Part shown: piece by piece, positions 1-64,000 of the stretch
How positions within the stretch are numbered: position 1 is the first letter of the stretch
Layout of the letters: every line of letters begins with the position of its first letter
Assembly (NCBI RefSeq): GCF_028613635.1
Contig: NZ_JAQRMY010000003.1
Span: 136,787-200,786 of the forward strand
DNA: 64,000 nucleotides
Source: Devosia sp. ZB163
Lineage (GTDB): Bacteria > Pseudomonadota > Alphaproteobacteria > Rhizobiales > Devosiaceae
Reading direction: 5' to 3'
Notes under the pieces: generated by a model
Told to the model about the DNA's origin: nothing
The model's database searches: none
What the model saw: only the letters and a program-made list of their open reading frames with translations
Made by a program: the position numbers and the translations under genes

Positions 1-1
1 G

Positions 2-379
2 CGCGTGGGCGTGCCGGAATCGGGCGAGGCGCTGCGGAACCTCCCCTGCATTCTCGACACCAACATGCCGTCGCACAGCTCGTGGCGCTTCATCGAGGAT
101 GGCAAGCCGCTGAGCGTCCATGTCGCCGGCCCGGCGCGAGTGAACTCGCCGGTGGCGGCGATGCAGGCGGCCCTCGCTGGCCTCGGCTTTGCCGTATTGC
201 CCACCTACCTCGCCGAGCCCAGGATTGCCGAAGGGCGACTGGTGAAGGTGCTGGAAGACCGGATGCCGGAAGGTCCGAGCCTCCAGGCCGTCTATCCGCA
301 CCGCCGGCATCTCGCCGGCAAGGTCCGCGCGCTGATCGACCACCTCGTCGTGTGGTTCGCGGACAATCCTGTAGGGTAA
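2..379 (+). CDS. LysR-family transcriptional regulator, C-terminal part (5' end outside window)
   Basis: This is the last 125 or so residues of a LysR-type regulator; the reading frame is open to the window edge, so the start and the DNA-binding helix-turn-helix are missing. The visible part fits the substrate-binding domain: a strand-helix segment (VNSPVAAMQAALAGLGFAVLP) followed by YLAEPRIAEGRLVKVLED and a final part reading LQAVYPHRRHLAGKVRALIDHL, the usual end of the effector domain of this family. The effector and targets cannot be told. It ends 18 bases before the DUF1007-permease gene on the same strand, but LysR genes are often not co-functional with a downstream neighbour, so I draw no conclusion. 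Confidence 0.85.
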   Translation, partial: RVGVPESGEALRNLPCILDTNMPSHSSWRFIEDGKPLSVHVAGPARVNSPVAAMQAALAGLGFAVLPTYLAEPRIAEGRLVKVLEDRMPEGPSLQAVYPHRRHLAGKVRALIDHLVVWFADNPVG

Positions 380-397
380 CTCGGGGGCAGGGCGCCT

Positions 398-2155
398 ATG
401 GTTCGATGGATGCGCAGGGCAGCGATTGCGGCGGTGGCTCTTGTCGGGCTGGGCAGCGCCGCAGAGGCGCATCCGCATATCTTCATCGACGCCAGGGCAA
501 CCATCGTCTTCAACGACCAGGGTGAGCTCACCCAGATCCGCAATGCTTGGACGTTCGACGAGGCCTTCTCGGTCTGGCAGATCCAGGGGCTCGATACCAA
601 CGGCGACGGCATCACCTCGTCCGAGGAGATGCAGGAACTCGCCGACGAGAACGTCAAGGGGCTGGCCGAGTACAACTTCTATACCTCGGCGGGCGAGGGC
701 ACGGCGAGCCTGCCATTTGCGTCGATGGGCGACGGCAAGTTCGTGTTCGAGGACAGCCGCTCGACGCTGAGCTTCGGCATCGAGCCGCAGGAGCCGTACC
801 GGATCAAGGGCAAGCTCGAGATCGCCGTCGCCGACCCCGAGTACTACGTCGCCATGACGATGGGCGAAGGCGACGTGACGCTCGAAAACGCACCGGCCGG
901 CTGCAATGTCTACCTCGAGCCGGCGCGCGAGGTTTCCCCCGAGCTGCAGGCGCGGCTGTTCGACCTCGGCCCGGAGGTGACGCAGCTGCCGCGCGACCTC
1001 GAGCTCGCCTTGCGCGGCACCCAGGGCGCCATCATTCTCGACTGTTCCGGTGCGGCCCAGCCGGCGGCTCCGGCAACCGCGCTGGAGGCCGTCAACCAGG
1101 TGGCAGAGGCGAAGCCCGCGCTGCCCTTTGGCGGCCCGCCGCCCGAGCCGGGCTTCGTCCTGCCCAAGACGGGGTTCCTCGGCTGGATCAATCAGATGCA
1201 GTCCGATTTCTACCAGGTGCTCACGGGGACGCTCGGCGATCTCAAGACAGACTTCAACGCCTTGTGGGTGCTGGGCGGGCTGAGCTTCCTCTATGGCGTG
1301 TTCCACGCCGCCGGACCGGGGCACGGCAAGGTGGTGATCGGTTCGTACATGCTCGCCAACGAGCGTCAACTGAGGCGCGGCGTGGTGCTGAGCTTTGCCG
1401 CGGCGCTGATGCAGTCGGTCGTCGCAGTGGTCTTCGTGGGCGTTGCGGCAGCACTGCTCGGGCTTTCGAGTGTCGCAATGGGCGATGCCGTCGGCTGGAT
1501 CGAGAAGGCGTCCTATGCGCTCGTGGCGCTGCTCGGGCTCTGGCTGATCGCCCGCAAGATCTTCGGGTGGGGGCACTCGCATGGGCATGGGCCGGTCCCC
1601 GCCAGCGGGGGGCACGACCATCTGCACAAGGGTGAGAAGCAGGCGCATGCGCTGCTTGCCGATAGGGCATCCGCCTTCACTTTCCGGCCGGCGCTGCAGA
1701 CTGCCGATGGTCCGGCGGTCGACGCCCATGGCCGCGTGCCCGGCGATCCGCACTATGGCCATGACCATGATCACGAGGGGCATCACCACGACCACGACCA
1801 CGATCACGCGCATGTCGTGACCGCCGACCAGACCGGCGGCGACTGGCGCGAGCAGCTGGGCGTGGTCCTCGGCGTCGGGCTCCGGCCCTGCTCGGGGGCG
1901 CTCGTCGTCCTCGTTTTCGCGCTGAGCCAGGGGATCCTGGCCGCCGGCATCGCGGCAGTGTTCCTCATGGGGCTGGGTACTGCGATCACCGTGTCGGTGC
2001 TGGCGGCGCTGGCGGTAGGAGCCAAGGGGCTCGCGACGCGCTACCTCAATCGCGACGGCAAGCTGGGCAACCGGATCGTGTGGTGGGCGGAGCTCGCGGG
2101 CGCCGTGATCGTGTTCCTCTTTGGCGCCACGCTGCTGCTCGCAACGCTCGCCTAG
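398..2155 (+). CDS. DUF1007 domain fused to a NicO/RcnA-type nickel/cobalt permease
   Basis: A 585-residue inner-membrane protein predicted to move nickel or cobalt ions, probably as an exporter. It starts with a signal segment (residues 1-24, ending AEAHPHIF) followed by a DUF1007 domain (about 24-220) that should sit in the periplasm. From about residue 275 the protein is a multi-helix permease of the NicO/RcnA family, with the family motif HAAGPGHGK near residues 302-310. A long His/Asp-rich loop (about 393-472) lies between membrane helices and is a likely metal-binding region. In many genomes DUF1007 and the permease are separate adjacent genes; here they are one chain. Metal choice (Ni, Co, perhaps Zn) is inferred from the family only. 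No nickel riboswitch was seen upstream. Confidence 0.85.
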   Translation: MVRWMRRAAIAAVALVGLGSAAEAHPHIFIDARATIVFNDQGELTQIRNAWTFDEAFSVWQIQGLDTNGDGITSSEEMQELADENVKGLAEYNFYTSAGEGTASLPFASMGDGKFVFEDSRSTLSFGIEPQEPYRIKGKLEIAVADPEYYVAMTMGEGDVTLENAPAGCNVYLEPAREVSPELQARLFDLGPEVTQLPRDLELALRGTQGAIILDCSGAAQPAAPATALEAVNQVAEAKPALPFGGPPPEPGFVLPKTGFLGWINQMQSDFYQVLTGTLGDLKTDFNALWVLGGLSFLYGVFHAAGPGHGKVVIGSYMLANERQLRRGVVLSFAAALMQSVVAVVFVGVAAALLGLSSVAMGDAVGWIEKASYALVALLGLWLIARKIFGWGHSHGHGPVPASGGHDHLHKGEKQAHALLADRASAFTFRPALQTADGPAVDAHGRVPGDPHYGHDHDHEGHHHDHDHDHAHVVTADQTGGDWREQLGVVLGVGLRPCSGALVVLVFALSQGILAAGIAAVFLMGLGTAITVSVLAALAVGAKGLATRYLNRDGKLGNRIVWWAELAGAVIVFLFGATLLLATLA

Positions 2156-2238
2156 CGCCGCGACACCCTTTCACTTGAGTTCGAGGCGTCCCTGACTATG
2201 GTGCGCCAACAACATCGCCACCAGCAGACAGGCCACCC

Positions 2239-3258
2239 ATGGCACCCGAACTCCCTCCCGGCCACCCCCCCATCAGGACGCCGAAAGTCGGGGTCCTGCT
2301 GCTCAACCTCGGCACGCCCGACGCGACCGATTACTGGTCGGTGCGCCGCTACCTCAGCGAGTTCCTGTCCGACCGGCGCGTCATCGAAATCAACCCGCTG
2401 TTCTGGCAGCCGCTGCTGCAGGGCATCATCCTGTCGTTCCGTCCGCAAAAGAGCGGCGCGAACTACAAGCGCATCTGGGACAACGAGGCGGGCGACAGCC
2501 CGCTGCGCGTGATCAGCCGACGGCAGGCGAGCAAGCTGCAGGAACGCCTGGGCGGCAATGTCGTGGTCGAGGTCGGGATGCGCTACGGCAATCCGTCGAC
2601 CGAAGCGGGGATCAAGGCGCTGCAGGATGCCGGGTGCCAGAAGATCCTGCTCGCGCCGCTCTATCCGCAATACTCGGCGACGACGACGGGAACGGCCAAC
2701 GACAAGGCGTTCGATGTGCTGAAGACGCTGCGCTGGCAGCCGGCGATCCGCACGCTGCCGGCCTATTTCGATACCCCGACCTATGTCGAGACGCTGGCGG
2801 AGAGCATCGCCGAGGGCGTCGCCAGGCTGGATTTCACGCCCGACGTCATCCTCGCCTCCTATCACGGCATGCCGGTCGAGTATCTCGAGAACGGCGACCC
2901 GTACCATTGCCAGTGCCTCAAGACGACGCGGCTGGTGCGCGAGTATCTCGGCTGGCCGGCGGACAAGCTGAAGGTCACGTTTCAGAGCCGGTTCGGGTCG
3001 GCGCAGTGGCTGCAGCCCTATACCGACGCGACGCTGGAAGCGTTGCCCGCCGAGGGCAAGAAGCGCGTGGCCGTGGTGGCTCCGGCGTTCTCGGTCGATT
3101 GCATCGAGACGCTCGAGGAACTGGCTATCACCGGGCGCGAGCAGTTCGAGCACGCCGGCGGCGAGCGCTACGCCTACATCCCCTGCCTCAACGACAGCGA
3201 ACCGGGCATGGCGATGCTGGAGACGGTCGTCCGGCGCGAGCTGGCGGGCTGGATCTAG
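2239..3258 (+). CDS. hemH: Ferrochelatase
   Basis: Ferrochelatase, 339 residues, inserts Fe2+ into protoporphyrin IX in the last step of heme synthesis, at the cytoplasmic face of the membrane. The sequence opens with the family N-terminus KVGVLLLNLGTPD and has the signature around the catalytic His at residue 209 (ILASYHGMPVEYL), followed by the FQSRFG segment and the acidic stretch VDCIETLEEL near residue 290. Length matches bacterial HemH. A GC-rich stem-loop (GCGGGCT/AGCCCGC) covers its stop codon and the gap to the convergent LigD-like gene, but lacks a T tract, so I do not call a terminator. No other heme genes are adjacent. Confidence 0.96.
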   Translation: MAPELPPGHPPIRTPKVGVLLLNLGTPDATDYWSVRRYLSEFLSDRRVIEINPLFWQPLLQGIILSFRPQKSGANYKRIWDNEAGDSPLRVISRRQASKLQERLGGNVVVEVGMRYGNPSTEAGIKALQDAGCQKILLAPLYPQYSATTTGTANDKAFDVLKTLRWQPAIRTLPAYFDTPTYVETLAESIAEGVARLDFTPDVILASYHGMPVEYLENGDPYHCQCLKTTRLVREYLGWPADKLKVTFQSRFGSAQWLQPYTDATLEALPAEGKKRVAVVAPAFSVDCIETLEELAITGREQFEHAGGERYAYIPCLNDSEPGMAMLETVVRRELAGWI

Positions 3259-3262
3259 CCCG

Positions 3263-4882
3263 CTAGAGCTTGAGGTCCTTCAGCGGACCTGCCACGGACT
3301 CGACCATTGCCCTGGTGATCGACTGGGTCAGCTTGAAGTAGTCCGGCCAGGGGTCGGGTTCGTGCGCGCGGGCCGCGGCCGTTTCCAGCGTGAAGGCGTT
3401 GGCGGCCTTGAGCGTATCGAGCTCATCCCAGCTCACGGGCACGGCGCAGGGGATGCCCGGCCGGGCGCGCGTCGAGAACGGGGCGATGGCCGTCGCGCCG
3501 CGCTCGTTGCGGAGGTAATCGACGAACATGCGGCCCTTGCGCTCGACCTTGCGGATATTGGCGGTGAAGTGATCGGGCTCGTTGTCCTCGAGCTTCTGCG
3601 CGAAGGTGCGGCAGAACAGCTTGACCAGCGGCCACTCCGTTTCCGGCTTGAGCGGGGCGATGACGTGGATGCCCTTGCCGCCCGTGACCATCGGATAGCT
3701 CTCGAGCCCCCATTCGCGCAGCACCTCGCGGATGCGGCGGGCGGCCTCGCGCACCTCTTTGAACTCGAGCCCCTCGTCGGGGTCGATGTCGAAGATGATG
3801 CGGTCGGGGGTCTCGAGCGTGTCGATGTGGCTGCCCCAGATGTGGAACTCGAGCGTCGACATCTGCACGCCCGCCATGATGCCTTCGATGTCGGTGACGT
3901 AGAAGTGGTCTTGCTTGTCGCTTTCCTTGAGCACGATGGCGACGCGCTTCATGGCGTCGGGGAAGCCGCCGGTGTCGTGCTTCTGGAAGAAGGGCTTGCT
4001 GCCGTGCGGCACGCGCACGAGGCTCAGGGCCCGCTTCTCGATATGCGGCAGCATGCGCTCGGCCACCGCATCGTAATAGGCCATGATCTGCGCCTTGGTG
4101 ACGGTCTCACCCGGCAGCACCGGGCGATCCGGGCTGGTCAGCCGCACGCGCCGGCGTTCGGCGATCTCAAGACCCATCTCGTCGGTCAGCTTCATGGCGG
4201 TGAGCTTAGCGCGGGCTTTGGGTTTTGCACCAGTGGCGGCAGGTGCGTCGGCCTGGGCTGATTTCCGCCTCGGCTTCAGGCCCTTGGCGATGCCCTCGAG
4301 ATCGCGGCCGGTCTCGACGCTGGTGGTGAATTTCTCGGTCAACCCGTCCGTCTCGCGCGCATATCGGTCGCGGTGCTTGATGAGGAGCCAGTTCTCGCTT
4401 GCAGCGCCGTCACGGCGTCTGGTGTCGCGGCCCTTCATGTGGACCAGCACCCATTCGCCCTTCATGCGCTTGCCGCTGAGGCGGAACTTGAGCTCGCCTT
4501 CATCGAGGCCCTCGTGCGGATCGCCGATCGGCTCCCAGGTGCCTTCGTCCCACTGCATCACGGTGCCGCCGCCATACTCGCCTTCGGGGATGGTGCCCTC
4601 GAAGTCGGCATAGTCGAGCGGGTGGTCCTCGACGCGGACGGCGAGGCGCTTGTCGGCCGGGTTGCTCGATGGCCCCTTCGTCACGGCCCAGCTCTTCAGC
4701 ACGCCGTCGAGCTCGAGGCGGAAATCGTAGTGGAGCCGCGTCGCGTCATGCTTCTGCACGATGAAGCGCAGCGGCTTTCCCTTGCCCGCCCGCCGCGACG
4801 TGGCGCCGGATGGCTCCGCGGTCCGCCTGAAATCGCGCTTGGTCCGGTAGTCCTTGAGCGGGTCGGCATGGGTCGGGGACAT
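3263..4882 (-). CDS. LigD-like 3'-phosphoesterase/polymerase protein lacking the ligase domain
   Basis: A 539-residue protein built from two of the three LigD modules used in bacterial non-homologous end joining. The N-terminal 3'-phosphoesterase module (about residues 25-190) has [13 protein letters not shown] and the [18 protein letters not shown] region; a basic linker follows; the C-terminal primase-polymerase module (about 235-530) has the acidic pair [10 protein letters not shown] and the GGKGIHV and FVDYLRN segments. No ATP-dependent ligase (KxDG) module is present. The start at 4882 (MSPTHADP) is chosen over an upstream ATG 36 bases earlier because the family homology begins just after it. 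No ku gene is in the window. It could work with a separate ligase; an ATP-dependent ligase is encoded at 40009. Confidence 0.9.
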
Positions 4883-5045
4883 CGGCAGCCCTGGGCGCGC
4901 GTTGCTTCGCCCCCTCAACGGCCGCGCCGGAAGGACGTTCCCCCGCTGTCACACAACTGCGGATACCGGCCGCGCAATATTGCGCCGACCCCGGTCGGCA
5001 CATACATCTTGTGCAAGGGCTTGGCGTGAAAACAAGGGGTTGGGC

Positions 5046-6026
5046 ATGGACTTCATGGAACTCGACGGGTTGAGCATCACGCTCATCGCACTCGGCATAC
5101 TTGCCGTGCTGGTGCTGTTCGCCGGCGCCAAGGTCGTGCCGCAGGGCTACAACTATACCGTGGAGCGCTTCGGGCGGTACATCCGCACCCTGAAGCCGGG
5201 GCTCAGCCTCATCATCCCGTTCATCGACGGCATCGGCCGCAAGATGAACATGATGGAGCAGGTGCTCGAAATCCCGCACCAGGAGGTCATCACCCGCGAC
5301 AACGCCACGGTGACCGCAAATGGCGTGAACTTCTACCAGATCCTCGATGCCGCGGCGGCGGCCTACGAAGTGGCCCACCTGGAGCACGCCGTGCTCAATC
5401 TCACCATGACCAATATCCGTACGGTCATGGGCTCGATGGACCTCGACCAGCTGCTGAGCAACCGCGACGAGATCAACCAGCGGCTGCTGAAAGTGGTGGA
5501 CACGGCGGTTAGCCCGTGGGGCCTCAAGATCACCCGCATCGAAATCAAGGACATCGATCCGCCCAAGGACCTCGTCGAGTCCATGGGCCGCCAGATGAAG
5601 GCGGAGCGCGAGAAGCGTGCTCTCATCCTCGAGGCGGAAGGCAAGCGGCAGGCAGCAATCCTGCAGGCCGAGGGCCAGAAGCAGAGCCAGGTGCTCGAAG
5701 CCGAGGGCCGTCGCGAAGCGGCATTCCGCGACGCCGAGGCGCGCGAGCGTTCGGCCGAGGCCGAAGCCAAGGCGACCGAAGTGGTGTCGAACGCCATCGC
5801 CTCGGGCAACGTCCAGGCGATCAACTATTTCGTCGCCAACAACTACATCAAGGCGCTCGAAGGGCTCGCCAAGTCGCCCAACCAGAAGGTGCTGATGCTG
5901 CCGGTCGAGGCGGCGAGCGTCATCGGCGCCATCGGCGGCATCGCCGAGATCGCCAAGGAGACGTTCGGCGGCGATGGCAAGCCGGCACCGCGGCCGACTT
6001 CCGGCCGCCCGCCTTCGACCACCTGA
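5046..6026 (+). CDS. qmcA: SPFH/Band 7 (stomatin-like) membrane protein
   Basis: A 326-residue SPFH-domain protein of the stomatin/QmcA group. One N-terminal membrane helix (about residues 8-28) is followed by the SPFH domain ([32 protein letters not shown] onward, described here by position 32-63), then a long coiled coil rich in EA repeats (about 180-260) and a flexible Pro-rich tail. Such proteins form large membrane-anchored rings linked to membrane protease control and lipid microdomains. The start at 5046 is chosen because it gives the short extra-membrane head typical of the family; upstream in-frame codons have no family match. NfeD follows 21 bases downstream, the standard partner arrangement. 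The qmcA symbol is by family likeness. Confidence 0.88.
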
Positions 6027-6047
6027 TCGCAGCGAGGAGGGGCTCAC

Positions 6048-6494
6048 ATGCAGATCATCGATTTCATCGCCGGCAACGGGGCCTGGTCGTGGGTCGTGGG
6101 AGGACTGGTGCTGCTCGCGCTCGAACTGGTGCTCCCCGGCGGCGTGCTGATCTGGCTGGGCGCGGCAGCGCTCGTCACCGGCTTCCTGGCGATGTCCGTA
6201 TCGATCTACTGGCCGCTGCAGTTCGTGATCTTCGGCGTCCTCGCGCTGATCGCCATCTGGCTCTGGCTGCGCTTCCGCGGGCCCGGCATCGTCTCCGACC
6301 GCCCGTTCCTCAACCAGCGGGCGCAGCGCTATGTCGGCCGCGAAGTGGTGCTCGACGAGCCCATCCAGGATGGCAACGGCCGGCTCTACCTCGATGACAC
6401 CACCTGGCGTGTGCACGGCCCGGATCTCGCCGCCGGCGCCAGGGTGAAGATCGTCGATGCAGACGGCGCGGTGCTCCGGGTCGAGGCCGTCTGA
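6048..6494 (+). CDS. NfeD-family membrane protein
   Basis: A 148-residue NfeD-like protein. Two to three membrane helices occupy about residues 10-75 (GGLVLLALELVLPGG, the typical NfeD entrance, then FLAMSVSIYWPLQFVIFGVL). The remainder is a small soluble beta-barrel (OB-like) domain with NQRAQRYVGREVVLDEPI and GNGRLYLDDTTWRVHGPDL, which is the NfeD1b C-terminal domain. NfeD proteins pair with SPFH proteins in membrane quality control; the preceding gene is exactly that partner and the 21-base gap with a GAGGAGGGG ribosome site suggests one transcript. Confidence 0.93.
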   Translation: MQIIDFIAGNGAWSWVVGGLVLLALELVLPGGVLIWLGAAALVTGFLAMSVSIYWPLQFVIFGVLALIAIWLWLRFRGPGIVSDRPFLNQRAQRYVGREVVLDEPIQDGNGRLYLDDTTWRVHGPDLAAGARVKIVDADGAVLRVEAV

Positions 6495-6579
6495 CTACGC
6501 GTTTCCACTGGTACGAAAGCGTTCTTTAACCATAACCTGCAAGGCTCCGCAGCGGTTCTATACGCCTGACGGGGCTCGC

Positions 6580-7860
6580 ATGAGACTGACCAGACCCGGC
6601 TTTTCCGCCAGTGCGATGGTGCTCGTGCTCGCAACCAGCCCAGCCGTCGCCGGCGACCTCAGCCTGTGGGGCGACGGATCAGGCACCAACAACAACGACC
6701 TGCTGCGCGCGTCCGGCGATCCGTGCGAGCACTGCGTGCCCAACATCCCGTTCGAGGGTGATGATCCGCTCGCCGGCTTCGACTGGAGCCTTGGCCTCCG
6801 CGCCGGCATGCGCGACGCGGGGACAGGCGATGGTCCCGGCTACGTGGCGATCGCATTGCCGAGCATCACCTACACGCGCGAGACGCTGCGGGGCGGCTAC
6901 GACTTCGGCCTCGCGGGCGAGATCAGCCACGCGTTCGACGGGAGCGATCCGCGCATCGGCGCGATCAGCGCGACGGCTGGCGGTGCCTATGCGGTGGACG
7001 AACTGACGGTCCTCGATGGCCGGCTCAACCTGTCGGTGTCGCAGGATGATCCAGGCGGCTCCGACTACGCGAGCAATGTCGCCTCGGCGCCGCTCGAGGT
7101 CACCGGCGACGTGCTGTTCGGCGCGAGCCGCGACTTCGGTGCGTTCGATGTGTCGGCGCGCGCGACAGCGGGGCGCTCGGTCCTCGGCGATACCGAATAC
7201 GAGGACGGCACCAGTTCGAGCAATGAGTACCAGAACACCACCTGGTTCGGCGGCGGCGCGCGGCTCGGCTACAAGCTGACGCCGGGGATCACGGCCTTCT
7301 TCGACGCCGAGGCCGATGCCGAGCAGTACGACACGGTTTCACCGAGCCTCCTCGTCGATCTCGACAACGTCACCTATGCGGGACGCGCCGGCCTCACCGC
7401 CAGGGTGGATGAGATGCTCGAGCTCGAGGGCTCCATCGGGCTGGGCTACCGCGACTTCGAGGACGCCGGTGTCGAGGATTTCACCGCAACGCTCTACGAC
7501 GCGCGGGCAACCTATCGTCCCGACGAGACGCTGACGATCACCGGCGCCTTCACGACAACCGTCTCGTCGCCGGGCCAGACCTCCGGTGCTGCCGCCAAAC
7601 GCGAGTATGCGGCCGCCGTGGATGTCGCCTACCAGGCGACCCCATGGCTGCGCCTGCGCGCCGATGCCGGCTGGAGCGAGGCGCACTATCAGGGTATCGA
7701 CAACGACAAGTACGTCTGGGGCGGCGGCCTGGGCGCCGACTACCTGCTCAACGAGAATACCGACCTGACGGCAGACTACAGCTTCGAGCGCACCGAAACG
7801 ACGCCCAACCCGGCGACCGATGCGCACCAGGTGACGCTGGGCGTGCTGCTGCACCGCTAG
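6580..7860 (+). CDS. Outer-membrane beta-barrel protein
   Basis: A 426-residue predicted outer-membrane barrel. The chosen start at 6580 gives a clean signal peptide (MRLTRPGFSASAMVLVL to AVAGD), whereas an earlier in-frame start adds non-signal residues. The mature part alternates polar and hydrophobic residues in repeated strand patterns rich in Gly, Asp, Thr and Tyr, and ends with a strand finishing VTLGVLLHR. It resembles the putative beta-barrel porin 2 type; the usual C-terminal Phe is missing. Two Cys form CEHC at about residues 50-53. Substrate is unknown. The upstream gap holds TTTAACCATAACC (about 6526), half of a CtrA-like site, too weak to call. galE follows 22 bases downstream. 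Confidence 0.75.
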   Translation: MRLTRPGFSASAMVLVLATSPAVAGDLSLWGDGSGTNNNDLLRASGDPCEHCVPNIPFEGDDPLAGFDWSLGLRAGMRDAGTGDGPGYVAIALPSITYTRETLRGGYDFGLAGEISHAFDGSDPRIGAISATAGGAYAVDELTVLDGRLNLSVSQDDPGGSDYASNVASAPLEVTGDVLFGASRDFGAFDVSARATAGRSVLGDTEYEDGTSSSNEYQNTTWFGGGARLGYKLTPGITAFFDAEADAEQYDTVSPSLLVDLDNVTYAGRAGLTARVDEMLELEGSIGLGYRDFEDAGVEDFTATLYDARATYRPDETLTITGAFTTTVSSPGQTSGAAAKREYAAAVDVAYQATPWLRLRADAGWSEAHYQGIDNDKYVWGGGLGADYLLNENTDLTADYSFERTETTPNPATDAHQVTLGVLLHR

Positions 7861-7882
7861 GCAGGTGAACGGGAGAAAGACT

Positions 7883-8869
7883 TTGGCAGTTCTGGTCACC
7901 GGCGGCGCCGGCTATATCGGCAGCCACATGGTGCTGCGGCTTGCCGATGCGGGCGAGACCGTGGTCGTGCTCGACAACCTCACCACCGGGTTCGACTGGG
8001 CCATCGACCACCGGGCGAGTTTCGTCCAGGGCAATGCCGGCGACATGGAGCTGGTCGGCCGGATCGTTGCCGAGCACAAGGTCGATGCCATCATCCACTT
8101 CGCCGGCTCGATCGTCGTGCCGGAGTCGGTCAGCGATCCGCTCAAGTATTACGCCAACAACACCGCGACCTCGCGCAACCTCATCGAGGCTGCGGTCAAG
8201 GGCGGGGTGAAGCATTTCATCTTCTCCTCGACTGCTGCCGTCTACGGCAATGCCGGGCTCGAGCCGGTGGCCGAGACAAGCCAGCTGATGCCGGAATCGC
8301 CTTATGGGCGGAGCAAGCTGATGACCGAGCTGATGCTTGCCGACGTCGCCGCGGCCCATCCGCTGACCTATGGCGTGCTGCGCTATTTCAACGTCGCGGG
8401 CGCCGACCCCAAGCGCCGCAGCGGGCAGTCCTCGCCCACCGCGACGCACCTGATCAAGGTCGCTTCGCAGGCCGCGCTCGGCCAGCGTCCGCAAATGGGC
8501 ATATTCGGTACCGATTTCCCGACGCCGGACGGTACCGGCGTGCGCGACTACATCCACGTCACCGACCTCGTCGAAGCGCATGCGCTGCTGCTCAACTACC
8601 TCCGCGGCGGCGGCGCCTCGGCCACGATGAACTGCGGCTATGGCCGCGGCTTTTCGGTGCGCGACGTGGTGCGGACGGTCAAGGACGTCTCCGGCGTCGA
8701 CTTCAAGGTGGTGGAAGAGCCGCGCCGGGCCGGCGATCCGGCCTCGATCGTCGCGCGCGCCGAGAAGGTGCGGCAGGTGCTGGGCTGGACGCCGGCCCAT
8801 GACGACCTCAGGGAAATCGTCGACGCCGCGCTCACCTGGGAACGCTATTTGGCCACGAGGAATCGGTAG
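7883..8869 (+). CDS. galE: UDP-glucose 4-epimerase
   Basis: A 328-residue short-chain dehydrogenase/reductase that interconverts UDP-glucose and UDP-galactose with bound NAD. The N-terminus carries the Rossmann motif TGGAGYIGSH, the active-site region has SSTAAVYG and the catalytic YGRSK (Tyr-x-x-x-Lys), and the C-terminal substrate part reads NVAGADP and RDYIHVTDL, all GalE hallmarks. I choose a TTG start at 7883, because a GGGAGA ribosome site lies 7 bases before it; a GTG at 7865 in the same frame would place that site inside the gene and add six residues. It may share a transcript with the barrel gene upstream. It probably feeds surface polysaccharide synthesis. Confidence 0.93.
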   Translation: MAVLVTGGAGYIGSHMVLRLADAGETVVVLDNLTTGFDWAIDHRASFVQGNAGDMELVGRIVAEHKVDAIIHFAGSIVVPESVSDPLKYYANNTATSRNLIEAAVKGGVKHFIFSSTAAVYGNAGLEPVAETSQLMPESPYGRSKLMTELMLADVAAAHPLTYGVLRYFNVAGADPKRRSGQSSPTATHLIKVASQAALGQRPQMGIFGTDFPTPDGTGVRDYIHVTDLVEAHALLLNYLRGGGASATMNCGYGRGFSVRDVVRTVKDVSGVDFKVVEEPRRAGDPASIVARAEKVRQVLGWTPAHDDLREIVDAALTWERYLATRNR

Positions 8870-8893
8870 CGAGTCCGGGATTGCCGGTGGTCG

Positions 8894-9045
8894 CCTTCTC
8901 CCTTGTGGGAGAAGGTGCCCGAAGGGCGGATGAGGGGTTGTCTCCGCATGCCGCGCCGATCGTCGCTTCGCTCCGATCGCGCAGACTTCGTCTGCGGACC
9001 CCTCATCCGGCGCTGCGCGCCACCTTCTCCCACAAGGGGAGAAGG
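8894..9045. repeat. Intergenic inverted-repeat element, family A (CTTCTCCC arms)
   Basis: Two arms of about 45 bases, 8894-8938 and 8998-9045, are near-perfect reverse complements (left begins CCTTCTCCCTTGTGGGAGAA; right ends CTCCCACAAGGGGAGAAGG). The 59-base loop contains two smaller hairpins. The same arm core recurs in other gaps of this window (21436-21556 in variant form). It fills almost all of the galE-transglycosylase gap. It looks like a REP/BIME-type dispersed element rather than a terminator, since no T tract follows. Confidence 0.8.
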
Positions 9046-9074
9046 GAAACGGTGCCCAAGGAGAGTGTCGAACC

Positions 9075-10283
9075 ATGCTTCGCTTGATTGCCGCCGTTGC
9101 GCTCAGCCTCCTCGCCACGCCCGCGCTGGCCGCGCCGGTCGAATCGTTCTCGGCGTTCCTCCGCAACTTCGAGGCCAAGGCGGTGGCCGCCGGAGTCAGC
9201 GCCGCCACCTATCGCAGCGCGACCGAGGGGCTGACGCCCGACCCCAATGTGCCCAACCTGGTCGAAAGCCAGCCCGAGTTCACCACTTCGATCTGGGACT
9301 ATCTCGACAAGCGGGTGACCAGCTCGCGTATCGACAAGGGCCAGGCGGCCATCGAGCGCAACCGCGCGCTGTTCGCGGATGTCGGGCGACGCACGGGCGT
9401 TGATCCCTATCTGCTCGGCGCCATCTGGGGCATCGAGACGGACTATGGTGCGGTACTCGGCAACAAGAAGCTGATCCGGCCGATCATCCGCTCGCTCGCG
9501 ACGCTCGTTCACCAGCGGCGCGGGCGGCTCAAGGAGGATGAGGCTGATTTCATCGGGGCGCTGAAGCTCCTCGAGCTGAACCGCATGACGCCCGCCGAAC
9601 TCGTCGGGTCGTGGGCCGGGGCCATCGGGCACCTCCAGGTCAATCCGTCGAACGTCGTCGCGCACGGTTCGGACGGCGATGGCGACGGACGGATCGACCT
9701 CCACAACTCACTTTCCGATGCGCTGGCGACGAGCGCCAAGTTCCTGCTCGACCTCGGCTACCGCCCCGGGCTCGACTGGGGCTTCGAGGTCGAGGTGCCC
9801 GCCGGTTTCGACTACCTGCTGGCGACGCGCGACGAACTGCGGCCGGTCTCGTTCTTTGCCGATCGGGGGGTACGGCGTGTCAAGGGCCGCGACTTCGCCG
9901 ACCTGACGACGCCCGTCTTTCTCTATGCGCCGGCGGGGCAGGGCGGGCCGAAGTTCCTGATGACGGCCAACTACCTCGTGCTCAAGGGCTACAATTTCTC
10001 GGACAGCTACGCGCTCTCGGTGGCGCACATGACCGACCGGCTGAAGGGCGCAGGCGGCCTCGTTGCGGATTGGCCACGCCAGACGAAGTTCCCCAATCTC
10101 GCGCAGCGCAAGGCCATCCAGCAGGCGCTGATCGACCTCGGTCTCTACCAAGGGGCGGTGGATGGGCGCATCGGCCCGATCAGCCAGGCCGCCTATGCCC
10201 GCTTCCAGGCAAGCCGCGGCGAGATCGCCGACGGCTTCATCACGCTCAGGACCTATGAGGAACTGACGGCGGCGGCACGCTAG
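9075..10283 (+). CDS. Lytic murein transglycosylase, MltB type, with peptidoglycan-binding domain
   Basis: A 402-residue periplasmic enzyme that cleaves the glycan strand of peptidoglycan, forming 1,6-anhydro ends. A signal peptide (about 1-21, ending PALAAP) is followed by the SLT_2/MltB catalytic domain; the catalytic Glu lies in IWGIETDYG at about residues 117-125, and the GAIGHLQVNPSNVV segment matches the family. The last 60 residues (AQRKAIQQALIDLGLYQG, DGRIGPISQAAYARFQ) are a peptidoglycan-binding fold. No lipobox Cys is seen, so it is probably soluble in the periplasm. The gene is flanked by the repeat element upstream and an SGNH hydrolase downstream, separated by about 100 bases. 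Confidence 0.93.
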   Translation: MLRLIAAVALSLLATPALAAPVESFSAFLRNFEAKAVAAGVSAATYRSATEGLTPDPNVPNLVESQPEFTTSIWDYLDKRVTSSRIDKGQAAIERNRALFADVGRRTGVDPYLLGAIWGIETDYGAVLGNKKLIRPIIRSLATLVHQRRGRLKEDEADFIGALKLLELNRMTPAELVGSWAGAIGHLQVNPSNVVAHGSDGDGDGRIDLHNSLSDALATSAKFLLDLGYRPGLDWGFEVEVPAGFDYLLATRDELRPVSFFADRGVRRVKGRDFADLTTPVFLYAPAGQGGPKFLMTANYLVLKGYNFSDSYALSVAHMTDRLKGAGGLVADWPRQTKFPNLAQRKAIQQALIDLGLYQGAVDGRIGPISQAAYARFQASRGEIADGFITLRTYEELTAAAR

Positions 10284-10384
10284 GCCTCCCTCCTCCTTGA
10301 GGGGAGCCAACGAGTCCGCTGGAAAACCGTCAAAGTCTCGCGAGCCACCTTCATTTCACCGCGCGATATCCGCTAGATACGGGC

Positions 10385-11614
10385 ATGGAGAAAAAGCCGA
10401 ACCGGTTCGTGCTGTGGGTCATCGGCCTTGTCGTGGTGGCGCTGCTGCTCACCGACATGCTGCCGGCGTTCGCGCAGTCGCGCGAGGCCGAGGTGGCGGC
10501 GCCCATCGTCCAGCAGCATGAAGACGGCCGCATTCTCGTTGCCCAGCAGGAGGTGCAGCAGCAGCCGCGGCGGCGCCGCACACTGATGGACCTGCTGTTC
10601 GGCGAGCCCGAGCCGGTCGAGCAGCGGGCGCCCGTCGTCGAAAAGCCGGTGGTCAAGAAGCAGACCAAGGCGGCGCTGCCGCCGGCCAAGCCCAAGGTAG
10701 CCAAGGCGACAGGCGCGACACGGCTCGCCGTGTTCGGCGACTCGATGGCCACCGATGTCGGCCGGGCGCTGGAGCGCTTCTACGCCGAGGATCCCAATCT
10801 CGAGGTGATCGTCCAGGGCGTCGGTTCATCGAGCTTCGTGCGCCCGGACTTCTTCGATTGGCCGGCCGAGATCAACAAGCAGATCGCGGCCAACAGCTTC
10901 GATATCGCCGTCGTCATGATCGGCATCAACGACCGCCAGAAGATGCGGCTCAACGACGTTCCCTATGGCTCGCTGACGCCGGAATGGACGACCGAATACT
11001 CGGCGCGCGTCACCGGCGTGATCAAGGCGCTGCGCGCCGCGAGCAAGCCCACCATCTGGGTCGGCCTGCCGCCCATGGAGGCGCCCAAGTTCGGCAACGC
11101 CATGATCCAGGTCAACGAGATCCAGCGCCTCGCCGTGTTCTCGGGTGGGGCGGAGTTCCTCGATATCTACGAGAAGTTCGCGACCGAGGAGGGCGGCTAT
11201 ACGGCCCGGGGCCCGGACCTCAACGGCAACCAGGTGCGCATGCGCAAGGATGACGGCATCCACTTCTCGGCGGCTGGCGCCGACAAGCTCGCCTTCTACC
11301 TGAGCCAGAGCCTCAAGAACTACTATCGCGGCGGCGGCACGGTCGGCATCGAGGTCGCCGATCCGCTCAAGGGCACCGACGCCCAGCTGATGCTGCGTCC
11401 GCCCTACCAGGGGCTGGGCCAGATGAAGCTGCTCGAGGTGGCCGGCGCGGTGATCCCGCTCACCACAGCCACCCGCCGCGCCGCCGATCTCGTCACCGCC
11501 GGCATGGTGGAAGCGGTGCCAGTGGGCTTCGACATCACGCAGATGATCCAGGCGCCGGCCGGACGCGCCGATGCGTTCGGCGTGGGCAAGGTCGAGAACC
11601 CGACGGGGCGATGA
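10385..11614 (+). CDS. DUF459 SGNH/GDSL-type hydrolase, membrane anchored
   Basis: A 409-residue protein of the DUF459 group. An N-terminal hydrophobic helix (about residues 8-30, VLWVIGLVVVALLLTDML) anchors or exports it; a Gln/Arg/Pro-rich linker follows; the SGNH domain starts near residue 115 with FGDSMATD (Ser nucleophile, block I), continues with MIGINDRQKM (Asn block) and ends with DGIHFSAAGADKL (Asp and His, block V). The SGNH residues all appear intact, so it is likely an active esterase or acetyl transferase-like enzyme acting in the periplasm on polysaccharide or peptidoglycan; the substrate is unknown. The preceding gene is a lytic transglycosylase, which agrees with a cell-wall role. 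Confidence 0.88.
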   Translation: MEKKPNRFVLWVIGLVVVALLLTDMLPAFAQSREAEVAAPIVQQHEDGRILVAQQEVQQQPRRRRTLMDLLFGEPEPVEQRAPVVEKPVVKKQTKAALPPAKPKVAKATGATRLAVFGDSMATDVGRALERFYAEDPNLEVIVQGVGSSSFVRPDFFDWPAEINKQIAANSFDIAVVMIGINDRQKMRLNDVPYGSLTPEWTTEYSARVTGVIKALRAASKPTIWVGLPPMEAPKFGNAMIQVNEIQRLAVFSGGAEFLDIYEKFATEEGGYTARGPDLNGNQVRMRKDDGIHFSAAGADKLAFYLSQSLKNYYRGGGTVGIEVADPLKGTDAQLMLRPPYQGLGQMKLLEVAGAVIPLTTATRRAADLVTAGMVEAVPVGFDITQMIQAPAGRADAFGVGKVENPTGR

Positions 11615-11635
11615 ACCGCCGCGCCATCCCCGGAT

Positions 11636-11713
11636 GTCATCCCTGCGAAAGCAGGGACCCAACTCACCAATTGCACAGGCTGACAGATAGGTCCCAGCTT
11701 TCGCTGGGATGAC
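11636..11713. repeat. Intergenic inverted-repeat element, family B (GTCATCCC arms)
   Basis: Arms at 11636-11659 and 11690-11713 are reverse complements with about two mismatches; each arm also contains its own small hairpin (CCCTGCGAAAGCAGGG; CCCAGCTTTCGCTGGG). The same element type recurs at 28047-28118 and, in variant form, 36572-36645. It lies in the convergent gap between the DUF459 gene and gltD. Confidence 0.8.
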
Positions 11714-11736
11714 ACCTGGTGTGTGGGGTAGGGGCC

Positions 11737-11766
11737 ACAAACGAAAGGGGCGCCGAAGCGCCCCTT
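11737..11766 (-). terminator. Intrinsic terminator of the gltBD operon
   Basis: A perfect 9-bp stem with a four-base loop (AAGGGGCGC/GCGCCCCTT) just downstream of the gltD stop on the minus strand, followed on that strand by TCGTTTG. The T run is short, so termination efficiency is uncertain. Confidence 0.6.
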
Positions 11767-11790
11767 GAACTCTCAGCCTTGTCGCAAGGC

Positions 11791-13209
11791 TCAGCGCGGC
11801 AGATCGGTCCTGCCCATCAGCCACTCGTCCATCGCGCGGGCGCACTGGCGGCCTTCGCGGATGGCCCAGACGACCAGCGACTGGCCGCGACGCATGTCGC
11901 CGCACGAGAAGAACTTCTCGCGGCTGGTCTGGTACTTCACCGTGTCGGCCATGACGTTCGAGCGCTTGTCGGTCGCCACGCCCGCGTCCTGCACGAGGCC
12001 TTCCTGCACCGGGCCAAGGAAGCCCATGGCGAGCAGCACCAGATCGGCCTTGAGCACGAACTCGGTGCCCGGGATCGGCTGGAACTTCTCGTCGGCGCGG
12101 GCGCATTGCAGGCCCGTCACCCTGCCGTTCTCGCCGTCGAACCGGATGGTCGCCACGGCGAAGTCGCGGGTGACGCCCTCTTCCTGCGAGGAGGAGACGC
12201 GGAACTTGATCGGGTAGTTCGGCCAGACCAGCGCCTTGTTCTCCTTTTCGGGAGGCATGGGCATGATCTCGATCTGGGTCACCGAGGCGGCGCCCTGGCG
12301 GTTCGAGGTACCGATGCAGTCCGAGCCGGTATCGCCGCCGCCGATGACGACGACGTGCTTGCCGCCGGCGAGGATCGGGGTGACGTTGTTCAGCGGCTCG
12401 CCGGTGACCCGGCGGTTCTGCTGGCCGAGGAAATCCATGGCGAAATGGATGCCGTCGAGCTCGCGGCCCGGGATCGGCAGGTCGCGCGGCTTCTCGGCGC
12501 CGCCCGACATGGCGATGGCGTCGTACTGGCTGGCCAGCTCGTCGACCGTGATGTCCTTGCCGACATTGACGCCGGTATGGAGCACCACGCCCTCGGCAAC
12601 CATCTGCTCGACGCGGCGATCGATCTGCGTCTTGTCGAGCTTGAAGTTCGGGATGCCGTAGCGCATCAGGCCGCCGATCTGCTGGGCCTTCTCGTAGAGA
12701 TGCACATCGTGGCCGGCACGGGCCAGCTGCTGGGCGGCGGCCATGCCGGCCGGGCCCGAACCGATCACGGCAACCTTCTTGCCGGTCTTGTTCGGGTTGA
12801 TCTGCGGCGTGATCCAGCCTTCTTCCCAGCCCTTGTCGACAATGGCGCACTCGATCGACTTGATGTTGACCGGGGTGTCCGGGATGTTCAGCGTGCAGCT
12901 CGCCTCGCACGGAGCGGGGCAGATGCGGCCGGTGAACTCGGGGAAGTTGTTGGTGGAGTGAAGGTTCTTGAGCGCCTTCAGCCACTCGCCCTTGTAGACG
13001 AGATCGTTCCAGTCCGGGATCTGGTTATTCACCGGGCAGCCGTTGTGACAGTACGGGATGCCGCAATCCATGCAGCGCGCCGCCTGGTCGCGGGTGCCCT
13101 TGTCGCCCAAGGGGATGGTGAACTCGTTGTAGTTCTTCAGCCGCTCGGCAACCGGGAGGTAGTCCCGGTCGACGCGATCGATTTCGAGGAAGCCTGTGAT
13201 CTTGCCCAT
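11791..13209 (-). CDS. gltD: Glutamate synthase (NADPH) small subunit
   Basis: A 472-residue flavoprotein that passes electrons from NADPH to the large GltB subunit, which makes glutamate from glutamine and 2-oxoglutarate. The N-terminal region has the iron-sulfur cysteines ([15 protein letters not shown] near residue 45 and CPAPCEASC near 95). The FAD Rossmann motif [13 protein letters not shown] follows at about 150, and the NADPH motif GGGDTGSD near 290. Length and order match bacterial GltD. It lies 5 bases after the gltB stop on the same strand, so the two form one operon, closed by the hairpin at 11737-11766. Confidence 0.97.
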
Positions 13210-13214
13210 TGTTC

Positions 13215-17948
<4,734 letters not shown>

Positions 17949-18523
17949 TTGCAGTTCCTCGCGTTGGCAGTCGTGTGTCTGGTCCCGGAGCTTGATGTCC
18001 GGGGTAGTTTCCTTTCGACGCGTCTTCGGCCCCCAGCCGTACCTCAGTGTACGGCTCGAATACGTAGGCGCAATCCTTTAGTGGGGAGCGGCTCTGCATC
18101 CAAATGGCCGCTCATTCAGGCTCGATAAAGCCCCACCCTTCCGTTTCCGCATTCGTGCGCGGTCCAGCCAGAACAGGCGTGTGAACACATCCGGGGAGAC
18201 CGGAGGCTCACGAATTGGACAGGCGTACTGTCCTATCGAGACTACATTTGCATAATTCCAAACTGCGAGCAAGCGGCCGAAGTCACTTTTTTGCCGTCTT
18301 GTGACGGCGAGGCATAGGAAATGGGGCAGCTGAAATAGGAAAGTAGTAGGACTTGAGGGGCGCAGGCCGCTTGAGGAACGAGGAAAACCGGGCCGTAGTG
18401 GGCAGGCCGGCGGATAGGACATCGGGCGAATGCGAACCCATCGGTACGCCCCGTCGCCGCCACCCATCGACATCCGATCCCGTCGATGCTCATGTTCCGC
18501 AACATGAAATTGTCGGAGCCGTC
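17949..18523. other. 575-base gene-free region between gltB and the cupin gene
   Basis: This divergent promoter region should hold the gltB promoter (minus) and the cupin gene promoter (plus). It contains several perfect short inverted repeats: AGCCGTAC/GTACGGCT (18035-18056), GGACAG-N5-CTGTCC (18217-18233), and GCCGTC/GACGGC near 18293-18308 next to a T run. I saw no ORF with a credible ribosome site and no recognisable RNA family; long frames in it look like chance. Confidence 0.6.
18035..18056. promoter_or_regulatory. Perfect 8-bp inverted repeat in the gltB leader
   Basis: AGCCGTAC and GTACGGCT are separated by six bases, about 87 bases upstream of the gltB start. It could be an operator or an RNA hairpin in the gltB leader. 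No known nitrogen-control consensus was recognised. Confidence 0.35.
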
Positions 18524-19033
18524 ATGTCCAGCCAGCCGCGTCCGCCGTACATCTCGCACTATTCAGACCTGCTGAAGCCGTACGAGCGATCGCCGGAGGG
18601 CATGGACGGCGCGGGCGCCCGCTTCGGCCAGGCCTTTGGCCTCAACCGGATCGGCATCAACCTCGAGATCATTCCGCCGGGCAACCGGTCCTCGCATCCG
18701 CATGCCGAGAAGCTCGAGGAGGAGTTCGTCTACGTGCTGCAGGGAACGCCGGACGTCTGGATCGACGGGGTGCTCCACCCACTCACGGCCGGCGACGGCG
18801 TGGGCTTCCCGGCCGGCACCGGCATCGCCCACAGCTTCCTCAACAACTCCGATTCCGACGTCCACCTGCTGATCGTCGGCGAGCACATGCGGGAGGGCAA
18901 CCAGCTCTACTATCCGCTCAACCCCGAACGCATGGACACCTTCCGCCGCCGCAACCGCGCCTGGGACGACGCGCCAGCACACGAACTCGGCCCGCATGAC
19001 GGCAAGGCCCGGGCAGGGACGCGAAAGCCGTGA
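18524..19033 (+). CDS. Cupin-domain protein
   Basis: A 169-residue single-cupin protein. Cupin motif 1 is SSHPHAEKLEEEFVYVLQG (metal ligands His, His, Glu) and motif 2 is GFPAGTGIAHSFLNNSD (His ligand), so the metal site looks intact. The start at 18524 (MSSQPRPP) is taken because homology-like sequence begins directly after it; upstream in-frame residues are Arg/Pro-rich and unlike protein. Single cupins of this kind include sugar isomerases, dioxygenases and transcription-linked proteins; the substrate cannot be told. It stands alone, with a convergent DUF4239 gene 11 bases downstream. Confidence 0.85.
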   Translation: MSSQPRPPYISHYSDLLKPYERSPEGMDGAGARFGQAFGLNRIGINLEIIPPGNRSSHPHAEKLEEEFVYVLQGTPDVWIDGVLHPLTAGDGVGFPAGTGIAHSFLNNSDSDVHLLIVGEHMREGNQLYYPLNPERMDTFRRRNRAWDDAPAHELGPHDGKARAGTRKP

Positions 19034-19044
19034 TCTATCGCCGG

Positions 19045-19824
19045 TCAGCTGCCCTTGAGATCATCGAGCACCTCGGCGATCGCTTCGGGCGACAGGCGCA
19101 CGTCGCCGCTGAAGGGGTGTTCGATGGCGACGATGACGAGGAGGCCTGAGAAGATCAGCACGCTGAGGATGCCGGTCATGAGCGCCTGGGCCCGCGGGTT
19201 GGGAGCGCCGAAGAAGAAGGTGAAGCCGACGGTCACCACGGCACCACCAAGCAGCACGACCCACAGGAGAGCGGGGACGCTGCCCTCGGCTGCGACGAGC
19301 CGGGAGCGGCGGGCTTCCGTCAGGACGTTGAGCTGGGTCAGCAGTTCGGTCAGGAGAACACGATCGTGATCGTTGGCGGGCTGCAGTGCCAGGGTCGCCG
19401 CATAGAGGCCATCGAGCGCGCGGGTCGTGCCGGCGTTCGTCCTTCCATGCTCCATGGCGGGCCATTCGTCGCCGACGACGCTCTCGAGATAGGTGGTAAC
19501 GGCCGCGCGGATCGTGGGGCCGGTCGGGGCCGCAGCGCCGTCGGCGAGCCGGTAGAGCGTGGCGGCGGCGCCGGCCTCGGTCGCCACGTTGCCCTCGGCT
19601 TCGCTGAAGAGTTCCCATACGACGATGACCGCGAAGGCGAGCAGCACGGCGTACAGCACGCCGACAACGGCGAACTGGAAGCCGGCAACCTCGTTGTTCT
19701 GGCGCAGCAGTTCGAGCGGCGCGACGCGGCGGATCAGGAAGATCATGGCCATCGCGAGTGCCGTGGGAATCAGCACCAGCACCAGGCCAGCAAGCCAGAG
19801 CGGCATCTGACTAATGGCGATCAT
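19045..19824 (-). CDS. DUF4239 (bestrophin-like) membrane protein
   Basis: A 259-residue integral membrane protein. Two helices occupy the N-terminal part (about 8-30 and 47-72, with NEVAGFQFAVVGVLYAVLLAF, a DUF4239 hallmark), a helical soluble section rich in Ala and Glu lies in the middle (about 75-180), and two more helices follow (about 182-205 and 212-235). This is the layout of the bestrophin-like DUF4239 family. Function is unknown; a channel role is only suggested by the distant bestrophin likeness. Neighbours give no clue. Confidence 0.82.
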   Translation of the reverse strand: MIAISQMPLWLAGLVLVLIPTALAMAMIFLIRRVAPLELLRQNNEVAGFQFAVVGVLYAVLLAFAVIVVWELFSEAEGNVATEAGAAATLYRLADGAAAPTGPTIRAAVTTYLESVVGDEWPAMEHGRTNAGTTRALDGLYAATLALQPANDHDRVLLTELLTQLNVLTEARRSRLVAAEGSVPALLWVVLLGGAVVTVGFTFFFGAPNPRAQALMTGILSVLIFSGLLVIVAIEHPFSGDVRLSPEAIAEVLDDLKGS

Positions 19825-19911
19825 GGGCAGACCCCAGGCTCGATCATGCCTTGGTAGCGCCGGCTACAGGGGCTGTCCATGGCTCTGGGGGCAGTGCGTA
19901 GTGTGTGCTGC

Positions 19912-20385
19912 CTACTGCAGGTGGCTCTTCAAAAACCACAGGTCCTTGTCGAGGTCGCGCGAGAAGGCGGTGAAAATGTCGGCGGTGTCGGCATCACCGG
20001 CCTCGTCCGCGGCATCGATACCCTCGCGCGCCGAGCGACTCACCTTGGCGTAGCGCTCGACGAGGGCGTTGAGGTGGTCGTCGCTCTTGCTGATATCGGT
20101 GGGGTAGGGCGCGAGCTGGCTCGCTTCGCTCACCGTCTGCAATGTGCCGAGCGCGATGCCGTCGAGCTGGGCCACCCGCTCGGCGATGACGTCGACATGC
20201 CCATCGAGGTCGCCACGCAACTGGTCGAGCATTTCGTGCACGGCGATGAAGTTGGGACCCTTGAGGTTCCAGTGCGCCTGCTTGGTGACGAGCGCCAGGT
20301 CGATGGCGTCGGCCAGCCGGGCGTTGAGCAGGCCGATCATTTCGGCCTTGGTGTTGGACTTGAGCCCGATTTCAACGGATTTCAT
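19912..20385 (-). CDS. dps: Dps-family ferritin-like DNA-binding protein
   Basis: A 157-residue Dps protein, which forms a 12-subunit shell that oxidises and stores iron and protects DNA in starvation and oxidative stress. The inter-subunit ferroxidase ligands are visible in TKQAHWNLKG (His) and DQLRGDLDGHVDVIAERV (Asp/Glu). The start at 20385 (MKSVEIGLKSN) gives the normal family length; an upstream in-frame start adds about 90 residues with no family likeness. The short N-terminal tail has two Lys (MKSVEIGLKSNTK), so DNA binding is plausible but not shown. It lies next to the hsp20 gene on the same strand, but 235 bases apart. Confidence 0.92.
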   Translation of the reverse strand: MKSVEIGLKSNTKAEMIGLLNARLADAIDLALVTKQAHWNLKGPNFIAVHEMLDQLRGDLDGHVDVIAERVAQLDGIALGTLQTVSEASQLAPYPTDISKSDDHLNALVERYAKVSRSAREGIDAADEAGDADTADIFTAFSRDLDKDLWFLKSHLQ

Positions 20386-20620
20386 CTGGAGCCTCGAGAT
20401 GGGGTTGAACCGGGCAGTCAACGCCGGCTGTCGCCCCGAGTTCCGGTGCAATTCGAGTGCAATCCTACCCACAAGCGACAGGCCACGTCCGCCAACTGGA
20501 AAGGGCGCGGCCCTCGCGGACCACGCCCTCATTCCGTTCTCCCGGCGGATCAGACCGCTCTGCTTGCCGGTGCGCGCACGACTGGTGCGCACCGGCTCGC
20601 CGGGACGTTCGTGACCGGAA

Positions 20621-21076
20621 TTAGTTGACCGACTTGTCCTCGATCGTCTTGGCACTGGCCGAAATCGGGATCTGGCGAGCCTTCTTGCTCTCCGGGATCT
20701 CGCGCTTCAGCTCGATGTGGAGCAGGCCGTTCTCGAGGTTGGCGCCGGCGACTTCGACATAGTCGGCCAGCTGGAAGCGCAGCTCGAAAGCACGCTCGGC
20801 GATGCCGCGGTGCAGGAACTCGCGGGTCTTGTCGTCGGCCTCCTGGGCCTTGGCGCCCTTCACGACGAGATTGTTTTCCTTGCTCTCGATGGCGATGTCG
20901 CCATCGGCAAAGCCGGCGACGGCAATCGAGATGCGGTAGGCGTCAGTGCCGACCTTCTCGATGTTGTACGGAGGATAGGATTTCGCCTCCTGGCCGACGA
21001 GGGAGTCGAGGCGGTTGAACACGCGATCGAAACCGACGGTCGAACGGTAGAAGGGCGAAAAATCGTAGGCAGCCAT
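20621..21076 (-). CDS. Small heat shock protein, Hsp20/alpha-crystallin family
   Basis: A 151-residue IbpA-type chaperone that holds unfolding proteins. The alpha-crystallin domain spans about residues 35-130 (NIEKVGTDAYRISIAVAGF, then LLHIELKREIPESKKARQI). The start at 21076 (MAAYDFSPFYRSTVGFDR) has an AGGAG ribosome site 8 bases upstream and the usual short N-terminal arm. The leader has a sigma-32-like promoter (21194-21221) and a ROSE-like thermometer (21077-21186), so both transcription and translation are probably heat-controlled. A hairpin with CCGGTGCGC/GCGCACCGG lies just after the stop. Confidence 0.95.
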   Translation of the reverse strand: MAAYDFSPFYRSTVGFDRVFNRLDSLVGQEAKSYPPYNIEKVGTDAYRISIAVAGFADGDIAIESKENNLVVKGAKAQEADDKTREFLHRGIAERAFELRFQLADYVEVAGANLENGLLHIELKREIPESKKARQIPISASAKTIEDKSVN

Positions 21077-21186
21077 GATCACATTCTCCTTTGAGCAACG
21101 TGGCTTTGGCGGGTGTCCCATGCGCGCTCCCCGATTGGGCAAGCAGGCATTCCCGGGTTCCCGGTCCCCGGGATTTCCCGGCGGAC
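21077..21186 (-). promoter_or_regulatory. ROSE-like RNA thermometer in the hsp20 leader
   Basis: On the minus strand the last bases before the start read GUUGCUCAAAGGAGAAUGUG. The UUGCU element directly opposite the AGGAG ribosome site, with a very short loop, is the hallmark of the 3' hairpin in ROSE elements, which block translation of small heat shock genes in rhizobia at low temperature. The leader of about 110 bases, counted from the predicted promoter, also fits ROSE length. The 5' hairpins were not folded in detail. Confidence 0.65.
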
Positions 21187-21193
21187 AGCATTG

Positions 21194-21221
21194 ATTTAGG
21201 GAGCCTCCGCGGCGGTTCAAG
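21194..21221 (-). promoter_or_regulatory. Sigma-32 (RpoH)-like promoter of hsp20
   Basis: On the minus strand CTTGAA (plus 21216-21221) is followed after 14 bases by CCCTAAAT (plus 21194-21201). This matches the heat shock promoter form CTTGAA-N13/14-CCCATNT closely, and sits about 110 bases upstream of hsp20. Confidence 0.7.
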
Positions 21222-21373
21222 ACCCCCGTTCAGGTCGATGAACCGAACATGAATGCGGCAATCAAAGCCGGTTCAGACAAGCGCCCCTATAAGCGGGACT
21301 GTGCTTACTGTCTGCTGCAGAGCACACCGAATGCGCCGCCTTCACCCGCCCCCCGCAAGGCGGCCATCACAGG

Positions 21374-21407
21374 AAAGCCAGTGCCTTGAACGAGGCGCTG
21401 GCTTTTC
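21374..21407. terminator. Bidirectional terminator-like hairpin
   Basis: AAAGCCAG and CTGGCTTT form an 8-bp stem with T runs possible on both strands (CTTTTCTG on plus, CTTTCC on minus). On the plus strand it follows the stop codon of a possible 46-codon ORF (21249-21389), described in the findings. The rest of 21221-21614 holds only this hairpin, the repeat element and no accepted gene. Confidence 0.45.
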
Positions 21408-21435
21408 TGTGTTCGGGGTTCGCGCGGGAAGGCCT

Positions 21436-21556
21436 CCTCACCCGCCGCTGCCGGCGACCTCTCCCCCAGGGGAGAGGTGAAGACGGGGCGAAAATCGTGC
21501 CAGCAACCACCTCTTCCTTCGGGGGAGAGGTCGGCCCGGAGGGCCGGGTGAGGGGG
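21436..21556. repeat. Intergenic inverted-repeat element, family A variant
   Basis: Left arm 21436-21482 (starting CCTCACCCGCCG, with CCTCTCCCCCAGGGGAGAGG) and right arm 21509-21556 (with CTTCGGGGGAGAGGT, ending GGGTGAGGGG) are imperfect reverse complements. The layout matches the element at 8894-9045: CTCACCC end, CTCTCCC hairpin, spacer, mirrored copy. Confidence 0.7.
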
Positions 21557-21614
21557 CTTCGGTGCGCATGCCCCAACCGTATTCTCCGCGTGGGGAATCC
21601 GATATGAGGAGCAT

Positions 21615-22589
21615 ATGAACGCCATCGTCGATCCCAGTGGACCCACGCTCGCCGTGGTGCCGTCCAACCCGGTGCCTGAAGGCGCGCGGGTCGGCTACTT
21701 CTCGACCGCCGACAAGGTGCAACTGCGCTATGCGAGCTTTCCCAAGACGCAGGGCGCGGCGCGCGGCACGATCTGCCTCGTCCACGGGCGCACCGAGTTC
21801 ATCGAGAAGTATTTCGAGACAATCGCCGATTTCCAGGCGCGCGGTTTCGCCGTCGCCACCTTCGACTGGCGCGGGCAGGGCGGCAGCCAGCGGCTCATCG
21901 GCAACCACAAGCTCGGCTATGTCCGGCGCTTCGACGACTACTGGGAGGACCTGAGGGCCTTCCACTCTTCGATCCTGTTGCCCGATTGTCCGGCGCCCTA
22001 CTACCTCGTCGGCCATTCGATGGGCGGGCTGGTGTCGCTCTATGCCGGCATCCGCGACCGCATGATGTTCGAGCGCATCTTCCTGTCCGCCCCCATGATC
22101 GGGCTTCCCGGCCAGCCGCTGGGCCCGGCCGGCATGGCGCGCCTCGCCGGCACGCTCTCCAACCTTGGCCTCGCCCGCATGCCGGTCGGGCGGCCGGGCG
22201 ACAAGCCGCAGACCGAACTGGCCTTTCCCGGCAACCCGCTGACTTCGGACCTGGCCCGCTTCACGCGCACCAGCGACGCGCTGAAGGCGCGCCCCGACCT
22301 CGAACTCGGGGCGCCCACGTTCCGCTGGGTCGCGGCGGCCTTCGAGGCGATGGCCGGAGCCTCGACCGACCGGTTCCCGGGCGCGGTACGGATACCCGTG
22401 CTGATGCTGGCCGCAGCCCGCGACGAGATCGTCGACAGCGCCGCCACCGAGACGCTGGGCCTCAGGATGCGCACCGGCCGCCACGTGATGATCCCGGGCG
22501 CGCGGCACGAGCTGTTCATGGAAAACGATTCGATCCGCGGCCAGGTGCTGGCCGCGTTCGATGCGTTCATCACCGAGCAGAGCGGCTGA
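21615..22589 (+). CDS. Alpha/beta hydrolase, lysophospholipase (PldB) type
   Basis: A 324-residue serine hydrolase. The nucleophile elbow is GHSMGG at about residues 135-140, the oxyanion region is LVHGRTEFIEKYFE, and the catalytic His is in PGARHELFMEND near residue 298; an Asp is expected in MLAAARDEIVDS. The pattern GRTEFIEKY followed by FDWRGQGGS is typical for PldB/monoglyceride lipase-like proteins, so it likely cleaves an acyl ester of a lysolipid. No signal peptide, hence cytoplasmic or membrane-associated. An AGGAG ribosome site (GAGGAGCAT) directly precedes the ATG. It converges with hisN 6 bases away. Confidence 0.9.
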   Translation: MNAIVDPSGPTLAVVPSNPVPEGARVGYFSTADKVQLRYASFPKTQGAARGTICLVHGRTEFIEKYFETIADFQARGFAVATFDWRGQGGSQRLIGNHKLGYVRRFDDYWEDLRAFHSSILLPDCPAPYYLVGHSMGGLVSLYAGIRDRMMFERIFLSAPMIGLPGQPLGPAGMARLAGTLSNLGLARMPVGRPGDKPQTELAFPGNPLTSDLARFTRTSDALKARPDLELGAPTFRWVAAAFEAMAGASTDRFPGAVRIPVLMLAAARDEIVDSAATETLGLRMRTGRHVMIPGARHELFMENDSIRGQVLAAFDAFITEQSG

Positions 22590-22595
22590 GGCTTC

Positions 22596-23402
22596 CTAGC
22601 CCCGCAGCAATGCCATCGCTGCCGCGTGCAGCTCGGGCGTCGCGGCGGCGACGCAGTTGCCGCCCTGCTCGGCGCGGCCACCATCCCAGGTGGTGATGAC
22701 GCCACCGGCATTCTCGATCAGCGGGATGAGCGGGCAGATGTCGACATCCTTGAGGCCGGCTTCGACGACGAGGTCGATGTGCCCGGCCGCCATCAGCGCA
22801 TAGCCATAGCAATCGAGGCCGTAGCGCGTGGTGAGCACGCTCTTGCGCATCCGCGACCACGATTCGAGCAGCCCGTCGCGCTCGAACAGGTCGGGCGAGG
22901 TCGTGGTCAGCTTGGCGCCCTTGAGCTCGGTCACCTTCGAGGTCTTCAGCGGCTCCTTGTCGAAGCCCCGGTAGTAGGAGGCCTCGCCGGGGAGGCTCAG
23001 ATAGATCTCGCCGGTGAAGGGCTGCGCCATCAGGCCGGCTGCCGCCTTGCCGTCGACCGTCAGGCCGATGAGCGTGCCCCAGACGGGGACACCGGTGATG
23101 AAGGCGCGCGTGCCGTCGATGGGGTCGATGATCCAGGCGAAGCGACCGGCGCCGGCCTTGTCGTCCCACTCCTCGCCGATGATGGCGTGATCGGGGAAGC
23201 GCTCCTCGAGCAAGGCGCGGATGGCCAGCTCGGCTTCGCGGTCGGCTTCCGTCACCGGGTCGAAGCCGTCGGCGAGCTTGTTGTCCACGGCGAGGCCCGA
23301 ACGAAAGCGGGGCAGGGTGTGGCTTGCCGCGATCTCGGCGGCATCGAGCAGTGTACGGCTCACCAGTTCGGCGGTGAGCCCGCCAAGAGCATCTGTTGTC
23401 AT
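22596..23402 (-). CDS. hisN: Histidinol-phosphatase of the inositol monophosphatase family
   Basis: A 268-residue metal-dependent phosphatase. Motif A is WIIDPIDGTRAFITG (about 88-102), the upstream Glu ligand is in IGEEWDD (about 71-77), and the C-terminal Asp motif is in GLKDVDICPLIPLIENAGG (about 215-233). These are the Li-sensitive phosphatase motifs. The form GTRAFITGVPVWGTLIGL and the length are those of HisN histidinol-phosphatases rather than SuhB, so it probably makes histidinol in histidine synthesis. A SuhB-like role is the main alternative. The MmgR-like small RNA is divergent from it, about 200 bases upstream. Confidence 0.85.
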   Translation of the reverse strand: MTTDALGGLTAELVSRTLLDAAEIAASHTLPRFRSGLAVDNKLADGFDPVTEADREAELAIRALLEERFPDHAIIGEEWDDKAGAGRFAWIIDPIDGTRAFITGVPVWGTLIGLTVDGKAAAGLMAQPFTGEIYLSLPGEASYYRGFDKEPLKTSKVTELKGAKLTTTSPDLFERDGLLESWSRMRKSVLTTRYGLDCYGYALMAAGHIDLVVEAGLKDVDICPLIPLIENAGGVITTWDGGRAEQGGNCVAAATPELHAAAMALLRG

Positions 23403-23605
23403 TTGAAGGCCCCGCGATGATTTTTATAGAGTCTTGAGTGCATTAGCGGCTGCTGCAGCGCTATGTGCTGGAATAGTCCATGACAGTCGTGATTCATTTT
23501 TGCAACAACGGTCAGGTTTCCCTGTTGATGACTTCTGATTTCCTTGTTTGAAGGGGCAAATCAGTTCATTCCGGAAGGTGCATGATGGATGGGCGGCTCG
23601 AGACC

Positions 23606-23682
23606 TACGCCGCGACTTTGGCACCGGTATCTGGCCGTCATCGTTTCCTCCCTTGACTGGGCCGCTTCGGCGGCCCGTTTTT
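23606..23682 (+). ncRNA. mmgR: MmgR/SuhB-type small RNA (alpha-r8 family)
   Basis: This small RNA is recognised from its 3' half: the conserved unpaired decamer TTTCCTCCCT at 23644-23653, followed by a perfect 7-bp terminator stem with a TTCG loop (GGGCCGC/GCGGCCC) and five T. Upstream lies GGCACCGGTATCTGGCCGTC, which can form a short hairpin. This layout is that of the MmgR RNA of rhizobia, which limits polyhydroxybutyrate granule build-up in Sinorhizobium and was first catalogued near inositol monophosphatase (suhB) genes; here an IMPase-family gene is the neighbour. The 5' end is estimated. Family naming is from memory and needs a covariance search. The rest of the 23403-23803 gap shows nothing else firm. 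Confidence 0.72.
23659..23682 (+). terminator. Intrinsic terminator of the MmgR-like RNA
   Basis: GGGCCGC, TTCG, GCGGCCC, then GTTTTT: a perfect stem with a stable tetraloop and a T tract. Confidence 0.85.
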
Positions 23683-23803
23683 CTTTGGGCAGTTCTATTC
23701 CATCAGCCTCCGGCCGATTGCGCTGCGTTGCGGACGCCCGGGTGCAACTGCACTAGCGACAATGCCGATCGAGCCTCACATGAAGAGCGCCGTCCAGGCG
23801 GAG

Positions 23804-24700
23804 CTACTCCGCGGCGAATCTCTCGCTCACCGGCAGGGACGGGGCCAGCATGGCGAGGTCGAGCCCGACCAGGGTTGCCAGCAGCCGGTCGATCAGCTGC
23901 CGGATGGCGCCGAAACCCTCGTTCTTTTCCAGCGTGACCTCGTTCATGTAGAGGTGGCGGCTGATCTCGATCTGCAGCGCGTGTACCCCATGCTGGGGCC
24001 GGCCATAGGTGCGGGTGCAGAAACCGCCGGCATAGGGGCGGTTGCGCGCCACGCGCAGGCCGGAGCCGGCAAAGACCATTTCGGCGATGTCGGCGAGGAT
24101 CGGCGCGCAGGTCGTGCCGTAGCGATCGCCCAGCACGATATCGGGTCCCAGCCGGTCGCCGGAGCGCGAGAGGCGCGGCATCGAGTGGCAGTCGATGAGG
24201 ACAGCCATCCCGAATGCGGAGTGAGCCTCGGTCAGGAGCCGCTGCAGCGTCGCGTGATAGGGCTGGTAGATGCCCTCGATGCGCATGCGCGCATCGTCGA
24301 GGGTCAGCCGCTCGCGGTAGATCGGCTTGTTCTCGGCGACGACGCGGGCGAGGGTGCCAAGCCCGGCGGCGACGCGCGGGCTCGTCGTGTTGAACCGCTC
24401 CGACAACGGCTCGACGAACATGGCGGGATCGAGTTCCCAGGGCTCGCGGTTCACGTCGAGATAGGCGCGCGGGAAGTGTGCGCGGATCAGCGGCGCGCCC
24501 AGGTGCGGGGCGCGTGCGAACAACTCGTCGACGAAGGCATCCTCGGACTGGCGAATCGACAGGTGGTCGAGACGCGTCATGCTGAGGAAGCGCTCGGGAT
24601 AGTCGCGGCCGGAATGGGCGGAGTTGAACACCAGCGGTGCCATCATCCGGCGCGGCCGGATGGTTTCGAATGCTGGCCTGTCCCAATAGTCGGACTGCAC
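23804..24700 (-). CDS. N-formylglutamate amidohydrolase
   Basis: A 298-residue member of the N-formylglutamate amidohydrolase (FGase) family, which releases formate and glutamate in the last step of one histidine breakdown route. Family segments visible are PLVFNSAHSGRDYP, IDCHSMP and QIEISRHLYMNE, the last carrying the usual Glu and Arg. I choose a GTG start at 24700 because an AAGGAG ribosome site sits 5 bases upstream, and family likeness (DYWDRPAFE) begins right after. An upstream ATG in frame adds 31 residues with no family match. No hut genes are nearby; the cpdR gene is divergent from it, an arrangement seen in other rhizobia. Confidence 0.9.
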   Translation of the reverse strand: MQSDYWDRPAFETIRPRRMMAPLVFNSAHSGRDYPERFLSMTRLDHLSIRQSEDAFVDELFARAPHLGAPLIRAHFPRAYLDVNREPWELDPAMFVEPLSERFNTTSPRVAAGLGTLARVVAENKPIYRERLTLDDARMRIEGIYQPYHATLQRLLTEAHSAFGMAVLIDCHSMPRLSRSGDRLGPDIVLGDRYGTTCAPILADIAEMVFAGSGLRVARNRPYAGGFCTRTYGRPQHGVHALQIEISRHLYMNEVTLEKNEGFGAIRQLIDRLLATLVGLDLAMLAPSLPVSERFAAE

Positions 24701-24889
24701 CGGGGCTCCTTCAGCGCCGAAGCACTGGTCACATGGCGGCACTGTGCCGCGCCGATCGGCGATTGTCCATAAGCCCTGTGGGCACGCTATCACTCTTGCG
24801 CACGGGCCCGTTCCCGATCATGAAAACTTGCATTAAACATCCCGGGCTACACTGACGGCAGAAGGCCGGGGACGGGACGGAAAGAGACC

Positions 24890-25252
24890 ATGATGAAGCG
24901 CATTCTCCTCGCTGAAGACGACAACGATATGCGCCAGTTCCTCACCCGGGCGCTGAAGACCGCGGGTTATGAGGTGGTCTCGTTCGACAACGGCAGGTCC
25001 GCCTATGAGCGCCTGCGCGAGGAGCCGTTCTCCCTGCTGCTCTCCGATATCGTGATGCCCGAGATGGACGGCATCGAGCTCGCGCGCCGGGCCACCGAGC
25101 TCGACCCCGACCTCAAGGTGATGTTCATCACCGGCTTCGCCGCGGTTGCGCTCAATCCGGACAGCGAAGCGCCCAGGGATGCATCGGTGCTGAGCAAGCC
25201 GTTCCACCTCAAGGACCTCGTGCACGAGGTTGAGCGGCTGCTGGCCGCCTGA
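24890..25252 (+). CDS. cpdR: CpdR single-domain response regulator
   Basis: A 120-residue receiver domain with no output domain. The acidic pocket AEDDND, the phospho-acceptor Asp53 in LLLSDIVMPEMDG, and the switch Lys in VLSKPFHLKDLV are all intact. The sequence FITGFAAVALNP is a strong CpdR mark. In Caulobacter and rhizobia, unphosphorylated CpdR brings the ClpXP protease and its substrates to the cell pole, driving cell-cycle proteolysis; the CckA-ChpT relay phosphorylates it. Two ATG codons stand in tandem (24890, 24893); either may be used. Neighbours are the formylglutamate amidohydrolase gene (divergent) and tRNA-Val genes. Confidence 0.95.
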   Translation: MMKRILLAEDDNDMRQFLTRALKTAGYEVVSFDNGRSAYERLREEPFSLLLSDIVMPEMDGIELARRATELDPDLKVMFITGFAAVALNPDSEAPRDASVLSKPFHLKDLVHEVERLLAA

Positions 25253-25324
25253 GGGTTAGTCCACAGGGAGACCGCCCGCAAAGGCCGGTCAGGCGGGCGA
25301 CTTTCTCAGGGCTGGAATTGACGC

Positions 25325-25353
25325 TTGACCCACCAAGCGGTTTTGTGGTGTAT
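25325..25353 (+). promoter_or_regulatory. Possible promoter of the tRNA-Val genes
   Basis: CTTGACC at 25324-25330 is followed after about 17 bases by GTGTAT, some 45 bases upstream of the first tRNA. The -35 match is good and the -10 match weak. Confidence 0.35.
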
Positions 25354-25398
25354 CCCGCTCGCAACGACGGGGCCCGCCCGGAGTTGAAGCGAAGTGAT

Positions 25399-25473
25399 GG
25401 GTGTATAGCTCAGCGGGAGAGCACTACCTTGACATGGTAGGGGTCACAGGTTCAATCCCTGTTACACCCACCA
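25399..25473 (+). tRNA. tRNA-Val (anticodon GAC)
   Basis: A complete cloverleaf: acceptor GGGTGTA/TACACCC, D arm GCTC-AGCGGGA-GAGC, anticodon stem CTACC/GGTAG with loop TTGACAT (GAC at 25431-25433), T arm with GGTTCAATCC, discriminator A and an encoded CCA. Confidence 0.97.
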
Positions 25474-25564
25474 TCCTTCGCCTCCAGGGATCGCAAGTCC
25501 CTGAAAAGTCCGGACAATCCGGCGCAACGAAATCGGTTCCGGCCTGGCCGCGAGCCCTCGGGAT

Positions 25565-25639
25565 GGGTGTGTAGCTCAGCGGGAGAGCATCGCCTTCACA
25601 CGGCGGGGGTCACAGGTTCAATCCCTGTCACACCCACCA
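25565..25639 (+). tRNA. tRNA-Val (anticodon CAC)
   Basis: A second valine tRNA, nearly identical in its D and T arms to the first. Acceptor GGGTGTG/CACACCC, anticodon loop TTCACAC with CAC at 25597-25599, and encoded CCA. Together the two genes read GUC/GUU and GUG codons. The 91-base spacer between them shows nothing else. Confidence 0.97.
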
Positions 25640-25647
25640 TTCCAACC

Positions 25648-25686
25648 AAGCCCCTGGCGCCCAACGGCTGCCGGGGGCTTTGTCTT
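25648..25686 (+). terminator. Intrinsic terminator after the tRNA-Val genes
   Basis: AAGCCCC and GGGGCTT enclose further pairing (TGGC...GCCG), followed by TGTCTTTT, 8 bases after the second tRNA. Confidence 0.75.
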
Positions 25687-26026
25687 TTCCGGCGCCATTT
25701 CACTGCCGCCCGGTTCTGTTCCAGAGTCCTCGGTGCGGATTCGTACAGTTGTAGACGTATGCTACGCTGCGAATACTCCGTGAGCAACGATTGTCCTCAA
25801 ACGGCCAAAGTTGTGCCCCGGTTCACGCGGGCGTGATCGACTGCGCATCTGCTGTCGCGACAGCGGTCAACGTCCTGATTCTCCGCGCTGAATCTGACTT
25901 CGCCCCCTGTGTTTCTGCCGATGCGCCTATGCAACACCGCGGTGAATAGTGGCAACTACTTGGCACCTACCACTCGATTCCGTACACAGCCCATGTAGAT
26001 TGGGGCATCCCTGTAGGAGGGCAGAC
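25687..26026. other. 340-base upstream region of the first barrel gene
   Basis: This stretch has visibly lower G+C than its surroundings and no credible ORF. It ends with a TAGGAGGG ribosome site before the ATG at 26027. TTGGCA (about 25969) and TACACA 17 bases on could be a promoter, but the match is weak. Confidence 0.4.
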
Positions 26027-26716
26027 ATGAAGCGCATCACAACTCTATTGCTGGCCACGGTGGCCGGCGCAGGCCTGATGTCCACGGCTTATGCCGCGGA
26101 CCTCATTATAGAAGAGCCGGGTATTGTTGAGCCGGTCGTCGTCGGCGGCAACTGGGACGGCGCCTTCATCGGCGGTTTCATCGGTGGCGGCTGGGGCGAG
26201 GCGGACCACGAGTACTCGGGTCTTGGCGACGGCAACGACATCGACCTGTCGGGCTGGTTCGTCGGCGTCGACGCCGGTTTCAATTTCACCGTTGGCTCGG
26301 GCCTCGTGCTCGGCGTTGTCGGTGATATCGCTTGGACCGACATCGGTGGTTCAATCGTGGATCCTCCGGTCGGGGCCTATGACGAGATTACACACGACAT
26401 CAACTGGCAGGGCTCTCTGCGCGGCCGCGTCGGCTTCGACGGGGGCGCCTTCCTGCCGTACCTGACGGGCGGTCTCGCCTTCGCCAACGCCACACGCGAA
26501 ACCTTCAACTTTGATGATGGGCCGTTCGACAATACCCATGTGGGTTGGACTGTCGGTGCTGGCGTCGAGTTTGCGGTTTCCGAAGAACTCTCCGTTGATC
26601 TTCTGTACCGCTATAGCGACTATGGCACTGAGATCTACAACGACGGTGGCCAGCAAGTGCCGAAGGTTTCGCTCACAACGCATACCGTCCAGGCAGGTCT
26701 GCACTGGAGCTTCTGA
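26027..26716 (+). CDS. Omp25/Omp31-like outer-membrane beta-barrel protein (copy 1)
   Basis: A 229-residue outer-membrane barrel, first of four paralogues. Residues 1-24 are a signal peptide (MKRITTLLLATVAGAGLMST to AYAAD); the mature chain begins DLIIEEPG, then the shared start GGNWDGAFIGGFIGGG. Eight strand-like segments follow, including GSGLVLGVVGDIAWTDIG, GRVGFDGGAFLPYLTGGLAFA and the conserved end VGWTVGAGVEFAVSEELSVDLLYRYSDYG (given by position about 165-200), and the protein ends in HWSF with a terminal Phe, the barrel-assembly signal. Rhizobia and Brucella carry such proteins in large amounts as structural and lipid-linked porin-like coat proteins. The start at 26027 has a strong AGGAGG site. 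It has its own terminator. Confidence 0.93.
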   Translation: MKRITTLLLATVAGAGLMSTAYAADLIIEEPGIVEPVVVGGNWDGAFIGGFIGGGWGEADHEYSGLGDGNDIDLSGWFVGVDAGFNFTVGSGLVLGVVGDIAWTDIGGSIVDPPVGAYDEITHDINWQGSLRGRVGFDGGAFLPYLTGGLAFANATRETFNFDDGPFDNTHVGWTVGAGVEFAVSEELSVDLLYRYSDYGTEIYNDGGQQVPKVSLTTHTVQAGLHWSF

Positions 26717-26740
26717 TCTAGTTTACTGGACGAAACCATG

Positions 26741-26774
26741 AGCCCCGCCCGGCGAAAGCTGTGGCGGGGCTTTT
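26741..26774 (+). terminator. Intrinsic terminator of barrel copy 1
   Basis: AGCCCCGCC and GGCGGGGCT form a 9-bp stem followed by TTTT. Confidence 0.8.
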
Positions 26775-26953
26775 CACATCTTCGCGAAATGACCCCATTC
26801 GTGCCTTGAAATGGCCACGACCGGCACAGGTGTGGCGCGAATGTTACGACTCGTTCCCGGAGGGCCCTTATCTGGGCGATTTCGTACCCAAGGCTGTCGC
26901 TTTTGGCGCGCTGAGGGGTTAACCCAGCCCCCGTCTCTCTAGGAGTATTGACT

Positions 26954-27577
26954 ATGAATCGCTTCGCAATCGCTCTGCTGGCCGGTGTGGCTGGCGTCTC
27001 GCTGGCTTCGGCTGCTTCGGCCGCTGACCTCATCATCAGCGAGCCCGCTCCGGAAGTCGGCGTCATCCAGACGACCGGCAACTGGGATGGCGTGTACATC
27101 GGCGGCTTCGCCGGTTGGACCGGCGGTGACGTTGATGACGTCGACGGTACGGACGACATCTTCGACATCAATGGCTGGCAGATCGGTGCCGCTCTCGGCG
27201 CCAACTTCTCGGTCGGCAACGGCCTCGTGCTCGGCGTCGTCGGTGACCTCGCCTGGGCCGACATCGGCGATGCCGATGACGTGGAAGACTTCAACGTCGA
27301 CTGGACCGGGTCGCTCCGCGGCAAGCTCGGCTTCGATGGCGGCGCCTTCCTGCCGTACCTGACGGGCGGTCTCGCCGTTGCCCACGCCGACTGGAACGGC
27401 GCCGACAACACGCACCTCGGCTGGACCGTTGGTGCTGGCGTTGAGTTCGCCGTTACCGAAGACGTCTCGCTCGACCTGCTGTACCGCTACTCGGCCTACG
27501 ACGCCCAGGAGTACGCTGCGGTCAACACCGAGTTCCAGACCCACGCCGTCACCGTCGGCGTGAACTGGAAGTTCTAA
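26954..27577 (+). CDS. Omp25/Omp31-like outer-membrane beta-barrel protein (copy 2)
   Basis: A 207-residue barrel, second in the array. Signal peptide MNRFAIALLAGVAGVSLAS to AASAAD; mature chain starts DLIISEPAPE, then TGNWDGVYIGGFAG. The strand pattern GNGLVLGVVGDLAWADIGD, LGFDGGAFLPYLTGGLAVA and LGWTVGAGVEFAVTEDVSL is shared with the other copies; it ends NWKF. Acidic loops (DDVDGTDD) mark this copy. The ATG at 26954 has AGGAG 8 bases upstream; a TTG two codons earlier is not preferred. The upstream gap (26775-26953) contains the palindrome GGGTTAACCC at 26916-26925, a possible operator or CtrA-like half sites. Confidence 0.94.
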   Translation: MNRFAIALLAGVAGVSLASAASAADLIISEPAPEVGVIQTTGNWDGVYIGGFAGWTGGDVDDVDGTDDIFDINGWQIGAALGANFSVGNGLVLGVVGDLAWADIGDADDVEDFNVDWTGSLRGKLGFDGGAFLPYLTGGLAVAHADWNGADNTHLGWTVGAGVEFAVTEDVSLDLLYRYSAYDAQEYAAVNTEFQTHAVTVGVNWKF

Positions 27578-27613
27578 TCCAGTCCGCGATCCTCTGATCG
27601 CTGTGACGTTTGG

Positions 27614-27651
27614 CCTCGCCCCGGCATCTGCCGCGGCGGGGCTTCTTTTTT
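27614..27651 (+). terminator. Intrinsic terminator of barrel copy 2
   Basis: GCCCCG and CGGGGC enclose a GC-rich loop with more pairing, followed by TTCTTTTTT. Confidence 0.8.
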
Positions 27652-27822
27652 GCCAGCTCCGTCTGCAGCGGGCCGAAGCACCAGCCGATGCCAGCAGCTC
27701 CCCGGAAACCGCCACCCGGTTTCGTGGTATTGGCGGTGCTGCTTTTTGAGCACCTTGTGGCGGAATTGCCCTTGTCAGCTGCGTGAAACAGTCCCACCTT
27801 TGGGTTCATGTTCAACCAGCAA

Positions 27823-27837
27823 AAAGGAGGTGATCCA
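27823..27837 (+). promoter_or_regulatory. Extended ribosome binding site, 15 bases complementary to the 16S rRNA 3' end
   Basis: AAAGGAGGTGATCCA is the exact reverse complement of the bacterial 16S 3' end TGGATCACCTCCTTT, and it runs up to the base before an ATG (27838). The GGAGG core is 7 bases from that ATG, the best spacing. Normal sites in this window pair over 4-6 bases. Sites of this kind are known before rreB/rreR-type small mRNAs of alphaproteobacteria. Confidence 0.85.
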
Positions 27838-27909
27838 ATGTCTCATACGAAATCGATGGTTTCGAAGGGTCTTGGAGTCTCCGTCAGCTCGGAGCAGCCT
27901 CTGGCCTGA
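27838..27909 (+). CDS. 23-residue small protein or regulatory sORF, rreB/rreR-like
   Basis: A 24-codon frame including the stop encodes MSHTKSMVSKGLGVSVSSEQ then PLA. It is Ser-rich, with no membrane segment or known motif. Its evidence is positional: it starts directly after a 15-base perfect match to the 16S 3' end with ideal spacing, and its transcript is closed by a strong terminator at 27968-28002, with no other gene in between. Alphaproteobacterial small mRNAs with such extended sites (rreB in Bradyrhizobium, rreR in the Rhodobacter group) have been reported to bind 30S subunits tightly and be weakly translated, so the RNA-ribosome contact rather than the peptide may be what matters. 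The peptide differs from anything I know. Whether it is homologous to rreB is inference from layout. Confidence 0.65.
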   Translation: MSHTKSMVSKGLGVSVSSEQPLA

Positions 27910-27967
27910 TCGAAGTCTCATGGCCCCCTGAGGGCAGGAGATCACCTTCGAAGACCAGCGAAATCGG

Positions 27968-28002
27968 GAAGGGTCGCCTCACGGGCGGCCCTTCTTTTTT
28001 TT
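27968..28002 (+). terminator. Intrinsic terminator of the extended-SD small mRNA
   Basis: GAAGGG and CCCTTC flank CGCC/GGCG pairing, followed by eight T. Confidence 0.85.
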
Positions 28003-28046
28003 GCGTCTCGCTCTCGGGCAGGGCAACTGCCCAACCACCAGTTGTC

Positions 28047-28118
28047 ATCCCTGCGAAGGCAGGGACCCATGTCTCCTCACGAACCCTTCTGCGAGAGGAT
28101 CCCTGCCTTCGCAGAGAT
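28047..28118. repeat. Intergenic inverted-repeat element, family B
   Basis: Arms 28047-28065 (ATCCCTGCGAAGGCAGGGA) and 28100-28118 (TCCCTGCCTTCGCAGAGAT) are reverse complements with one mismatch, the same unit as at 11636-11713. The remainder of the 27910-28306 gap holds the terminator above, a GTTAACC/GGTTACC imperfect inverted repeat near 28199-28222, and the ribosome site of the third barrel gene. Confidence 0.78.
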
Positions 28119-28306
28119 CGTGGCTGTGGATGGCGATGCACCCAGCCAGGCGCCGCGATTTACGCGGGCAGGGGCGTCGGTTTCAGCCTTTACGCCTCGT
28201 TAACCACCCCCTGACGGTTACCGCCGCGTAAACCAGTTGTTTGCAATTTGGATTCGATTCATGCGCCGACAAGGCAAATGTTTTCCGTGTTCCTTGGAGG
28301 CACATC

Positions 28307-28969
28307 ATGAACCGTATCTCTCTCATTCTTCTCGCGGGCGCCGCTGTGCTTACCGTGGCTCCGGCTGCCCAGGCGGCTGACCTGCTCATCCAGCAGCCCT
28401 CGATGCCGGGCTTCGTCGACGTCGGCGGTGCCGGCGGCTGGGATGGCGCCTATATCGGCGGCTTCGTCGGCTTTGGCTGGGGCACTGCCACCGATGACCT
28501 GCTCGGCCTCTTCGACAGCGAAGAACTGGAGCTGTCCGGCTGGACCGCCGGCGCCACCCTCGGCGCCAACTTTACCGTCGCGCCTGGCTTCATTCTCGGT
28601 GCAGCCGGCGACCTCGCCTGGTCCGGTGTTGGTGGTTTCGACGACGTGGCCCTCGCCGATTTCGACGTGAACTGGACCGGCGCGCTGCGCGGCCGCGCCG
28701 GCTTCGACGGCGGCGCCTTCATGCCCTACGTGACGGCTGGTCTCGCCTTCGCCGGCGCCACCGCCAGCAATGGTCCGAGCGACAGCACCCAGATGCACTT
28801 CGGCTGGACGGCCGGTGCCGGTGTCGAAGTTGCAGCGACCGACAACATCTCGATCGACCTGCAGTACCGCTATTCGGACTACGGCACGGCCGAGTACGAC
28901 CTGCCGGGCAATCCGGAGATCGACCTCAACACCCATGCCCTCACGGCAGGCGTGAACTTCAAGTTCTGA
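28307..28969 (+). CDS. Omp25/Omp31-like outer-membrane beta-barrel protein (copy 3)
   Basis: A 220-residue barrel, third in the array. Signal peptide MNRISLILLAGAAVLTVAP to AQAAD; the mature chain starts DLLIQQPSMPG and GGWDGAYIGGFVGFGWG. Shared strands include APGFILGAAGDLAWSGVGG, GRAGFDGGAFMPYVTAGLAF and FGWTAGAGVEVAATDNISI; the last residues are NFKF. Compared with the other copies it has a longer first loop (LLGLFDSEELELSG). The ATG at 28307 has TTGGAGG 6 bases upstream; the in-frame extension upstream is not a signal peptide. Confidence 0.94.
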   Translation: MNRISLILLAGAAVLTVAPAAQAADLLIQQPSMPGFVDVGGAGGWDGAYIGGFVGFGWGTATDDLLGLFDSEELELSGWTAGATLGANFTVAPGFILGAAGDLAWSGVGGFDDVALADFDVNWTGALRGRAGFDGGAFMPYVTAGLAFAGATASNGPSDSTQMHFGWTAGAGVEVAATDNISIDLQYRYSDYGTAEYDLPGNPEIDLNTHALTAGVNFKF

Positions 28970-28993
28970 TCGGCAGATCAGCGCGAATTGAGC

Positions 28994-29020
28994 AAGGGCC
29001 GCCCCTCGGGTGGCCCTTTT
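28994..29020 (+). terminator. Intrinsic terminator of barrel copy 3
   Basis: AAGGGCC and GGCCCTT with inner pairing around CTCG, followed by TTTTC. Confidence 0.78.
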
Positions 29021-29161
29021 CGCATTCTCCGCCAGTCACTTACCTTGCCGAGACTGTTGCGGGACGGTGACACTCTGGCGGTGTCGGACGTGGAGGGCCT
29101 AAATCTCTATCGCGCTAGGCGAGATTAGACGGTAGAGCGCTCGCATCTTTAGGAGATTCCC

Positions 29162-29773
29162 ATGAATCGTTTTGTTATTGCTCTGCTTTCCGGCGTTGCC
29201 GGTCTTGCTCTCGTCTCGGGCGCCCAGGCGGCTGACCTGATCATCGATGAGCCCGCCGCTGGTGTTGTCGAAGTTGCCGGCGGCAACTGGGACGGCCTCT
29301 ATGTCGGCGCCTTCGTCGGCGGCCTCGGCGGTACGTTCGAGGACGAGGCCTCGGATGAGTACGACGTCAGCGGCTGGCTCGCCGGTGTGAACCTCGGCGC
29401 CAACTTCACCGTTGCCGACGGCATCGTGCTGGGCGTGGTCGGCGACATCGCCTGGTCCAACGCCAACGAGCAGAACGGCGATGTGCTCGCCATCGACTGG
29501 AACGCTTCGCTCCGTGGCCGCCTCGGCTTCGACGGCGGCGCCTTCCTGCCGTACCTGACCGCTGGTCTGGCGGTTGCCGGTACCGAGATCGACACCGTGA
29601 GCGAGACCCATGTCGGCTGGACCGTCGGCGCTGGCGTCGAGTTCGCCGTTGCCGACAACATCTCGGTCGACCTGCTGTACCGCTACTCGGACTATGGCAC
29701 TGTCGACTATGGCTTCGAAGAGTTCGGCCTCACCTCGCATGCCGTCACCGTTGGCCTGAACTTCAAGTTCTAA
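29162..29773 (+). CDS. Omp25/Omp31-like outer-membrane beta-barrel protein (copy 4)
   Basis: A 203-residue barrel, last and shortest in the array. Signal peptide MNRFVIALLSGVAGLALVSG to AQAAD; mature start DLIIDEPAAG, then GGNWDGLYVGAFVGGLGG. Shared strands are VADGIVLGVVGDIAWSNAN, GRLGFDGGAFLPYLTAGLAV and VGWTVGAGVEFAVADNISV; the end is NFKF. Its N-terminal part is closest to copy 2, which points to recent duplication. The site TTTAGGAGATTCCC precedes the ATG. The leader contains CTAAATCTC/GAGATTAG (29098-29127), a hairpin that may affect mRNA stability. Confidence 0.94.
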   Translation: MNRFVIALLSGVAGLALVSGAQAADLIIDEPAAGVVEVAGGNWDGLYVGAFVGGLGGTFEDEASDEYDVSGWLAGVNLGANFTVADGIVLGVVGDIAWSNANEQNGDVLAIDWNASLRGRLGFDGGAFLPYLTAGLAVAGTEIDTVSETHVGWTVGAGVEFAVADNISVDLLYRYSDYGTVDYGFEEFGLTSHAVTVGLNFKF

Positions 29774-29796
29774 GCCTCGCCAATCGGCAGAATCAC

Positions 29797-29831
29797 GAAC
29801 GGCCGTCCCTCGGGGCGGCCGTTCTCTTTTT
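29797..29831 (+). terminator. Intrinsic terminator of barrel copy 4
   Basis: GAACGGCCG and CGGCCGTTC form a 9-bp stem, followed by TCTTTTT. Confidence 0.85.
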
Positions 29832-29880
29832 GCATTCGGCGCGCAACACGACTATGTAGCGGCCTTCCAAACTCTCGAGC

Positions 29881-31482
29881 ATGCCGATGAACGCCCTGAC
29901 CGCCGCGGCGCCCGCCACCAAACTGCTGCCCTATCAGACGCGCCGGACCTTCGCGATCATCTCGCACCCGGACGCCGGCAAGACCACGCTGACCGAAAAG
30001 CTGCTGGCGTCGTCGGGCGCCATCCAGCAGGCGGGGCAGGTGCGCCACCGCGCCAACCAGCGCGCCACGCGGTCGGACTGGATGGAGATCGAGCGCCAGC
30101 GCGGCATCTCGATCACCTCGTCGGTGATGACCTTCGAGCACCTGGGGCTGACCTTCAACCTGCTCGACACGCCCGGCCACTCGGACTTCTCCGAGGACAC
30201 CTATCGCACGCTGACCGCGGTCGATGCCGCCATCATGGTGATCGACGTCGCCAAGGGCATCGAGGCGCAGACGCTGAAGCTGTTCGAGGTCTGCCGCCTG
30301 CGCGACATCCCGATCATCACCTTCGCCAACAAGGTGGACCGCGAGGGCAAGGACCCGGTGGAGATTCTCGACGAGATCGCCTCCACTCTGGCGCTCGACG
30401 TCTCGCCGGTGGTCTGGCCGCTCGGCGGCGGCGTCGACTTCAAGGGGATCGTCGATCTCACCGCCGGCGTGGTGAAGCGGCCGAACGGCGAAGTGTGGAA
30501 GACCTTCACCAATGTCGATGACCTGTCGCGGGACAACGAATTCGCGACCGATCCGGTGATCATGGCCAGCCTCGAGAATCTCGAACTGGCGCGCGCCGGC
30601 TTCCCCGAATTCGACCACGAGATCTATCTCGCCGGTCACCTGACGCCGGTGATCTTCGGCTCGGCGCTGAAGTCCGTCTCGGTGCCGGAAATGCTGGCAG
30701 CGCTGGGCGCCTGGGCGCCCCAGCCGCGTCCGCAGCCGGCCGAACCCAAGCCGATCGAGCCCAACGATCCCAAGGTTACCGGCTTCGTGTTCAAGGTGCA
30801 GGCGAACATGGACGCCAACCACCGCGACCGCATCGCCTTCGTGCGGCTGAGTTCAGGCATCTTCAAGCGCGGCATGCGGCTGAAGAACGTCCGCACCGGC
30901 AAGGACATGGCGGTTTCGAATCCGATGTTCTTCTTCGGGCACGACCGCGAACTGGCCGAAGAAGCGGTGGCCGGCGACATCGTCGGCATCCCGAACCATG
31001 GCGCGCTCAGCGTTGGCGACACGCTGACCGAAGGCGCCAACATCAAGGTCACGGGCATCCCGAACTTCGCGCCGGAAATCATCCGCCGCGTCCGCCTCAC
31101 CGATCCGATGAAGGCCAAGCAGCTCGCCAAGGCGCTCAGCGACCTCGCCGAAGAGGGCGTGGCGCAGATCTTCCGCCGCATGGTGGGCGCTGACTATATC
31201 GTCGGCGTGGTCGGCCAGCTGCAGCTCGAAGTGCTGCAGAGCCGGATCAACACCGAGTACAACGTGCCGATCAGCTTCGAGGTGATCAACTTCGAGCTCG
31301 CCCGCTGGATCACGTCCACCGACAAGGCCGAGCTCGAGCGCTTCATTTCCACCAACAAGCTCGAGATGGCCGAGGACAAGTACGGCGATCCGGTCTACCT
31401 GGCGCAGTCACCCTGGTGGCTGGCGCGCGCCGAACGGGACTATCCCAAGATTACGTTCCACACGACGAAGGAACGGCACTAG
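29881..31482 (+). CDS. prfC: Peptide chain release factor 3
   Basis: A 533-residue translational GTPase that removes class I release factors from the ribosome after termination. The G1 motif HPDAGKTTLTEKLL is near residues 25-38, the switch region has RGISITSSVM, G3 is DTPGHSDF, and G4 is NKVDRE. The RF3-specific C-terminal domain is present (VVGQLQLEVLQSRINTEYN). Length matches RF3 (about 529 in E. coli). Two ATG codons (29881, 29887) are in frame; the first is listed. It is a single gene with the phosphoesterase gene 9 bases downstream, so the two may share a transcript. Confidence 0.97.
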   Translation: MPMNALTAAAPATKLLPYQTRRTFAIISHPDAGKTTLTEKLLASSGAIQQAGQVRHRANQRATRSDWMEIERQRGISITSSVMTFEHLGLTFNLLDTPGHSDFSEDTYRTLTAVDAAIMVIDVAKGIEAQTLKLFEVCRLRDIPIITFANKVDREGKDPVEILDEIASTLALDVSPVVWPLGGGVDFKGIVDLTAGVVKRPNGEVWKTFTNVDDLSRDNEFATDPVIMASLENLELARAGFPEFDHEIYLAGHLTPVIFGSALKSVSVPEMLAALGAWAPQPRPQPAEPKPIEPNDPKVTGFVFKVQANMDANHRDRIAFVRLSSGIFKRGMRLKNVRTGKDMAVSNPMFFFGHDRELAEEAVAGDIVGIPNHGALSVGDTLTEGANIKVTGIPNFAPEIIRRVRLTDPMKAKQLAKALSDLAEEGVAQIFRRMVGADYIVGVVGQLQLEVLQSRINTEYNVPISFEVINFELARWITSTDKAELERFISTNKLEMAEDKYGDPVYLAQSPWWLARAERDYPKITFHTTKERH

Positions 31483-31491
31483 GGTTCGCGC

Positions 31492-32217
31492 ATGAGCGCG
31501 CACCCCATCGTCATAGCCCACCTGAGCGACCCGCACCTCGATGCGCGTCCGGTTCGTCTCTCTCGCCTCCGGCAGGTCCTGGCCGCCGTCCGCGAGCTGC
31601 CGCGGCTTGATGCCGTGGTGGTCACCGGCGACATCGCCGATCGCGGGCTCGCGTCCGAGTATCAGGCTTTCATGCCCGAGATCGCCGGCCTGCCGCCGAC
31701 CATCGTCACCACCGGCAACCACTGCCTCAAGGCGGCGTTCGAGGCGAATGTCGGTCCGCGCAACAGCCAGATCGATGTCGGTGGGCTCCGCATCGTCGGC
31801 CTCGACACGGCGGTCGACGGCCGCGACGAGGGGTTGCTGGACGACGCGACCCTGAGCTTCGCCCGCAATGCCATTGCCACTGCACGGGGCGCTGTGCTGC
31901 TCGCCTGCCATCATCCAGCGGTCGATATCGGGCACCTGGCCATCGATGCGACAAAGCTTTCCAACCCCGATGCGCTGGCCGGCCTGATCGCGTCATCGCC
32001 ATCCGTGGCCGGTGTCCTCACCGGCCACGTCCACACCCCGCATGTGACGCAGTTCGCCGGCGTGCCGCTCATCGGCGCGCCCGGCATCGTCTCGACGCTG
32101 CGGATCAACGAGGTTGACCGGATCGCCGTCGACGGTGCAGCCCCGCCAGGCTTTGCGGTCCACACCATCGATCGGGGCCGGCTGGCGACGCGTTTCGTGG
32201 CTCTCACCACCTCCTGA
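31492..32217 (+). CDS. Calcineurin-like metallophosphoesterase, cpdA type, with an altered motif
   Basis: A 241-residue metallophosphoesterase. The family motifs are LSDPHLD (residues 9-15), VVTGDIADRG (about 43-52), the Asn-His motif TTGNHCLKA (about 70-78), ACHHPAVD and TGHVHTPH. The fold and most metal ligands match 3',5'-cyclic nucleotide phosphodiesterases and related enzymes. The usual GNHD is GNHC here, so the Asp that normally sits next to the catalytic His is a Cys; the reading frame is intact. Activity may be changed. It directly follows prfC. Confidence 0.87.
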   Translation: MSAHPIVIAHLSDPHLDARPVRLSRLRQVLAAVRELPRLDAVVVTGDIADRGLASEYQAFMPEIAGLPPTIVTTGNHCLKAAFEANVGPRNSQIDVGGLRIVGLDTAVDGRDEGLLDDATLSFARNAIATARGAVLLACHHPAVDIGHLAIDATKLSNPDALAGLIASSPSVAGVLTGHVHTPHVTQFAGVPLIGAPGIVSTLRINEVDRIAVDGAAPPGFAVHTIDRGRLATRFVALTTS

Positions 32218-32361
32218 CGGCAACGGACGGCACCAGCCAACTCCTTCCACCGCCTTGCGATACGGTCGTGCGCCTAAAGGCGAGGAAGCCGAGGGGCGAA
32301 AGCGCTTTGCAGGGCGAGGTCGACCCGGCTATCTGAGGTACGTGAACAGGGAGTGGGTTTC

Positions 32362-33342
32362 ATGAATACGCGCAAGCTTGGCAAGACTGGCTACGAGGTC
32401 TCGGAGATCGGGCTCGGCACCTGGCAACTGGGCGAGAGCTTCGGCGCGCTCAACGATGAGACGGCCGCCGAAATCCTGAAGACCGCCCGCAGCGCCGATG
32501 TGAATTTCTGGGACACCGCCGACGTCTATGGCGGCGGGCAGTCCGAGCGGCGGATCGGCTCGTTCCGTGACAAGAAGGGGGTGTTCGTCGCCACCAAGCT
32601 TGGTCGCAACGGCGAGATCTTCCCCAACAAGACCGGCTACAACAAGAAGAACATCAAGGAGAGCCTCGCGGGCTCGATCAAGCGGCTGGGCGTCGAGACG
32701 CTCGATCTTGCCCAGCTCCACACCATCCCCACCGACGTGCTGCGCGATGGCGAGGTCTTCACCATCATGGACGACCTGCGCGACGCAGGGATGATGCGCA
32801 ACTGGGGCGCGAGCGTCGAGAATGTCGAGGAAGCGCTGCTGGCGCTCCGCGCCGACGGCTGCACGACGCTGCAGATCATCTTCAACCTGCTCCGGCAGGA
32901 CTACATCACCGAGGTGTTCCCGACGGCGCAGAAGCGCAATGTCGGCATCATCGTGCGCCTGCCGCTGGCCTCGGGCCTGCTCTCGGGCAAGTGGACCAAG
33001 GACACGAAGTTCGCCGCCACCGACCACCGCAACTTCAACGCCAATGGCGAGCGCTTCAATATCGGCGAGACCTTTGCCGGCCTCAAGTTCGAGACCGGCG
33101 TCGCGCTGGTCGACCAGCTCAAGCAGATGATCCCGGCGGGCATCCCGCTCAGCCAGTTCGCCCTGCGCTGGATCCTCGACCAGCCGGCAGTGTCCACCAT
33201 CATCGCCGGCGTGAGCCGCCCGGACCAGCTGCGCGCCAATGTCGATGCCACCAAGCGCGAACCGGTGGAGCCGGCCTTGGTCGAGAAGCTGACGGACTGG
33301 TACCAGGACAAGGTGCGGCCGGAGATCCGGGGACGGATCTAG
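32362..33342 (+). CDS. Aldo/keto reductase
   Basis: A 326-residue NADPH-dependent oxidoreductase of the aldo/keto reductase family. Visible are the N-terminal RKLGKTGYEVSEIGLGTW, the active-site Asp and Tyr in FWDTADVYGGG, the Lys in ATKLGRNGE and the His in LAQLHTIP, and the cofactor end segment ALRWILDQPAVSTIIAGVSR. The tetrad is complete. The ATG at 32362 is preferred to a GTG three codons upstream because AGGGAG lies 8 bases before it. The substrate is unknown; such enzymes reduce aldehydes and sugars. Confidence 0.93.
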   Translation: MNTRKLGKTGYEVSEIGLGTWQLGESFGALNDETAAEILKTARSADVNFWDTADVYGGGQSERRIGSFRDKKGVFVATKLGRNGEIFPNKTGYNKKNIKESLAGSIKRLGVETLDLAQLHTIPTDVLRDGEVFTIMDDLRDAGMMRNWGASVENVEEALLALRADGCTTLQIIFNLLRQDYITEVFPTAQKRNVGIIVRLPLASGLLSGKWTKDTKFAATDHRNFNANGERFNIGETFAGLKFETGVALVDQLKQMIPAGIPLSQFALRWILDQPAVSTIIAGVSRPDQLRANVDATKREPVEPALVEKLTDWYQDKVRPEIRGRI

Positions 33343-33366
33343 TTTCGGCTCGGCTGGGGCGGGAAA

Positions 33367-33490
33367 CGCACCCCCACCCCTGTCCCTCCCCGCAAGGGGG
33401 AGGGAGACGCCGACGTAAGGACCGGTGCGTTGCGAAGACTTGGGAGCGCAGGTCACCTCCCCTATGCGGGGGAGGGACAGGGTGGGGGGT
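33367..33490. repeat. Intergenic inverted-repeat element, family A variant
   Basis: Arms 33367-33406 (with CCCCCACCCCTGTCCCTCCC) and 33456-33490 (with GGGAGGGACAGGGTGGGGGG) are reverse complements with small gaps. It fills most of the 33343-33603 gap. Confidence 0.72.
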
Positions 33491-33603
33491 ATTTTCCCGC
33501 ACTGTAGCTGGTGCCCAACCTCCCCATCCGCCCAGCCCCCCTTCCATCCGCCATCGCGGCTGCCTAGATTACGTCTCATCCTCCCACCACCTCGAGTATC
33601 CAC

Positions 33604-36522
33604 ATGTCCGAGCACCCCGCCTTCGAACTCGTCCGCGAGCAGCAGATCGGGGAGATCAGTTCACTGGCGAAGCTCTACCGGCACAAGAAGACCGGGGCGG
33701 AGGTGCTGAGCCTCATCAACGAGGACGAGAACAAGGTCTTCGGCGTGACGCTGAAGACCCCGCCCGAGGATTCGACCGGGGTTGCACATATTCTCGAGCA
33801 CTCGGTGCTGTGCGGTTCCCGCAAGTACCCGGTGAAGAAGCCGTTCGTGGAACTGCTCAAGGGCAGCCTCCACACCTTCCTCAACGCCATGACCTTCTCG
33901 GACAAGACCGCCTATCCGGTCGCCAGCCAGAACCTCAAGGACTTCTACAACCTCGTCGACGTCTATCTCGACGCCGTCTATTTCCCGCTGATCAGCGAGG
34001 ACACGTTCCGGCAGGAAGGCTGGCACTACGAGCTCGATTCCACCCAGGGGCCGATGGTCTACAAGGGCGTGGTGTTCAACGAGATGAAGGGCGCCTATTC
34101 CTCGGCCGCCGCGGTGCTGGGCAAGGTCAGCCAGCTGTCGCTCTATCCCGACACCACCTATGGCGTGAACTCGGGCGGCGACCCCAAGGCGATCCCCGAC
34201 CTCACCTACGAGTATTTCAAGAACTTCCACGCCAAGTTCTACCATCCGTCCAATTCGCGCGTCGTGTTCTACGGCGACGACGATCCGGCCAAGCGCCTCG
34301 AAATCCTCGAGGAGTATTTCAGCCAGTTCGAGCCGATCGAACCCAAGGCCGACATTCCGCTGCAGCCGCGCTGGTCCGAGCCGCGCCAGTTCCACGAGAC
34401 CTATGCGGCCAGCCCCGACGAAGCGGGCCGGAAGTCGGCCATGGTCACCGTCAACTGGATGCTCGACGAGGTCACCGATCCCGAAACCCTGTTGGCGCTC
34501 AACATCCTCGAGTCCGTCCTCGTCGGCACGCCGGCAGCGCCGCTGCGCAAGGCGCTGATCGATTCCGGCCTCGGCGAGGGGCTCACCGGCTCCGGCCTCG
34601 CCGATGGTATCCAGCAGCCCTATTTCACCTTCGGCCTCAAGGGCATTGCCGATGAAGACGGCGAGAAGGTGCAGGAGCTGATCATCGCGACGCTCGAGTA
34701 CCTGAGCGTCGAGGGCATCGATCCCAAGACGATCGAGGCGGCGGTGAACACGGCCGAGTTCGGCCTCCGCGAGAACAATACCGGCTCGTTCCCGCGCGGC
34801 ATCGCGCTCATGTTCCGCTCGCTCGGCACCTGGCTCTATGGCGGCGATCCGCTCGCCCCGCTCAGCTTCGAGGTTCCGCTCAAGGCGATCAAGGACAAGC
34901 TCGCGGCCGGCGAGAAAGTGTTCGAGGGGCTGATCAAGACGCACATCCTCGACAACAAGCACCGCACCACCGTGCTGCTCACGGCCGACCCCGACAAGGC
35001 GGCCAAGGAGAGCGCGGCCGAACGCGCCCGGCTCGATGCGGCGCAGGCCGGGCTCGATGCCAGCGGGCTCGCTGCCGTCGCCGAGCAGACGAGGCACCTC
35101 AAGGAGCTGCAGGAGCAGGCCGATCCGCCGGAGGCGCTGGCCCGCATTCCGACGCTCACGCTCGAAGACCTGCCGCGCGCCAACAAGGCAATCCCCATTG
35201 CCGAGGAAGAGCTGGCCGGCATCACGCTCTATACGCACGAACTGCCGACCAATGGCGTGGTCTATCTCGATGTCGGCTTCAACCTCGACCGGCTGCCCGG
35301 TCGCCTCTTGCCCTACCTGCCGCTGTTCACGCGGGCACTGACGCAGACCGGAACGAGCAAGGAAGACTTCGTTTCGCTCACCCAGCGCATCGGGCAGCTC
35401 ACGGGCGGTGTCGGTTCCAACCGCTGGATCTCGACGCGCCGGGATGGCTCGGGCACGGCGGCGTGGCTGTTCGTGCGCGGCAAGGCGACGCCCGATCATG
35501 TCGGCGACCTGCTGGCGATCCTCCATGACGTCATCACCGATGCCCGGCTCGATAACCGCGAGCGCATCCGCCAGATGGTGCTCGAATCCAAGGCCGGGTT
35601 CGAGAGCTCGCTCGCCGGCATGGGCAACGGCATCGTCTCGATGCGCGTGCGCGCCGGGTTCAGCGAGGCCGACTGGCTCAACGAGAAGCTGGGCGGCGTC
35701 AGCCACTACTTCTTCCTCAAGGACCTCGCGGCGCAGATCGACGGCAACTGGCCGGCGGTGCAGGCGGCGCTCGAGGAAATCCGCTCGCTGCTGCTCGGCC
35801 GCAGCGGCATGATCGCCAATGCCACCGCCGACAGCTTCGCCATCGGCGCGCTGCGCCCGCAGCTCGAGTCATTCGTGAAGGGCCTGCCGGGCGGCGCCGG
35901 CAAGTCGACCGAAGGCTGGGGCTTCACGCCCGGGCCGCAGTCGGAAGGGCTCACCTTCCCGGGCCAGGTCAACTATGTGGCCAAGGGCGCCAACCTCAAG
36001 GAACTGGGCTTCGAGCCGACCGGGGGCACGGCGGTCGCCATCAAGCACCTCAACACCACCTACATGTGGGACAAGGTGCGCGTGCAGGGCGGCGCCTATG
36101 GCGGCTCGTCGGGTCTCGATCCGTTCGCCGGTACCTTCGCCTTCACGTCGTACCGCGATCCGAACCTGCTCGAGACGATCGACGTCTACGACAAGGCCTC
36201 GAGCTTCCTGAAGGCCGGGGTAGGGGAGCAGGACCTCGTCCGCTCCGTCATCGGCGTCATCGGCACGGTCGATACCTACCGGCTGCCCGATGCCAAGGGG
36301 TTCACGTCGCTCGCCTGGGAACTGGCCGGCGATACCGAGGAAGCCCGCCAGAAGCGGCGCGAGGAAATCCTCGGCGCCACCAACCGGGACTTCAAGGCGC
36401 TGGCCGAAGCCCTCGATCAGGTGGCGCGCCAGGGCCAGGTCGTGGTGCTGGGCTCGGAAAAGGCGATCAAGGCCGCCAACGACGAGCGCGGCGGGTTCCT
36501 CAAGGTGACGAAGGTTTTGTAG
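33604..36522 (+). CDS. Insulinase-family (M16C) zinc protease, PreP type
   Basis: A 972-residue M16C metalloprotease similar to presequence protease (PreP) and PqqF-related enzymes. The inverted zinc motif HILEH is at residues 62-66, the third ligand Glu160 lies in VVFNEMKGAYS, and the Arg/Tyr pair of the C-terminal half is expected around the GGAYGGSSGLDPFAG segment near 835-850. The chain has two clam-shell halves, with a helical hinge rich in Lys/Ala/Glu at about 455-525. It has no signal peptide, so it likely degrades peptides in the cytoplasm. The preceding gap holds the repeat element; another repeat follows. Confidence 0.93.
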   Translation: MSEHPAFELVREQQIGEISSLAKLYRHKKTGAEVLSLINEDENKVFGVTLKTPPEDSTGVAHILEHSVLCGSRKYPVKKPFVELLKGSLHTFLNAMTFSDKTAYPVASQNLKDFYNLVDVYLDAVYFPLISEDTFRQEGWHYELDSTQGPMVYKGVVFNEMKGAYSSAAAVLGKVSQLSLYPDTTYGVNSGGDPKAIPDLTYEYFKNFHAKFYHPSNSRVVFYGDDDPAKRLEILEEYFSQFEPIEPKADIPLQPRWSEPRQFHETYAASPDEAGRKSAMVTVNWMLDEVTDPETLLALNILESVLVGTPAAPLRKALIDSGLGEGLTGSGLADGIQQPYFTFGLKGIADEDGEKVQELIIATLEYLSVEGIDPKTIEAAVNTAEFGLRENNTGSFPRGIALMFRSLGTWLYGGDPLAPLSFEVPLKAIKDKLAAGEKVFEGLIKTHILDNKHRTTVLLTADPDKAAKESAAERARLDAAQAGLDASGLAAVAEQTRHLKELQEQADPPEALARIPTLTLEDLPRANKAIPIAEEELAGITLYTHELPTNGVVYLDVGFNLDRLPGRLLPYLPLFTRALTQTGTSKEDFVSLTQRIGQLTGGVGSNRWISTRRDGSGTAAWLFVRGKATPDHVGDLLAILHDVITDARLDNRERIRQMVLESKAGFESSLAGMGNGIVSMRVRAGFSEADWLNEKLGGVSHYFFLKDLAAQIDGNWPAVQAALEEIRSLLLGRSGMIANATADSFAIGALRPQLESFVKGLPGGAGKSTEGWGFTPGPQSEGLTFPGQVNYVAKGANLKELGFEPTGGTAVAIKHLNTTYMWDKVRVQGGAYGGSSGLDPFAGTFAFTSYRDPNLLETIDVYDKASSFLKAGVGEQDLVRSVIGVIGTVDTYRLPDAKGFTSLAWELAGDTEEARQKRREEILGATNRDFKALAEALDQVARQGQVVVLGSEKAIKAANDERGGFLKVTKVL

Positions 36523-36571
36523 TGGCCGCCGCCAACCGCAGGCTGCGAGCACTGCTTCGCGCTCTATCGCC

Positions 36572-36645
36572 GTCATCCCCGGGCAAAACCCGGGGACCCG
36601 GCGATGCAGTATCCCATGGGTCCGCGGGTCAAGCCCGCGGATGAC
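36572..36645. repeat. Intergenic inverted-repeat element, family B variant
   Basis: Arms 36572-36599 (starting GTCATCCCCGGG) and 36618-36645 (ending GCCCGCGGATGAC) are reverse complements with about five mismatches, and each arm has its own inner hairpin, as at 11636. Confidence 0.75.
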
Positions 36646-36714
36646 GACCGATGCATCGTCAGTGGAGTCGTTACTCGGAAGCCATAGCCGGGATCAAACC
36701 CTAGGAGCCGTATC

Positions 36715-37149
36715 ATGTCCGACCAGATCATCGTCTGCCCGCATTGCGGCAGCAGCAACCGCATCGCCGCCGGCAGGCCGCTGAAGGAAGCCAAGTGTGG
36801 CAAGTGCCATCAGATGCTGTTCGACGGGCAGCCGGCGCCGGTCGACGCCGCTGCGTTCGACAGGCACGTGCAACGCAGCGACGTGCCGGTGGTGGTCGAT
36901 TTCTGGGCCGACTGGTGCGGCCCCTGCCACGCCATGGCGCCGTCCTTCGAGGCCGCCGCGCGCGAGCTCGAACCGCGGATGCGCTTCCTCAAGCTCGATA
37001 CCGAGGCTGAGCCCCAGATCGCCGGGCGCTACAACATCCGCGGCATCCCCAACCTGATCGTGTTCAAGAAGGGCCAGATCCTCGGCCAGCGCGCCGGCGC
37101 GATGGATGGACGCACGCTGACCAGCTGGCTCTCGCAGTACGCGACTTAG
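36715..37149 (+). CDS. trxC: Thioredoxin 2
   Basis: A 144-residue cytoplasmic disulfide reductase with an extra N-terminal zinc-finger-like domain. Two Cys pairs (VCPHCGSSN, residues about 7-15, and KCGKCHQM, about 26-33) form the likely zinc site that marks TrxC; the thioredoxin fold follows with the redox motif WADWCGPCH (about 63-71) and the cis-Pro segment RGIPNLIVF. A GAGCCG-like weak ribosome site precedes the ATG. TrxC proteins often respond to oxidative stress. It converges with the serine hydrolase gene 3 bases away. Confidence 0.96.
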   Translation: MSDQIIVCPHCGSSNRIAAGRPLKEAKCGKCHQMLFDGQPAPVDAAAFDRHVQRSDVPVVVDFWADWCGPCHAMAPSFEAAARELEPRMRFLKLDTEAEPQIAGRYNIRGIPNLIVFKKGQILGQRAGAMDGRTLTSWLSQYAT

Positions 37150-37152
37150 CCT

Positions 37153-38310
37153 CTATCGGTTCAGGATGGTCCGCAGCGCGGTGACGACGCCGTTGCCCCT
37201 CGGGTCGGGCGGGCTCTCCATGCGGTTGGTGAGGTAGGCGAAGCCGACCTTGTGCTCGGGATCGGCAAAGGCCACCTGGCCGCCGGCGCCATCGTGGCCG
37301 AAGCTGCGGGGACTGAGCAGCCGCCGTGCCTCGGCGTCGAGCATGAAGCCCATGCCCCACCGGTAGTATGGCCCCGGCCCGGGGTAGATGCCCGGCCCCT
37401 CGGACACCACGCGGGTCGCCTGCTCGACGACATCCGGGCCGACGAGGCGAACGCCCTCGGTTTCCGTCACGGCCGCCGACCAGACAGTGGCGAGACCTTC
37501 GGCCGTGGCGATGCCTCCGGCGCCGGGGATCTCGGCGCGGTGAAGGCGGGGATCGTTGAAACCGCCGGTTTCCGTCACCAGCGTCGGAGGCAGCGCGGCG
37601 CCGAGGGTTGCGGCACGCAGCGGCCAGTCGGGATTGGGCGGCGGCGGGCCCTCGGCAGGTGCAGGGGCGGGCGGAATGACCTCGAGGTGCGCGACCTGCT
37701 CGATCCTTTCGGGCTGGCCGATCCATACCTCCGCCCCCACCGGAGCCGCGATGTTCCGGGCGAAGTAGGCTCCAGGCGACAGGCCAGTCACCCGCCGGAC
37801 GATTTCGCCGGTGAGCCAGCCATGCGTCAGCGAATGATAGGCATAGCCGGAGTCCGGTTCGAAGAGCGGCTCCTGTTCGGCCAGCACCCCAACCATCCGC
37901 TCCCAGTCGACGATGTCGTCGAGGGTCAGGTCGATGCGCGGCGCCAGCAGCCCGGCGCGGTGTGCCATGGCCTCGCGAACGGAAATGTCGGCCTTGCCGG
38001 CAGCCGCGAACTCCGGCCAGTAGCGCGATACCGGCGCGTCGTAGTCGACGAGGCCCTGCTCGACGAGTTGCGCGACCGCGAGGGACATCAGCCCCTTGGT
38101 GCACGAGAAGATCACGCTGGGCGTATCCACGGTCCAGGGGCGCCCCGACCGCGCATCGGCCGTTCCGCCCCAGAGCCGGGCCACCGTCTGCCCTTCGAGC
38201 CGGATGGCGAGCGACGCGCCCATACCCGGCCGGCCCTCGAAGCTCTGCGCGAAGGCGTCGGCGACGCTCTCGAAACCGGGGGCGACGGTGCCCTCTATCC
38301 TGATGGTCAT
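37153..38310 (-). CDS. Serine hydrolase of the beta-lactamase/EstB family
   Basis: A 385-residue serine hydrolase with the penicillin-binding-protein fold, class C beta-lactamase-like. The nucleophile and base are in SCTKG (Ser-x-x-Lys, about residues 73-77), the second motif is likely the Tyr in YAYHSLTHG, and the C-terminal part FGHDGAGGQVAFADP carries the usual HxG-like triad. No signal peptide is visible, so it is likely cytoplasmic and an esterase (EstB type) rather than an antibiotic resistance enzyme. It overlaps no neighbour and has no operon partner. Confidence 0.88.
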   Translation of the reverse strand: MTIRIEGTVAPGFESVADAFAQSFEGRPGMGASLAIRLEGQTVARLWGGTADARSGRPWTVDTPSVIFSCTKGLMSLAVAQLVEQGLVDYDAPVSRYWPEFAAAGKADISVREAMAHRAGLLAPRIDLTLDDIVDWERMVGVLAEQEPLFEPDSGYAYHSLTHGWLTGEIVRRVTGLSPGAYFARNIAAPVGAEVWIGQPERIEQVAHLEVIPPAPAPAEGPPPPNPDWPLRAATLGAALPPTLVTETGGFNDPRLHRAEIPGAGGIATAEGLATVWSAAVTETEGVRLVGPDVVEQATRVVSEGPGIYPGPGPYYRWGMGFMLDAEARRLLSPRSFGHDGAGGQVAFADPEHKVGFAYLTNRMESPPDPRGNGVVTALRTILNR

Positions 38311-38396
38311 GTCCGCCCTTTCGCGACGCTGGGGCCGAATTGATGGCGCATCCCGAGGCGGAAGGCGACATCGCCGAAAGGCGTATCCGACGGAGC

Positions 38397-38900
38397 TCAG
38401 TTCCGCGAAGCGTCGTCGCCGTCGCCGAACATGTCGTGGCGGTCGACGGTGGCGTAGTGCTTGTCGTCGCCCGGCATGTGGAGGGCCGACAGGATCGCGC
38501 CGAGCAGGCCGTGCTCGGGCTTGCCGGTGTGCTTGCGCGTCAGGTCCACGAGGTAGGCGGAGGTGGCATCGAGCCGGTTCGCCATCAGCCAGGCGAGGCG
38601 GAAGGTCAGCTCGGGGTCGGTCTTGAGGTACTGCCGCGCGTCGGCGATCACGCGGACGGTGGTTGGCTTGCTGGCACGTACCGTTGCGCTGGCGGGGCTG
38701 CCCAGCACCACCGACATCTCGCCGATGAGCGAACTCGGTGTGACGATCGTCGCGATGGAGATACCGTCGCGCTCGACGCCCAGTTCGCCGGACACGAGGA
38801 CGAACAGGTCGCCGCCCGGCTGCCCCTGCGCGATCAGCGTCTCGTTGGGCGACAGCGTGCGCAGGGGGTGCGACGCGGCGAGGTCTAGCAGGCTCTCCAT
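38397..38900 (-). CDS. Cyclic nucleotide-binding domain protein without DNA-binding domain
   Basis: A 167-residue protein consisting of one Crp-like cNMP-binding beta-barrel (residues about 10-115: LSPNETLIAQGQPGGDLFVLVSG, then IGEMSVVLGSPASATVRASKP) and a helical tail. The phosphate-binding cassette IGEMSVVLGSPASATV is recognisable, with no helix-turn-helix afterwards. It may sense cAMP or cGMP, or be a stand-alone sensor. The tail ends in an acidic stretch (FGDGDDASRN). It is divergent from the exonuclease-ligase pair. Confidence 0.85.
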   Translation of the reverse strand: MESLLDLAASHPLRTLSPNETLIAQGQPGGDLFVLVSGELGVERDGISIATIVTPSSLIGEMSVVLGSPASATVRASKPTTVRVIADARQYLKTDPELTFRLAWLMANRLDATSAYLVDLTRKHTGKPEHGLLGAILSALHMPGDDKHYATVDRHDMFGDGDDASRN

Positions 38901-39013
38901 CGATCGGCTCCGGTTCGGGTCGGGCGGCAGACTATTCTGTAGAGTTGAGCGCGGATAGTGTTCCGATTCAGCATGTTGTGCGTTGAGACAGCAATCAGCG
39001 AATTGTTCGGTCC

Positions 39014-40012
39014 ATGATCCCGTTTCTTGAACGCAACCTGCGCATTACTCCCATCGATGCCTATATCGACCCGCCGGTCCCACGGGCGCGGGCCATCATT
39101 ACGCATGGTCATGCCGATCACGCGCGCGCTGGTCACGGCGCGGTGCTGGCGACCCCCGATACGATCGCGATCATGAAGGTGCGCTACGGCGAGGACGCGG
39201 CGCAGCGCTTCCAGCCGCTCGAGTTCGACACGCCGCTCCAGGTCGACGACGTCAGCATCACGCTGAAGCCCGCCGGGCACATCCTCGGCTCGGCCCAGGT
39301 GCTGATGGAGCACAAGGGGCAGCGGATCGTCGTCACCGGCGACTACAAGCGGCTGCCCGACCGCACGGCGCAGCCCTTCGAGCTTGCCGAATGCGACCTG
39401 CTGGTCACCGAGGCGACGTTCGGACTGCCGGTCTTCCAGCATCCCCGCCCGCTCGACGAGATCGGGCGCCTGCTGCGCTCGGTCCAGACCTTCCCCGACC
39501 GCGCCCATGTCATCGGCAGCTACGCGCTGGGCAAGGCGCAGCGGATGATCGCGCTGCTGCGCGACGCGGGCTACGACGCGCCGATCTACCTCCATGGTGC
39601 GATGATCCGGCTGTGCGAGCTCTATGTGGAACGGGGCATCGACCTGGGTGAACTCCGGCCCTCGCTCGAAGCCAGCAAGGCCGAGCTCGCCGGGCAGGTG
39701 GTGATCGCGCCGCCTTCCGCCATCAAGGACCGCTGGAGCCGCCGCCTCCCCGATCCGGTCCTCGCCGTCGCCTCGGGCTGGATGAGCGTCAAGCAGCGCG
39801 CCCGCCAGTCGGGGGTGGAACTGCCGCTCGTCATCTCCGATCATTGCGACTGGAACGAGCTCAACCAGACCATCGCCGAGACTGGCGTCAGCAAGGTGTG
39901 GGTGACGCATGGACGCGAGGATGCACTGGTCTATCAGTGCCGCAAGAACGGTCTCGAGGCGGAGCCGCTGAACATCCAGGCCTATGAGGAAGGCGAGGAG
40001 GGCGACGCATGA
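39014..40012 (+). CDS. Ligase-associated DNA exonuclease, MBL fold
   Basis: A 332-residue metallo-beta-lactamase-fold nuclease of the type found next to ATP-dependent ligases (Lig-Lhr-Exo-Pe genes). The metal motif HxHxDH is at residues 31-36 (THGHADHARAGHG) and further ligands are in PAGHILGSAQV and VTGDYK. The C-terminal RNA-/DNA-specific beta-CASP part has IGSYALGKAQRMI and DHCDWNEL. Such nucleases trim DNA ends for repair. It overlaps the ligase start by 4 bases (ATGA), so the two are translated together. Confidence 0.92.
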   Translation: MIPFLERNLRITPIDAYIDPPVPRARAIITHGHADHARAGHGAVLATPDTIAIMKVRYGEDAAQRFQPLEFDTPLQVDDVSITLKPAGHILGSAQVLMEHKGQRIVVTGDYKRLPDRTAQPFELAECDLLVTEATFGLPVFQHPRPLDEIGRLLRSVQTFPDRAHVIGSYALGKAQRMIALLRDAGYDAPIYLHGAMIRLCELYVERGIDLGELRPSLEASKAELAGQVVIAPPSAIKDRWSRRLPDPVLAVASGWMSVKQRARQSGVELPLVISDHCDWNELNQTIAETGVSKVWVTHGREDALVYQCRKNGLEAEPLNIQAYEEGEEGDA

Positions 40013-41586
40013 GGCGCTTCGCCCAGCTGATGGAGCTGCTCGCGCTCACGCCGTCGCGCAACCGCAAGATCGAGGCGCTCAGCGAATACTTCCGCGAGAC
40101 GCCCGACCCCGACCGGGGCTACGCCCTCGCCATCCTCACCGGCGCCATGACGTTCAAGAACGTGAAGCCGGCGATCCTGCGCGACGTGGTGCTGGCGGAG
40201 GTCGATCCGCACCTGTTCGCGCTCAGCTACGACTATGTCGGCGACCTGGGCGAGACCATCGCGCTCATCTGGCCGCATCACGGTGACACCGAGCCGCTGC
40301 CCTCGCTCAGTGATCTGGTCGAGCTCTTCAACATGACGAGCAAGGCCGAGCTGCCGCGGCTCATCGGCTCGCTCCTCACCCGCGCCTCGATCAACGAGCG
40401 CTGGGCGCTGGTGAAGTTCGCCACCGGCGCGCTCCGCATCGGCGTCAACGCCCGTCTCGCCAAGACCGCCCTCGCCGAGATGAGCGGCAAGGACCTGCAG
40501 GACATCGAAGAGGTCTGGAACGGGCTCTCGATACCCTACACCGACCTCTTCGACTGGCTCGAGGGCAGGGCGGAGCGGCCCGAGATCGACCACACGGCGC
40601 GCTTCCATCCGCTGATGCTCTCCAACCCGATCGACGAAGAGAAGGACCTCGCGACGCTCGATCCGGCCCATTGGGTGGCCGAGTGGAAGTGGGACGGCAT
40701 CCGCGTCCAGATCATCGCGGCGAAGGGCCGGGTCTCGATGTTCTCGCGCACCGGCGACGATATCGCGGCGGCGTTCCCCGATATCGTCGACAACGTCTTC
40801 GGCGATGGCGTGCTCGACGGTGAGTTGCTGGTCGGGGAGGGCTTCGAGCCGCTGCCGTTCAACGATCTCCAGCAGCGCCTGAACCGCAAGGTGGCCATAG
40901 GCAAACATCTGCAGACTTTGCCTGCATTTGTGCGCGTCTACGACATGTTGTTCCAGGGCGGTACAGACATCCGCAGCCTGAGCTGGACCGAGCGCCGCCA
41001 GCACCTCGAAACGTGGTTCGCCCAGCACCCGCAAACCCGCCTCGACCTCTCGCCCATCGTTCCGTTCACGAACTGGGACGAGCTCGCCGAAATCCGCCGG
41101 CGCGGCGCCGCCGAGCACGGGCACGAGGGGGTAATGCTGAAGCTGAGGAGCTCGCCCTACGTGCCGGGCCGACCTAAAGGCCTGTGGTACAAATGGAAAC
41201 GCGATCCGAACGTCGTTGACGCGATCCTCATGTACGCCCAGCGCGGCCACGGCAAGCGCTCGTCCTTCTACTCGGACTACACGTTCGGCGTCTGGAAGGG
41301 GAACGAGATCGTCCCCATCGGCAAGGCCTATTTCGGCTTCACCGACGAGGAGCTGAAGCAGCTCGACAAATGGGTGCGCAACAACACCGTCGCGAGCTTC
41401 GGCCCGGTCCGCGAGGTATCGAAGGAACTGGTGTTCGAGGTCGCCTTCGACAGCGCCCAGCAGTCCGGCCGGCACAAATCCGGCATCGCCCTTCGCTTCC
41501 CGCGCATCAACCGGATAAGGTGGGACAAGCCGGCCAACGAGGCCGCGACGCTCGAAGACATGCAGGTCTTCCTCACCGCCACCTGA
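40009..41586 (+). CDS. ATP-dependent DNA ligase
   Basis: A 525-residue ATP-dependent DNA ligase. The adenylation Lys227 is in EWKWDGIRVQI (KxDG motif I); the N-terminal DNA-binding helical domain precedes it (about 1-200); motif IV-like DGELLVGE, motif V-like EGVMLKLRSSPYVPG and the OB-fold domain after residue 415 are present (VWKGNEIVPIGKAYFGFTDEE). This is the ligase that, with the adjacent nuclease, forms the bacterial Lig-Exo repair module; the usual Lhr-type helicase and phosphoesterase partners are not adjacent here. It may also serve the ligase-less LigD protein, which is speculation. Confidence 0.95.
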   Translation: MRRFAQLMELLALTPSRNRKIEALSEYFRETPDPDRGYALAILTGAMTFKNVKPAILRDVVLAEVDPHLFALSYDYVGDLGETIALIWPHHGDTEPLPSLSDLVELFNMTSKAELPRLIGSLLTRASINERWALVKFATGALRIGVNARLAKTALAEMSGKDLQDIEEVWNGLSIPYTDLFDWLEGRAERPEIDHTARFHPLMLSNPIDEEKDLATLDPAHWVAEWKWDGIRVQIIAAKGRVSMFSRTGDDIAAAFPDIVDNVFGDGVLDGELLVGEGFEPLPFNDLQQRLNRKVAIGKHLQTLPAFVRVYDMLFQGGTDIRSLSWTERRQHLETWFAQHPQTRLDLSPIVPFTNWDELAEIRRRGAAEHGHEGVMLKLRSSPYVPGRPKGLWYKWKRDPNVVDAILMYAQRGHGKRSSFYSDYTFGVWKGNEIVPIGKAYFGFTDEELKQLDKWVRNNTVASFGPVREVSKELVFEVAFDSAQQSGRHKSGIALRFPRINRIRWDKPANEAATLEDMQVFLTAT

Positions 41587-41594
41587 GGCCGGAA

Positions 41595-41852
41595 ATGTCC
41601 CTTGCCGCCATCGAAAGGAAGATCATCGCGCTCGAAGGCGAGATGCTCGCCGCTGTCACCCGCGAGGACTACGAGACGGCCGCGCGGCTGCGCGACGAGA
41701 TCGCTGCACTGAGGGGCAGCGGCGCAGTGCGCAAGCCGCCGCCGGGCGAGATGGGGCTCGGGACCCAAGTCCCGGTGGTCGAGCCGCCCAAAGGCTGGAA
41801 ACGGCCCAAGAAGCCCGACCTGATGACCAATGTGAAGAGCCGGAAGCGGTAG
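41595..41852 (+). CDS. UVR-motif (UvrB/UvrC-like) small protein
   Basis: An 85-residue protein starting 8 bases after the ligase stop, probably in the same transcript. The first 40 residues form a UVR helix-hairpin (IERKIIALEGEMLAAVTRED, then YETAARLRDEIAALRG), the UvrB/UvrC interaction motif also found in protease adaptors. The rest is Pro/Lys-rich, ending in KKPDLMTNVKSRKR, likely disordered and basic. It could dock a repair partner; function is inferred from the motif and neighbours. Confidence 0.82.
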   Translation: MSLAAIERKIIALEGEMLAAVTREDYETAARLRDEIAALRGSGAVRKPPPGEMGLGTQVPVVEPPKGWKRPKKPDLMTNVKSRKR

Positions 41853-42113
41853 CTACTTGTGGTAGTGGTACCGGCACTGCGCGATGATCAGGTTATCGCC
41901 CTCAGCTCGGTAGACTAGTCGGTGCTCTTCGGTGATGCGCCGCGACCACCACCCCGAAAAGTCGTCCCGTAGTGCTTCGGGCTTGCCGGTGCCTTCGTAC
42001 GGTGTCCGGCTGCACTCCTTGAGCAACGCGTTCAACTTGCGCAGAATTCTTGGATCCGACTGCTGCCAGTGCTGATACTCGTCCCAACCGCGCTCGGTAA
42101 ACACCAGCCTCAT
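41853..42113 (-). CDS. yoeB: YoeB-type ribosome-dependent RNase toxin
   Basis: An 86-residue toxin of the RelE/YoeB superfamily, cutting mRNA at the ribosomal A site. The sequence FTERGWDEYQHWQQSDPRIL, the KPEALRDDFSGWWSRRI segment and the end CRYHYHK contain the expected catalytic Glu, Arg, His and Tyr. Full length for the family (84-86). It overlaps its antitoxin gene by 4 bases and touches the UVR gene, which lies on the other strand, at its 3' end. The G+C of the pair looks lower than its neighbours, which may mean transfer. Confidence 0.95.
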   Translation of the reverse strand: MRLVFTERGWDEYQHWQQSDPRILRKLNALLKECSRTPYEGTGKPEALRDDFSGWWSRRITEEHRLVYRAEGDNLIIAQCRYHYHK

Positions 42114-42364
42114 TCGGGCCAGGGGACTTCGATCAGCTTACCTGCCTCGTACTCGGCAATGGATTCACGGAGTTGCCTGGCGTTCTCCGGGCTCTTGAGG
42201 AGATGCTGCGTAGCCTCCCACGATCCGAACTCCTCAAGCGACATCAGGATGGCCGCCGGCTTTCCGCCCGATCGTACAATGATCAGCGGCTCGCGGTCGT
42301 TCTCGACACGATCGAGTTCGCTGGCGAGGTTCTTGCGGAAGTCGGTAGCAGTAGTGGCGCGCAT
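42110..42364 (-). CDS. yefM: YefM/Phd-type antitoxin
   Basis: An 84-residue antitoxin. The N-terminal DNA-binding part is MRATTATDFRKNLASELDRV with EPLIIVRSGGKPAAILMSLEEF, the Phd/YefM fold; the C-terminal tail LRESIAEYEAGKLIEVPWPE should wrap the toxin. It is upstream of yoeB and overlaps it by 4 bases (ATGA), the standard order, so a YefM-YoeB complex probably represses the operon. A short palindrome-like AT-rich stretch before the start (42365-42395) may be the operator. Confidence 0.94.
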   Translation of the reverse strand: MRATTATDFRKNLASELDRVENDREPLIIVRSGGKPAAILMSLEEFGSWEATQHLLKSPENARQLRESIAEYEAGKLIEVPWPE

Positions 42365-42395
42365 GGCAGGAAAATATACGCTATCGCGTACGTTT

Positions 42396-42788
42396 TCAAG
42401 CCCGCGCCATCTGTTCGCCCGCGAGCTTGCGGATCTCGCGCAGCTCGGTGATCGTCGTCTCGAGGTCCTTCTTCTGCCGCTCGAGCAGGGCGAGGCGCTC
42501 GTCTACCTTGTCGGACAGCATCCTGACCTGGGCGCTCTGCGCGTGGGCATCGTAGAGGCTGAGATAGTCCGAGATATCGCGCAGCGAGAAGCCCAGCCGC
42601 TTGCCGCGCAGGATGAGGATCAGGCGGGCGCGGTCGCGGCGGCGGAACACGCGGGTGCCGCCGACGCGTTCGGGGTTGAGCAGGCCCTTGCTCTCGTAGA
42701 AGCGGATGGCGCGCGTCGAGATGTCGAACTCGCGCGCAAGGTCAGCGATCGCGAACAGATCGCGGCTTTCTTGTTCAGGCCGGTTCAT
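42396..42788 (-). CDS. MerR-family regulator of the fatty-acid genes (LiuR-like)
   Basis: A 130-residue MerR regulator without metal-binding Cys. The winged helix-turn-helix is at residues 12-60 (FAIADLAREFDISTRAIRFY, then ESKGLLNPERVGGTRVFRRRD), followed by a coiled-coil dimer helix (about 75-125). It overlaps the last 14 bases of fadD, so it is translated from the fadD transcript. LiuR-type MerR proteins regulate leucine and fatty acid breakdown in proteobacteria. I infer that it binds the TTGACG-N4-CGTCAA palindromes at 44545-44635 and 50571-50590, because they lie next to its own operon and the fad genes; a different regulator is possible. Confidence 0.85.
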   Translation of the reverse strand: MNRPEQESRDLFAIADLAREFDISTRAIRFYESKGLLNPERVGGTRVFRRRDRARLILILRGKRLGFSLRDISDYLSLYDAHAQSAQVRMLSDKVDERLALLERQKKDLETTITELREIRKLAGEQMARA

Positions 42789-44493
42789 GTGTCTTGCCCC
42801 GAGCTGCGTATTCCTCGCGCAGCTCCTTCTTGCTCAACTTGCCGATCAGCGTCTTGGGGAGCTGATCCTTGAAGATGATTTCCTTGGGCATTTCGATCTT
42901 GTTGAGCGTTTCCGCAAGGAATTTCTTGAGTTCGGCCTCGGTGACCTGCTGGCCGTCGCGCAGCTTGACGAAGGCGACGGGGGCTTCGCCCCGGTATTCG
43001 TCGGGCACGCCGATGACATTGACCTCGTCGATCGCCGGATGGTGCATCATCGCTTCCTCGATGTTGCGCGGGTAGACGTTGAAGCCCGAGCAGATGATCA
43101 GGTCCTTGATGCGGTCGACGAGGAAGACGTAGCCCTCGTCGTCGACATAACCGACGTCGCCGGTCCTCAGCCATCCGTCCATGAAGGCGTCGCGGGTCGC
43201 GTCGGGGTTCTCGTAGTAGCCCAGCATGACCTGCGGGCCCTTCACCTGCAGCTCGCCGCGCTCGCCGAGCGGCACGACCTCGCCGGTCTCGATGTTGACG
43301 AAGCGGATGTCGGTCGCCGGCAGGGGCTGGCCGATCGACATGGGTTTGCTCGGGACGCGCAGCGCCGCGCAGCAGACCACCGGGGAGGCTTCGGTGAGGC
43401 CATAGCCCTCGGCGAGGAGGGCGGTGCTCACCTTGCTCCAGTTGTGGCGGACCTCGTCGGCGAGCGGCGCACCGCCAGAAATGGTGACCTCGACTGAAAC
43501 GAGGTTCGCCTTGGCCCGGTCGCCGGCCTTGGACAGGGCCTGTACAAGCGTCGGCACGGCCGGCAGCACGTTGGCGCCGGTGCGGCTCACGAGGTCGAGG
43601 AAGGCCTTGAGCTCGAAGCGCGGCAGCATCACCACCTGCGCACCTACCGACAGCGGCACGTTCATGCATACCGTCATCGAGAAGATATGAAAGAAGGGCA
43701 GCACCGCAACGACACGGCTGGGCGGATAGAACAGCCCGCAGCCCCAGGCATCGATCTGGCTGAGGTTCGCCGCGATGTTGGCGTGGCTCAGCATGGCGCC
43801 CTTGGGCAGGCCGGTCGTGCCGCCGGTATATTGCTGCACCGCGACGTCCGTGGCCGCGTCGATGGCGACCGGGGCCGCGGCAAGCTTCTTCGCGACGAGC
43901 GACTCGAAGGTCACCACGCGGTCGGCAATGTCGCTCTGGCCGGGCTTGGCCAGGTCCTTGCCCTTCACCATGGTGAAGAGCGTCTTCTTGAGCCCGGGCA
44001 GGGCGCTCGGGAAATGGCAGACGATGAGCTTCTTGACGTGGCCTGCTTTGACCAGCGCCTCGGCTTTGTCGAAGGTCAGCTTGAGGTCGAGCGTGATCAT
44101 CAGCTCGGCGCCCGAATTGCCGACGATGTGGCCCAGTTCCTTGACCGTGTAGAGCGGGTTGCAGTTGACGACGATGCCGCCGATCTTGAGCACGGCGTAA
44201 TAGGCGAACACGTAGAACGGAGTGTTGGGCATCAGCAGCGCGACGCGCGTGCCCTTCTTGACGCCAAGTTCCCGCTGGAGCGCGCCGGCAAGAGCTTCGA
44301 TCTGCTTCGCCAGGTCGCCGAACTTGGTTTTCTTGCCCAGGAAGTCGAGGGCATCGGCATCGGGGGTGCGGCCGCAGGTGCGCAGGACCTGCTCATGCAC
44401 CGGTGTGGTATCGATCGCCGTGTCCCAGGAGATACCCTCGGGATAGTGCTTCACCCACGGGCGGACAGCGCCCTCGGCTGCCGTTGCGGCCAT
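42775..44493 (-). CDS. fadD: Long-chain fatty acid-CoA ligase
   Basis: A 572-residue AMP-forming acyl-CoA synthetase that activates fatty acids with ATP and CoA. The P-loop motif YTGGTTGLPKGAML is near residues 225-238; later motifs GYGLTEASPVV and GWLRTGDVGYVDDEGYVFLVDR (by position about 450) are typical; the catalytic Lys near the C-terminus lies in PKTLIGKLSKKELR. It is the first enzyme of beta-oxidation, divergent from fadE-fadJ-fadI. Two TTGACG palindromes lie in the promoter region shared with those genes. The MerR regulator gene follows, overlapping by 14 bases. Confidence 0.95.
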   Translation of the reverse strand: MAATAAEGAVRPWVKHYPEGISWDTAIDTTPVHEQVLRTCGRTPDADALDFLGKKTKFGDLAKQIEALAGALQRELGVKKGTRVALLMPNTPFYVFAYYAVLKIGGIVVNCNPLYTVKELGHIVGNSGAELMITLDLKLTFDKAEALVKAGHVKKLIVCHFPSALPGLKKTLFTMVKGKDLAKPGQSDIADRVVTFESLVAKKLAAAPVAIDAATDVAVQQYTGGTTGLPKGAMLSHANIAANLSQIDAWGCGLFYPPSRVVAVLPFFHIFSMTVCMNVPLSVGAQVVMLPRFELKAFLDLVSRTGANVLPAVPTLVQALSKAGDRAKANLVSVEVTISGGAPLADEVRHNWSKVSTALLAEGYGLTEASPVVCCAALRVPSKPMSIGQPLPATDIRFVNIETGEVVPLGERGELQVKGPQVMLGYYENPDATRDAFMDGWLRTGDVGYVDDEGYVFLVDRIKDLIICSGFNVYPRNIEEAMMHHPAIDEVNVIGVPDEYRGEAPVAFVKLRDGQQVTEAELKKFLAETLNKIEMPKEIIFKDQLPKTLIGKLSKKELREEYAARGKTHEPA

Positions 44494-44544
44494 ATGCTCC
44501 TCCTCCGGACTGTGTCGCCCGCTTAACGCAAACTATCCCATCGA

Positions 44545-44560
44545 TTGACGTAAGCGTCAA
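44545..44560. promoter_or_regulatory. TTGACG-N4-CGTCAA operator 1
   Basis: Palindrome TTGACGTAAGCGTCAA, 52 bases upstream of the fadD start on the minus strand. It is close to where the fadD promoter should lie, and matches the other fad-region copies. Confidence 0.7.
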
Positions 44561-44600
44561 ACGGGGGACGCGCCACTTTGATCCCGCGGAGTCCGGCATA

Positions 44601-44612
44601 GACGTTAACGTC
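44601..44612. promoter_or_regulatory. GACGTTAACGTC operator 2
   Basis: Palindrome GACGTTAACGTC in ATA-GACGTTAACGTC-CTT, same core as the 44618 site, 6 bases from it. The outer TT/AA half is lost, so it may be weaker. Confidence 0.6.
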
Positions 44613-44617
44613 CTTAT

Positions 44618-44635
44618 GTTGACGTTAACGTCAAC
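44618..44635. promoter_or_regulatory. GTTGACGTTAACGTCAAC operator 3
   Basis: A perfect 18-bp palindrome, about 134 bases upstream of the fadE start. With operators 1 and 2 it forms a cluster between fadD and fadE, fit for control of both promoters. Confidence 0.78.
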
Positions 44636-44768
44636 CAACGCTATCCTATGGCCAAGGGTGCAAGCTCGCGGCTAGACTTCGCAAACAGGAGTCGGACCGG
44701 GCGCGTGCAGGGCGGTGGTCTCCCATCGATCCAGCCAGCACCCGGCCGACCGGTCGAGGAGGACATTG

Positions 44769-47252
<2,484 letters not shown>

Positions 47253-47274
47253 CAATCCCAACGAGGAGCCGGAA

Positions 47275-49245
47275 ATGGCCCAAGTGCAGATGCCGCCGAG
47301 CCGTGCCTGGACGTTTCATACCGATTTCGAGGGCATCGGCTGGCTGACTATCGACGTCCCCGACGCGCCGGTGAACACCCTGAGCCGCGAGACGTTGACC
47401 GAACTGACCGGCATGGTCACGGCGATCGAGGAAATGGTGGCGGGTGGCGAGATCAAGGGCCTCGTGCTGCTCTCGGGCAAGGATTCGGGCTTCATCGCCG
47501 GGGCCGACATCACCGAGTTCGACGACATGGGCGATCCGGGCGTGCTGCGCGCCGCGCTCGACCGGGCCCATTCGCTGTTCGACCGGATCGAGGCGCTGAA
47601 GGTGCCGGTGGTCGCGGGCATCCACGGTTTCTGCCTCGGCGGCGGGCTGGAGCTGGCACTCGCCTGCCACTACCGGATCGCGGTGAACGACGACAAGACG
47701 CGCATCGGTTTCCCCGAGGTCAATCTCGGCATCTTCCCCGGCTTCGGCGGCTCGGGCCGCTCGGTCCGGCAGGCCGGGCCGGTCGATGCGATGCAGATTA
47801 TGCTCACCGGCAAGATGCTCCGCGCCAGCCAGGCACGGCGCCTCGGCCTCGTCGACAAGCTGGTGCGCGTGCGCGACACGCTGCGCTGGGAAGCACGCAA
47901 GGCGGTGCTGCAGGCACGGAAGAGCAAGGAAGCGCCGTTCGCCAAGCGCGCCATGGCGCTGGGTCCGCTCCGCGGCTATGTCGCGGGCAAGATGCGGACC
48001 GAGGCCGGCAAGAAGGCGCGGCCCGAGCACTATCCGGCGCCCTATGCGCTGATCGACCTGTTCGAGGAGCACGGCAATAACTGGCGGGCGATGAAGGAGG
48101 GCGAGGCTGCCCGGTTCATCCCGTTGATGGCGTCCGACACCTCGAAGAACCTGCGCCGCGTGTTCTTCCTCTCGGAAGGTCTGAAGAAGCAGGGCGTGCG
48201 CGGCGCCGACAAGCCCGTGTTCCGGCGCGTGCATGTCATCGGCGCCGGCGTCATGGGCGGCGATATCGCTGCCTGGTGCGCGCTGCGCGGTCTCGGTGTC
48301 ACGCTGCAGGATCTCGACATGGAGCGCATCAAGCCGGCGCTCGACCGCGCGAAGACGCTGTTCAAGAAGCGGCTCAGATCCAGGACCGAGATCGACAACG
48401 CAGTGGCCCGGCTCGAGGCCGATGTCACCGGCAAGGGCCTCGCCCGCGCCGACGTCATCATCGAGGCGGTGGTCGAGAATCTCGAGATCAAGCGCAAGAT
48501 CTTCGCGGAGGCCGAAACGAAGGCGCGGCCGGGCGCGATCCTCGCCACCAATACGTCCTCGATCGAGCTCGAGCGCATCGCCGAGGGGCTGACCAATCCG
48601 GGCCGGCTGATCGGGCTCCACTTCTTCAACCCGGTGGCGCAACTGCCGCTGGTCGAGGTGATCCGCTCGAAGTTCAACACCGATGCCGATATCGCGCTCG
48701 GCGCCAGCTTCGCGCTCGCCATCGGCAAGTCGCCGGTGGTGGTGAAGTCGGCTCCCGGTTTCCTCGTCAACCGCGTGCTCATGCCCTACATGCTGGGCGC
48801 CGTGCAGCGGGTCGAGGCGGGGGCCAACAAGGAGCAGATCGACGCCGCGGCCGTCGCCTTCGGCATGCCGATGGGGCCGATCGAGCTGATGGATACGGTG
48901 GGCCTCGATGTCGGCAAGTCGGTCGCCGAGGAGCTCGGCAGTCCGGTGCCCGACAACAGCCAGTTCGCCCGGCTGATCGCCGACAAGAAGCTCGGCCGCA
49001 AGACCGGGCAGGGGTTCTACACCTGGACCAACGGCAAGGCGGTGAAGGGCGAAGTGCCCGAGCATGCCGATCTCGCCGGGCTGGGCCGGGAACTGGTGCA
49101 GCCGCTGGTCAATGCCACGGCCATCGCAGTGGCCGAGGGCGTCGTGTCTTCGGACGATCTCGCCGATATCGGTGTCATCTACGGGACGGGCTTTGCGCCG
49201 TTCCTCGGAGGGCCACTGCAGGCCCGCAAGGACGGGAGAGCCTGA
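47275..49245 (+). CDS. fadJ: Fatty oxidation complex alpha subunit: enoyl-CoA hydratase/3-hydroxyacyl-CoA dehydrogenase
   Basis: A 656-residue bifunctional enzyme. The N-terminal crotonase domain (about 1-210) has GADITEFDDMG, GFCLGGGLELALACHY (oxyanion hole) and the Glu in GFPEVNLGIFPGFGG; the NAD domain begins with the Rossmann motif VIGAGVMGGDIA (about 320), and the catalytic His is in GLHFFNPVAQLPLVEV. Two C-terminal dehydrogenase helical domains end in GFAPFLGGPLQ. No isomerase-specific feature was assigned. ATG at 47275 follows GAGGAGCCGGA. The stop overlaps the fadI start (TGATG). Confidence 0.95.
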   Translation: MAQVQMPPSRAWTFHTDFEGIGWLTIDVPDAPVNTLSRETLTELTGMVTAIEEMVAGGEIKGLVLLSGKDSGFIAGADITEFDDMGDPGVLRAALDRAHSLFDRIEALKVPVVAGIHGFCLGGGLELALACHYRIAVNDDKTRIGFPEVNLGIFPGFGGSGRSVRQAGPVDAMQIMLTGKMLRASQARRLGLVDKLVRVRDTLRWEARKAVLQARKSKEAPFAKRAMALGPLRGYVAGKMRTEAGKKARPEHYPAPYALIDLFEEHGNNWRAMKEGEAARFIPLMASDTSKNLRRVFFLSEGLKKQGVRGADKPVFRRVHVIGAGVMGGDIAAWCALRGLGVTLQDLDMERIKPALDRAKTLFKKRLRSRTEIDNAVARLEADVTGKGLARADVIIEAVVENLEIKRKIFAEAETKARPGAILATNTSSIELERIAEGLTNPGRLIGLHFFNPVAQLPLVEVIRSKFNTDADIALGASFALAIGKSPVVVKSAPGFLVNRVLMPYMLGAVQRVEAGANKEQIDAAAVAFGMPMGPIELMDTVGLDVGKSVAEELGSPVPDNSQFARLIADKKLGRKTGQGFYTWTNGKAVKGEVPEHADLAGLGRELVQPLVNATAIAVAEGVVSSDDLADIGVIYGTGFAPFLGGPLQARKDGRA

Positions 49246-50528
49246 TGGTGGAAACTCGCAAGGTCGCCATTGTCGGCTCGGCCCGCATTCCCTTCGCCCG
49301 CGCCCATACCGGCTACGCCGAGGAGGGGAACCTCTCGATGCTGGGCGCGGCGCTCGGCGGTCTCGTCGACAAGTACAACCTCAAGGGCGAGGCGATCGGT
49401 GAAGTCATGGCCGGCGCCGTGCTCAGCCACAGCCGCGACTTCAACCTCGCCCGCGAAGCCAGCCTCGATGCCGGATTGTCCCCGCGCACGCCCGGCACGA
49501 ACGTGCAGATCGCCTGTGGCACCTCGCTCCAGGCGGCGCTGTCGCTCGGCGCCAAGATCGCGGTCGGCGAGATCGACAGCGCCATCGCGGCGGGCTCGGA
49601 CACCGTCTCGGACAGCCCGGTGGTGTTCGGCGACAAGTTCCAGCATCGCATGATCGAGCTGAGCCGCGCCCGCACCACGGGCGAGAAGTTCAAGGTGTTC
49701 AAGGGCTTCAACCTGGGCGAGCTCACCCCCATCGCGCCCTCGACGCAGGAGCCGCGCACCGGCCTCTCCATGGGACAGCACTGCGAGTTGATGGCCCGCC
49801 AGTGGGAGATCACCCGCGAGGAGCAGGACGCGCTGGCCCTCAAGAGCCACCAGAACGCCGCCCGCGCCTATGACGAGGGCTTCCACGACGACCTGATCGT
49901 CCCCTTCGCCGGCGTGCTCAAGGACAATAACGTGCGCGCCGACACCAGCCTCGAGAAGATGGCGGCGATGAAACCGGCCTTCGACAAGCAGTCGGGCAAG
50001 GGCACGCTGACCGCTGCCAATTCGACCCCGCTCACCGATGGCTCCGCCGCCGTGCTGCTCGCCAGCGAGGAGTGGGCCAAGGCGCGCGGCCTTCCCATCC
50101 TCGCCTACCTGACGCTGGGCCAGGTGTCCGCCAACGATTTCGCGCATGGCGAGGGGTTGCTGATGGCGCCGACCATTGCCGTCTCGGAAATGCTGCGGCG
50201 CTCCAACCTCACGTTCGACGACATCGACCTGTTCGAGATTCACGAGGCCTTCGCGGCGCAGGTGCTGTGCACGCTCAAGGCGTGGCGCGATCCGGACTAC
50301 AACCGCAACACCCTCGGCCGCGAGACGCCGCTCGGCGAGATCGATCCCGACAAGATCAACACCAGGGGATCGAGCCTTGCTTACGGGCACCCGTTCGCGG
50401 CCACCGGAGCCCGCATTCTGGGGCTTACGGCCAAGCTTCTGGCGACGACGCAGAAGCAACGGGCGCTCATCTCCGTCTGTACGGCGGGCGGCATGGGCGT
50501 GGCTGCGCTGGTCGAGCGGGCGGCGTAA
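49245..50528 (+). CDS. fadI: Acetyl-CoA acyltransferase (thiolase) of beta-oxidation
   Basis: A 427-residue thiolase that cleaves 3-ketoacyl-CoA to acetyl-CoA. The acyl-binding Cys is in QIACGTSLQAAL (about 91), and the catalytic His and second Cys are in YGHPFAATGARI and CTAGGMGVAAL. The Cys motif CGTS is a common trifunctional-enzyme form. It overlaps fadJ by one base, so the alpha and beta chains should be made in equal amounts. It ends the operon; no terminator was seen, and a TTGACG palindrome follows 43 bases later. Confidence 0.95.
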   Translation: MVETRKVAIVGSARIPFARAHTGYAEEGNLSMLGAALGGLVDKYNLKGEAIGEVMAGAVLSHSRDFNLAREASLDAGLSPRTPGTNVQIACGTSLQAALSLGAKIAVGEIDSAIAAGSDTVSDSPVVFGDKFQHRMIELSRARTTGEKFKVFKGFNLGELTPIAPSTQEPRTGLSMGQHCELMARQWEITREEQDALALKSHQNAARAYDEGFHDDLIVPFAGVLKDNNVRADTSLEKMAAMKPAFDKQSGKGTLTAANSTPLTDGSAAVLLASEEWAKARGLPILAYLTLGQVSANDFAHGEGLLMAPTIAVSEMLRRSNLTFDDIDLFEIHEAFAAQVLCTLKAWRDPDYNRNTLGRETPLGEIDPDKINTRGSSLAYGHPFAATGARILGLTAKLLATTQKQRALISVCTAGGMGVAALVERAA

Positions 50529-50570
50529 CAAGTAACGCCGGGATCAACACTTTTCCCCATGCCCTGTAAG

Positions 50571-50590
50571 ACTTGACGCATACGTCAAGT
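50571..50590. promoter_or_regulatory. TTGACG-N4-CGTCAA operator 4 upstream of the opp operon
   Basis: ACTTGACGCATACGTCAAGT: a 20-bp palindrome of two 8-base arms around CATA, the same half site as in the fad region, 139 bases upstream of the oppA start and 43 after fadI. It may let the fad regulator also control the transporter, or act on a fadI-internal or opp promoter. Confidence 0.7.
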
Positions 50591-50728
50591 CACCGCTTGT
50601 CACGACATTTCTGATGCCATAGGGTCCGTACCCAATCCGGCGGTTCCGACCAGTCCGGTAAGAAAAAAGGCACGGCTTGCTAATGGCCGGCCCGATCTGG
50701 AAACGGTCTTTCAGGAGATGGGACAACA

Positions 50729-52351
50729 ATGAGAATAACATCGGTCCTCAAAGCGGCCGCGACCGCTGGCGCGCTCTCGCTGCTGATGGCGAGCACGGCG
50801 CTGGGCGTCACGCTCAACACCATGAACGGCTCCGAGCCGGGCACCCTCGATCCGCACAAGGCGTCGGGTGACTGGCAGAACCGCATCATCGGTGACTACA
50901 TCGAGGGCCTGATGGCCGAGGACGCCAAGGCCGCTCCGATTCCGGGCCAGGCCGAGTCCTACACCCTGTCGGAGGACGGGCTTGTTTACACCTTCAAGCT
51001 GCGCGACGGGATCCAGTGGAGCGACGGCACGCCGGTGACGGCCGCGGACTTCGAGTTCGCCTTCCGCCGGCTGTTCAACCCGGCGACCGCCAGCGAGTAC
51101 GCCTACCTGCAGTATCCGATCAAGGGTGGCTCGGAGATCGCCGAGGGCACGATGACTCCTGATTCCGCCGATTTCGGCGTGAAGGCCATCGACGACAAGA
51201 CGCTCGAGATCACCCTCGAGGCGCCGACCCCGTACTTCCTCGACGCGCTGACCCACTACACCGCCTATCCCGTGCCCAAGCATGTGATCGAGGCCAAGGG
51301 CGACGCCTGGACCAATGTCGAGAACATCGTCGGCAACGGCCCGTTCAAGGTCACCGAATGGGTGCCGGGCAACTACGTGAAGTCGGTCAAGTCCGACACT
51401 TACTATGACAAGGACAACGTCAAGATCGACGAAGTCCTCTACTATGTGCAGGACGACCTGGCCGCGGCGTTCAACCGCTATCGCGCCGGCGAGTACGATA
51501 TCCTGACCGACCTGCCCGCCGACCAGCAGAAGATCGTGACGGACACCATGCCCGGCGAAGGCCGTTTCGCTCCGTTCCAGGGCATCCACTACTACGTGAT
51601 CAACCAGGAGAAGGCGCCGTTCGACAACGTCAACGTGCGCAAGGCGCTCTCGATCTCGATCAACCGCGAGATCATCGGGCCCGATATCTGGGGCTCGGGC
51701 GAGCCGGCCGCTTATGCCTGGGTGCCGCCGGGCACCGGCAACTACGAGGGCGTCACGCCCTACACGCCGGAATATATCGAGCTGACGTACGAAGAGCGCG
51801 TCGCCGAGGCCAAGAAGCTCATGGCCGAGGCCGGGTACACGCCTGAGAACCCGCTGAAGCTGCAGCTGCGCTACAACACCAACGACAACCACCAGAACCT
51901 CGCCATCGCGATCTCGGCCATGTGGCAGGAGATCGGCGTGCAGGCCGAGCTGTTCAACGCCGAAACGCCGGTGCACTACGATGCCCTGCGCGCCGGTGAC
52001 TTCGATGTCGGTCGTGCCGGCTGGCTCAACGACTACTCGGACCCGAGCAACACGCTCGAGCTGCTGAAGTCGGGCACCAAGCAGGCTGACGGCACCATCA
52101 ACTGGGGCAACAACTACGGCCGCTATTCCAACGAGACCGTGGACAAGCTGGTCACCGATGCTGCCTCCGAGCAGGATCTGGCTGTCCGCGCCAAGCTGCT
52201 CGGCGATGCCGAGAAGCTCGCGATGGACGAGTTCGCCGCGATCCCGCTCGTCTGGTACCTTGCCAGCAACGTCGTCAAGCCGTCCGTCCAGGGCTTCGAG
52301 GACAATGCCAAGGACACCCACCGTACGCGCTGGCTGTCCAAGACCGAGTAA
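50729..52351 (+). CDS. oppA: Peptide ABC transporter, periplasmic substrate-binding protein
   Basis: A 540-residue extracellular solute-binding protein of the peptide/dipeptide (OppA/DppA, cluster C) group. A signal peptide (1-27, MRITSVLKAAATAGALSLLM to ALGV) is not followed by a lipobox Cys, so it is free in the periplasm. The characteristic GSEPGTLDPHKASGDWQN and YTFKLRDGIQWSDGTPVTAADF segments are present. It delivers oligopeptides (ligand not known) to the OppBCDF transporter encoded next. A GGAGA ribosome site precedes the ATG. A perfect stem-loop lies after the stop (52374-52397). Confidence 0.94.
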   Translation: MRITSVLKAAATAGALSLLMASTALGVTLNTMNGSEPGTLDPHKASGDWQNRIIGDYIEGLMAEDAKAAPIPGQAESYTLSEDGLVYTFKLRDGIQWSDGTPVTAADFEFAFRRLFNPATASEYAYLQYPIKGGSEIAEGTMTPDSADFGVKAIDDKTLEITLEAPTPYFLDALTHYTAYPVPKHVIEAKGDAWTNVENIVGNGPFKVTEWVPGNYVKSVKSDTYYDKDNVKIDEVLYYVQDDLAAAFNRYRAGEYDILTDLPADQQKIVTDTMPGEGRFAPFQGIHYYVINQEKAPFDNVNVRKALSISINREIIGPDIWGSGEPAAYAWVPPGTGNYEGVTPYTPEYIELTYEERVAEAKKLMAEAGYTPENPLKLQLRYNTNDNHQNLAIAISAMWQEIGVQAELFNAETPVHYDALRAGDFDVGRAGWLNDYSDPSNTLELLKSGTKQADGTINWGNNYGRYSNETVDKLVTDAASEQDLAVRAKLLGDAEKLAMDEFAAIPLVWYLASNVVKPSVQGFEDNAKDTHRTRWLSKTE

Positions 52352-52373
52352 CCCCGTATCCGGAACTGGCGCG

Positions 52374-52397
52374 GGCGCGAGCTTCTCAACTCGCGCC
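52374..52397 (+). other. Intercistronic stem-loop between oppA and oppB
   Basis: GGCGCGAG and CTCGCGCC form a perfect 8-bp stem with an 8-base loop, with no T run, 22 bases after the oppA stop. Hairpins at this place usually protect the binding-protein mRNA and limit downstream expression, giving more OppA than permease. Confidence 0.6.
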
Positions 52398-52453
52398 GGT
52401 TCCCCTTTGCCCGGCTTCTTGCTCCGGGCGGCAGCAGGAAAGGTGCGAACCGA

Positions 52454-53377
52454 ATGCTCGGTTATGCGCTGAGGCGTGTGCTGTCGGCTCTGCCGATCGC
52501 GCTGATCGCCATCACGGTTTGTTTCTTCATCCTCAGATTGGCGCCCGGCGGGCCGTTCGACACCGGTCGACAGCTGCCGCCGGATACGCTGGCCAATCTC
52601 AGGGCGCACTACAATCTCGATCAGCCACTGTTCATGCAGTACCTGATCTACCTGGGCCGGCTGTTCCAGGGCGACCTGGGTCCCTCCATGGTGTTCGACG
52701 ACTTCTCGGTCGCCGAGATGCTGGCTATCGGCCTGCCCTTCACCATGATGCTGGGCTTCTCCGCCTTCACGGTCGCGACCCTTGTCGGCCTGGTCGCGGG
52801 TGCCGTCGCCGCCATGAACCAGAACCACTGGCCGGACTACGTGCTGGTGGCGCTGGTGATGGTCGGGCTCGTCATTCCGAACTTCCTCATGGGCAGCCTG
52901 CTGCAGCTGGTGTTCGGGGTCTATCTCGACTGGTTCCCTGCAGGCGGCTACGTCCCGGGCTCCATCCCGCACCTCATCCTGCCCATCACCGTGCTGGCGC
53001 TGCCGCATGCCGGGCGCATCGCGCGCCTCACGCGCGGCTCGATGATCGAAGTGCTGGGCACCAACTACGTCCGCACGGCGCGCTCCAAGGGGCTCGGCGC
53101 ACGGCTCATCCTCGTCCGCCACGCCATCAAGCCGGCGCTCATCCCGGTCGTCTCCTACCTCGGGCCGGGCCTCAGCTACCTGCTGACCGGTTCGCTCGTC
53201 GTCGAGCAGATCTTCGCGCTGCCGGGCATCGGCAAGTACTTCATCACCGGCGCGCTCAACCGCGACTACGGGCTCGTGCTGGGAACCACCATCCTGTACC
53301 TCTTCATCATTCTCGTGCTCAATCTGATCGTCGACGTGATCTACGCCTGGCTCGATCCCAAGGTGAGGTTCCGCTGA
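52454..53377 (+). CDS. oppB: Peptide ABC transporter permease, OppB type
   Basis: A 307-residue permease with six predicted membrane helices. It begins MLGYALRRVLSALPIALIA, the typical OppB/DppB start, and has the family segment LPITVLALPHAGRIARLTRGSMIEVLGTNYVRTARSKGL (about residues 175-215, spanning the EAA-like loop). The EAA loop docks to the ATPase. Its stop overlaps the oppC start (TGATG), so they are coupled. Confidence 0.95.
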   Translation: MLGYALRRVLSALPIALIAITVCFFILRLAPGGPFDTGRQLPPDTLANLRAHYNLDQPLFMQYLIYLGRLFQGDLGPSMVFDDFSVAEMLAIGLPFTMMLGFSAFTVATLVGLVAGAVAAMNQNHWPDYVLVALVMVGLVIPNFLMGSLLQLVFGVYLDWFPAGGYVPGSIPHLILPITVLALPHAGRIARLTRGSMIEVLGTNYVRTARSKGLGARLILVRHAIKPALIPVVSYLGPGLSYLLTGSLVVEQIFALPGIGKYFITGALNRDYGLVLGTTILYLFIILVLNLIVDVIYAWLDPKVRFR

Positions 53378-54291
53378 TGGCCGGGATCACAGGCAAGGAC
53401 GCCACCCTCACCGCATATGCGGAAGCGCTGGCCAAGGCCCCGAAGGGGCGTTCGCTCACCCAGGACGCATTTCGCCGGCTCAGCCGCAACAAGGCGGCGG
53501 TGGTCTCGATCTTCGTGGTCGTCGCGATCGTGCTGTTCGCCTTTGTCGGGCCGTACTTCGCGCCGTGGGCCTATGACAAGGTGGATTGGTCGTCCATCCG
53601 CAAGCCGCCCAACTTCGACAAGGGGCACTACCTCGGTACCGACGCGAACGGCCGCGACATGCTGGCCCGCGTCATGCAGGGCACGCAGATGTCGCTCATC
53701 GTGGCCTTCGTCGCCACGATGGTGTCGGTGGTGATCGGCATCACCTATGGCGCCATTGCCGGCTATTTCGGCGGCAAGGTCGATGCGGTCATGATGCGCT
53801 TCGTCGACATCATGTACGCACTGCCCTACATCCTGTTCGTCATCATCCTCGTGGTGATCTTCGGGCGCTCGCCGGTCCTGCTGTTCGTCGGCATCGGCTG
53901 CCTCGAGTGGCTCACCATGGCCCGCATCGTGCGCGGCCAGACGCTCAGCCTCAAGCAACGCGAGTTCATCGAGGCGGCCAAGGCCGGCGGGGCAGGGCCC
54001 TTCACCATCATCTTCCGGCACATCGTGCCCAACCTCACCGGGCCGGTGGTGATCTATGCCACGCTCACCATCCCCGAGATCATCATCACCGAGAGCTTCC
54101 TCAGCTATCTCGGGCTCGGCGTGCAGGAGCCGCAGACTTCGCTCGGCACGCTGATCTCGGCCGGTGCGCCGGTGATCGAGACGTTGCCCTGGATGCTGCT
54201 GGTGCCCGCGGCCGTGCTGATCACGATGCTGCTCTGTTTGACTTATCTGGGCGATGGTCTCCGCGACGCGCTCGATCCGAAGGACCGCTAG
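53377..54291 (+). CDS. oppC: Peptide ABC transporter permease, OppC type
   Basis: A 304-residue permease with an N-terminal cytoplasmic extension (about 1-40, FRRLSRNKAAVVS being the OppC start) and six helices. The family segments HYLGTDANGRDMLARVMQG and GIGCLEWLTMARIVRGQTLS are present and the EAA loop reads REFIEAAKAGGAG. It pairs with OppB to form the membrane channel. Start at 53377 overlaps the oppB stop by one base. Confidence 0.95.
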   Translation: MAGITGKDATLTAYAEALAKAPKGRSLTQDAFRRLSRNKAAVVSIFVVVAIVLFAFVGPYFAPWAYDKVDWSSIRKPPNFDKGHYLGTDANGRDMLARVMQGTQMSLIVAFVATMVSVVIGITYGAIAGYFGGKVDAVMMRFVDIMYALPYILFVIILVVIFGRSPVLLFVGIGCLEWLTMARIVRGQTLSLKQREFIEAAKAGGAGPFTIIFRHIVPNLTGPVVIYATLTIPEIIITESFLSYLGLGVQEPQTSLGTLISAGAPVIETLPWMLLVPAAVLITMLLCLTYLGDGLRDALDPKDR

Positions 54292-54292
54292 A

Positions 54293-55275
<983 letters not shown>

Positions 55276-55276
<1 letters not shown>

Positions 55277-56283
55277 TGCTCGATCGCACCGAAGACCTGC
55301 TCAAGGTCGAGAACCTCTCCAAGAACTTCTCCATTTCGGCGGGCCTGTTCTCCCGCCCGTTCCAGTTGCGTGCGCTGCAGGACATCAACTTCACCGTCAA
55401 ACGAGGCGAGACGCTGGGGATCGTGGGCGAATCCGGCTGCGGAAAGTCGACGCTCGGGCGCTGCATCCTGCAACTGCTCTCGCCCGACGAGGGCAAGGTG
55501 CTGTGGCTCGGCCAGGACATCTCGCGCCTGCCCGAAGCCGAGATGCGCAAGAAGCGGCGCGACCTGCAGATCATTTTCCAGGACCCGCTGGCCTCGCTCA
55601 ACCCGCGCATGACCGTGGGCGAGATCATCGCCGATCCGCTCAAGACGCTGATGCCCGAAGTCGACGCCAAGGGCCGGCGCGAACGCGTGATCAAGACCAT
55701 GGAGGCCGTCGGCCTCCTGCCCGAGATGATCAACCGCTACCCGCACGAGTTCTCGGGCGGGCAGGCACAGCGCATCGGCATCGCGCGGGCGCTGATCAGC
55801 GAACCCAAGCTCATCGTCTGTGACGAGCCGGTGTCGGCGCTCGACGTGTCGATCCAGGCCCAGATCCTCAACCTGCTCTCCGACCTCAAGGAGCGGCTGG
55901 GCCTGACGCTGATCTTCATCTCGCACAACCTATCGGTCGTGCGGCACGTGTCGGACCGGATCATGGTCCTCTACCTCGGCCGCATCGTCGAACTCGCCGA
56001 GGGCGACGACCTCTACGAGGACCCCAAGCACCCCTACACCCGGGCGCTGCTCACGGCCGTACCCATCCCCGATCCCAAACGGGCGCGCCAGCGCTCGATC
56101 GAGGGGCTGGTGGGCGAGATCCCGTCGCCGATCAACCAGCCTTCGGGCTGCACCTTCCGCACCCGCTGCCGATTTGCCCAGCCGCGCTGCGCGGAGAAGG
56201 TGCCAACCCTCGAGACGCTCCCGGACGGCCGCGGCGTCGCCTGCATCCGCTGGCAGGAGATCGAACTGGCCTCCGGGGCATAG
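55276..56283 (+). CDS. oppF: Peptide ABC transporter ATP-binding protein, OppF type
   Basis: A 335-residue ATPase, partner of OppD. Walker A is GESGCGKSTLGRC, signature FSGGQAQRIGIAR, Walker B KLIVCDEPVSALD, and the C-terminal part PSGCTFRTRCRFAQPRC has the Cys-rich oligopeptide motif. Starts at ATG 55276; a GTG one codon earlier is in frame. It closes the five-gene operon; 24 bases separate it from the convergent receiver gene, with no clear terminator. Confidence 0.96.
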
Positions 56284-56307
56284 GCGTCCCAAAAAGGTCG
56301 AGTGGGA

Positions 56308-56814
56308 TCAGTTGCCGTTGCGGCGCTCGTCGCCCTTGTAGGTGGCGCGCTTGCGGCGCCTGTCGGGGCCGACAAAGGCCTTGTCCTCGATGAACTCGCG
56401 GGGAGCCGCCAGGATCGAGACCAGGCGGCTCTCGATGTGCTGGGCCGAGAACGGCTTGCGCAGGAACTCGGTGACGCCGGCGTCGCGGGCCCGGGCGATC
56501 TGGTCGGCATCCGGGGCCGACGACATCATGATCACCGGCGTGTCGCGGTTGAGGCCCGCCGAGGCCTGGCGCAGGGCGCGCACCATGGCGATGCCGTCGG
56601 TCGGCATCAGGGTGTCGTTGATCATGACGGCGCCGTAGCGGTGCGTCTGCAGCATCAGCGAAGCGCCGTCCGCAGTCACGGTTTCATCGACGCGGCGGAC
56701 CTTCAGGTGGCGCAGCATCTGCCCGATCAGCGCCGCCATATGGGGCGACGGATCGACCACAAGTACATCGAGTTTGCCAAAGCCGGGTTTCTGCATGATG
56801 GCGGAGAATGCCAC
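56308..56814 (-). CDS. Stand-alone response-regulator receiver protein with a basic tail
   Basis: A 168-residue protein: one receiver domain (about 14-138) and a Lys/Arg-rich tail (DRRRKRATYKGDERRNGN). The likely phospho-acceptor Asp is in MINDTLMPTDG (about residue 66), the Thr/Ser switch in IMMSSAPD and the Lys in FLRKPFS. Only one acidic residue of the usual pair is kept at the pocket (VLVVDPSPHM), so magnesium binding and phosphorylation may be altered. The output is unknown; no kinase gene is near. The rpmJ gene is divergent. Confidence 0.85.
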   Translation of the reverse strand: MAFSAIMQKPGFGKLDVLVVDPSPHMAALIGQMLRHLKVRRVDETVTADGASLMLQTHRYGAVMINDTLMPTDGIAMVRALRQASAGLNRDTPVIMMSSAPDADQIARARDAGVTEFLRKPFSAQHIESRLVSILAAPREFIEDKAFVGPDRRRKRATYKGDERRNGN

Positions 56815-56850
56815 GGGTGCATTTCGCCCAGGTTAATCTGCATGTAAGCG

Positions 56851-56879
56851 TTGACAGCCGGGGCTTTTGCCCTTAATCA
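56851..56879 (+). promoter_or_regulatory. Possible promoter of rpmJ
   Basis: TTGACA at 56851-56856, then TAATCA after 17 bases (56874-56879). The -35 is perfect and the -10 weak. It lies 58 bases before the rpmJ ATG. Confidence 0.4.
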
Positions 56880-56936
56880 CAGCCGCAATTCGAAGGGCGC
56901 GCGGCGCCTCTTTTTATTTCGGTTCCGGGGTTTGGA

Positions 56937-57062
56937 ATGAAGGTCACCAATTCGCTCAAGGCTCTGATGGGTCGCCATCGCGCCAACAAGCTCGTGCGCC
57001 GCCGCGGCCGCGTGTACATCATCAACAAGGTGGACAAGCGCTACAAGGCCCGCCAGGGCTGA
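56937..57062 (+). CDS. rpmJ: 50S ribosomal protein L36
   Basis: A 41-residue ribosomal protein, [20 protein letters not shown] then [20 protein letters not shown] and G, matching alphaproteobacterial L36. It has no Cys, so it is the zinc-free form, in which the usual zinc-ribbon Cys/His are lost. GGAATG-type weak ribosome site overlaps the start; a strong hairpin terminator follows at 57091-57114. It stands alone, away from other ribosomal genes, as usual in this group. Confidence 0.97.
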
Positions 57063-57090
57063 GCTGCTGCTCACGACTGCACGTCATTGA

Positions 57091-57114
57091 AAGGCCCGCG
57101 AAAGCGGGCCTTTT
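57091..57114 (+). terminator. Intrinsic terminator of rpmJ
   Basis: AAGGCCCGC, GAAA, GCGGGCCTT: a 9-bp stem with a stable tetraloop, then TT. Confidence 0.85.
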
Positions 57115-57127
57115 GCGTTGGTGGGTC

Positions 57128-57242
57128 ACTGAGACGGACGGCCCCCTCCCGGCCTCCCCCATAAAGGGGGAGGTGAAGAGACGGGGCTGTGGCTCGATCG
57201 TGCCTACGCACCGGAGGCCGGGAGGGGGCCGTCTCTCTCAGT
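57128..57242. repeat. Intergenic inverted-repeat element, family A variant
   Basis: Arms 57128-57157 (with GACGGCCCCCTCCCGGCCTC) and 57213-57242 (with GAGGCCGGGAGGGGGCCGTC) are reverse complements with small differences near the outer end, around a 55-base spacer that holds CCTCCCCCATAAAGGGGGAGG. Confidence 0.75.
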
Positions 57243-57249
57243 CAGATCC

Positions 57250-58638
57250 CTACGCCGCAAACGCCGCGATGATCCGCAGCCACGAGCGGATACCCTTGTG
57301 GTAGCTCCTGAGGTCGTACTTCTCGTTGGGCGAGTGGATGCGGTCGTCGTCGAGCGCGAAACCGATCAGGAGCGTGTCGAGCCCGAGGATCTTCTTGAAC
57401 TCGCCGGCAACCGGGATGGAGCCGCCCGAACCGATGAGCGCGGCCTCGTTGCCCCACTCGTCCTTGAGCGCGGCCGCGGCCTGCTTGAGGAAGGCGCCAT
57501 CGGTCGGCACGGAGACGGCGGGGCTGCCGCCATGCTCTCCAAAGGTCACGGTGGCGTCGGGGGGCAGGCGGTCGGTGACGTGCTTCCTGAACGCGGCCCG
57601 GATCTTCGCCGGGTCCATGCCCGAAACCAGGCGGAACGAAATCTTGGCGCTCGCCTTGGCCGGGATCACGGTCTTGAAGCCGTCGCCGGTGTAGCCGCCG
57701 GTGATGCCGTTGATCTCGCAGGTCGGGCGCGAGCGGGTCTGCTCGAGCACCGAGCGCCCCTTCTCGCCGGCCGGGGTGGTCAGCCCGGCGCCCTTCATGA
57801 AGGCGGCCTCGTCATAGGGGAGGCGCTTCCACTGCGCCGCGATCTCTGCCGGCAGTTCGGCGACGTCGTCGTAGAAGCCCTCGACGGCGACGCTGCCATC
57901 CGGGTTGCGCAGCGAGGCGATGATGTCGGCCAGCACCTGGATCGGGTTGCGCGCCGCGTTTCCGTACATGCCCGAGTGCAGGTCATGGCTGGCGCAGGTG
58001 ATCTCGACCTCCTCGCCGACGAGGCCGCGCAGCGAAGTGACGATGGCCGGGGTGTCGCGATTCCACAGGTCGGTGTCGCAGACCAGTGCGACGTCGGCTG
58101 TTCCGAGTTCGGCCCGGTTGGCCTCGAGGAAGCCGGGGAGGCTCTTGCCGCCCGACTCTTCCTCGCCTTCGAAGAACAGCGTCATCTTGATGGGCAGCGC
58201 GCCGTTGACCGCCTTCCAGGCCCGGCAGGCCTCGACGAAGGTCAGGAGCTGACCCTTGTCGTCGGAGGTGCCACGACCAAAGATCCGGGTCTCGCCGTCG
58301 TCGCCCACTATCGGCGTCGCGGTGAAGGGATCGGTGTGCCACAGGTTCAGCGGATCGACCGGCTGTACGTCGTAGTGGGCATAGAACAGCACGTGCGGGC
58401 CGCTCGCGGCCTGGTCGTGCGCCACCACCATCGGGTGCCCCGGGGTCTGCCGCACCGAAGCATCGAAGCCGAGCGCCGTGAGGTCAGCGGCGAGCCAGTC
58501 AGCGGCCTTCCGCACTTCGCCGGCATAAGCGGGGTCAGTGGAGATCGACTTGATCGCCACCAGTGTCTTCAGCCGCTCCACGCTTTCGTCGATGTGGGCA
58601 TCGGCATGGGCGAGGGCGGCGTCGAGTGCGGTGGACAT
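57250..58638 (-). CDS. M20 family metallopeptidase (dipeptidase)
   Basis: A 462-residue M20-type peptidase, likely a dipeptidase. The first zinc His is in FYAHYDVQPVDP (about residues 85-96), the bridging Asp in FGRGTSDDKGQL (about 119-130) and the base and ligand Glu pair in EGEEESGGKSLPG (about 155-167). A lid/dimerisation domain (about 195-335) and the C-terminal His (in IPVAGEFKKI) complete the fold. No signal peptide, so it works in the cytoplasm and may finish digestion of imported peptides; the opp operon is a kilobase away, but no direct link is shown. The gene is preceded by the pyk terminator. Confidence 0.93.
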   Translation of the reverse strand: MSTALDAALAHADAHIDESVERLKTLVAIKSISTDPAYAGEVRKAADWLAADLTALGFDASVRQTPGHPMVVAHDQAASGPHVLFYAHYDVQPVDPLNLWHTDPFTATPIVGDDGETRIFGRGTSDDKGQLLTFVEACRAWKAVNGALPIKMTLFFEGEEESGGKSLPGFLEANRAELGTADVALVCDTDLWNRDTPAIVTSLRGLVGEEVEITCASHDLHSGMYGNAARNPIQVLADIIASLRNPDGSVAVEGFYDDVAELPAEIAAQWKRLPYDEAAFMKGAGLTTPAGEKGRSVLEQTRSRPTCEINGITGGYTGDGFKTVIPAKASAKISFRLVSGMDPAKIRAAFRKHVTDRLPPDATVTFGEHGGSPAVSVPTDGAFLKQAAAALKDEWGNEAALIGSGGSIPVAGEFKKILGLDTLLIGFALDDDRIHSPNEKYDLRSYHKGIRSWLRIIAAFAA

Positions 58639-58658
58639 CGGGGCAATCCGTTATTGAA

Positions 58659-58691
58659 AGCAAAAATCCCTCCCTTTTTAAGGGAGGGATT
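58659..58691 (-). terminator. Intrinsic terminator of the DUF1036-pyk operon
   Basis: On the minus strand AATCCCTCCCTT pairs with AAGGGAGGGATT and is followed by TTTTTGC. Good stem and T tract. Confidence 0.85.
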
Positions 58692-58718
58692 GAGAAGTGA
58701 CAGCCTAGGCAGGCAGGA

Positions 58719-60155
58719 TCAAGAGGATCCGGCGCCATCCTGGCGGACGAAGGCGATGCGCAGCATGTTGGTCGCGCCGGGCGTGCCGAGCGGAATGCCG
58801 GCGGTGATGGCGATGCGGTCACCCGGGCGGGCGAGTCCCTCGTTGTAGGCGATGACGCAGGCGCGATCGACCATGTCCTCCAGGTTCACCGCATCGGGCG
58901 ATTCCACGCAGTGGATGCCCCACACCACCGACAGGCGGCGCACGGTCCTGAGGTTCGGCGAGAGCGCGAGGATCGGCTTGGAGGGCCGCTCGCGCGCGGC
59001 GCGGATCGCGGTCGAACCCGACGAGGTGTAGGTGACGATGGCGGCCAGATCGAGCGTTTCGGCCACCTGGCGGGTCGCCGCGGAAATCGCGTCGGCTGCG
59101 GTCGCCTCGGGCTCGGCGGCCTGGGCGCGGATGATGCCGCGGTAGTTGACGTCGCTCTCGACGGCGACGGCCACCTTGTTCATCATGGCCACCGCCTCGA
59201 CCGGGTACTGGCCCGAGGCGCTCTCGGCCGAGAGCATCACGGCGTCGGCGCCCTCGAAGACGGCGATCGACACGTCCGAGACTTCGGCGCGGGTCGGCAC
59301 CGGCGAGGTGATCATCGACTCGAGCATCTGCGTCGCGACCACCACCGGCTTGCCGTAGCGGCGGGCGATGCGGATCATGCGCTTCTGCAGGCCCGGGACC
59401 TGCTCGAGCGGCATCTCGACGCCGAGGTCGCCGCGCGCCACCATGAAGGCGTCGCAGAGCTTGATGATTTCCTCGAGCCGCTCCACAGCCTGGGGCTTCT
59501 CGATCTTGGCCATCACGCCCGCCCGGCCCTGGACGATCTTGCGGATATCGATGATGTCCTCGGGCCGCTGCACGAAGCTGACGGCGATCCAGTCGGCCTC
59601 GGCCTCGAGGCCCTTGAGCAGGTCCGCGTGGTCCTTCTCGGTCAGCGCGCCCATCGGCAGGAGCGTATCGGGCAGGCTGACGCCCTTGCGGTCGCTGAGC
59701 TTGCCGCCGTAGATGACCTCGGTCTCGATCGCCCCGCCGCCGACCTTGGTGGCCCGGAGCTGGAGCTTGCCGTCGTCGAGCAGCAGGCGGTCACCCACAG
59801 AGACGGACTCGATGATTTCCGGATGGGGCAGGAAGACGCGTTCGACGGTGCCCGGTGCTTCGGAGCTGTCGAGCGTGAACTTGGCGCCAGCGACCAGCTG
59901 CACGGCGCCATCGGCGAAACGGCCGACGCGGAGCTTGGGGCCCTGCAGGTCGACCAGCACGCCGATCGGATGGTGCAGGCGCGCCTCGACGCTACGGATA
60001 TAGCCTACCGTCTGCTTGAGCAGCTCGTGGCTGGCGTGGCTCATGTTGATGCGGAACACGTCCGCACCGGCTCGCGCCAGTTTCTCGATCGTTGCTTCGT
60101 CGTTGGAGGCGGGCCCCAGGGTCGCGACGATCTTCACGCGTCTCATGCGTTTCAT
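58719..60155 (-). CDS. pyk: Pyruvate kinase
   Basis: A 478-residue pyruvate kinase that makes pyruvate and ATP from phosphoenolpyruvate and ADP. N-terminus KIVATLGPASND with FRINMSHASHE; the active-site segment is MAKIEKPQAVERLEEII with the metal Glu in VARGDLGVEMPLEQVP, and MLSAESASGQYPVEAV. Length is as in bacteria. It overlaps the DUF1036 gene by 4 bases (stop/start ATGA), so it is translated after it. A terminator follows at 58659-58691. Confidence 0.97.
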   Translation of the reverse strand: MKRMRRVKIVATLGPASNDEATIEKLARAGADVFRINMSHASHELLKQTVGYIRSVEARLHHPIGVLVDLQGPKLRVGRFADGAVQLVAGAKFTLDSSEAPGTVERVFLPHPEIIESVSVGDRLLLDDGKLQLRATKVGGGAIETEVIYGGKLSDRKGVSLPDTLLPMGALTEKDHADLLKGLEAEADWIAVSFVQRPEDIIDIRKIVQGRAGVMAKIEKPQAVERLEEIIKLCDAFMVARGDLGVEMPLEQVPGLQKRMIRIARRYGKPVVVATQMLESMITSPVPTRAEVSDVSIAVFEGADAVMLSAESASGQYPVEAVAMMNKVAVAVESDVNYRGIIRAQAAEPEATAADAISAATRQVAETLDLAAIVTYTSSGSTAIRAARERPSKPILALSPNLRTVRRLSVVWGIHCVESPDAVNLEDMVDRACVIAYNEGLARPGDRIAITAGIPLGTPGATNMLRIAFVRQDGAGSS

Positions 60156-60871
60156 TGAGTATCTGCACCTTCATCAGTGGGTGTGTCGTCCGCCGGCAAA
60201 TTGCCGCCGTCGGTCGGCAGGTCGCCCTCCAGCGGGACGGTTTCGTCCTCGCCGCCGACCATGTCGCCCTCGGTCAGCTGCAGCGTCCAGTCGCTGCGAT
60301 TATGGGTATCGACCTCGAAGAAGCCCGTGCGTTCGTAGCCGCGGGCCAGGCAATCCTCAACGCCGAAGATCGTGAAGGTCTCGTCGCGGGTGCACATGAA
60401 GACGCTTCCGTCCCAGGTCCCGCCGGTCACGTCGTCGGCAGCGTAGAGATAGTAGTAGCGGCGCGCCTCGAGGTTGCCGCGGAAAATGGTGACGCAGGCG
60501 CTGGGCTCAGCCACCCACCAGCCCTCGGACTGCCAACCCTTTTCGGCGCGATAGCCGAAGGCGACCGATATGCGGTTGGCGGTCTCGTTGCAGACGCGAA
60601 AACTGCCTTCGCCCGCATCTTCTGCGGCGGGTGCCGCCGGCTGTTCCTGCGCGATTGCTGCGGGCGCCGTGCCGCCGGCCCGAGGCAGAATGACCCAGAT
60701 GGCCACGGCAACGAAAGCCGCGGCGAGCACGCCAGCAATGGCCAGGATATAGCGCAAGGGACTGTCCGGGTCTCGACGTCTGAAATCGTTTGCAGCGCGC
60801 GGACGTTTGTGCGCACCGCTCCGCCTGCTGTCAACCGCTATCGAAGGCTTTTGGCGGAAATGCGGGACCAT
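60152..60871 (-). CDS. DUF1036 membrane-anchored protein
   Basis: A 239-residue protein with an N-terminal membrane helix (about 38-62, LRYILAIAGVLAAAFVAVAI) and a DUF1036 domain of about 110 residues (FRVCNETANRISVAFGYR, EPSACVTIFRGNLEARRYYY, CTRDETFTIFGVEDC). The four or more Cys may form disulfides in the periplasm. An acidic tail follows. DUF1036 proteins of alphaproteobacteria often lie next to pyk, as here, with overlap. Function is unknown. The start is the first ATG; a shorter start cannot be excluded. Confidence 0.85.
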   Translation of the reverse strand: MVPHFRQKPSIAVDSRRSGAHKRPRAANDFRRRDPDSPLRYILAIAGVLAAAFVAVAIWVILPRAGGTAPAAIAQEQPAAPAAEDAGEGSFRVCNETANRISVAFGYRAEKGWQSEGWWVAEPSACVTIFRGNLEARRYYYLYAADDVTGGTWDGSVFMCTRDETFTIFGVEDCLARGYERTGFFEVDTHNRSDWTLQLTEGDMVGGEDETVPLEGDLPTDGGNLPADDTPTDEGADTQ

Positions 60872-60963
60872 GCGGGCGAGGGATGTGGATAGGTGTCGAA
60901 CGGGCTTGAACCGCTCGCCGCGAACAGGTTGAACGGGCGCCTGAACGAATAAGGAATGTGACC

Positions 60964-61239
60964 ATGTCCATCGTCTCCAGCGACAGCGTCGCGCAAGACC
61001 AGATCAAGGCTTTCATCGAACGCATCGAGCGGCTCGAGGAAGAAAAGGCCGCCATCGCCGGCGACATCAAGGAAGTCTACGCCGAGGCCAAGGGCAATGG
61101 CTTCGATACCAAGGTGCTGCGCAAGATCGTCTCCATCCGCAAGCAGGACGCCAATGAGCGCATGGAGCAGGAAGCCCTGCTCGAGCTCTACCTGACCGCG
61201 CTCGGCATGGCGGTGGCACCGAGCGACGACGACCTGTAA
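60964..61239 (+). CDS. gapR: GapR (DUF2312) nucleoid-associated protein
   Basis: A 91-residue DUF2312/GapR protein, which forms rings on overtwisted DNA ahead of replication forks and helps topoisomerases in Caulobacter. The core reads [40 protein letters not shown], and [13 protein letters not shown]. Lys and Arg line the DNA face. The ATG at 60964 has AAGGA 8 bases upstream. It is a single gene, divergent from the DUF1036-pyk operon, with a strong hairpin just after its stop. Confidence 0.94.
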
Positions 61240-61246
61240 GCCTTTG

Positions 61247-61269
61247 GCGGCGGAGCATTGCTCCGCCGC
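61247..61269 (+). other. GC-rich stem-loop after gapR
   Basis: GCGGCGGAGC, ATT, GCTCCGCCGC: a perfect 10-bp stem with a three-base loop, without a T run. A second hairpin (CCCCGCC/GGCGGGG) follows. They may stop or stabilise gapR mRNA. Confidence 0.5.
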
Positions 61270-61347
61270 GCCACCCCGCCCAAGGCGGGGCTTGCCCCCG
61301 ACGCCGCGCACCGCTCTTCTGGCGCCCGCTACCGGAGGACCCCGCAA

Positions 61348-62130
61348 ATGTCGAACATCCTGCTGACGGGCGCCTCGGGCCTTTTGGGCACGCATATGCG
61401 GCGCTGGTTCGCCGCGCGCGGGCGAAGCGTCGTTGCGACCGACATCCGGACCTCAGCTGACGGTGGCGACATCGTCCTCGCCGACCTCTCCGACCGGAGC
61501 GCGGTCGATGCGCTGATGCAGCGGGACATCTCGGCGGTGGTGCACCTGGGCGCCCACGCCACCGAAGCCGGCTGGCGGACCATCCTCGATGCCAATATCG
61601 TCGCCGCCTATAACATATTCGAAGCCGCACGGCAGGCGGGCGTGCGCCGCCTGATCTACGCCTCGAGCTACCACGTGGTGGGGATGTATCCCGCCGGTGA
61701 CTTGCCGCTCGGACCCGACGCGGCAGTGCGACCGGACTCGCTCTACGGGGTATCCAAGGTCTTCGGCGAAGCGCTGGGCCGGCTCTATTTCGACAAGTTC
61801 GGCATCGAATGCCTCGCCATCCGCATCTGCACGGCGGGCGATCCGGGCACGCCGCGCGAGGCGCGCCTCTGGTGCAACCGCGATGACCTCGCCGGGTTGA
61901 TCGAAGCCGGACTCGATGCGCCGGAGCTCGGCTACCGCATGGTCTACGGCATCTCGGCCAACCCCAATGCACCAGTGCCCGTCGAGAACGGAGCCAATCT
62001 CGGCTGGCGGCCGACCCATGCGTCGCCGGAACTGGGCACGCACGATCCCCACGCCGAACTCGATCCGGCCGACCCCCGGCACAAGCTACTCGGTGGAGCG
62101 TTCGCCCTCTGGGGACATCCCGACGACTAG
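61348..62130 (+). CDS. NAD-dependent epimerase/dehydratase, uronate dehydrogenase-like
   Basis: A 260-residue extended short-chain dehydrogenase. The NAD motif is TGASGLLGTH, and the active-site region ASSYHVVGMYP and the catalytic YGVSK with LYFDKFGIECLAIRI match uronate dehydrogenase (Udh) of Agrobacterium, which oxidises galacturonate or glucuronate to the lactone. The C-terminal HNLGW-like end is ENGANLGWRP. The ATG at 61348 follows CGGAGG. The gap before it carries the gapR hairpins. A related hexose epimerase is the alternative. Confidence 0.85.
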   Translation: MSNILLTGASGLLGTHMRRWFAARGRSVVATDIRTSADGGDIVLADLSDRSAVDALMQRDISAVVHLGAHATEAGWRTILDANIVAAYNIFEAARQAGVRRLIYASSYHVVGMYPAGDLPLGPDAAVRPDSLYGVSKVFGEALGRLYFDKFGIECLAIRICTAGDPGTPREARLWCNRDDLAGLIEAGLDAPELGYRMVYGISANPNAPVPVENGANLGWRPTHASPELGTHDPHAELDPADPRHKLLGGAFALWGHPDD

Positions 62131-62131
62131 G

Positions 62132-63625
62132 CTATTCGGCCGCCGTCCGCTCGTCATAGTCCGGAGCGTCGGGGTTGCCGGGGCCGGTCTCGGCACCGAG
62201 GTCGGGGAAGGCGACGATGCGCTGGTTGCGCAGGTCCATGCGGACGACGAGCAGTCCGCGCTCCTCGAAATAGGCGAGCAGGCGCCGGGCACGGCCCGTC
62301 GAGTGCGTGCCGTAGGCGCGGGCCAGGGATGCGTCGGAGGGGCAGGGCAGTCCTTCCACGGCGGCGCGGGCCAGAACGAGGAACACGCCCTGCACATCGT
62401 CGGCGAGCTGGTTCGACAGCGCCAGCGCCGTCTGCCAGGTTTCCGACTGCGCCGTCTCGTCGGCGACGCCGGCGCGGACGACTGCGAGCTTGCGGCGGAA
62501 TGCGGGCAGGGCGAGTGCCTCGCCAGGGACGCGGCGGATGCGGCAGCGGACGAGGAAGTCCTGGTAGAGCACCGCGACCGAGCGATAGGCCGCGTCACGA
62601 TCCTCGAGCAGTTCGCGGATGACGTCGTCGATGGCGCGGTCACGCTCGGCTGCATCGACCACCGGCTCATCGGCGCGTGGCTGCGGCACCTGCGTGCGCA
62701 CGAGTTGCGCGAGCAGGTCGTTGGTCGAGGGGGGCGGCGGCGGGGGCGGGCGGCGCACCAGGCGCGGTGCGGCCTCGGGCAAGGGGGCGAAGATCAGCTC
62801 CCTGGCGTCAACCGGCGCATCCGGCAATGGCATCAGTTTGGGGCTCGACGAGCGCGCCGAGGTCTCGACCGGGCCGATCACCATGGGCAGCGGGCGGCGC
62901 GACATGGCGGGGCCGAGCGCGACGAAGTGCCCGCGCGCCAGATCGCGGAACATCTCGGCCTGGCGCCGCTCCATGCCGAGCAGGTCGGCGGCCCGCGCCA
63001 TATCGATGTCGAGGAAGGTGCGGCCCATCAGGAAGTTCGACGCCTCGGCCGCGACGTTCTTCGCCAGCTTGGCGAGGCGCTGCGTGGCGATGACGCCGGC
63101 GAGGCCGCGCTTGCGGCCGCGGCACATCAGGTTGGTCATCGCGCCGAGCGAAAGCTTGCGCGCTTCGTCGGAGACTTCGCCGGCAATGGCGGGGGCAAAG
63201 AGCTGGGCCTCGTCCACCACGACGAGCATAGGGTACCAGTAGTCGCGGTCGGCATCGAACAGCCCGCCGAGGAAGGCGGCGGCGCAACGCATCTGCTGCT
63301 CGACATCGAGCCCCTCGAGGCTGAGCACGACCGAAACGCGGTGCTGGCGCACGCGGGTGGCGATGGTGGTCAGTTCGGATTCGCTGCGGGAGGCATCGAC
63401 GACGAGGTGGCCGTACTTGTCGGCCAGCGTGACGAAATCGCCTTCGGGATCGACGATGCACTGCTGCACCCAGGGCGCGCTCTGTTCGAGCAGGCGCCTG
63501 AGGAGGTGGGACTTGCCGGAGCCGGAGTTGCCCTGCACCAGCAACCGCGTGGCGAGCAGTTCCTCGAGGTCAAGCTTCGCCTCGGCGCCACCCTGCGCCA
63601 CACCCATGTCGATCGCGACCTGCAT
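62132..63625 (-). CDS. HerA/DUF87-type ATPase with a proline-rich segment
   Basis: A 497-residue ATPase of the HerA/DUF87 group. Walker A is GNSGSGKSHLL (about residues 31-41), Walker B is LVVVDEAQLFAP (about 140-151), and GRGRKRGL-like arginine-finger region (CRGRKRGLAGVIATQRL) follows. From about 245 on it is unlike classic HerA: a linker, then the run RRPPPPPPPSTND and a helical C-terminal part with DDVIRELLEDRDAAY. It lacks the NurA neighbour of archaeal HerA. It may act on DNA ends or in DNA transport; no partner is known here. Confidence 0.85.
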   Translation of the reverse strand: MQVAIDMGVAQGGAEAKLDLEELLATRLLVQGNSGSGKSHLLRRLLEQSAPWVQQCIVDPEGDFVTLADKYGHLVVDASRSESELTTIATRVRQHRVSVVLSLEGLDVEQQMRCAAAFLGGLFDADRDYWYPMLVVVDEAQLFAPAIAGEVSDEARKLSLGAMTNLMCRGRKRGLAGVIATQRLAKLAKNVAAEASNFLMGRTFLDIDMARAADLLGMERRQAEMFRDLARGHFVALGPAMSRRPLPMVIGPVETSARSSSPKLMPLPDAPVDARELIFAPLPEAAPRLVRRPPPPPPPSTNDLLAQLVRTQVPQPRADEPVVDAAERDRAIDDVIRELLEDRDAAYRSVAVLYQDFLVRCRIRRVPGEALALPAFRRKLAVVRAGVADETAQSETWQTALALSNQLADDVQGVFLVLARAAVEGLPCPSDASLARAYGTHSTGRARRLLAYFEERGLLVVRMDLRNQRIVAFPDLGAETGPGNPDAPDYDERTAAE

Positions 63626-63728
63626 GGGACTTGGTTAGCTGATTCTTCGGTAGTTGCGTTCGCGGCGGCGCCCTCTCCCACACACATCGGTGGCTGTGGC
63701 GATGTGCGTGGCCCGCAGCCCGGGCAGC

Positions 63729-64000
63729 TTACGCCTTTGTCGTCCGCGGCACCGACTCGCTGTCGATGCCGAGCGTCGTCAGCGCCGTCGCCACGATGCC
63801 TGCGCGGTCCAGTCCGGCAACGGCATACATGTCGTTGACACCGGCCTGCTCCACGAAGGTGTCGGGGATCATCAGGGGCCGGAATTTCAGCTTGCCGTCG
63901 AGCAGGCCGTTGGTCGCGAGGAAGCTTGCGGCGTGGCTGCCGAAGCCGCCGATGCCGCCTTCCTCGATGGTGATCAGCACCTCGTGCTCGCGGGCGAGAC
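63729..64000 (-). CDS. dxs: 1-Deoxy-D-xylulose-5-phosphate synthase, C-terminal part (5' end outside window)
   Basis: The last 90 or so residues of Dxs, which condenses pyruvate and glyceraldehyde 3-phosphate in the first step of the MEP isoprenoid route. The segment [20 protein letters not shown], then [20 protein letters not shown] and [20 protein letters not shown] is typical of the transketolase C-terminal domain. The frame is open to the window edge. The 103-base gap before it holds no feature. Confidence 0.92.

Follow-up and report, generated by a model that had tools for sequence, protein, structure and literature searches.

Small mRNAs of the rreB/rreR type are defined by at least 16 bases complementary to the 3' end of 16S rRNA, placed before a small reading frame. 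The rreB RNA reportedly co-sediments with the 30S subunit, is weakly translated and is longer-lived once its start codon has been replaced. Both small mRNAs, rreB of Bradyrhizobium and rreR of Rhodobacteraceae, are said to have been described by Hahn et al. in RNA Biol in 2017. The preliminary description of the locus treated here had named them as the only known comparable genes, which was too narrow, as the Rfam family RF01867 (CC2171, a Caulobacter sRNA) is of the same kind; its consensus contains GAAAGGAGGUGAUCCAGUGUCUC. Shine-Dalgarno (SD)/anti-SD chemistry is also used by the CCUCCUCCC anti-SD loop small RNAs of Rhizobiales, (PMC3927594); they carry the anti-SD, whereas the RNA discussed here carries the SD itself. 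Among the matches listed in a literature search, no text on CC2171 or on what rreB and rreR do was found.

Within the window, i.e. the whole stretch of 64,000 nucleotides analysed, an extended SD, AAAGGAGGTGATCCA, lies on the plus strand at 27,823-27,837 and comprises 15 contiguous bases complementary to the 16S 3' tail. No 16S gene was found in this assembly. On the complementary strand, five 16S genes of relatives, three belonging to this family, have AGAAAGGAGGTGATCCAGCC; to these ends the window site matches over exactly 15 bases, compared with the 16 or more of the rreB/rreR type. Most relatives add a G at -1, and this G together with a GTG start, which contributes one further base, would give 17 matching bases, the number that rreB is said to have. 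The ATG at 27,838 directly abuts the site in the window sequence and opens the frame MSHTKSMVSKGLGVSVSSEQPLA (27,838-27,909, plus strand), consisting of 23 codons and a TGA at 27,907-27,909. A predicted intrinsic terminator follows on the plus strand at 27,966-28,002, with a 14-pair stem (27,966-27,996) and then a T run. Genes with Pfam matches to OMP_b-brl flank the small gene at 26,957-27,577 and 28,307-28,969. The exact complement to the 16S end, the ATG directly behind it, the 23-residue frame, the strong terminator and the position between outer-membrane genes had all been claimed beforehand, and all are borne out. The 15-mer is present once in the 4.59-Mb genome, with no copies at one mismatch and seven at two; about 0.01 exact copies per genome would be expected by chance, as estimated by hand with uniform base composition.

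Upstream of the SD, a CAAC-like element of a conserved type, TCAAC, is located at 27,812-27,816 on the plus strand. The upstream regions of relatives (n=131) display A/C-rich conserved positions from -9 to -4, and in 106 of the 131 the base at -1 is G, matching the 16S tail; in the window the CAAC is one base further up and the -1 base is A. No sigma-70 consensus was found upstream of the site in the window, and TCAAC could possibly represent a -10 region or a 5'-end signal. The terminator scan also returned a second, weak terminator-like site of five pairs at 27,627-27,640, which means little since shuffles average 0.9 such sites. Past the terminator and ahead of the next porin gene, an inverted repeat around CCCTGCGAAGGCAGGG ... 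CCCTGCCTTCGCAG was seen by eye at 28,046-28,110 and resembles a dispersed palindromic element.

A DNA search of the 19 genus genomes detected the gene in 18; the one without it is 82% complete. The copies compared below number 18 and come from 17 genomes, as G004 has two and G017, cut by a contig end, was omitted. Throughout these 18 copies AGGAGGTG is invariant, whereas the exact 15-mer is kept in only 3 of the 19 genomes; the other copies display G-U tolerant or end changes, e.g. AAAGGAGGTGGTCCA, AGAGG... and CAAGG..., and the flanks of the site drift. Conservation of site and frame among relatives, as anticipated in the preliminary description, is thus seen for the gene and not for the perfect site. 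That this is a real small gene of the rreB/rreR kind, conserved in sister species, is upheld. The terminator stem is predicted across the 18 copies, and a few positions have changed on both sides.

Beyond the genus, a covariance model built on the site, the frame and the hairpin (R1), whose training included part of this family, gave matches in 120 of 136 family genomes and in 110 of the 119 good ones. No R1 match was obtained in any of the five genomes of family genus g10 (92-98% complete). The family is inferred to be Devosiaceae, because loci of Devosia equisanguinis, D. indica and Pelagibacterium luteolum carry the same or nearly the same sequence. Forty further family loci, picked by hand, start with ATG (22), GTG (17) or TTG (1) and reach a stop at 81-87; the exact 15-mer is present in 11 of them and GAAGGAGGTGATCCA in 19. 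Of the exact-site loci read (30 of 40 places), five were 16S genes; in all of the remaining 25 the site leads directly into ATG or GTG.

Near the end of the frame, at 27,889-27,904 on the plus strand, a hairpin (TCGGAG-CAGC-CTCTGG) is predicted, and its distance to the SD is almost constant. Of 154 sequences, 87 carry a CA(A/G)(A/C/T) motif 67-77 bases from where the site starts; these 87 were selected only for the motif and its position, and 75 of them retain the first four pairs flanking it. Once duplicate arms are removed, pairing over six positions reaches 90.7% in 27 rreR-like stems, where shuffles average 79.4% and peak at 87.0%, and 94.9% in 33 EQP-type stems, where they average 83.4% and peak at 88.9%. 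In neither group did any of 2000 shuffles come up to the observed value; eight further loci, neither rreR-like nor EQP-type, were set aside. In alignment A2, both-sided changes fill 56 cells compared with 14.6 in shuffles. A2 comprises 60 rows hand-picked from 64 candidates (L007, L033, L054 and L114 were dropped, L033 and L054 having imperfect stems), and its 99.2% pairing is inflated because the weaker stems of L036, L048, L063, L109 and L110 were also left unchosen; the motif-selected and shuffle tests are less biased. Counted from the first base of the stop codon, the loop starts 5-6 bases downstream in rreR-like loci and 9-32 bases upstream in EQP-type loci. A loop that is not CARN, with a stem that can be drawn by eye, is found in L028 and many Devosia loci. 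The hairpin region has the lowest folding energy of four regions tested in rreR-like loci (mean z -1.89), other Devosiaceae (-1.86), MSSE (-1.58) and MSHC loci (-0.84); in the genus of the window it is weak (mean z -0.58), the lowest being the next region downstream (-0.95). Read from the sequences, then, a predicted hairpin with compensatory changes is common to rreR-like genes and this family despite the differing position of the stop.

Other pairings are more restricted. GGTTTCG at 27,858-27,864 may form a long-range stem with CGAAATC at 27,959-27,965, which adjoins the terminator (both plus strand), and can alternatively pair locally with 27,848-27,854. Of seven possible pairs, all seven are retained in 14 of 18 genus copies, six in three and three in G016; the stem is significant in 5 of the 14 genus copies tested (18 in all). 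Counting in order loci with at least six pairs, significant loci, loci with a terminator found and all loci, this clamp of the frame to the 3' end gives 8/8/8/8 for rreB-like loci, 27/19/30/40 for the MSHC group, 13/7/32/36 for other MSSE loci, 9/3/35/40 for other Devosiaceae, 7/5/14/18 for this genus and 5/1/29/36 for rreR-like loci. The rreB-like and MSHC loci thus have strong clamps, whereas those of rreR-like loci and of the genus of the window are weak, and for the window RNA a clamp is put forward just as a possibility. In the minimum-energy fold (whole-fold z -3.59), GATCACC at 27,940-27,946 on the plus strand pairs with SD bases 27,829-27,835. Sequestration of the SD by this element was dropped as a general mechanism, the pairing not being kept in other genus copies. 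SD pairing after the stop beats about 95% of shuffles in 4 of 18 genus copies, including that of the window. CCTCC lies within 70 bases after the stop in 25 of 36 rreR-like loci (GGAGG control 1), 23 of 40 other Devosiaceae (control 1) and 2 of 18 loci of the genus of the window (control 2). For SD duplex energy at a level of 0.05 or below, with 16 of 36 rreR-like and 2 of 40 other Devosiaceae loci, only the rreR-like group stands out.

The 15-mer followed by ATG or GTG is found in at least 116 stretches of named genomes, at least 16 of them outside Alphaproteobacteria and four assigned just to Proteobacteria or Pseudomonadota. Peptides of the MSRxxLERGVGT type are mostly from Rhodobacteraceae, those of the MSxxKRCHLAGIAR type from Bradyrhizobium, those beginning MSHC from Bosea, Methylobacterium and Brevundimonas, among others, and those reading MSSE...EQPS from Rhizobiales and Hyphomonadaceae, among others; we take the first two types to be rreR-like and rreB-like, respectively. 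Longer frames follow the site in at least six loci (L061, L085, L090, L120, L134 and L141). In three of these, from Azospirillum (L085, L120 and L134), the site leads into frames of at least 50 residues with a start that by eye is signal-peptide-like, so the extended site is not confined to tiny frames. A covariance search of the class gave matches in 115 of 385 genomes, many being about 17-39 bases long, i.e. the site alone, and not to be counted as the gene; among 29 new loci from this search, site and start are present in 22 and the pattern is absent in seven.

Similar arrangements were observed in more distant records. In Phycisphaerae, the class of L111, the exact site with GTG occurs in 8 of 198 genomes (L344, L346 and L351-L356), compared with 0 of 198 for a reversed-pattern control. 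One of these records, L353, carries a Bradyrhizobium rreB-like copy and is probably contamination. The other seven precede frames of 6-19 residues, and in several a terminator-like hairpin lies farther on; by eye, L354-L356 have downstream sequence in common. Other planctomycete records (L345, L347 and L348) resemble the Phycisphaerae loci, displaying a similar class in another phylum. L342 (Lujinxingiaceae) and L343 (Myxococcales) have the exact site, GTG and 15-residue frames sharing YTAGEVV(R/H)F. In L349 (SAR92) and L350 (Cellvibrionales) the exact site and GTG are followed, inside the frame, by GGGAGCC-loop-GGCTCCC-TTTT; by eye, this hairpin 8-10 codons after the start, with no earlier stop, has the look of a tiny non-stop RNA.

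On balance we lean towards a stand-alone, ribosome-docking small mRNA of about 180 bases, in which the RNA and the act of translation outweigh the peptide. Transcription would start near the site. The 30S subunit would dock on the 15-base duplex right at the start codon and clear the start slowly, and the short frame would then be translated to its defined stop. The passing ribosome would open the hairpin in the last part of the frame as well as any pairing of the frame with the 3' end, such that the shape and lifetime of the RNA could depend on ribosome engagement, presumably with a coupling to decay. With its ATG outside the duplex, the window member may be better translated than rreB. The ribosome-trapping regulator suggested in the preliminary description is a possible role. 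Against this reading stand the absence of the exact 15-mer from 16 of 19 genus genomes, the g10 genomes without a match, a pN/pS of 0.65 in one subset of copies, the weak hairpin in the genus of the window and the long-range stem, which reaches significance in only 5 of 14 genus copies. The predicted minimum-energy fold of the window RNA would likewise hide the SD, though that pairing is not conserved.

A rather unlikely alternative is that the gene works through its 23-residue peptide, with the strong site just boosting the output. All 18 genus copies have a frame of 22-24 residues, ending in EQPL or EQSL in 17 and in GQSL in one, and all 40 further family loci retain start and stop; the EQP codons, however, coincide with the hairpin, which persists where the reading frame over the motif is shifted by one (L021, L027 and L029) and where it lies at or after the stop, as in rreR. 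From codon 2 onward, the 18 copies give pS 0.244 and pN 0.236, a ratio of 0.97. Of two subsets drawn by sequence, one of ten copies gives pS 0.131 and pN 0.140 (1.07), whereas the other, of eight, gives pS 0.282 and pN 0.185 (0.65), possibly reflecting mild amino-acid constraint. A ratio near 1 is a weak test here because pS is low; in prfC, compared across 16 genus genomes, pS is 0.377 and pN 0.093, and 4 of 102 23-codon windows have a pS as low as that of the small frame. Silent sites are thus constrained about as much as replacement sites, and the synonymous-site comparison proposed in the preliminary description also points to constraint on the RNA. At the amino-acid level, little or no constraint is detected in the peptide, a result with which a peptide role is still compatible. 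Subfamily peptides look by eye unrelated beyond their first residues, the 23-residue peptide has no Pfam match, and selection probably does not act mainly on its sequence. The stop itself is another matter: 36 of 36 rreR-like frames stop at base 69 (TAG 20, TGA 8, TAA 8) and none has TGG there, the chance of which, C(16,8)/C(36,8) for 8 loci with G at the second and 16 with A at the third position, is by hand about 4e-4, ignoring relatedness. From these three stop codons and the missing TGG, translation to a defined stop is probably selected.

Selection of a stop codon would be needless in a decoy RNA that titrates 30S subunits or lowers initiation generally. The long complementarity to the 16S tail would suit such a decoy, as would the terminator-like hairpin of the gammaproteobacterial L349 and L350, with no stop before it; but a cell holds thousands of ribosomes against a single gene copy, and the flanks of the site drift within the genus, all of which makes a decoy unlikely. 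Still less probable is a leader peptide with an attenuator for a downstream gene, here prfC (release factor RF3; 29,881-31,482, on the plus strand as is the small gene, downstream of the OMP_b-brl genes) or a porin gene. Leader frame, terminator and gene do follow in that order, and among the matches listed prfC is the usual downstream gene in the genus, at varying distance. It is the next matched gene in 7 of 18 genus loci (G002, G013, G010, G007, G018, G005 and G004a), where the distance from the site to its open frame is 85-238 bases and the gene proper starts later (about 373 in G005). Porin genes, however, intervene in the window and six other genus loci; G016 has no gene of the window within the stretch read, and G004b is cut by a contig end. 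Among 141 loci, which include three of the genus and many with just 1.5 kb of flank, prfC is near five, namely one genus member and four of Microvirga (L098, L117, L129 and L143), and in the latter it is upstream and divergent rather than on the same strand and downstream. The neighbours are different in other genera. An upstream gene is shared by 22 loci, the 14 listed all being rreR-like, and an FMN riboswitch lies just downstream in four loci of genera g7 and g16. No shared neighbour gene was found across the lineages examined, and with neighbours differing elsewhere a stand-alone unit fits best; a prfC attenuator was dropped as the general reading. Finally, a chance site in an intergenic region, for which nothing speaks except that the site is single in the genome, is extremely improbable given matches in 120 of 136 family and 18 of 19 genus genomes where about 0.01 exact sites are expected per genome.

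The ribosome-docking reading could be extended, although we hold this broader view to be doubtful, to all extended-SD small mRNAs. Together these would form a single broad class of ribosome-anchored regulatory RNAs that can do without their peptide, change shape when a ribosome docks or passes and so report the capacity for translation initiation or termination. If so, this broad class would be present in most genomes of the family and spread over Alphaproteobacteria, and the look-alikes in Planctomycetes, Myxococcota and Cellvibrionales would belong to the same picture. Apart from this, a kind of gene that has hardly been studied occurs in the majority of genomes of one bacterial family, and a testable RNA element links rreR-like genes with this lineage, both being grouped with an Rfam sRNA. 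The analysis makes a start on telling apart what the RNA and what the peptide are worth. With a long SD duplex and a start and stop that are kept while amino acids hardly are, the gene offers a clean model of what an mRNA gains from holding a ribosome.

Compared with the described systems, the window gene displays the rreB/rreR-type layout of a short frame at the site and a terminator. It resembles rreR in that an extended SD immediately precedes the short frame and a CARN-loop hairpin follows at almost the same spacing, about 70-76 bases from the SD start, a feature recognised in the present analysis. It differs in that rreR has an 18-codon frame with another peptide, its stop just before the loop and, in 35 of 36 rreR-like loci, a GTG start, so that the match takes in the G of the start codon; the window encodes the 23-residue MSHTKSMVSKGLGVSVSSEQPLA, which is not of the MSRxxLERGVGT type. 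Consistent with the likeness, a covariance model trained on both kinds finds both in genomes outside its training set, i.e. rreR-like L273, L275 and L278 and EQP-like L274, L276 and L285. With rreB the window shares the extended SD, the short frame and, as a possibility in the window, pairing of the frame with the pre-terminator region (8 of 8 rreB-like loci); the rreB frame, however, has 14 residues, a GTG start and another peptide (the window lacks the MSxxKRCHLAGIAR type), and there is no CARN-loop hairpin at that place. The window scores 35.8 bits with the CC2171 model, below the gathering cut-off of 75 and with many model pairs unformed, which is weak evidence of homology since much of the score comes from the site itself. 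The cut-off is exceeded by loci of this kind from Bosea, Brevundimonas and Methylobacterium; of the four MSH-type loci tested, three pass (88.5, 86.1 and 81 bits) and L103 falls short at 65.1. Of 12 other loci, 11 match at 29.6-59 bits and L315 gives no match, and another 19 all match over the whole model at 29.7-70.2 bits, below the cut-off. The gene is a conserved member of a known, poorly understood kind that includes rreB, rreR and CC2171, and the new points added here are the hairpin and the RNA-level constraint.
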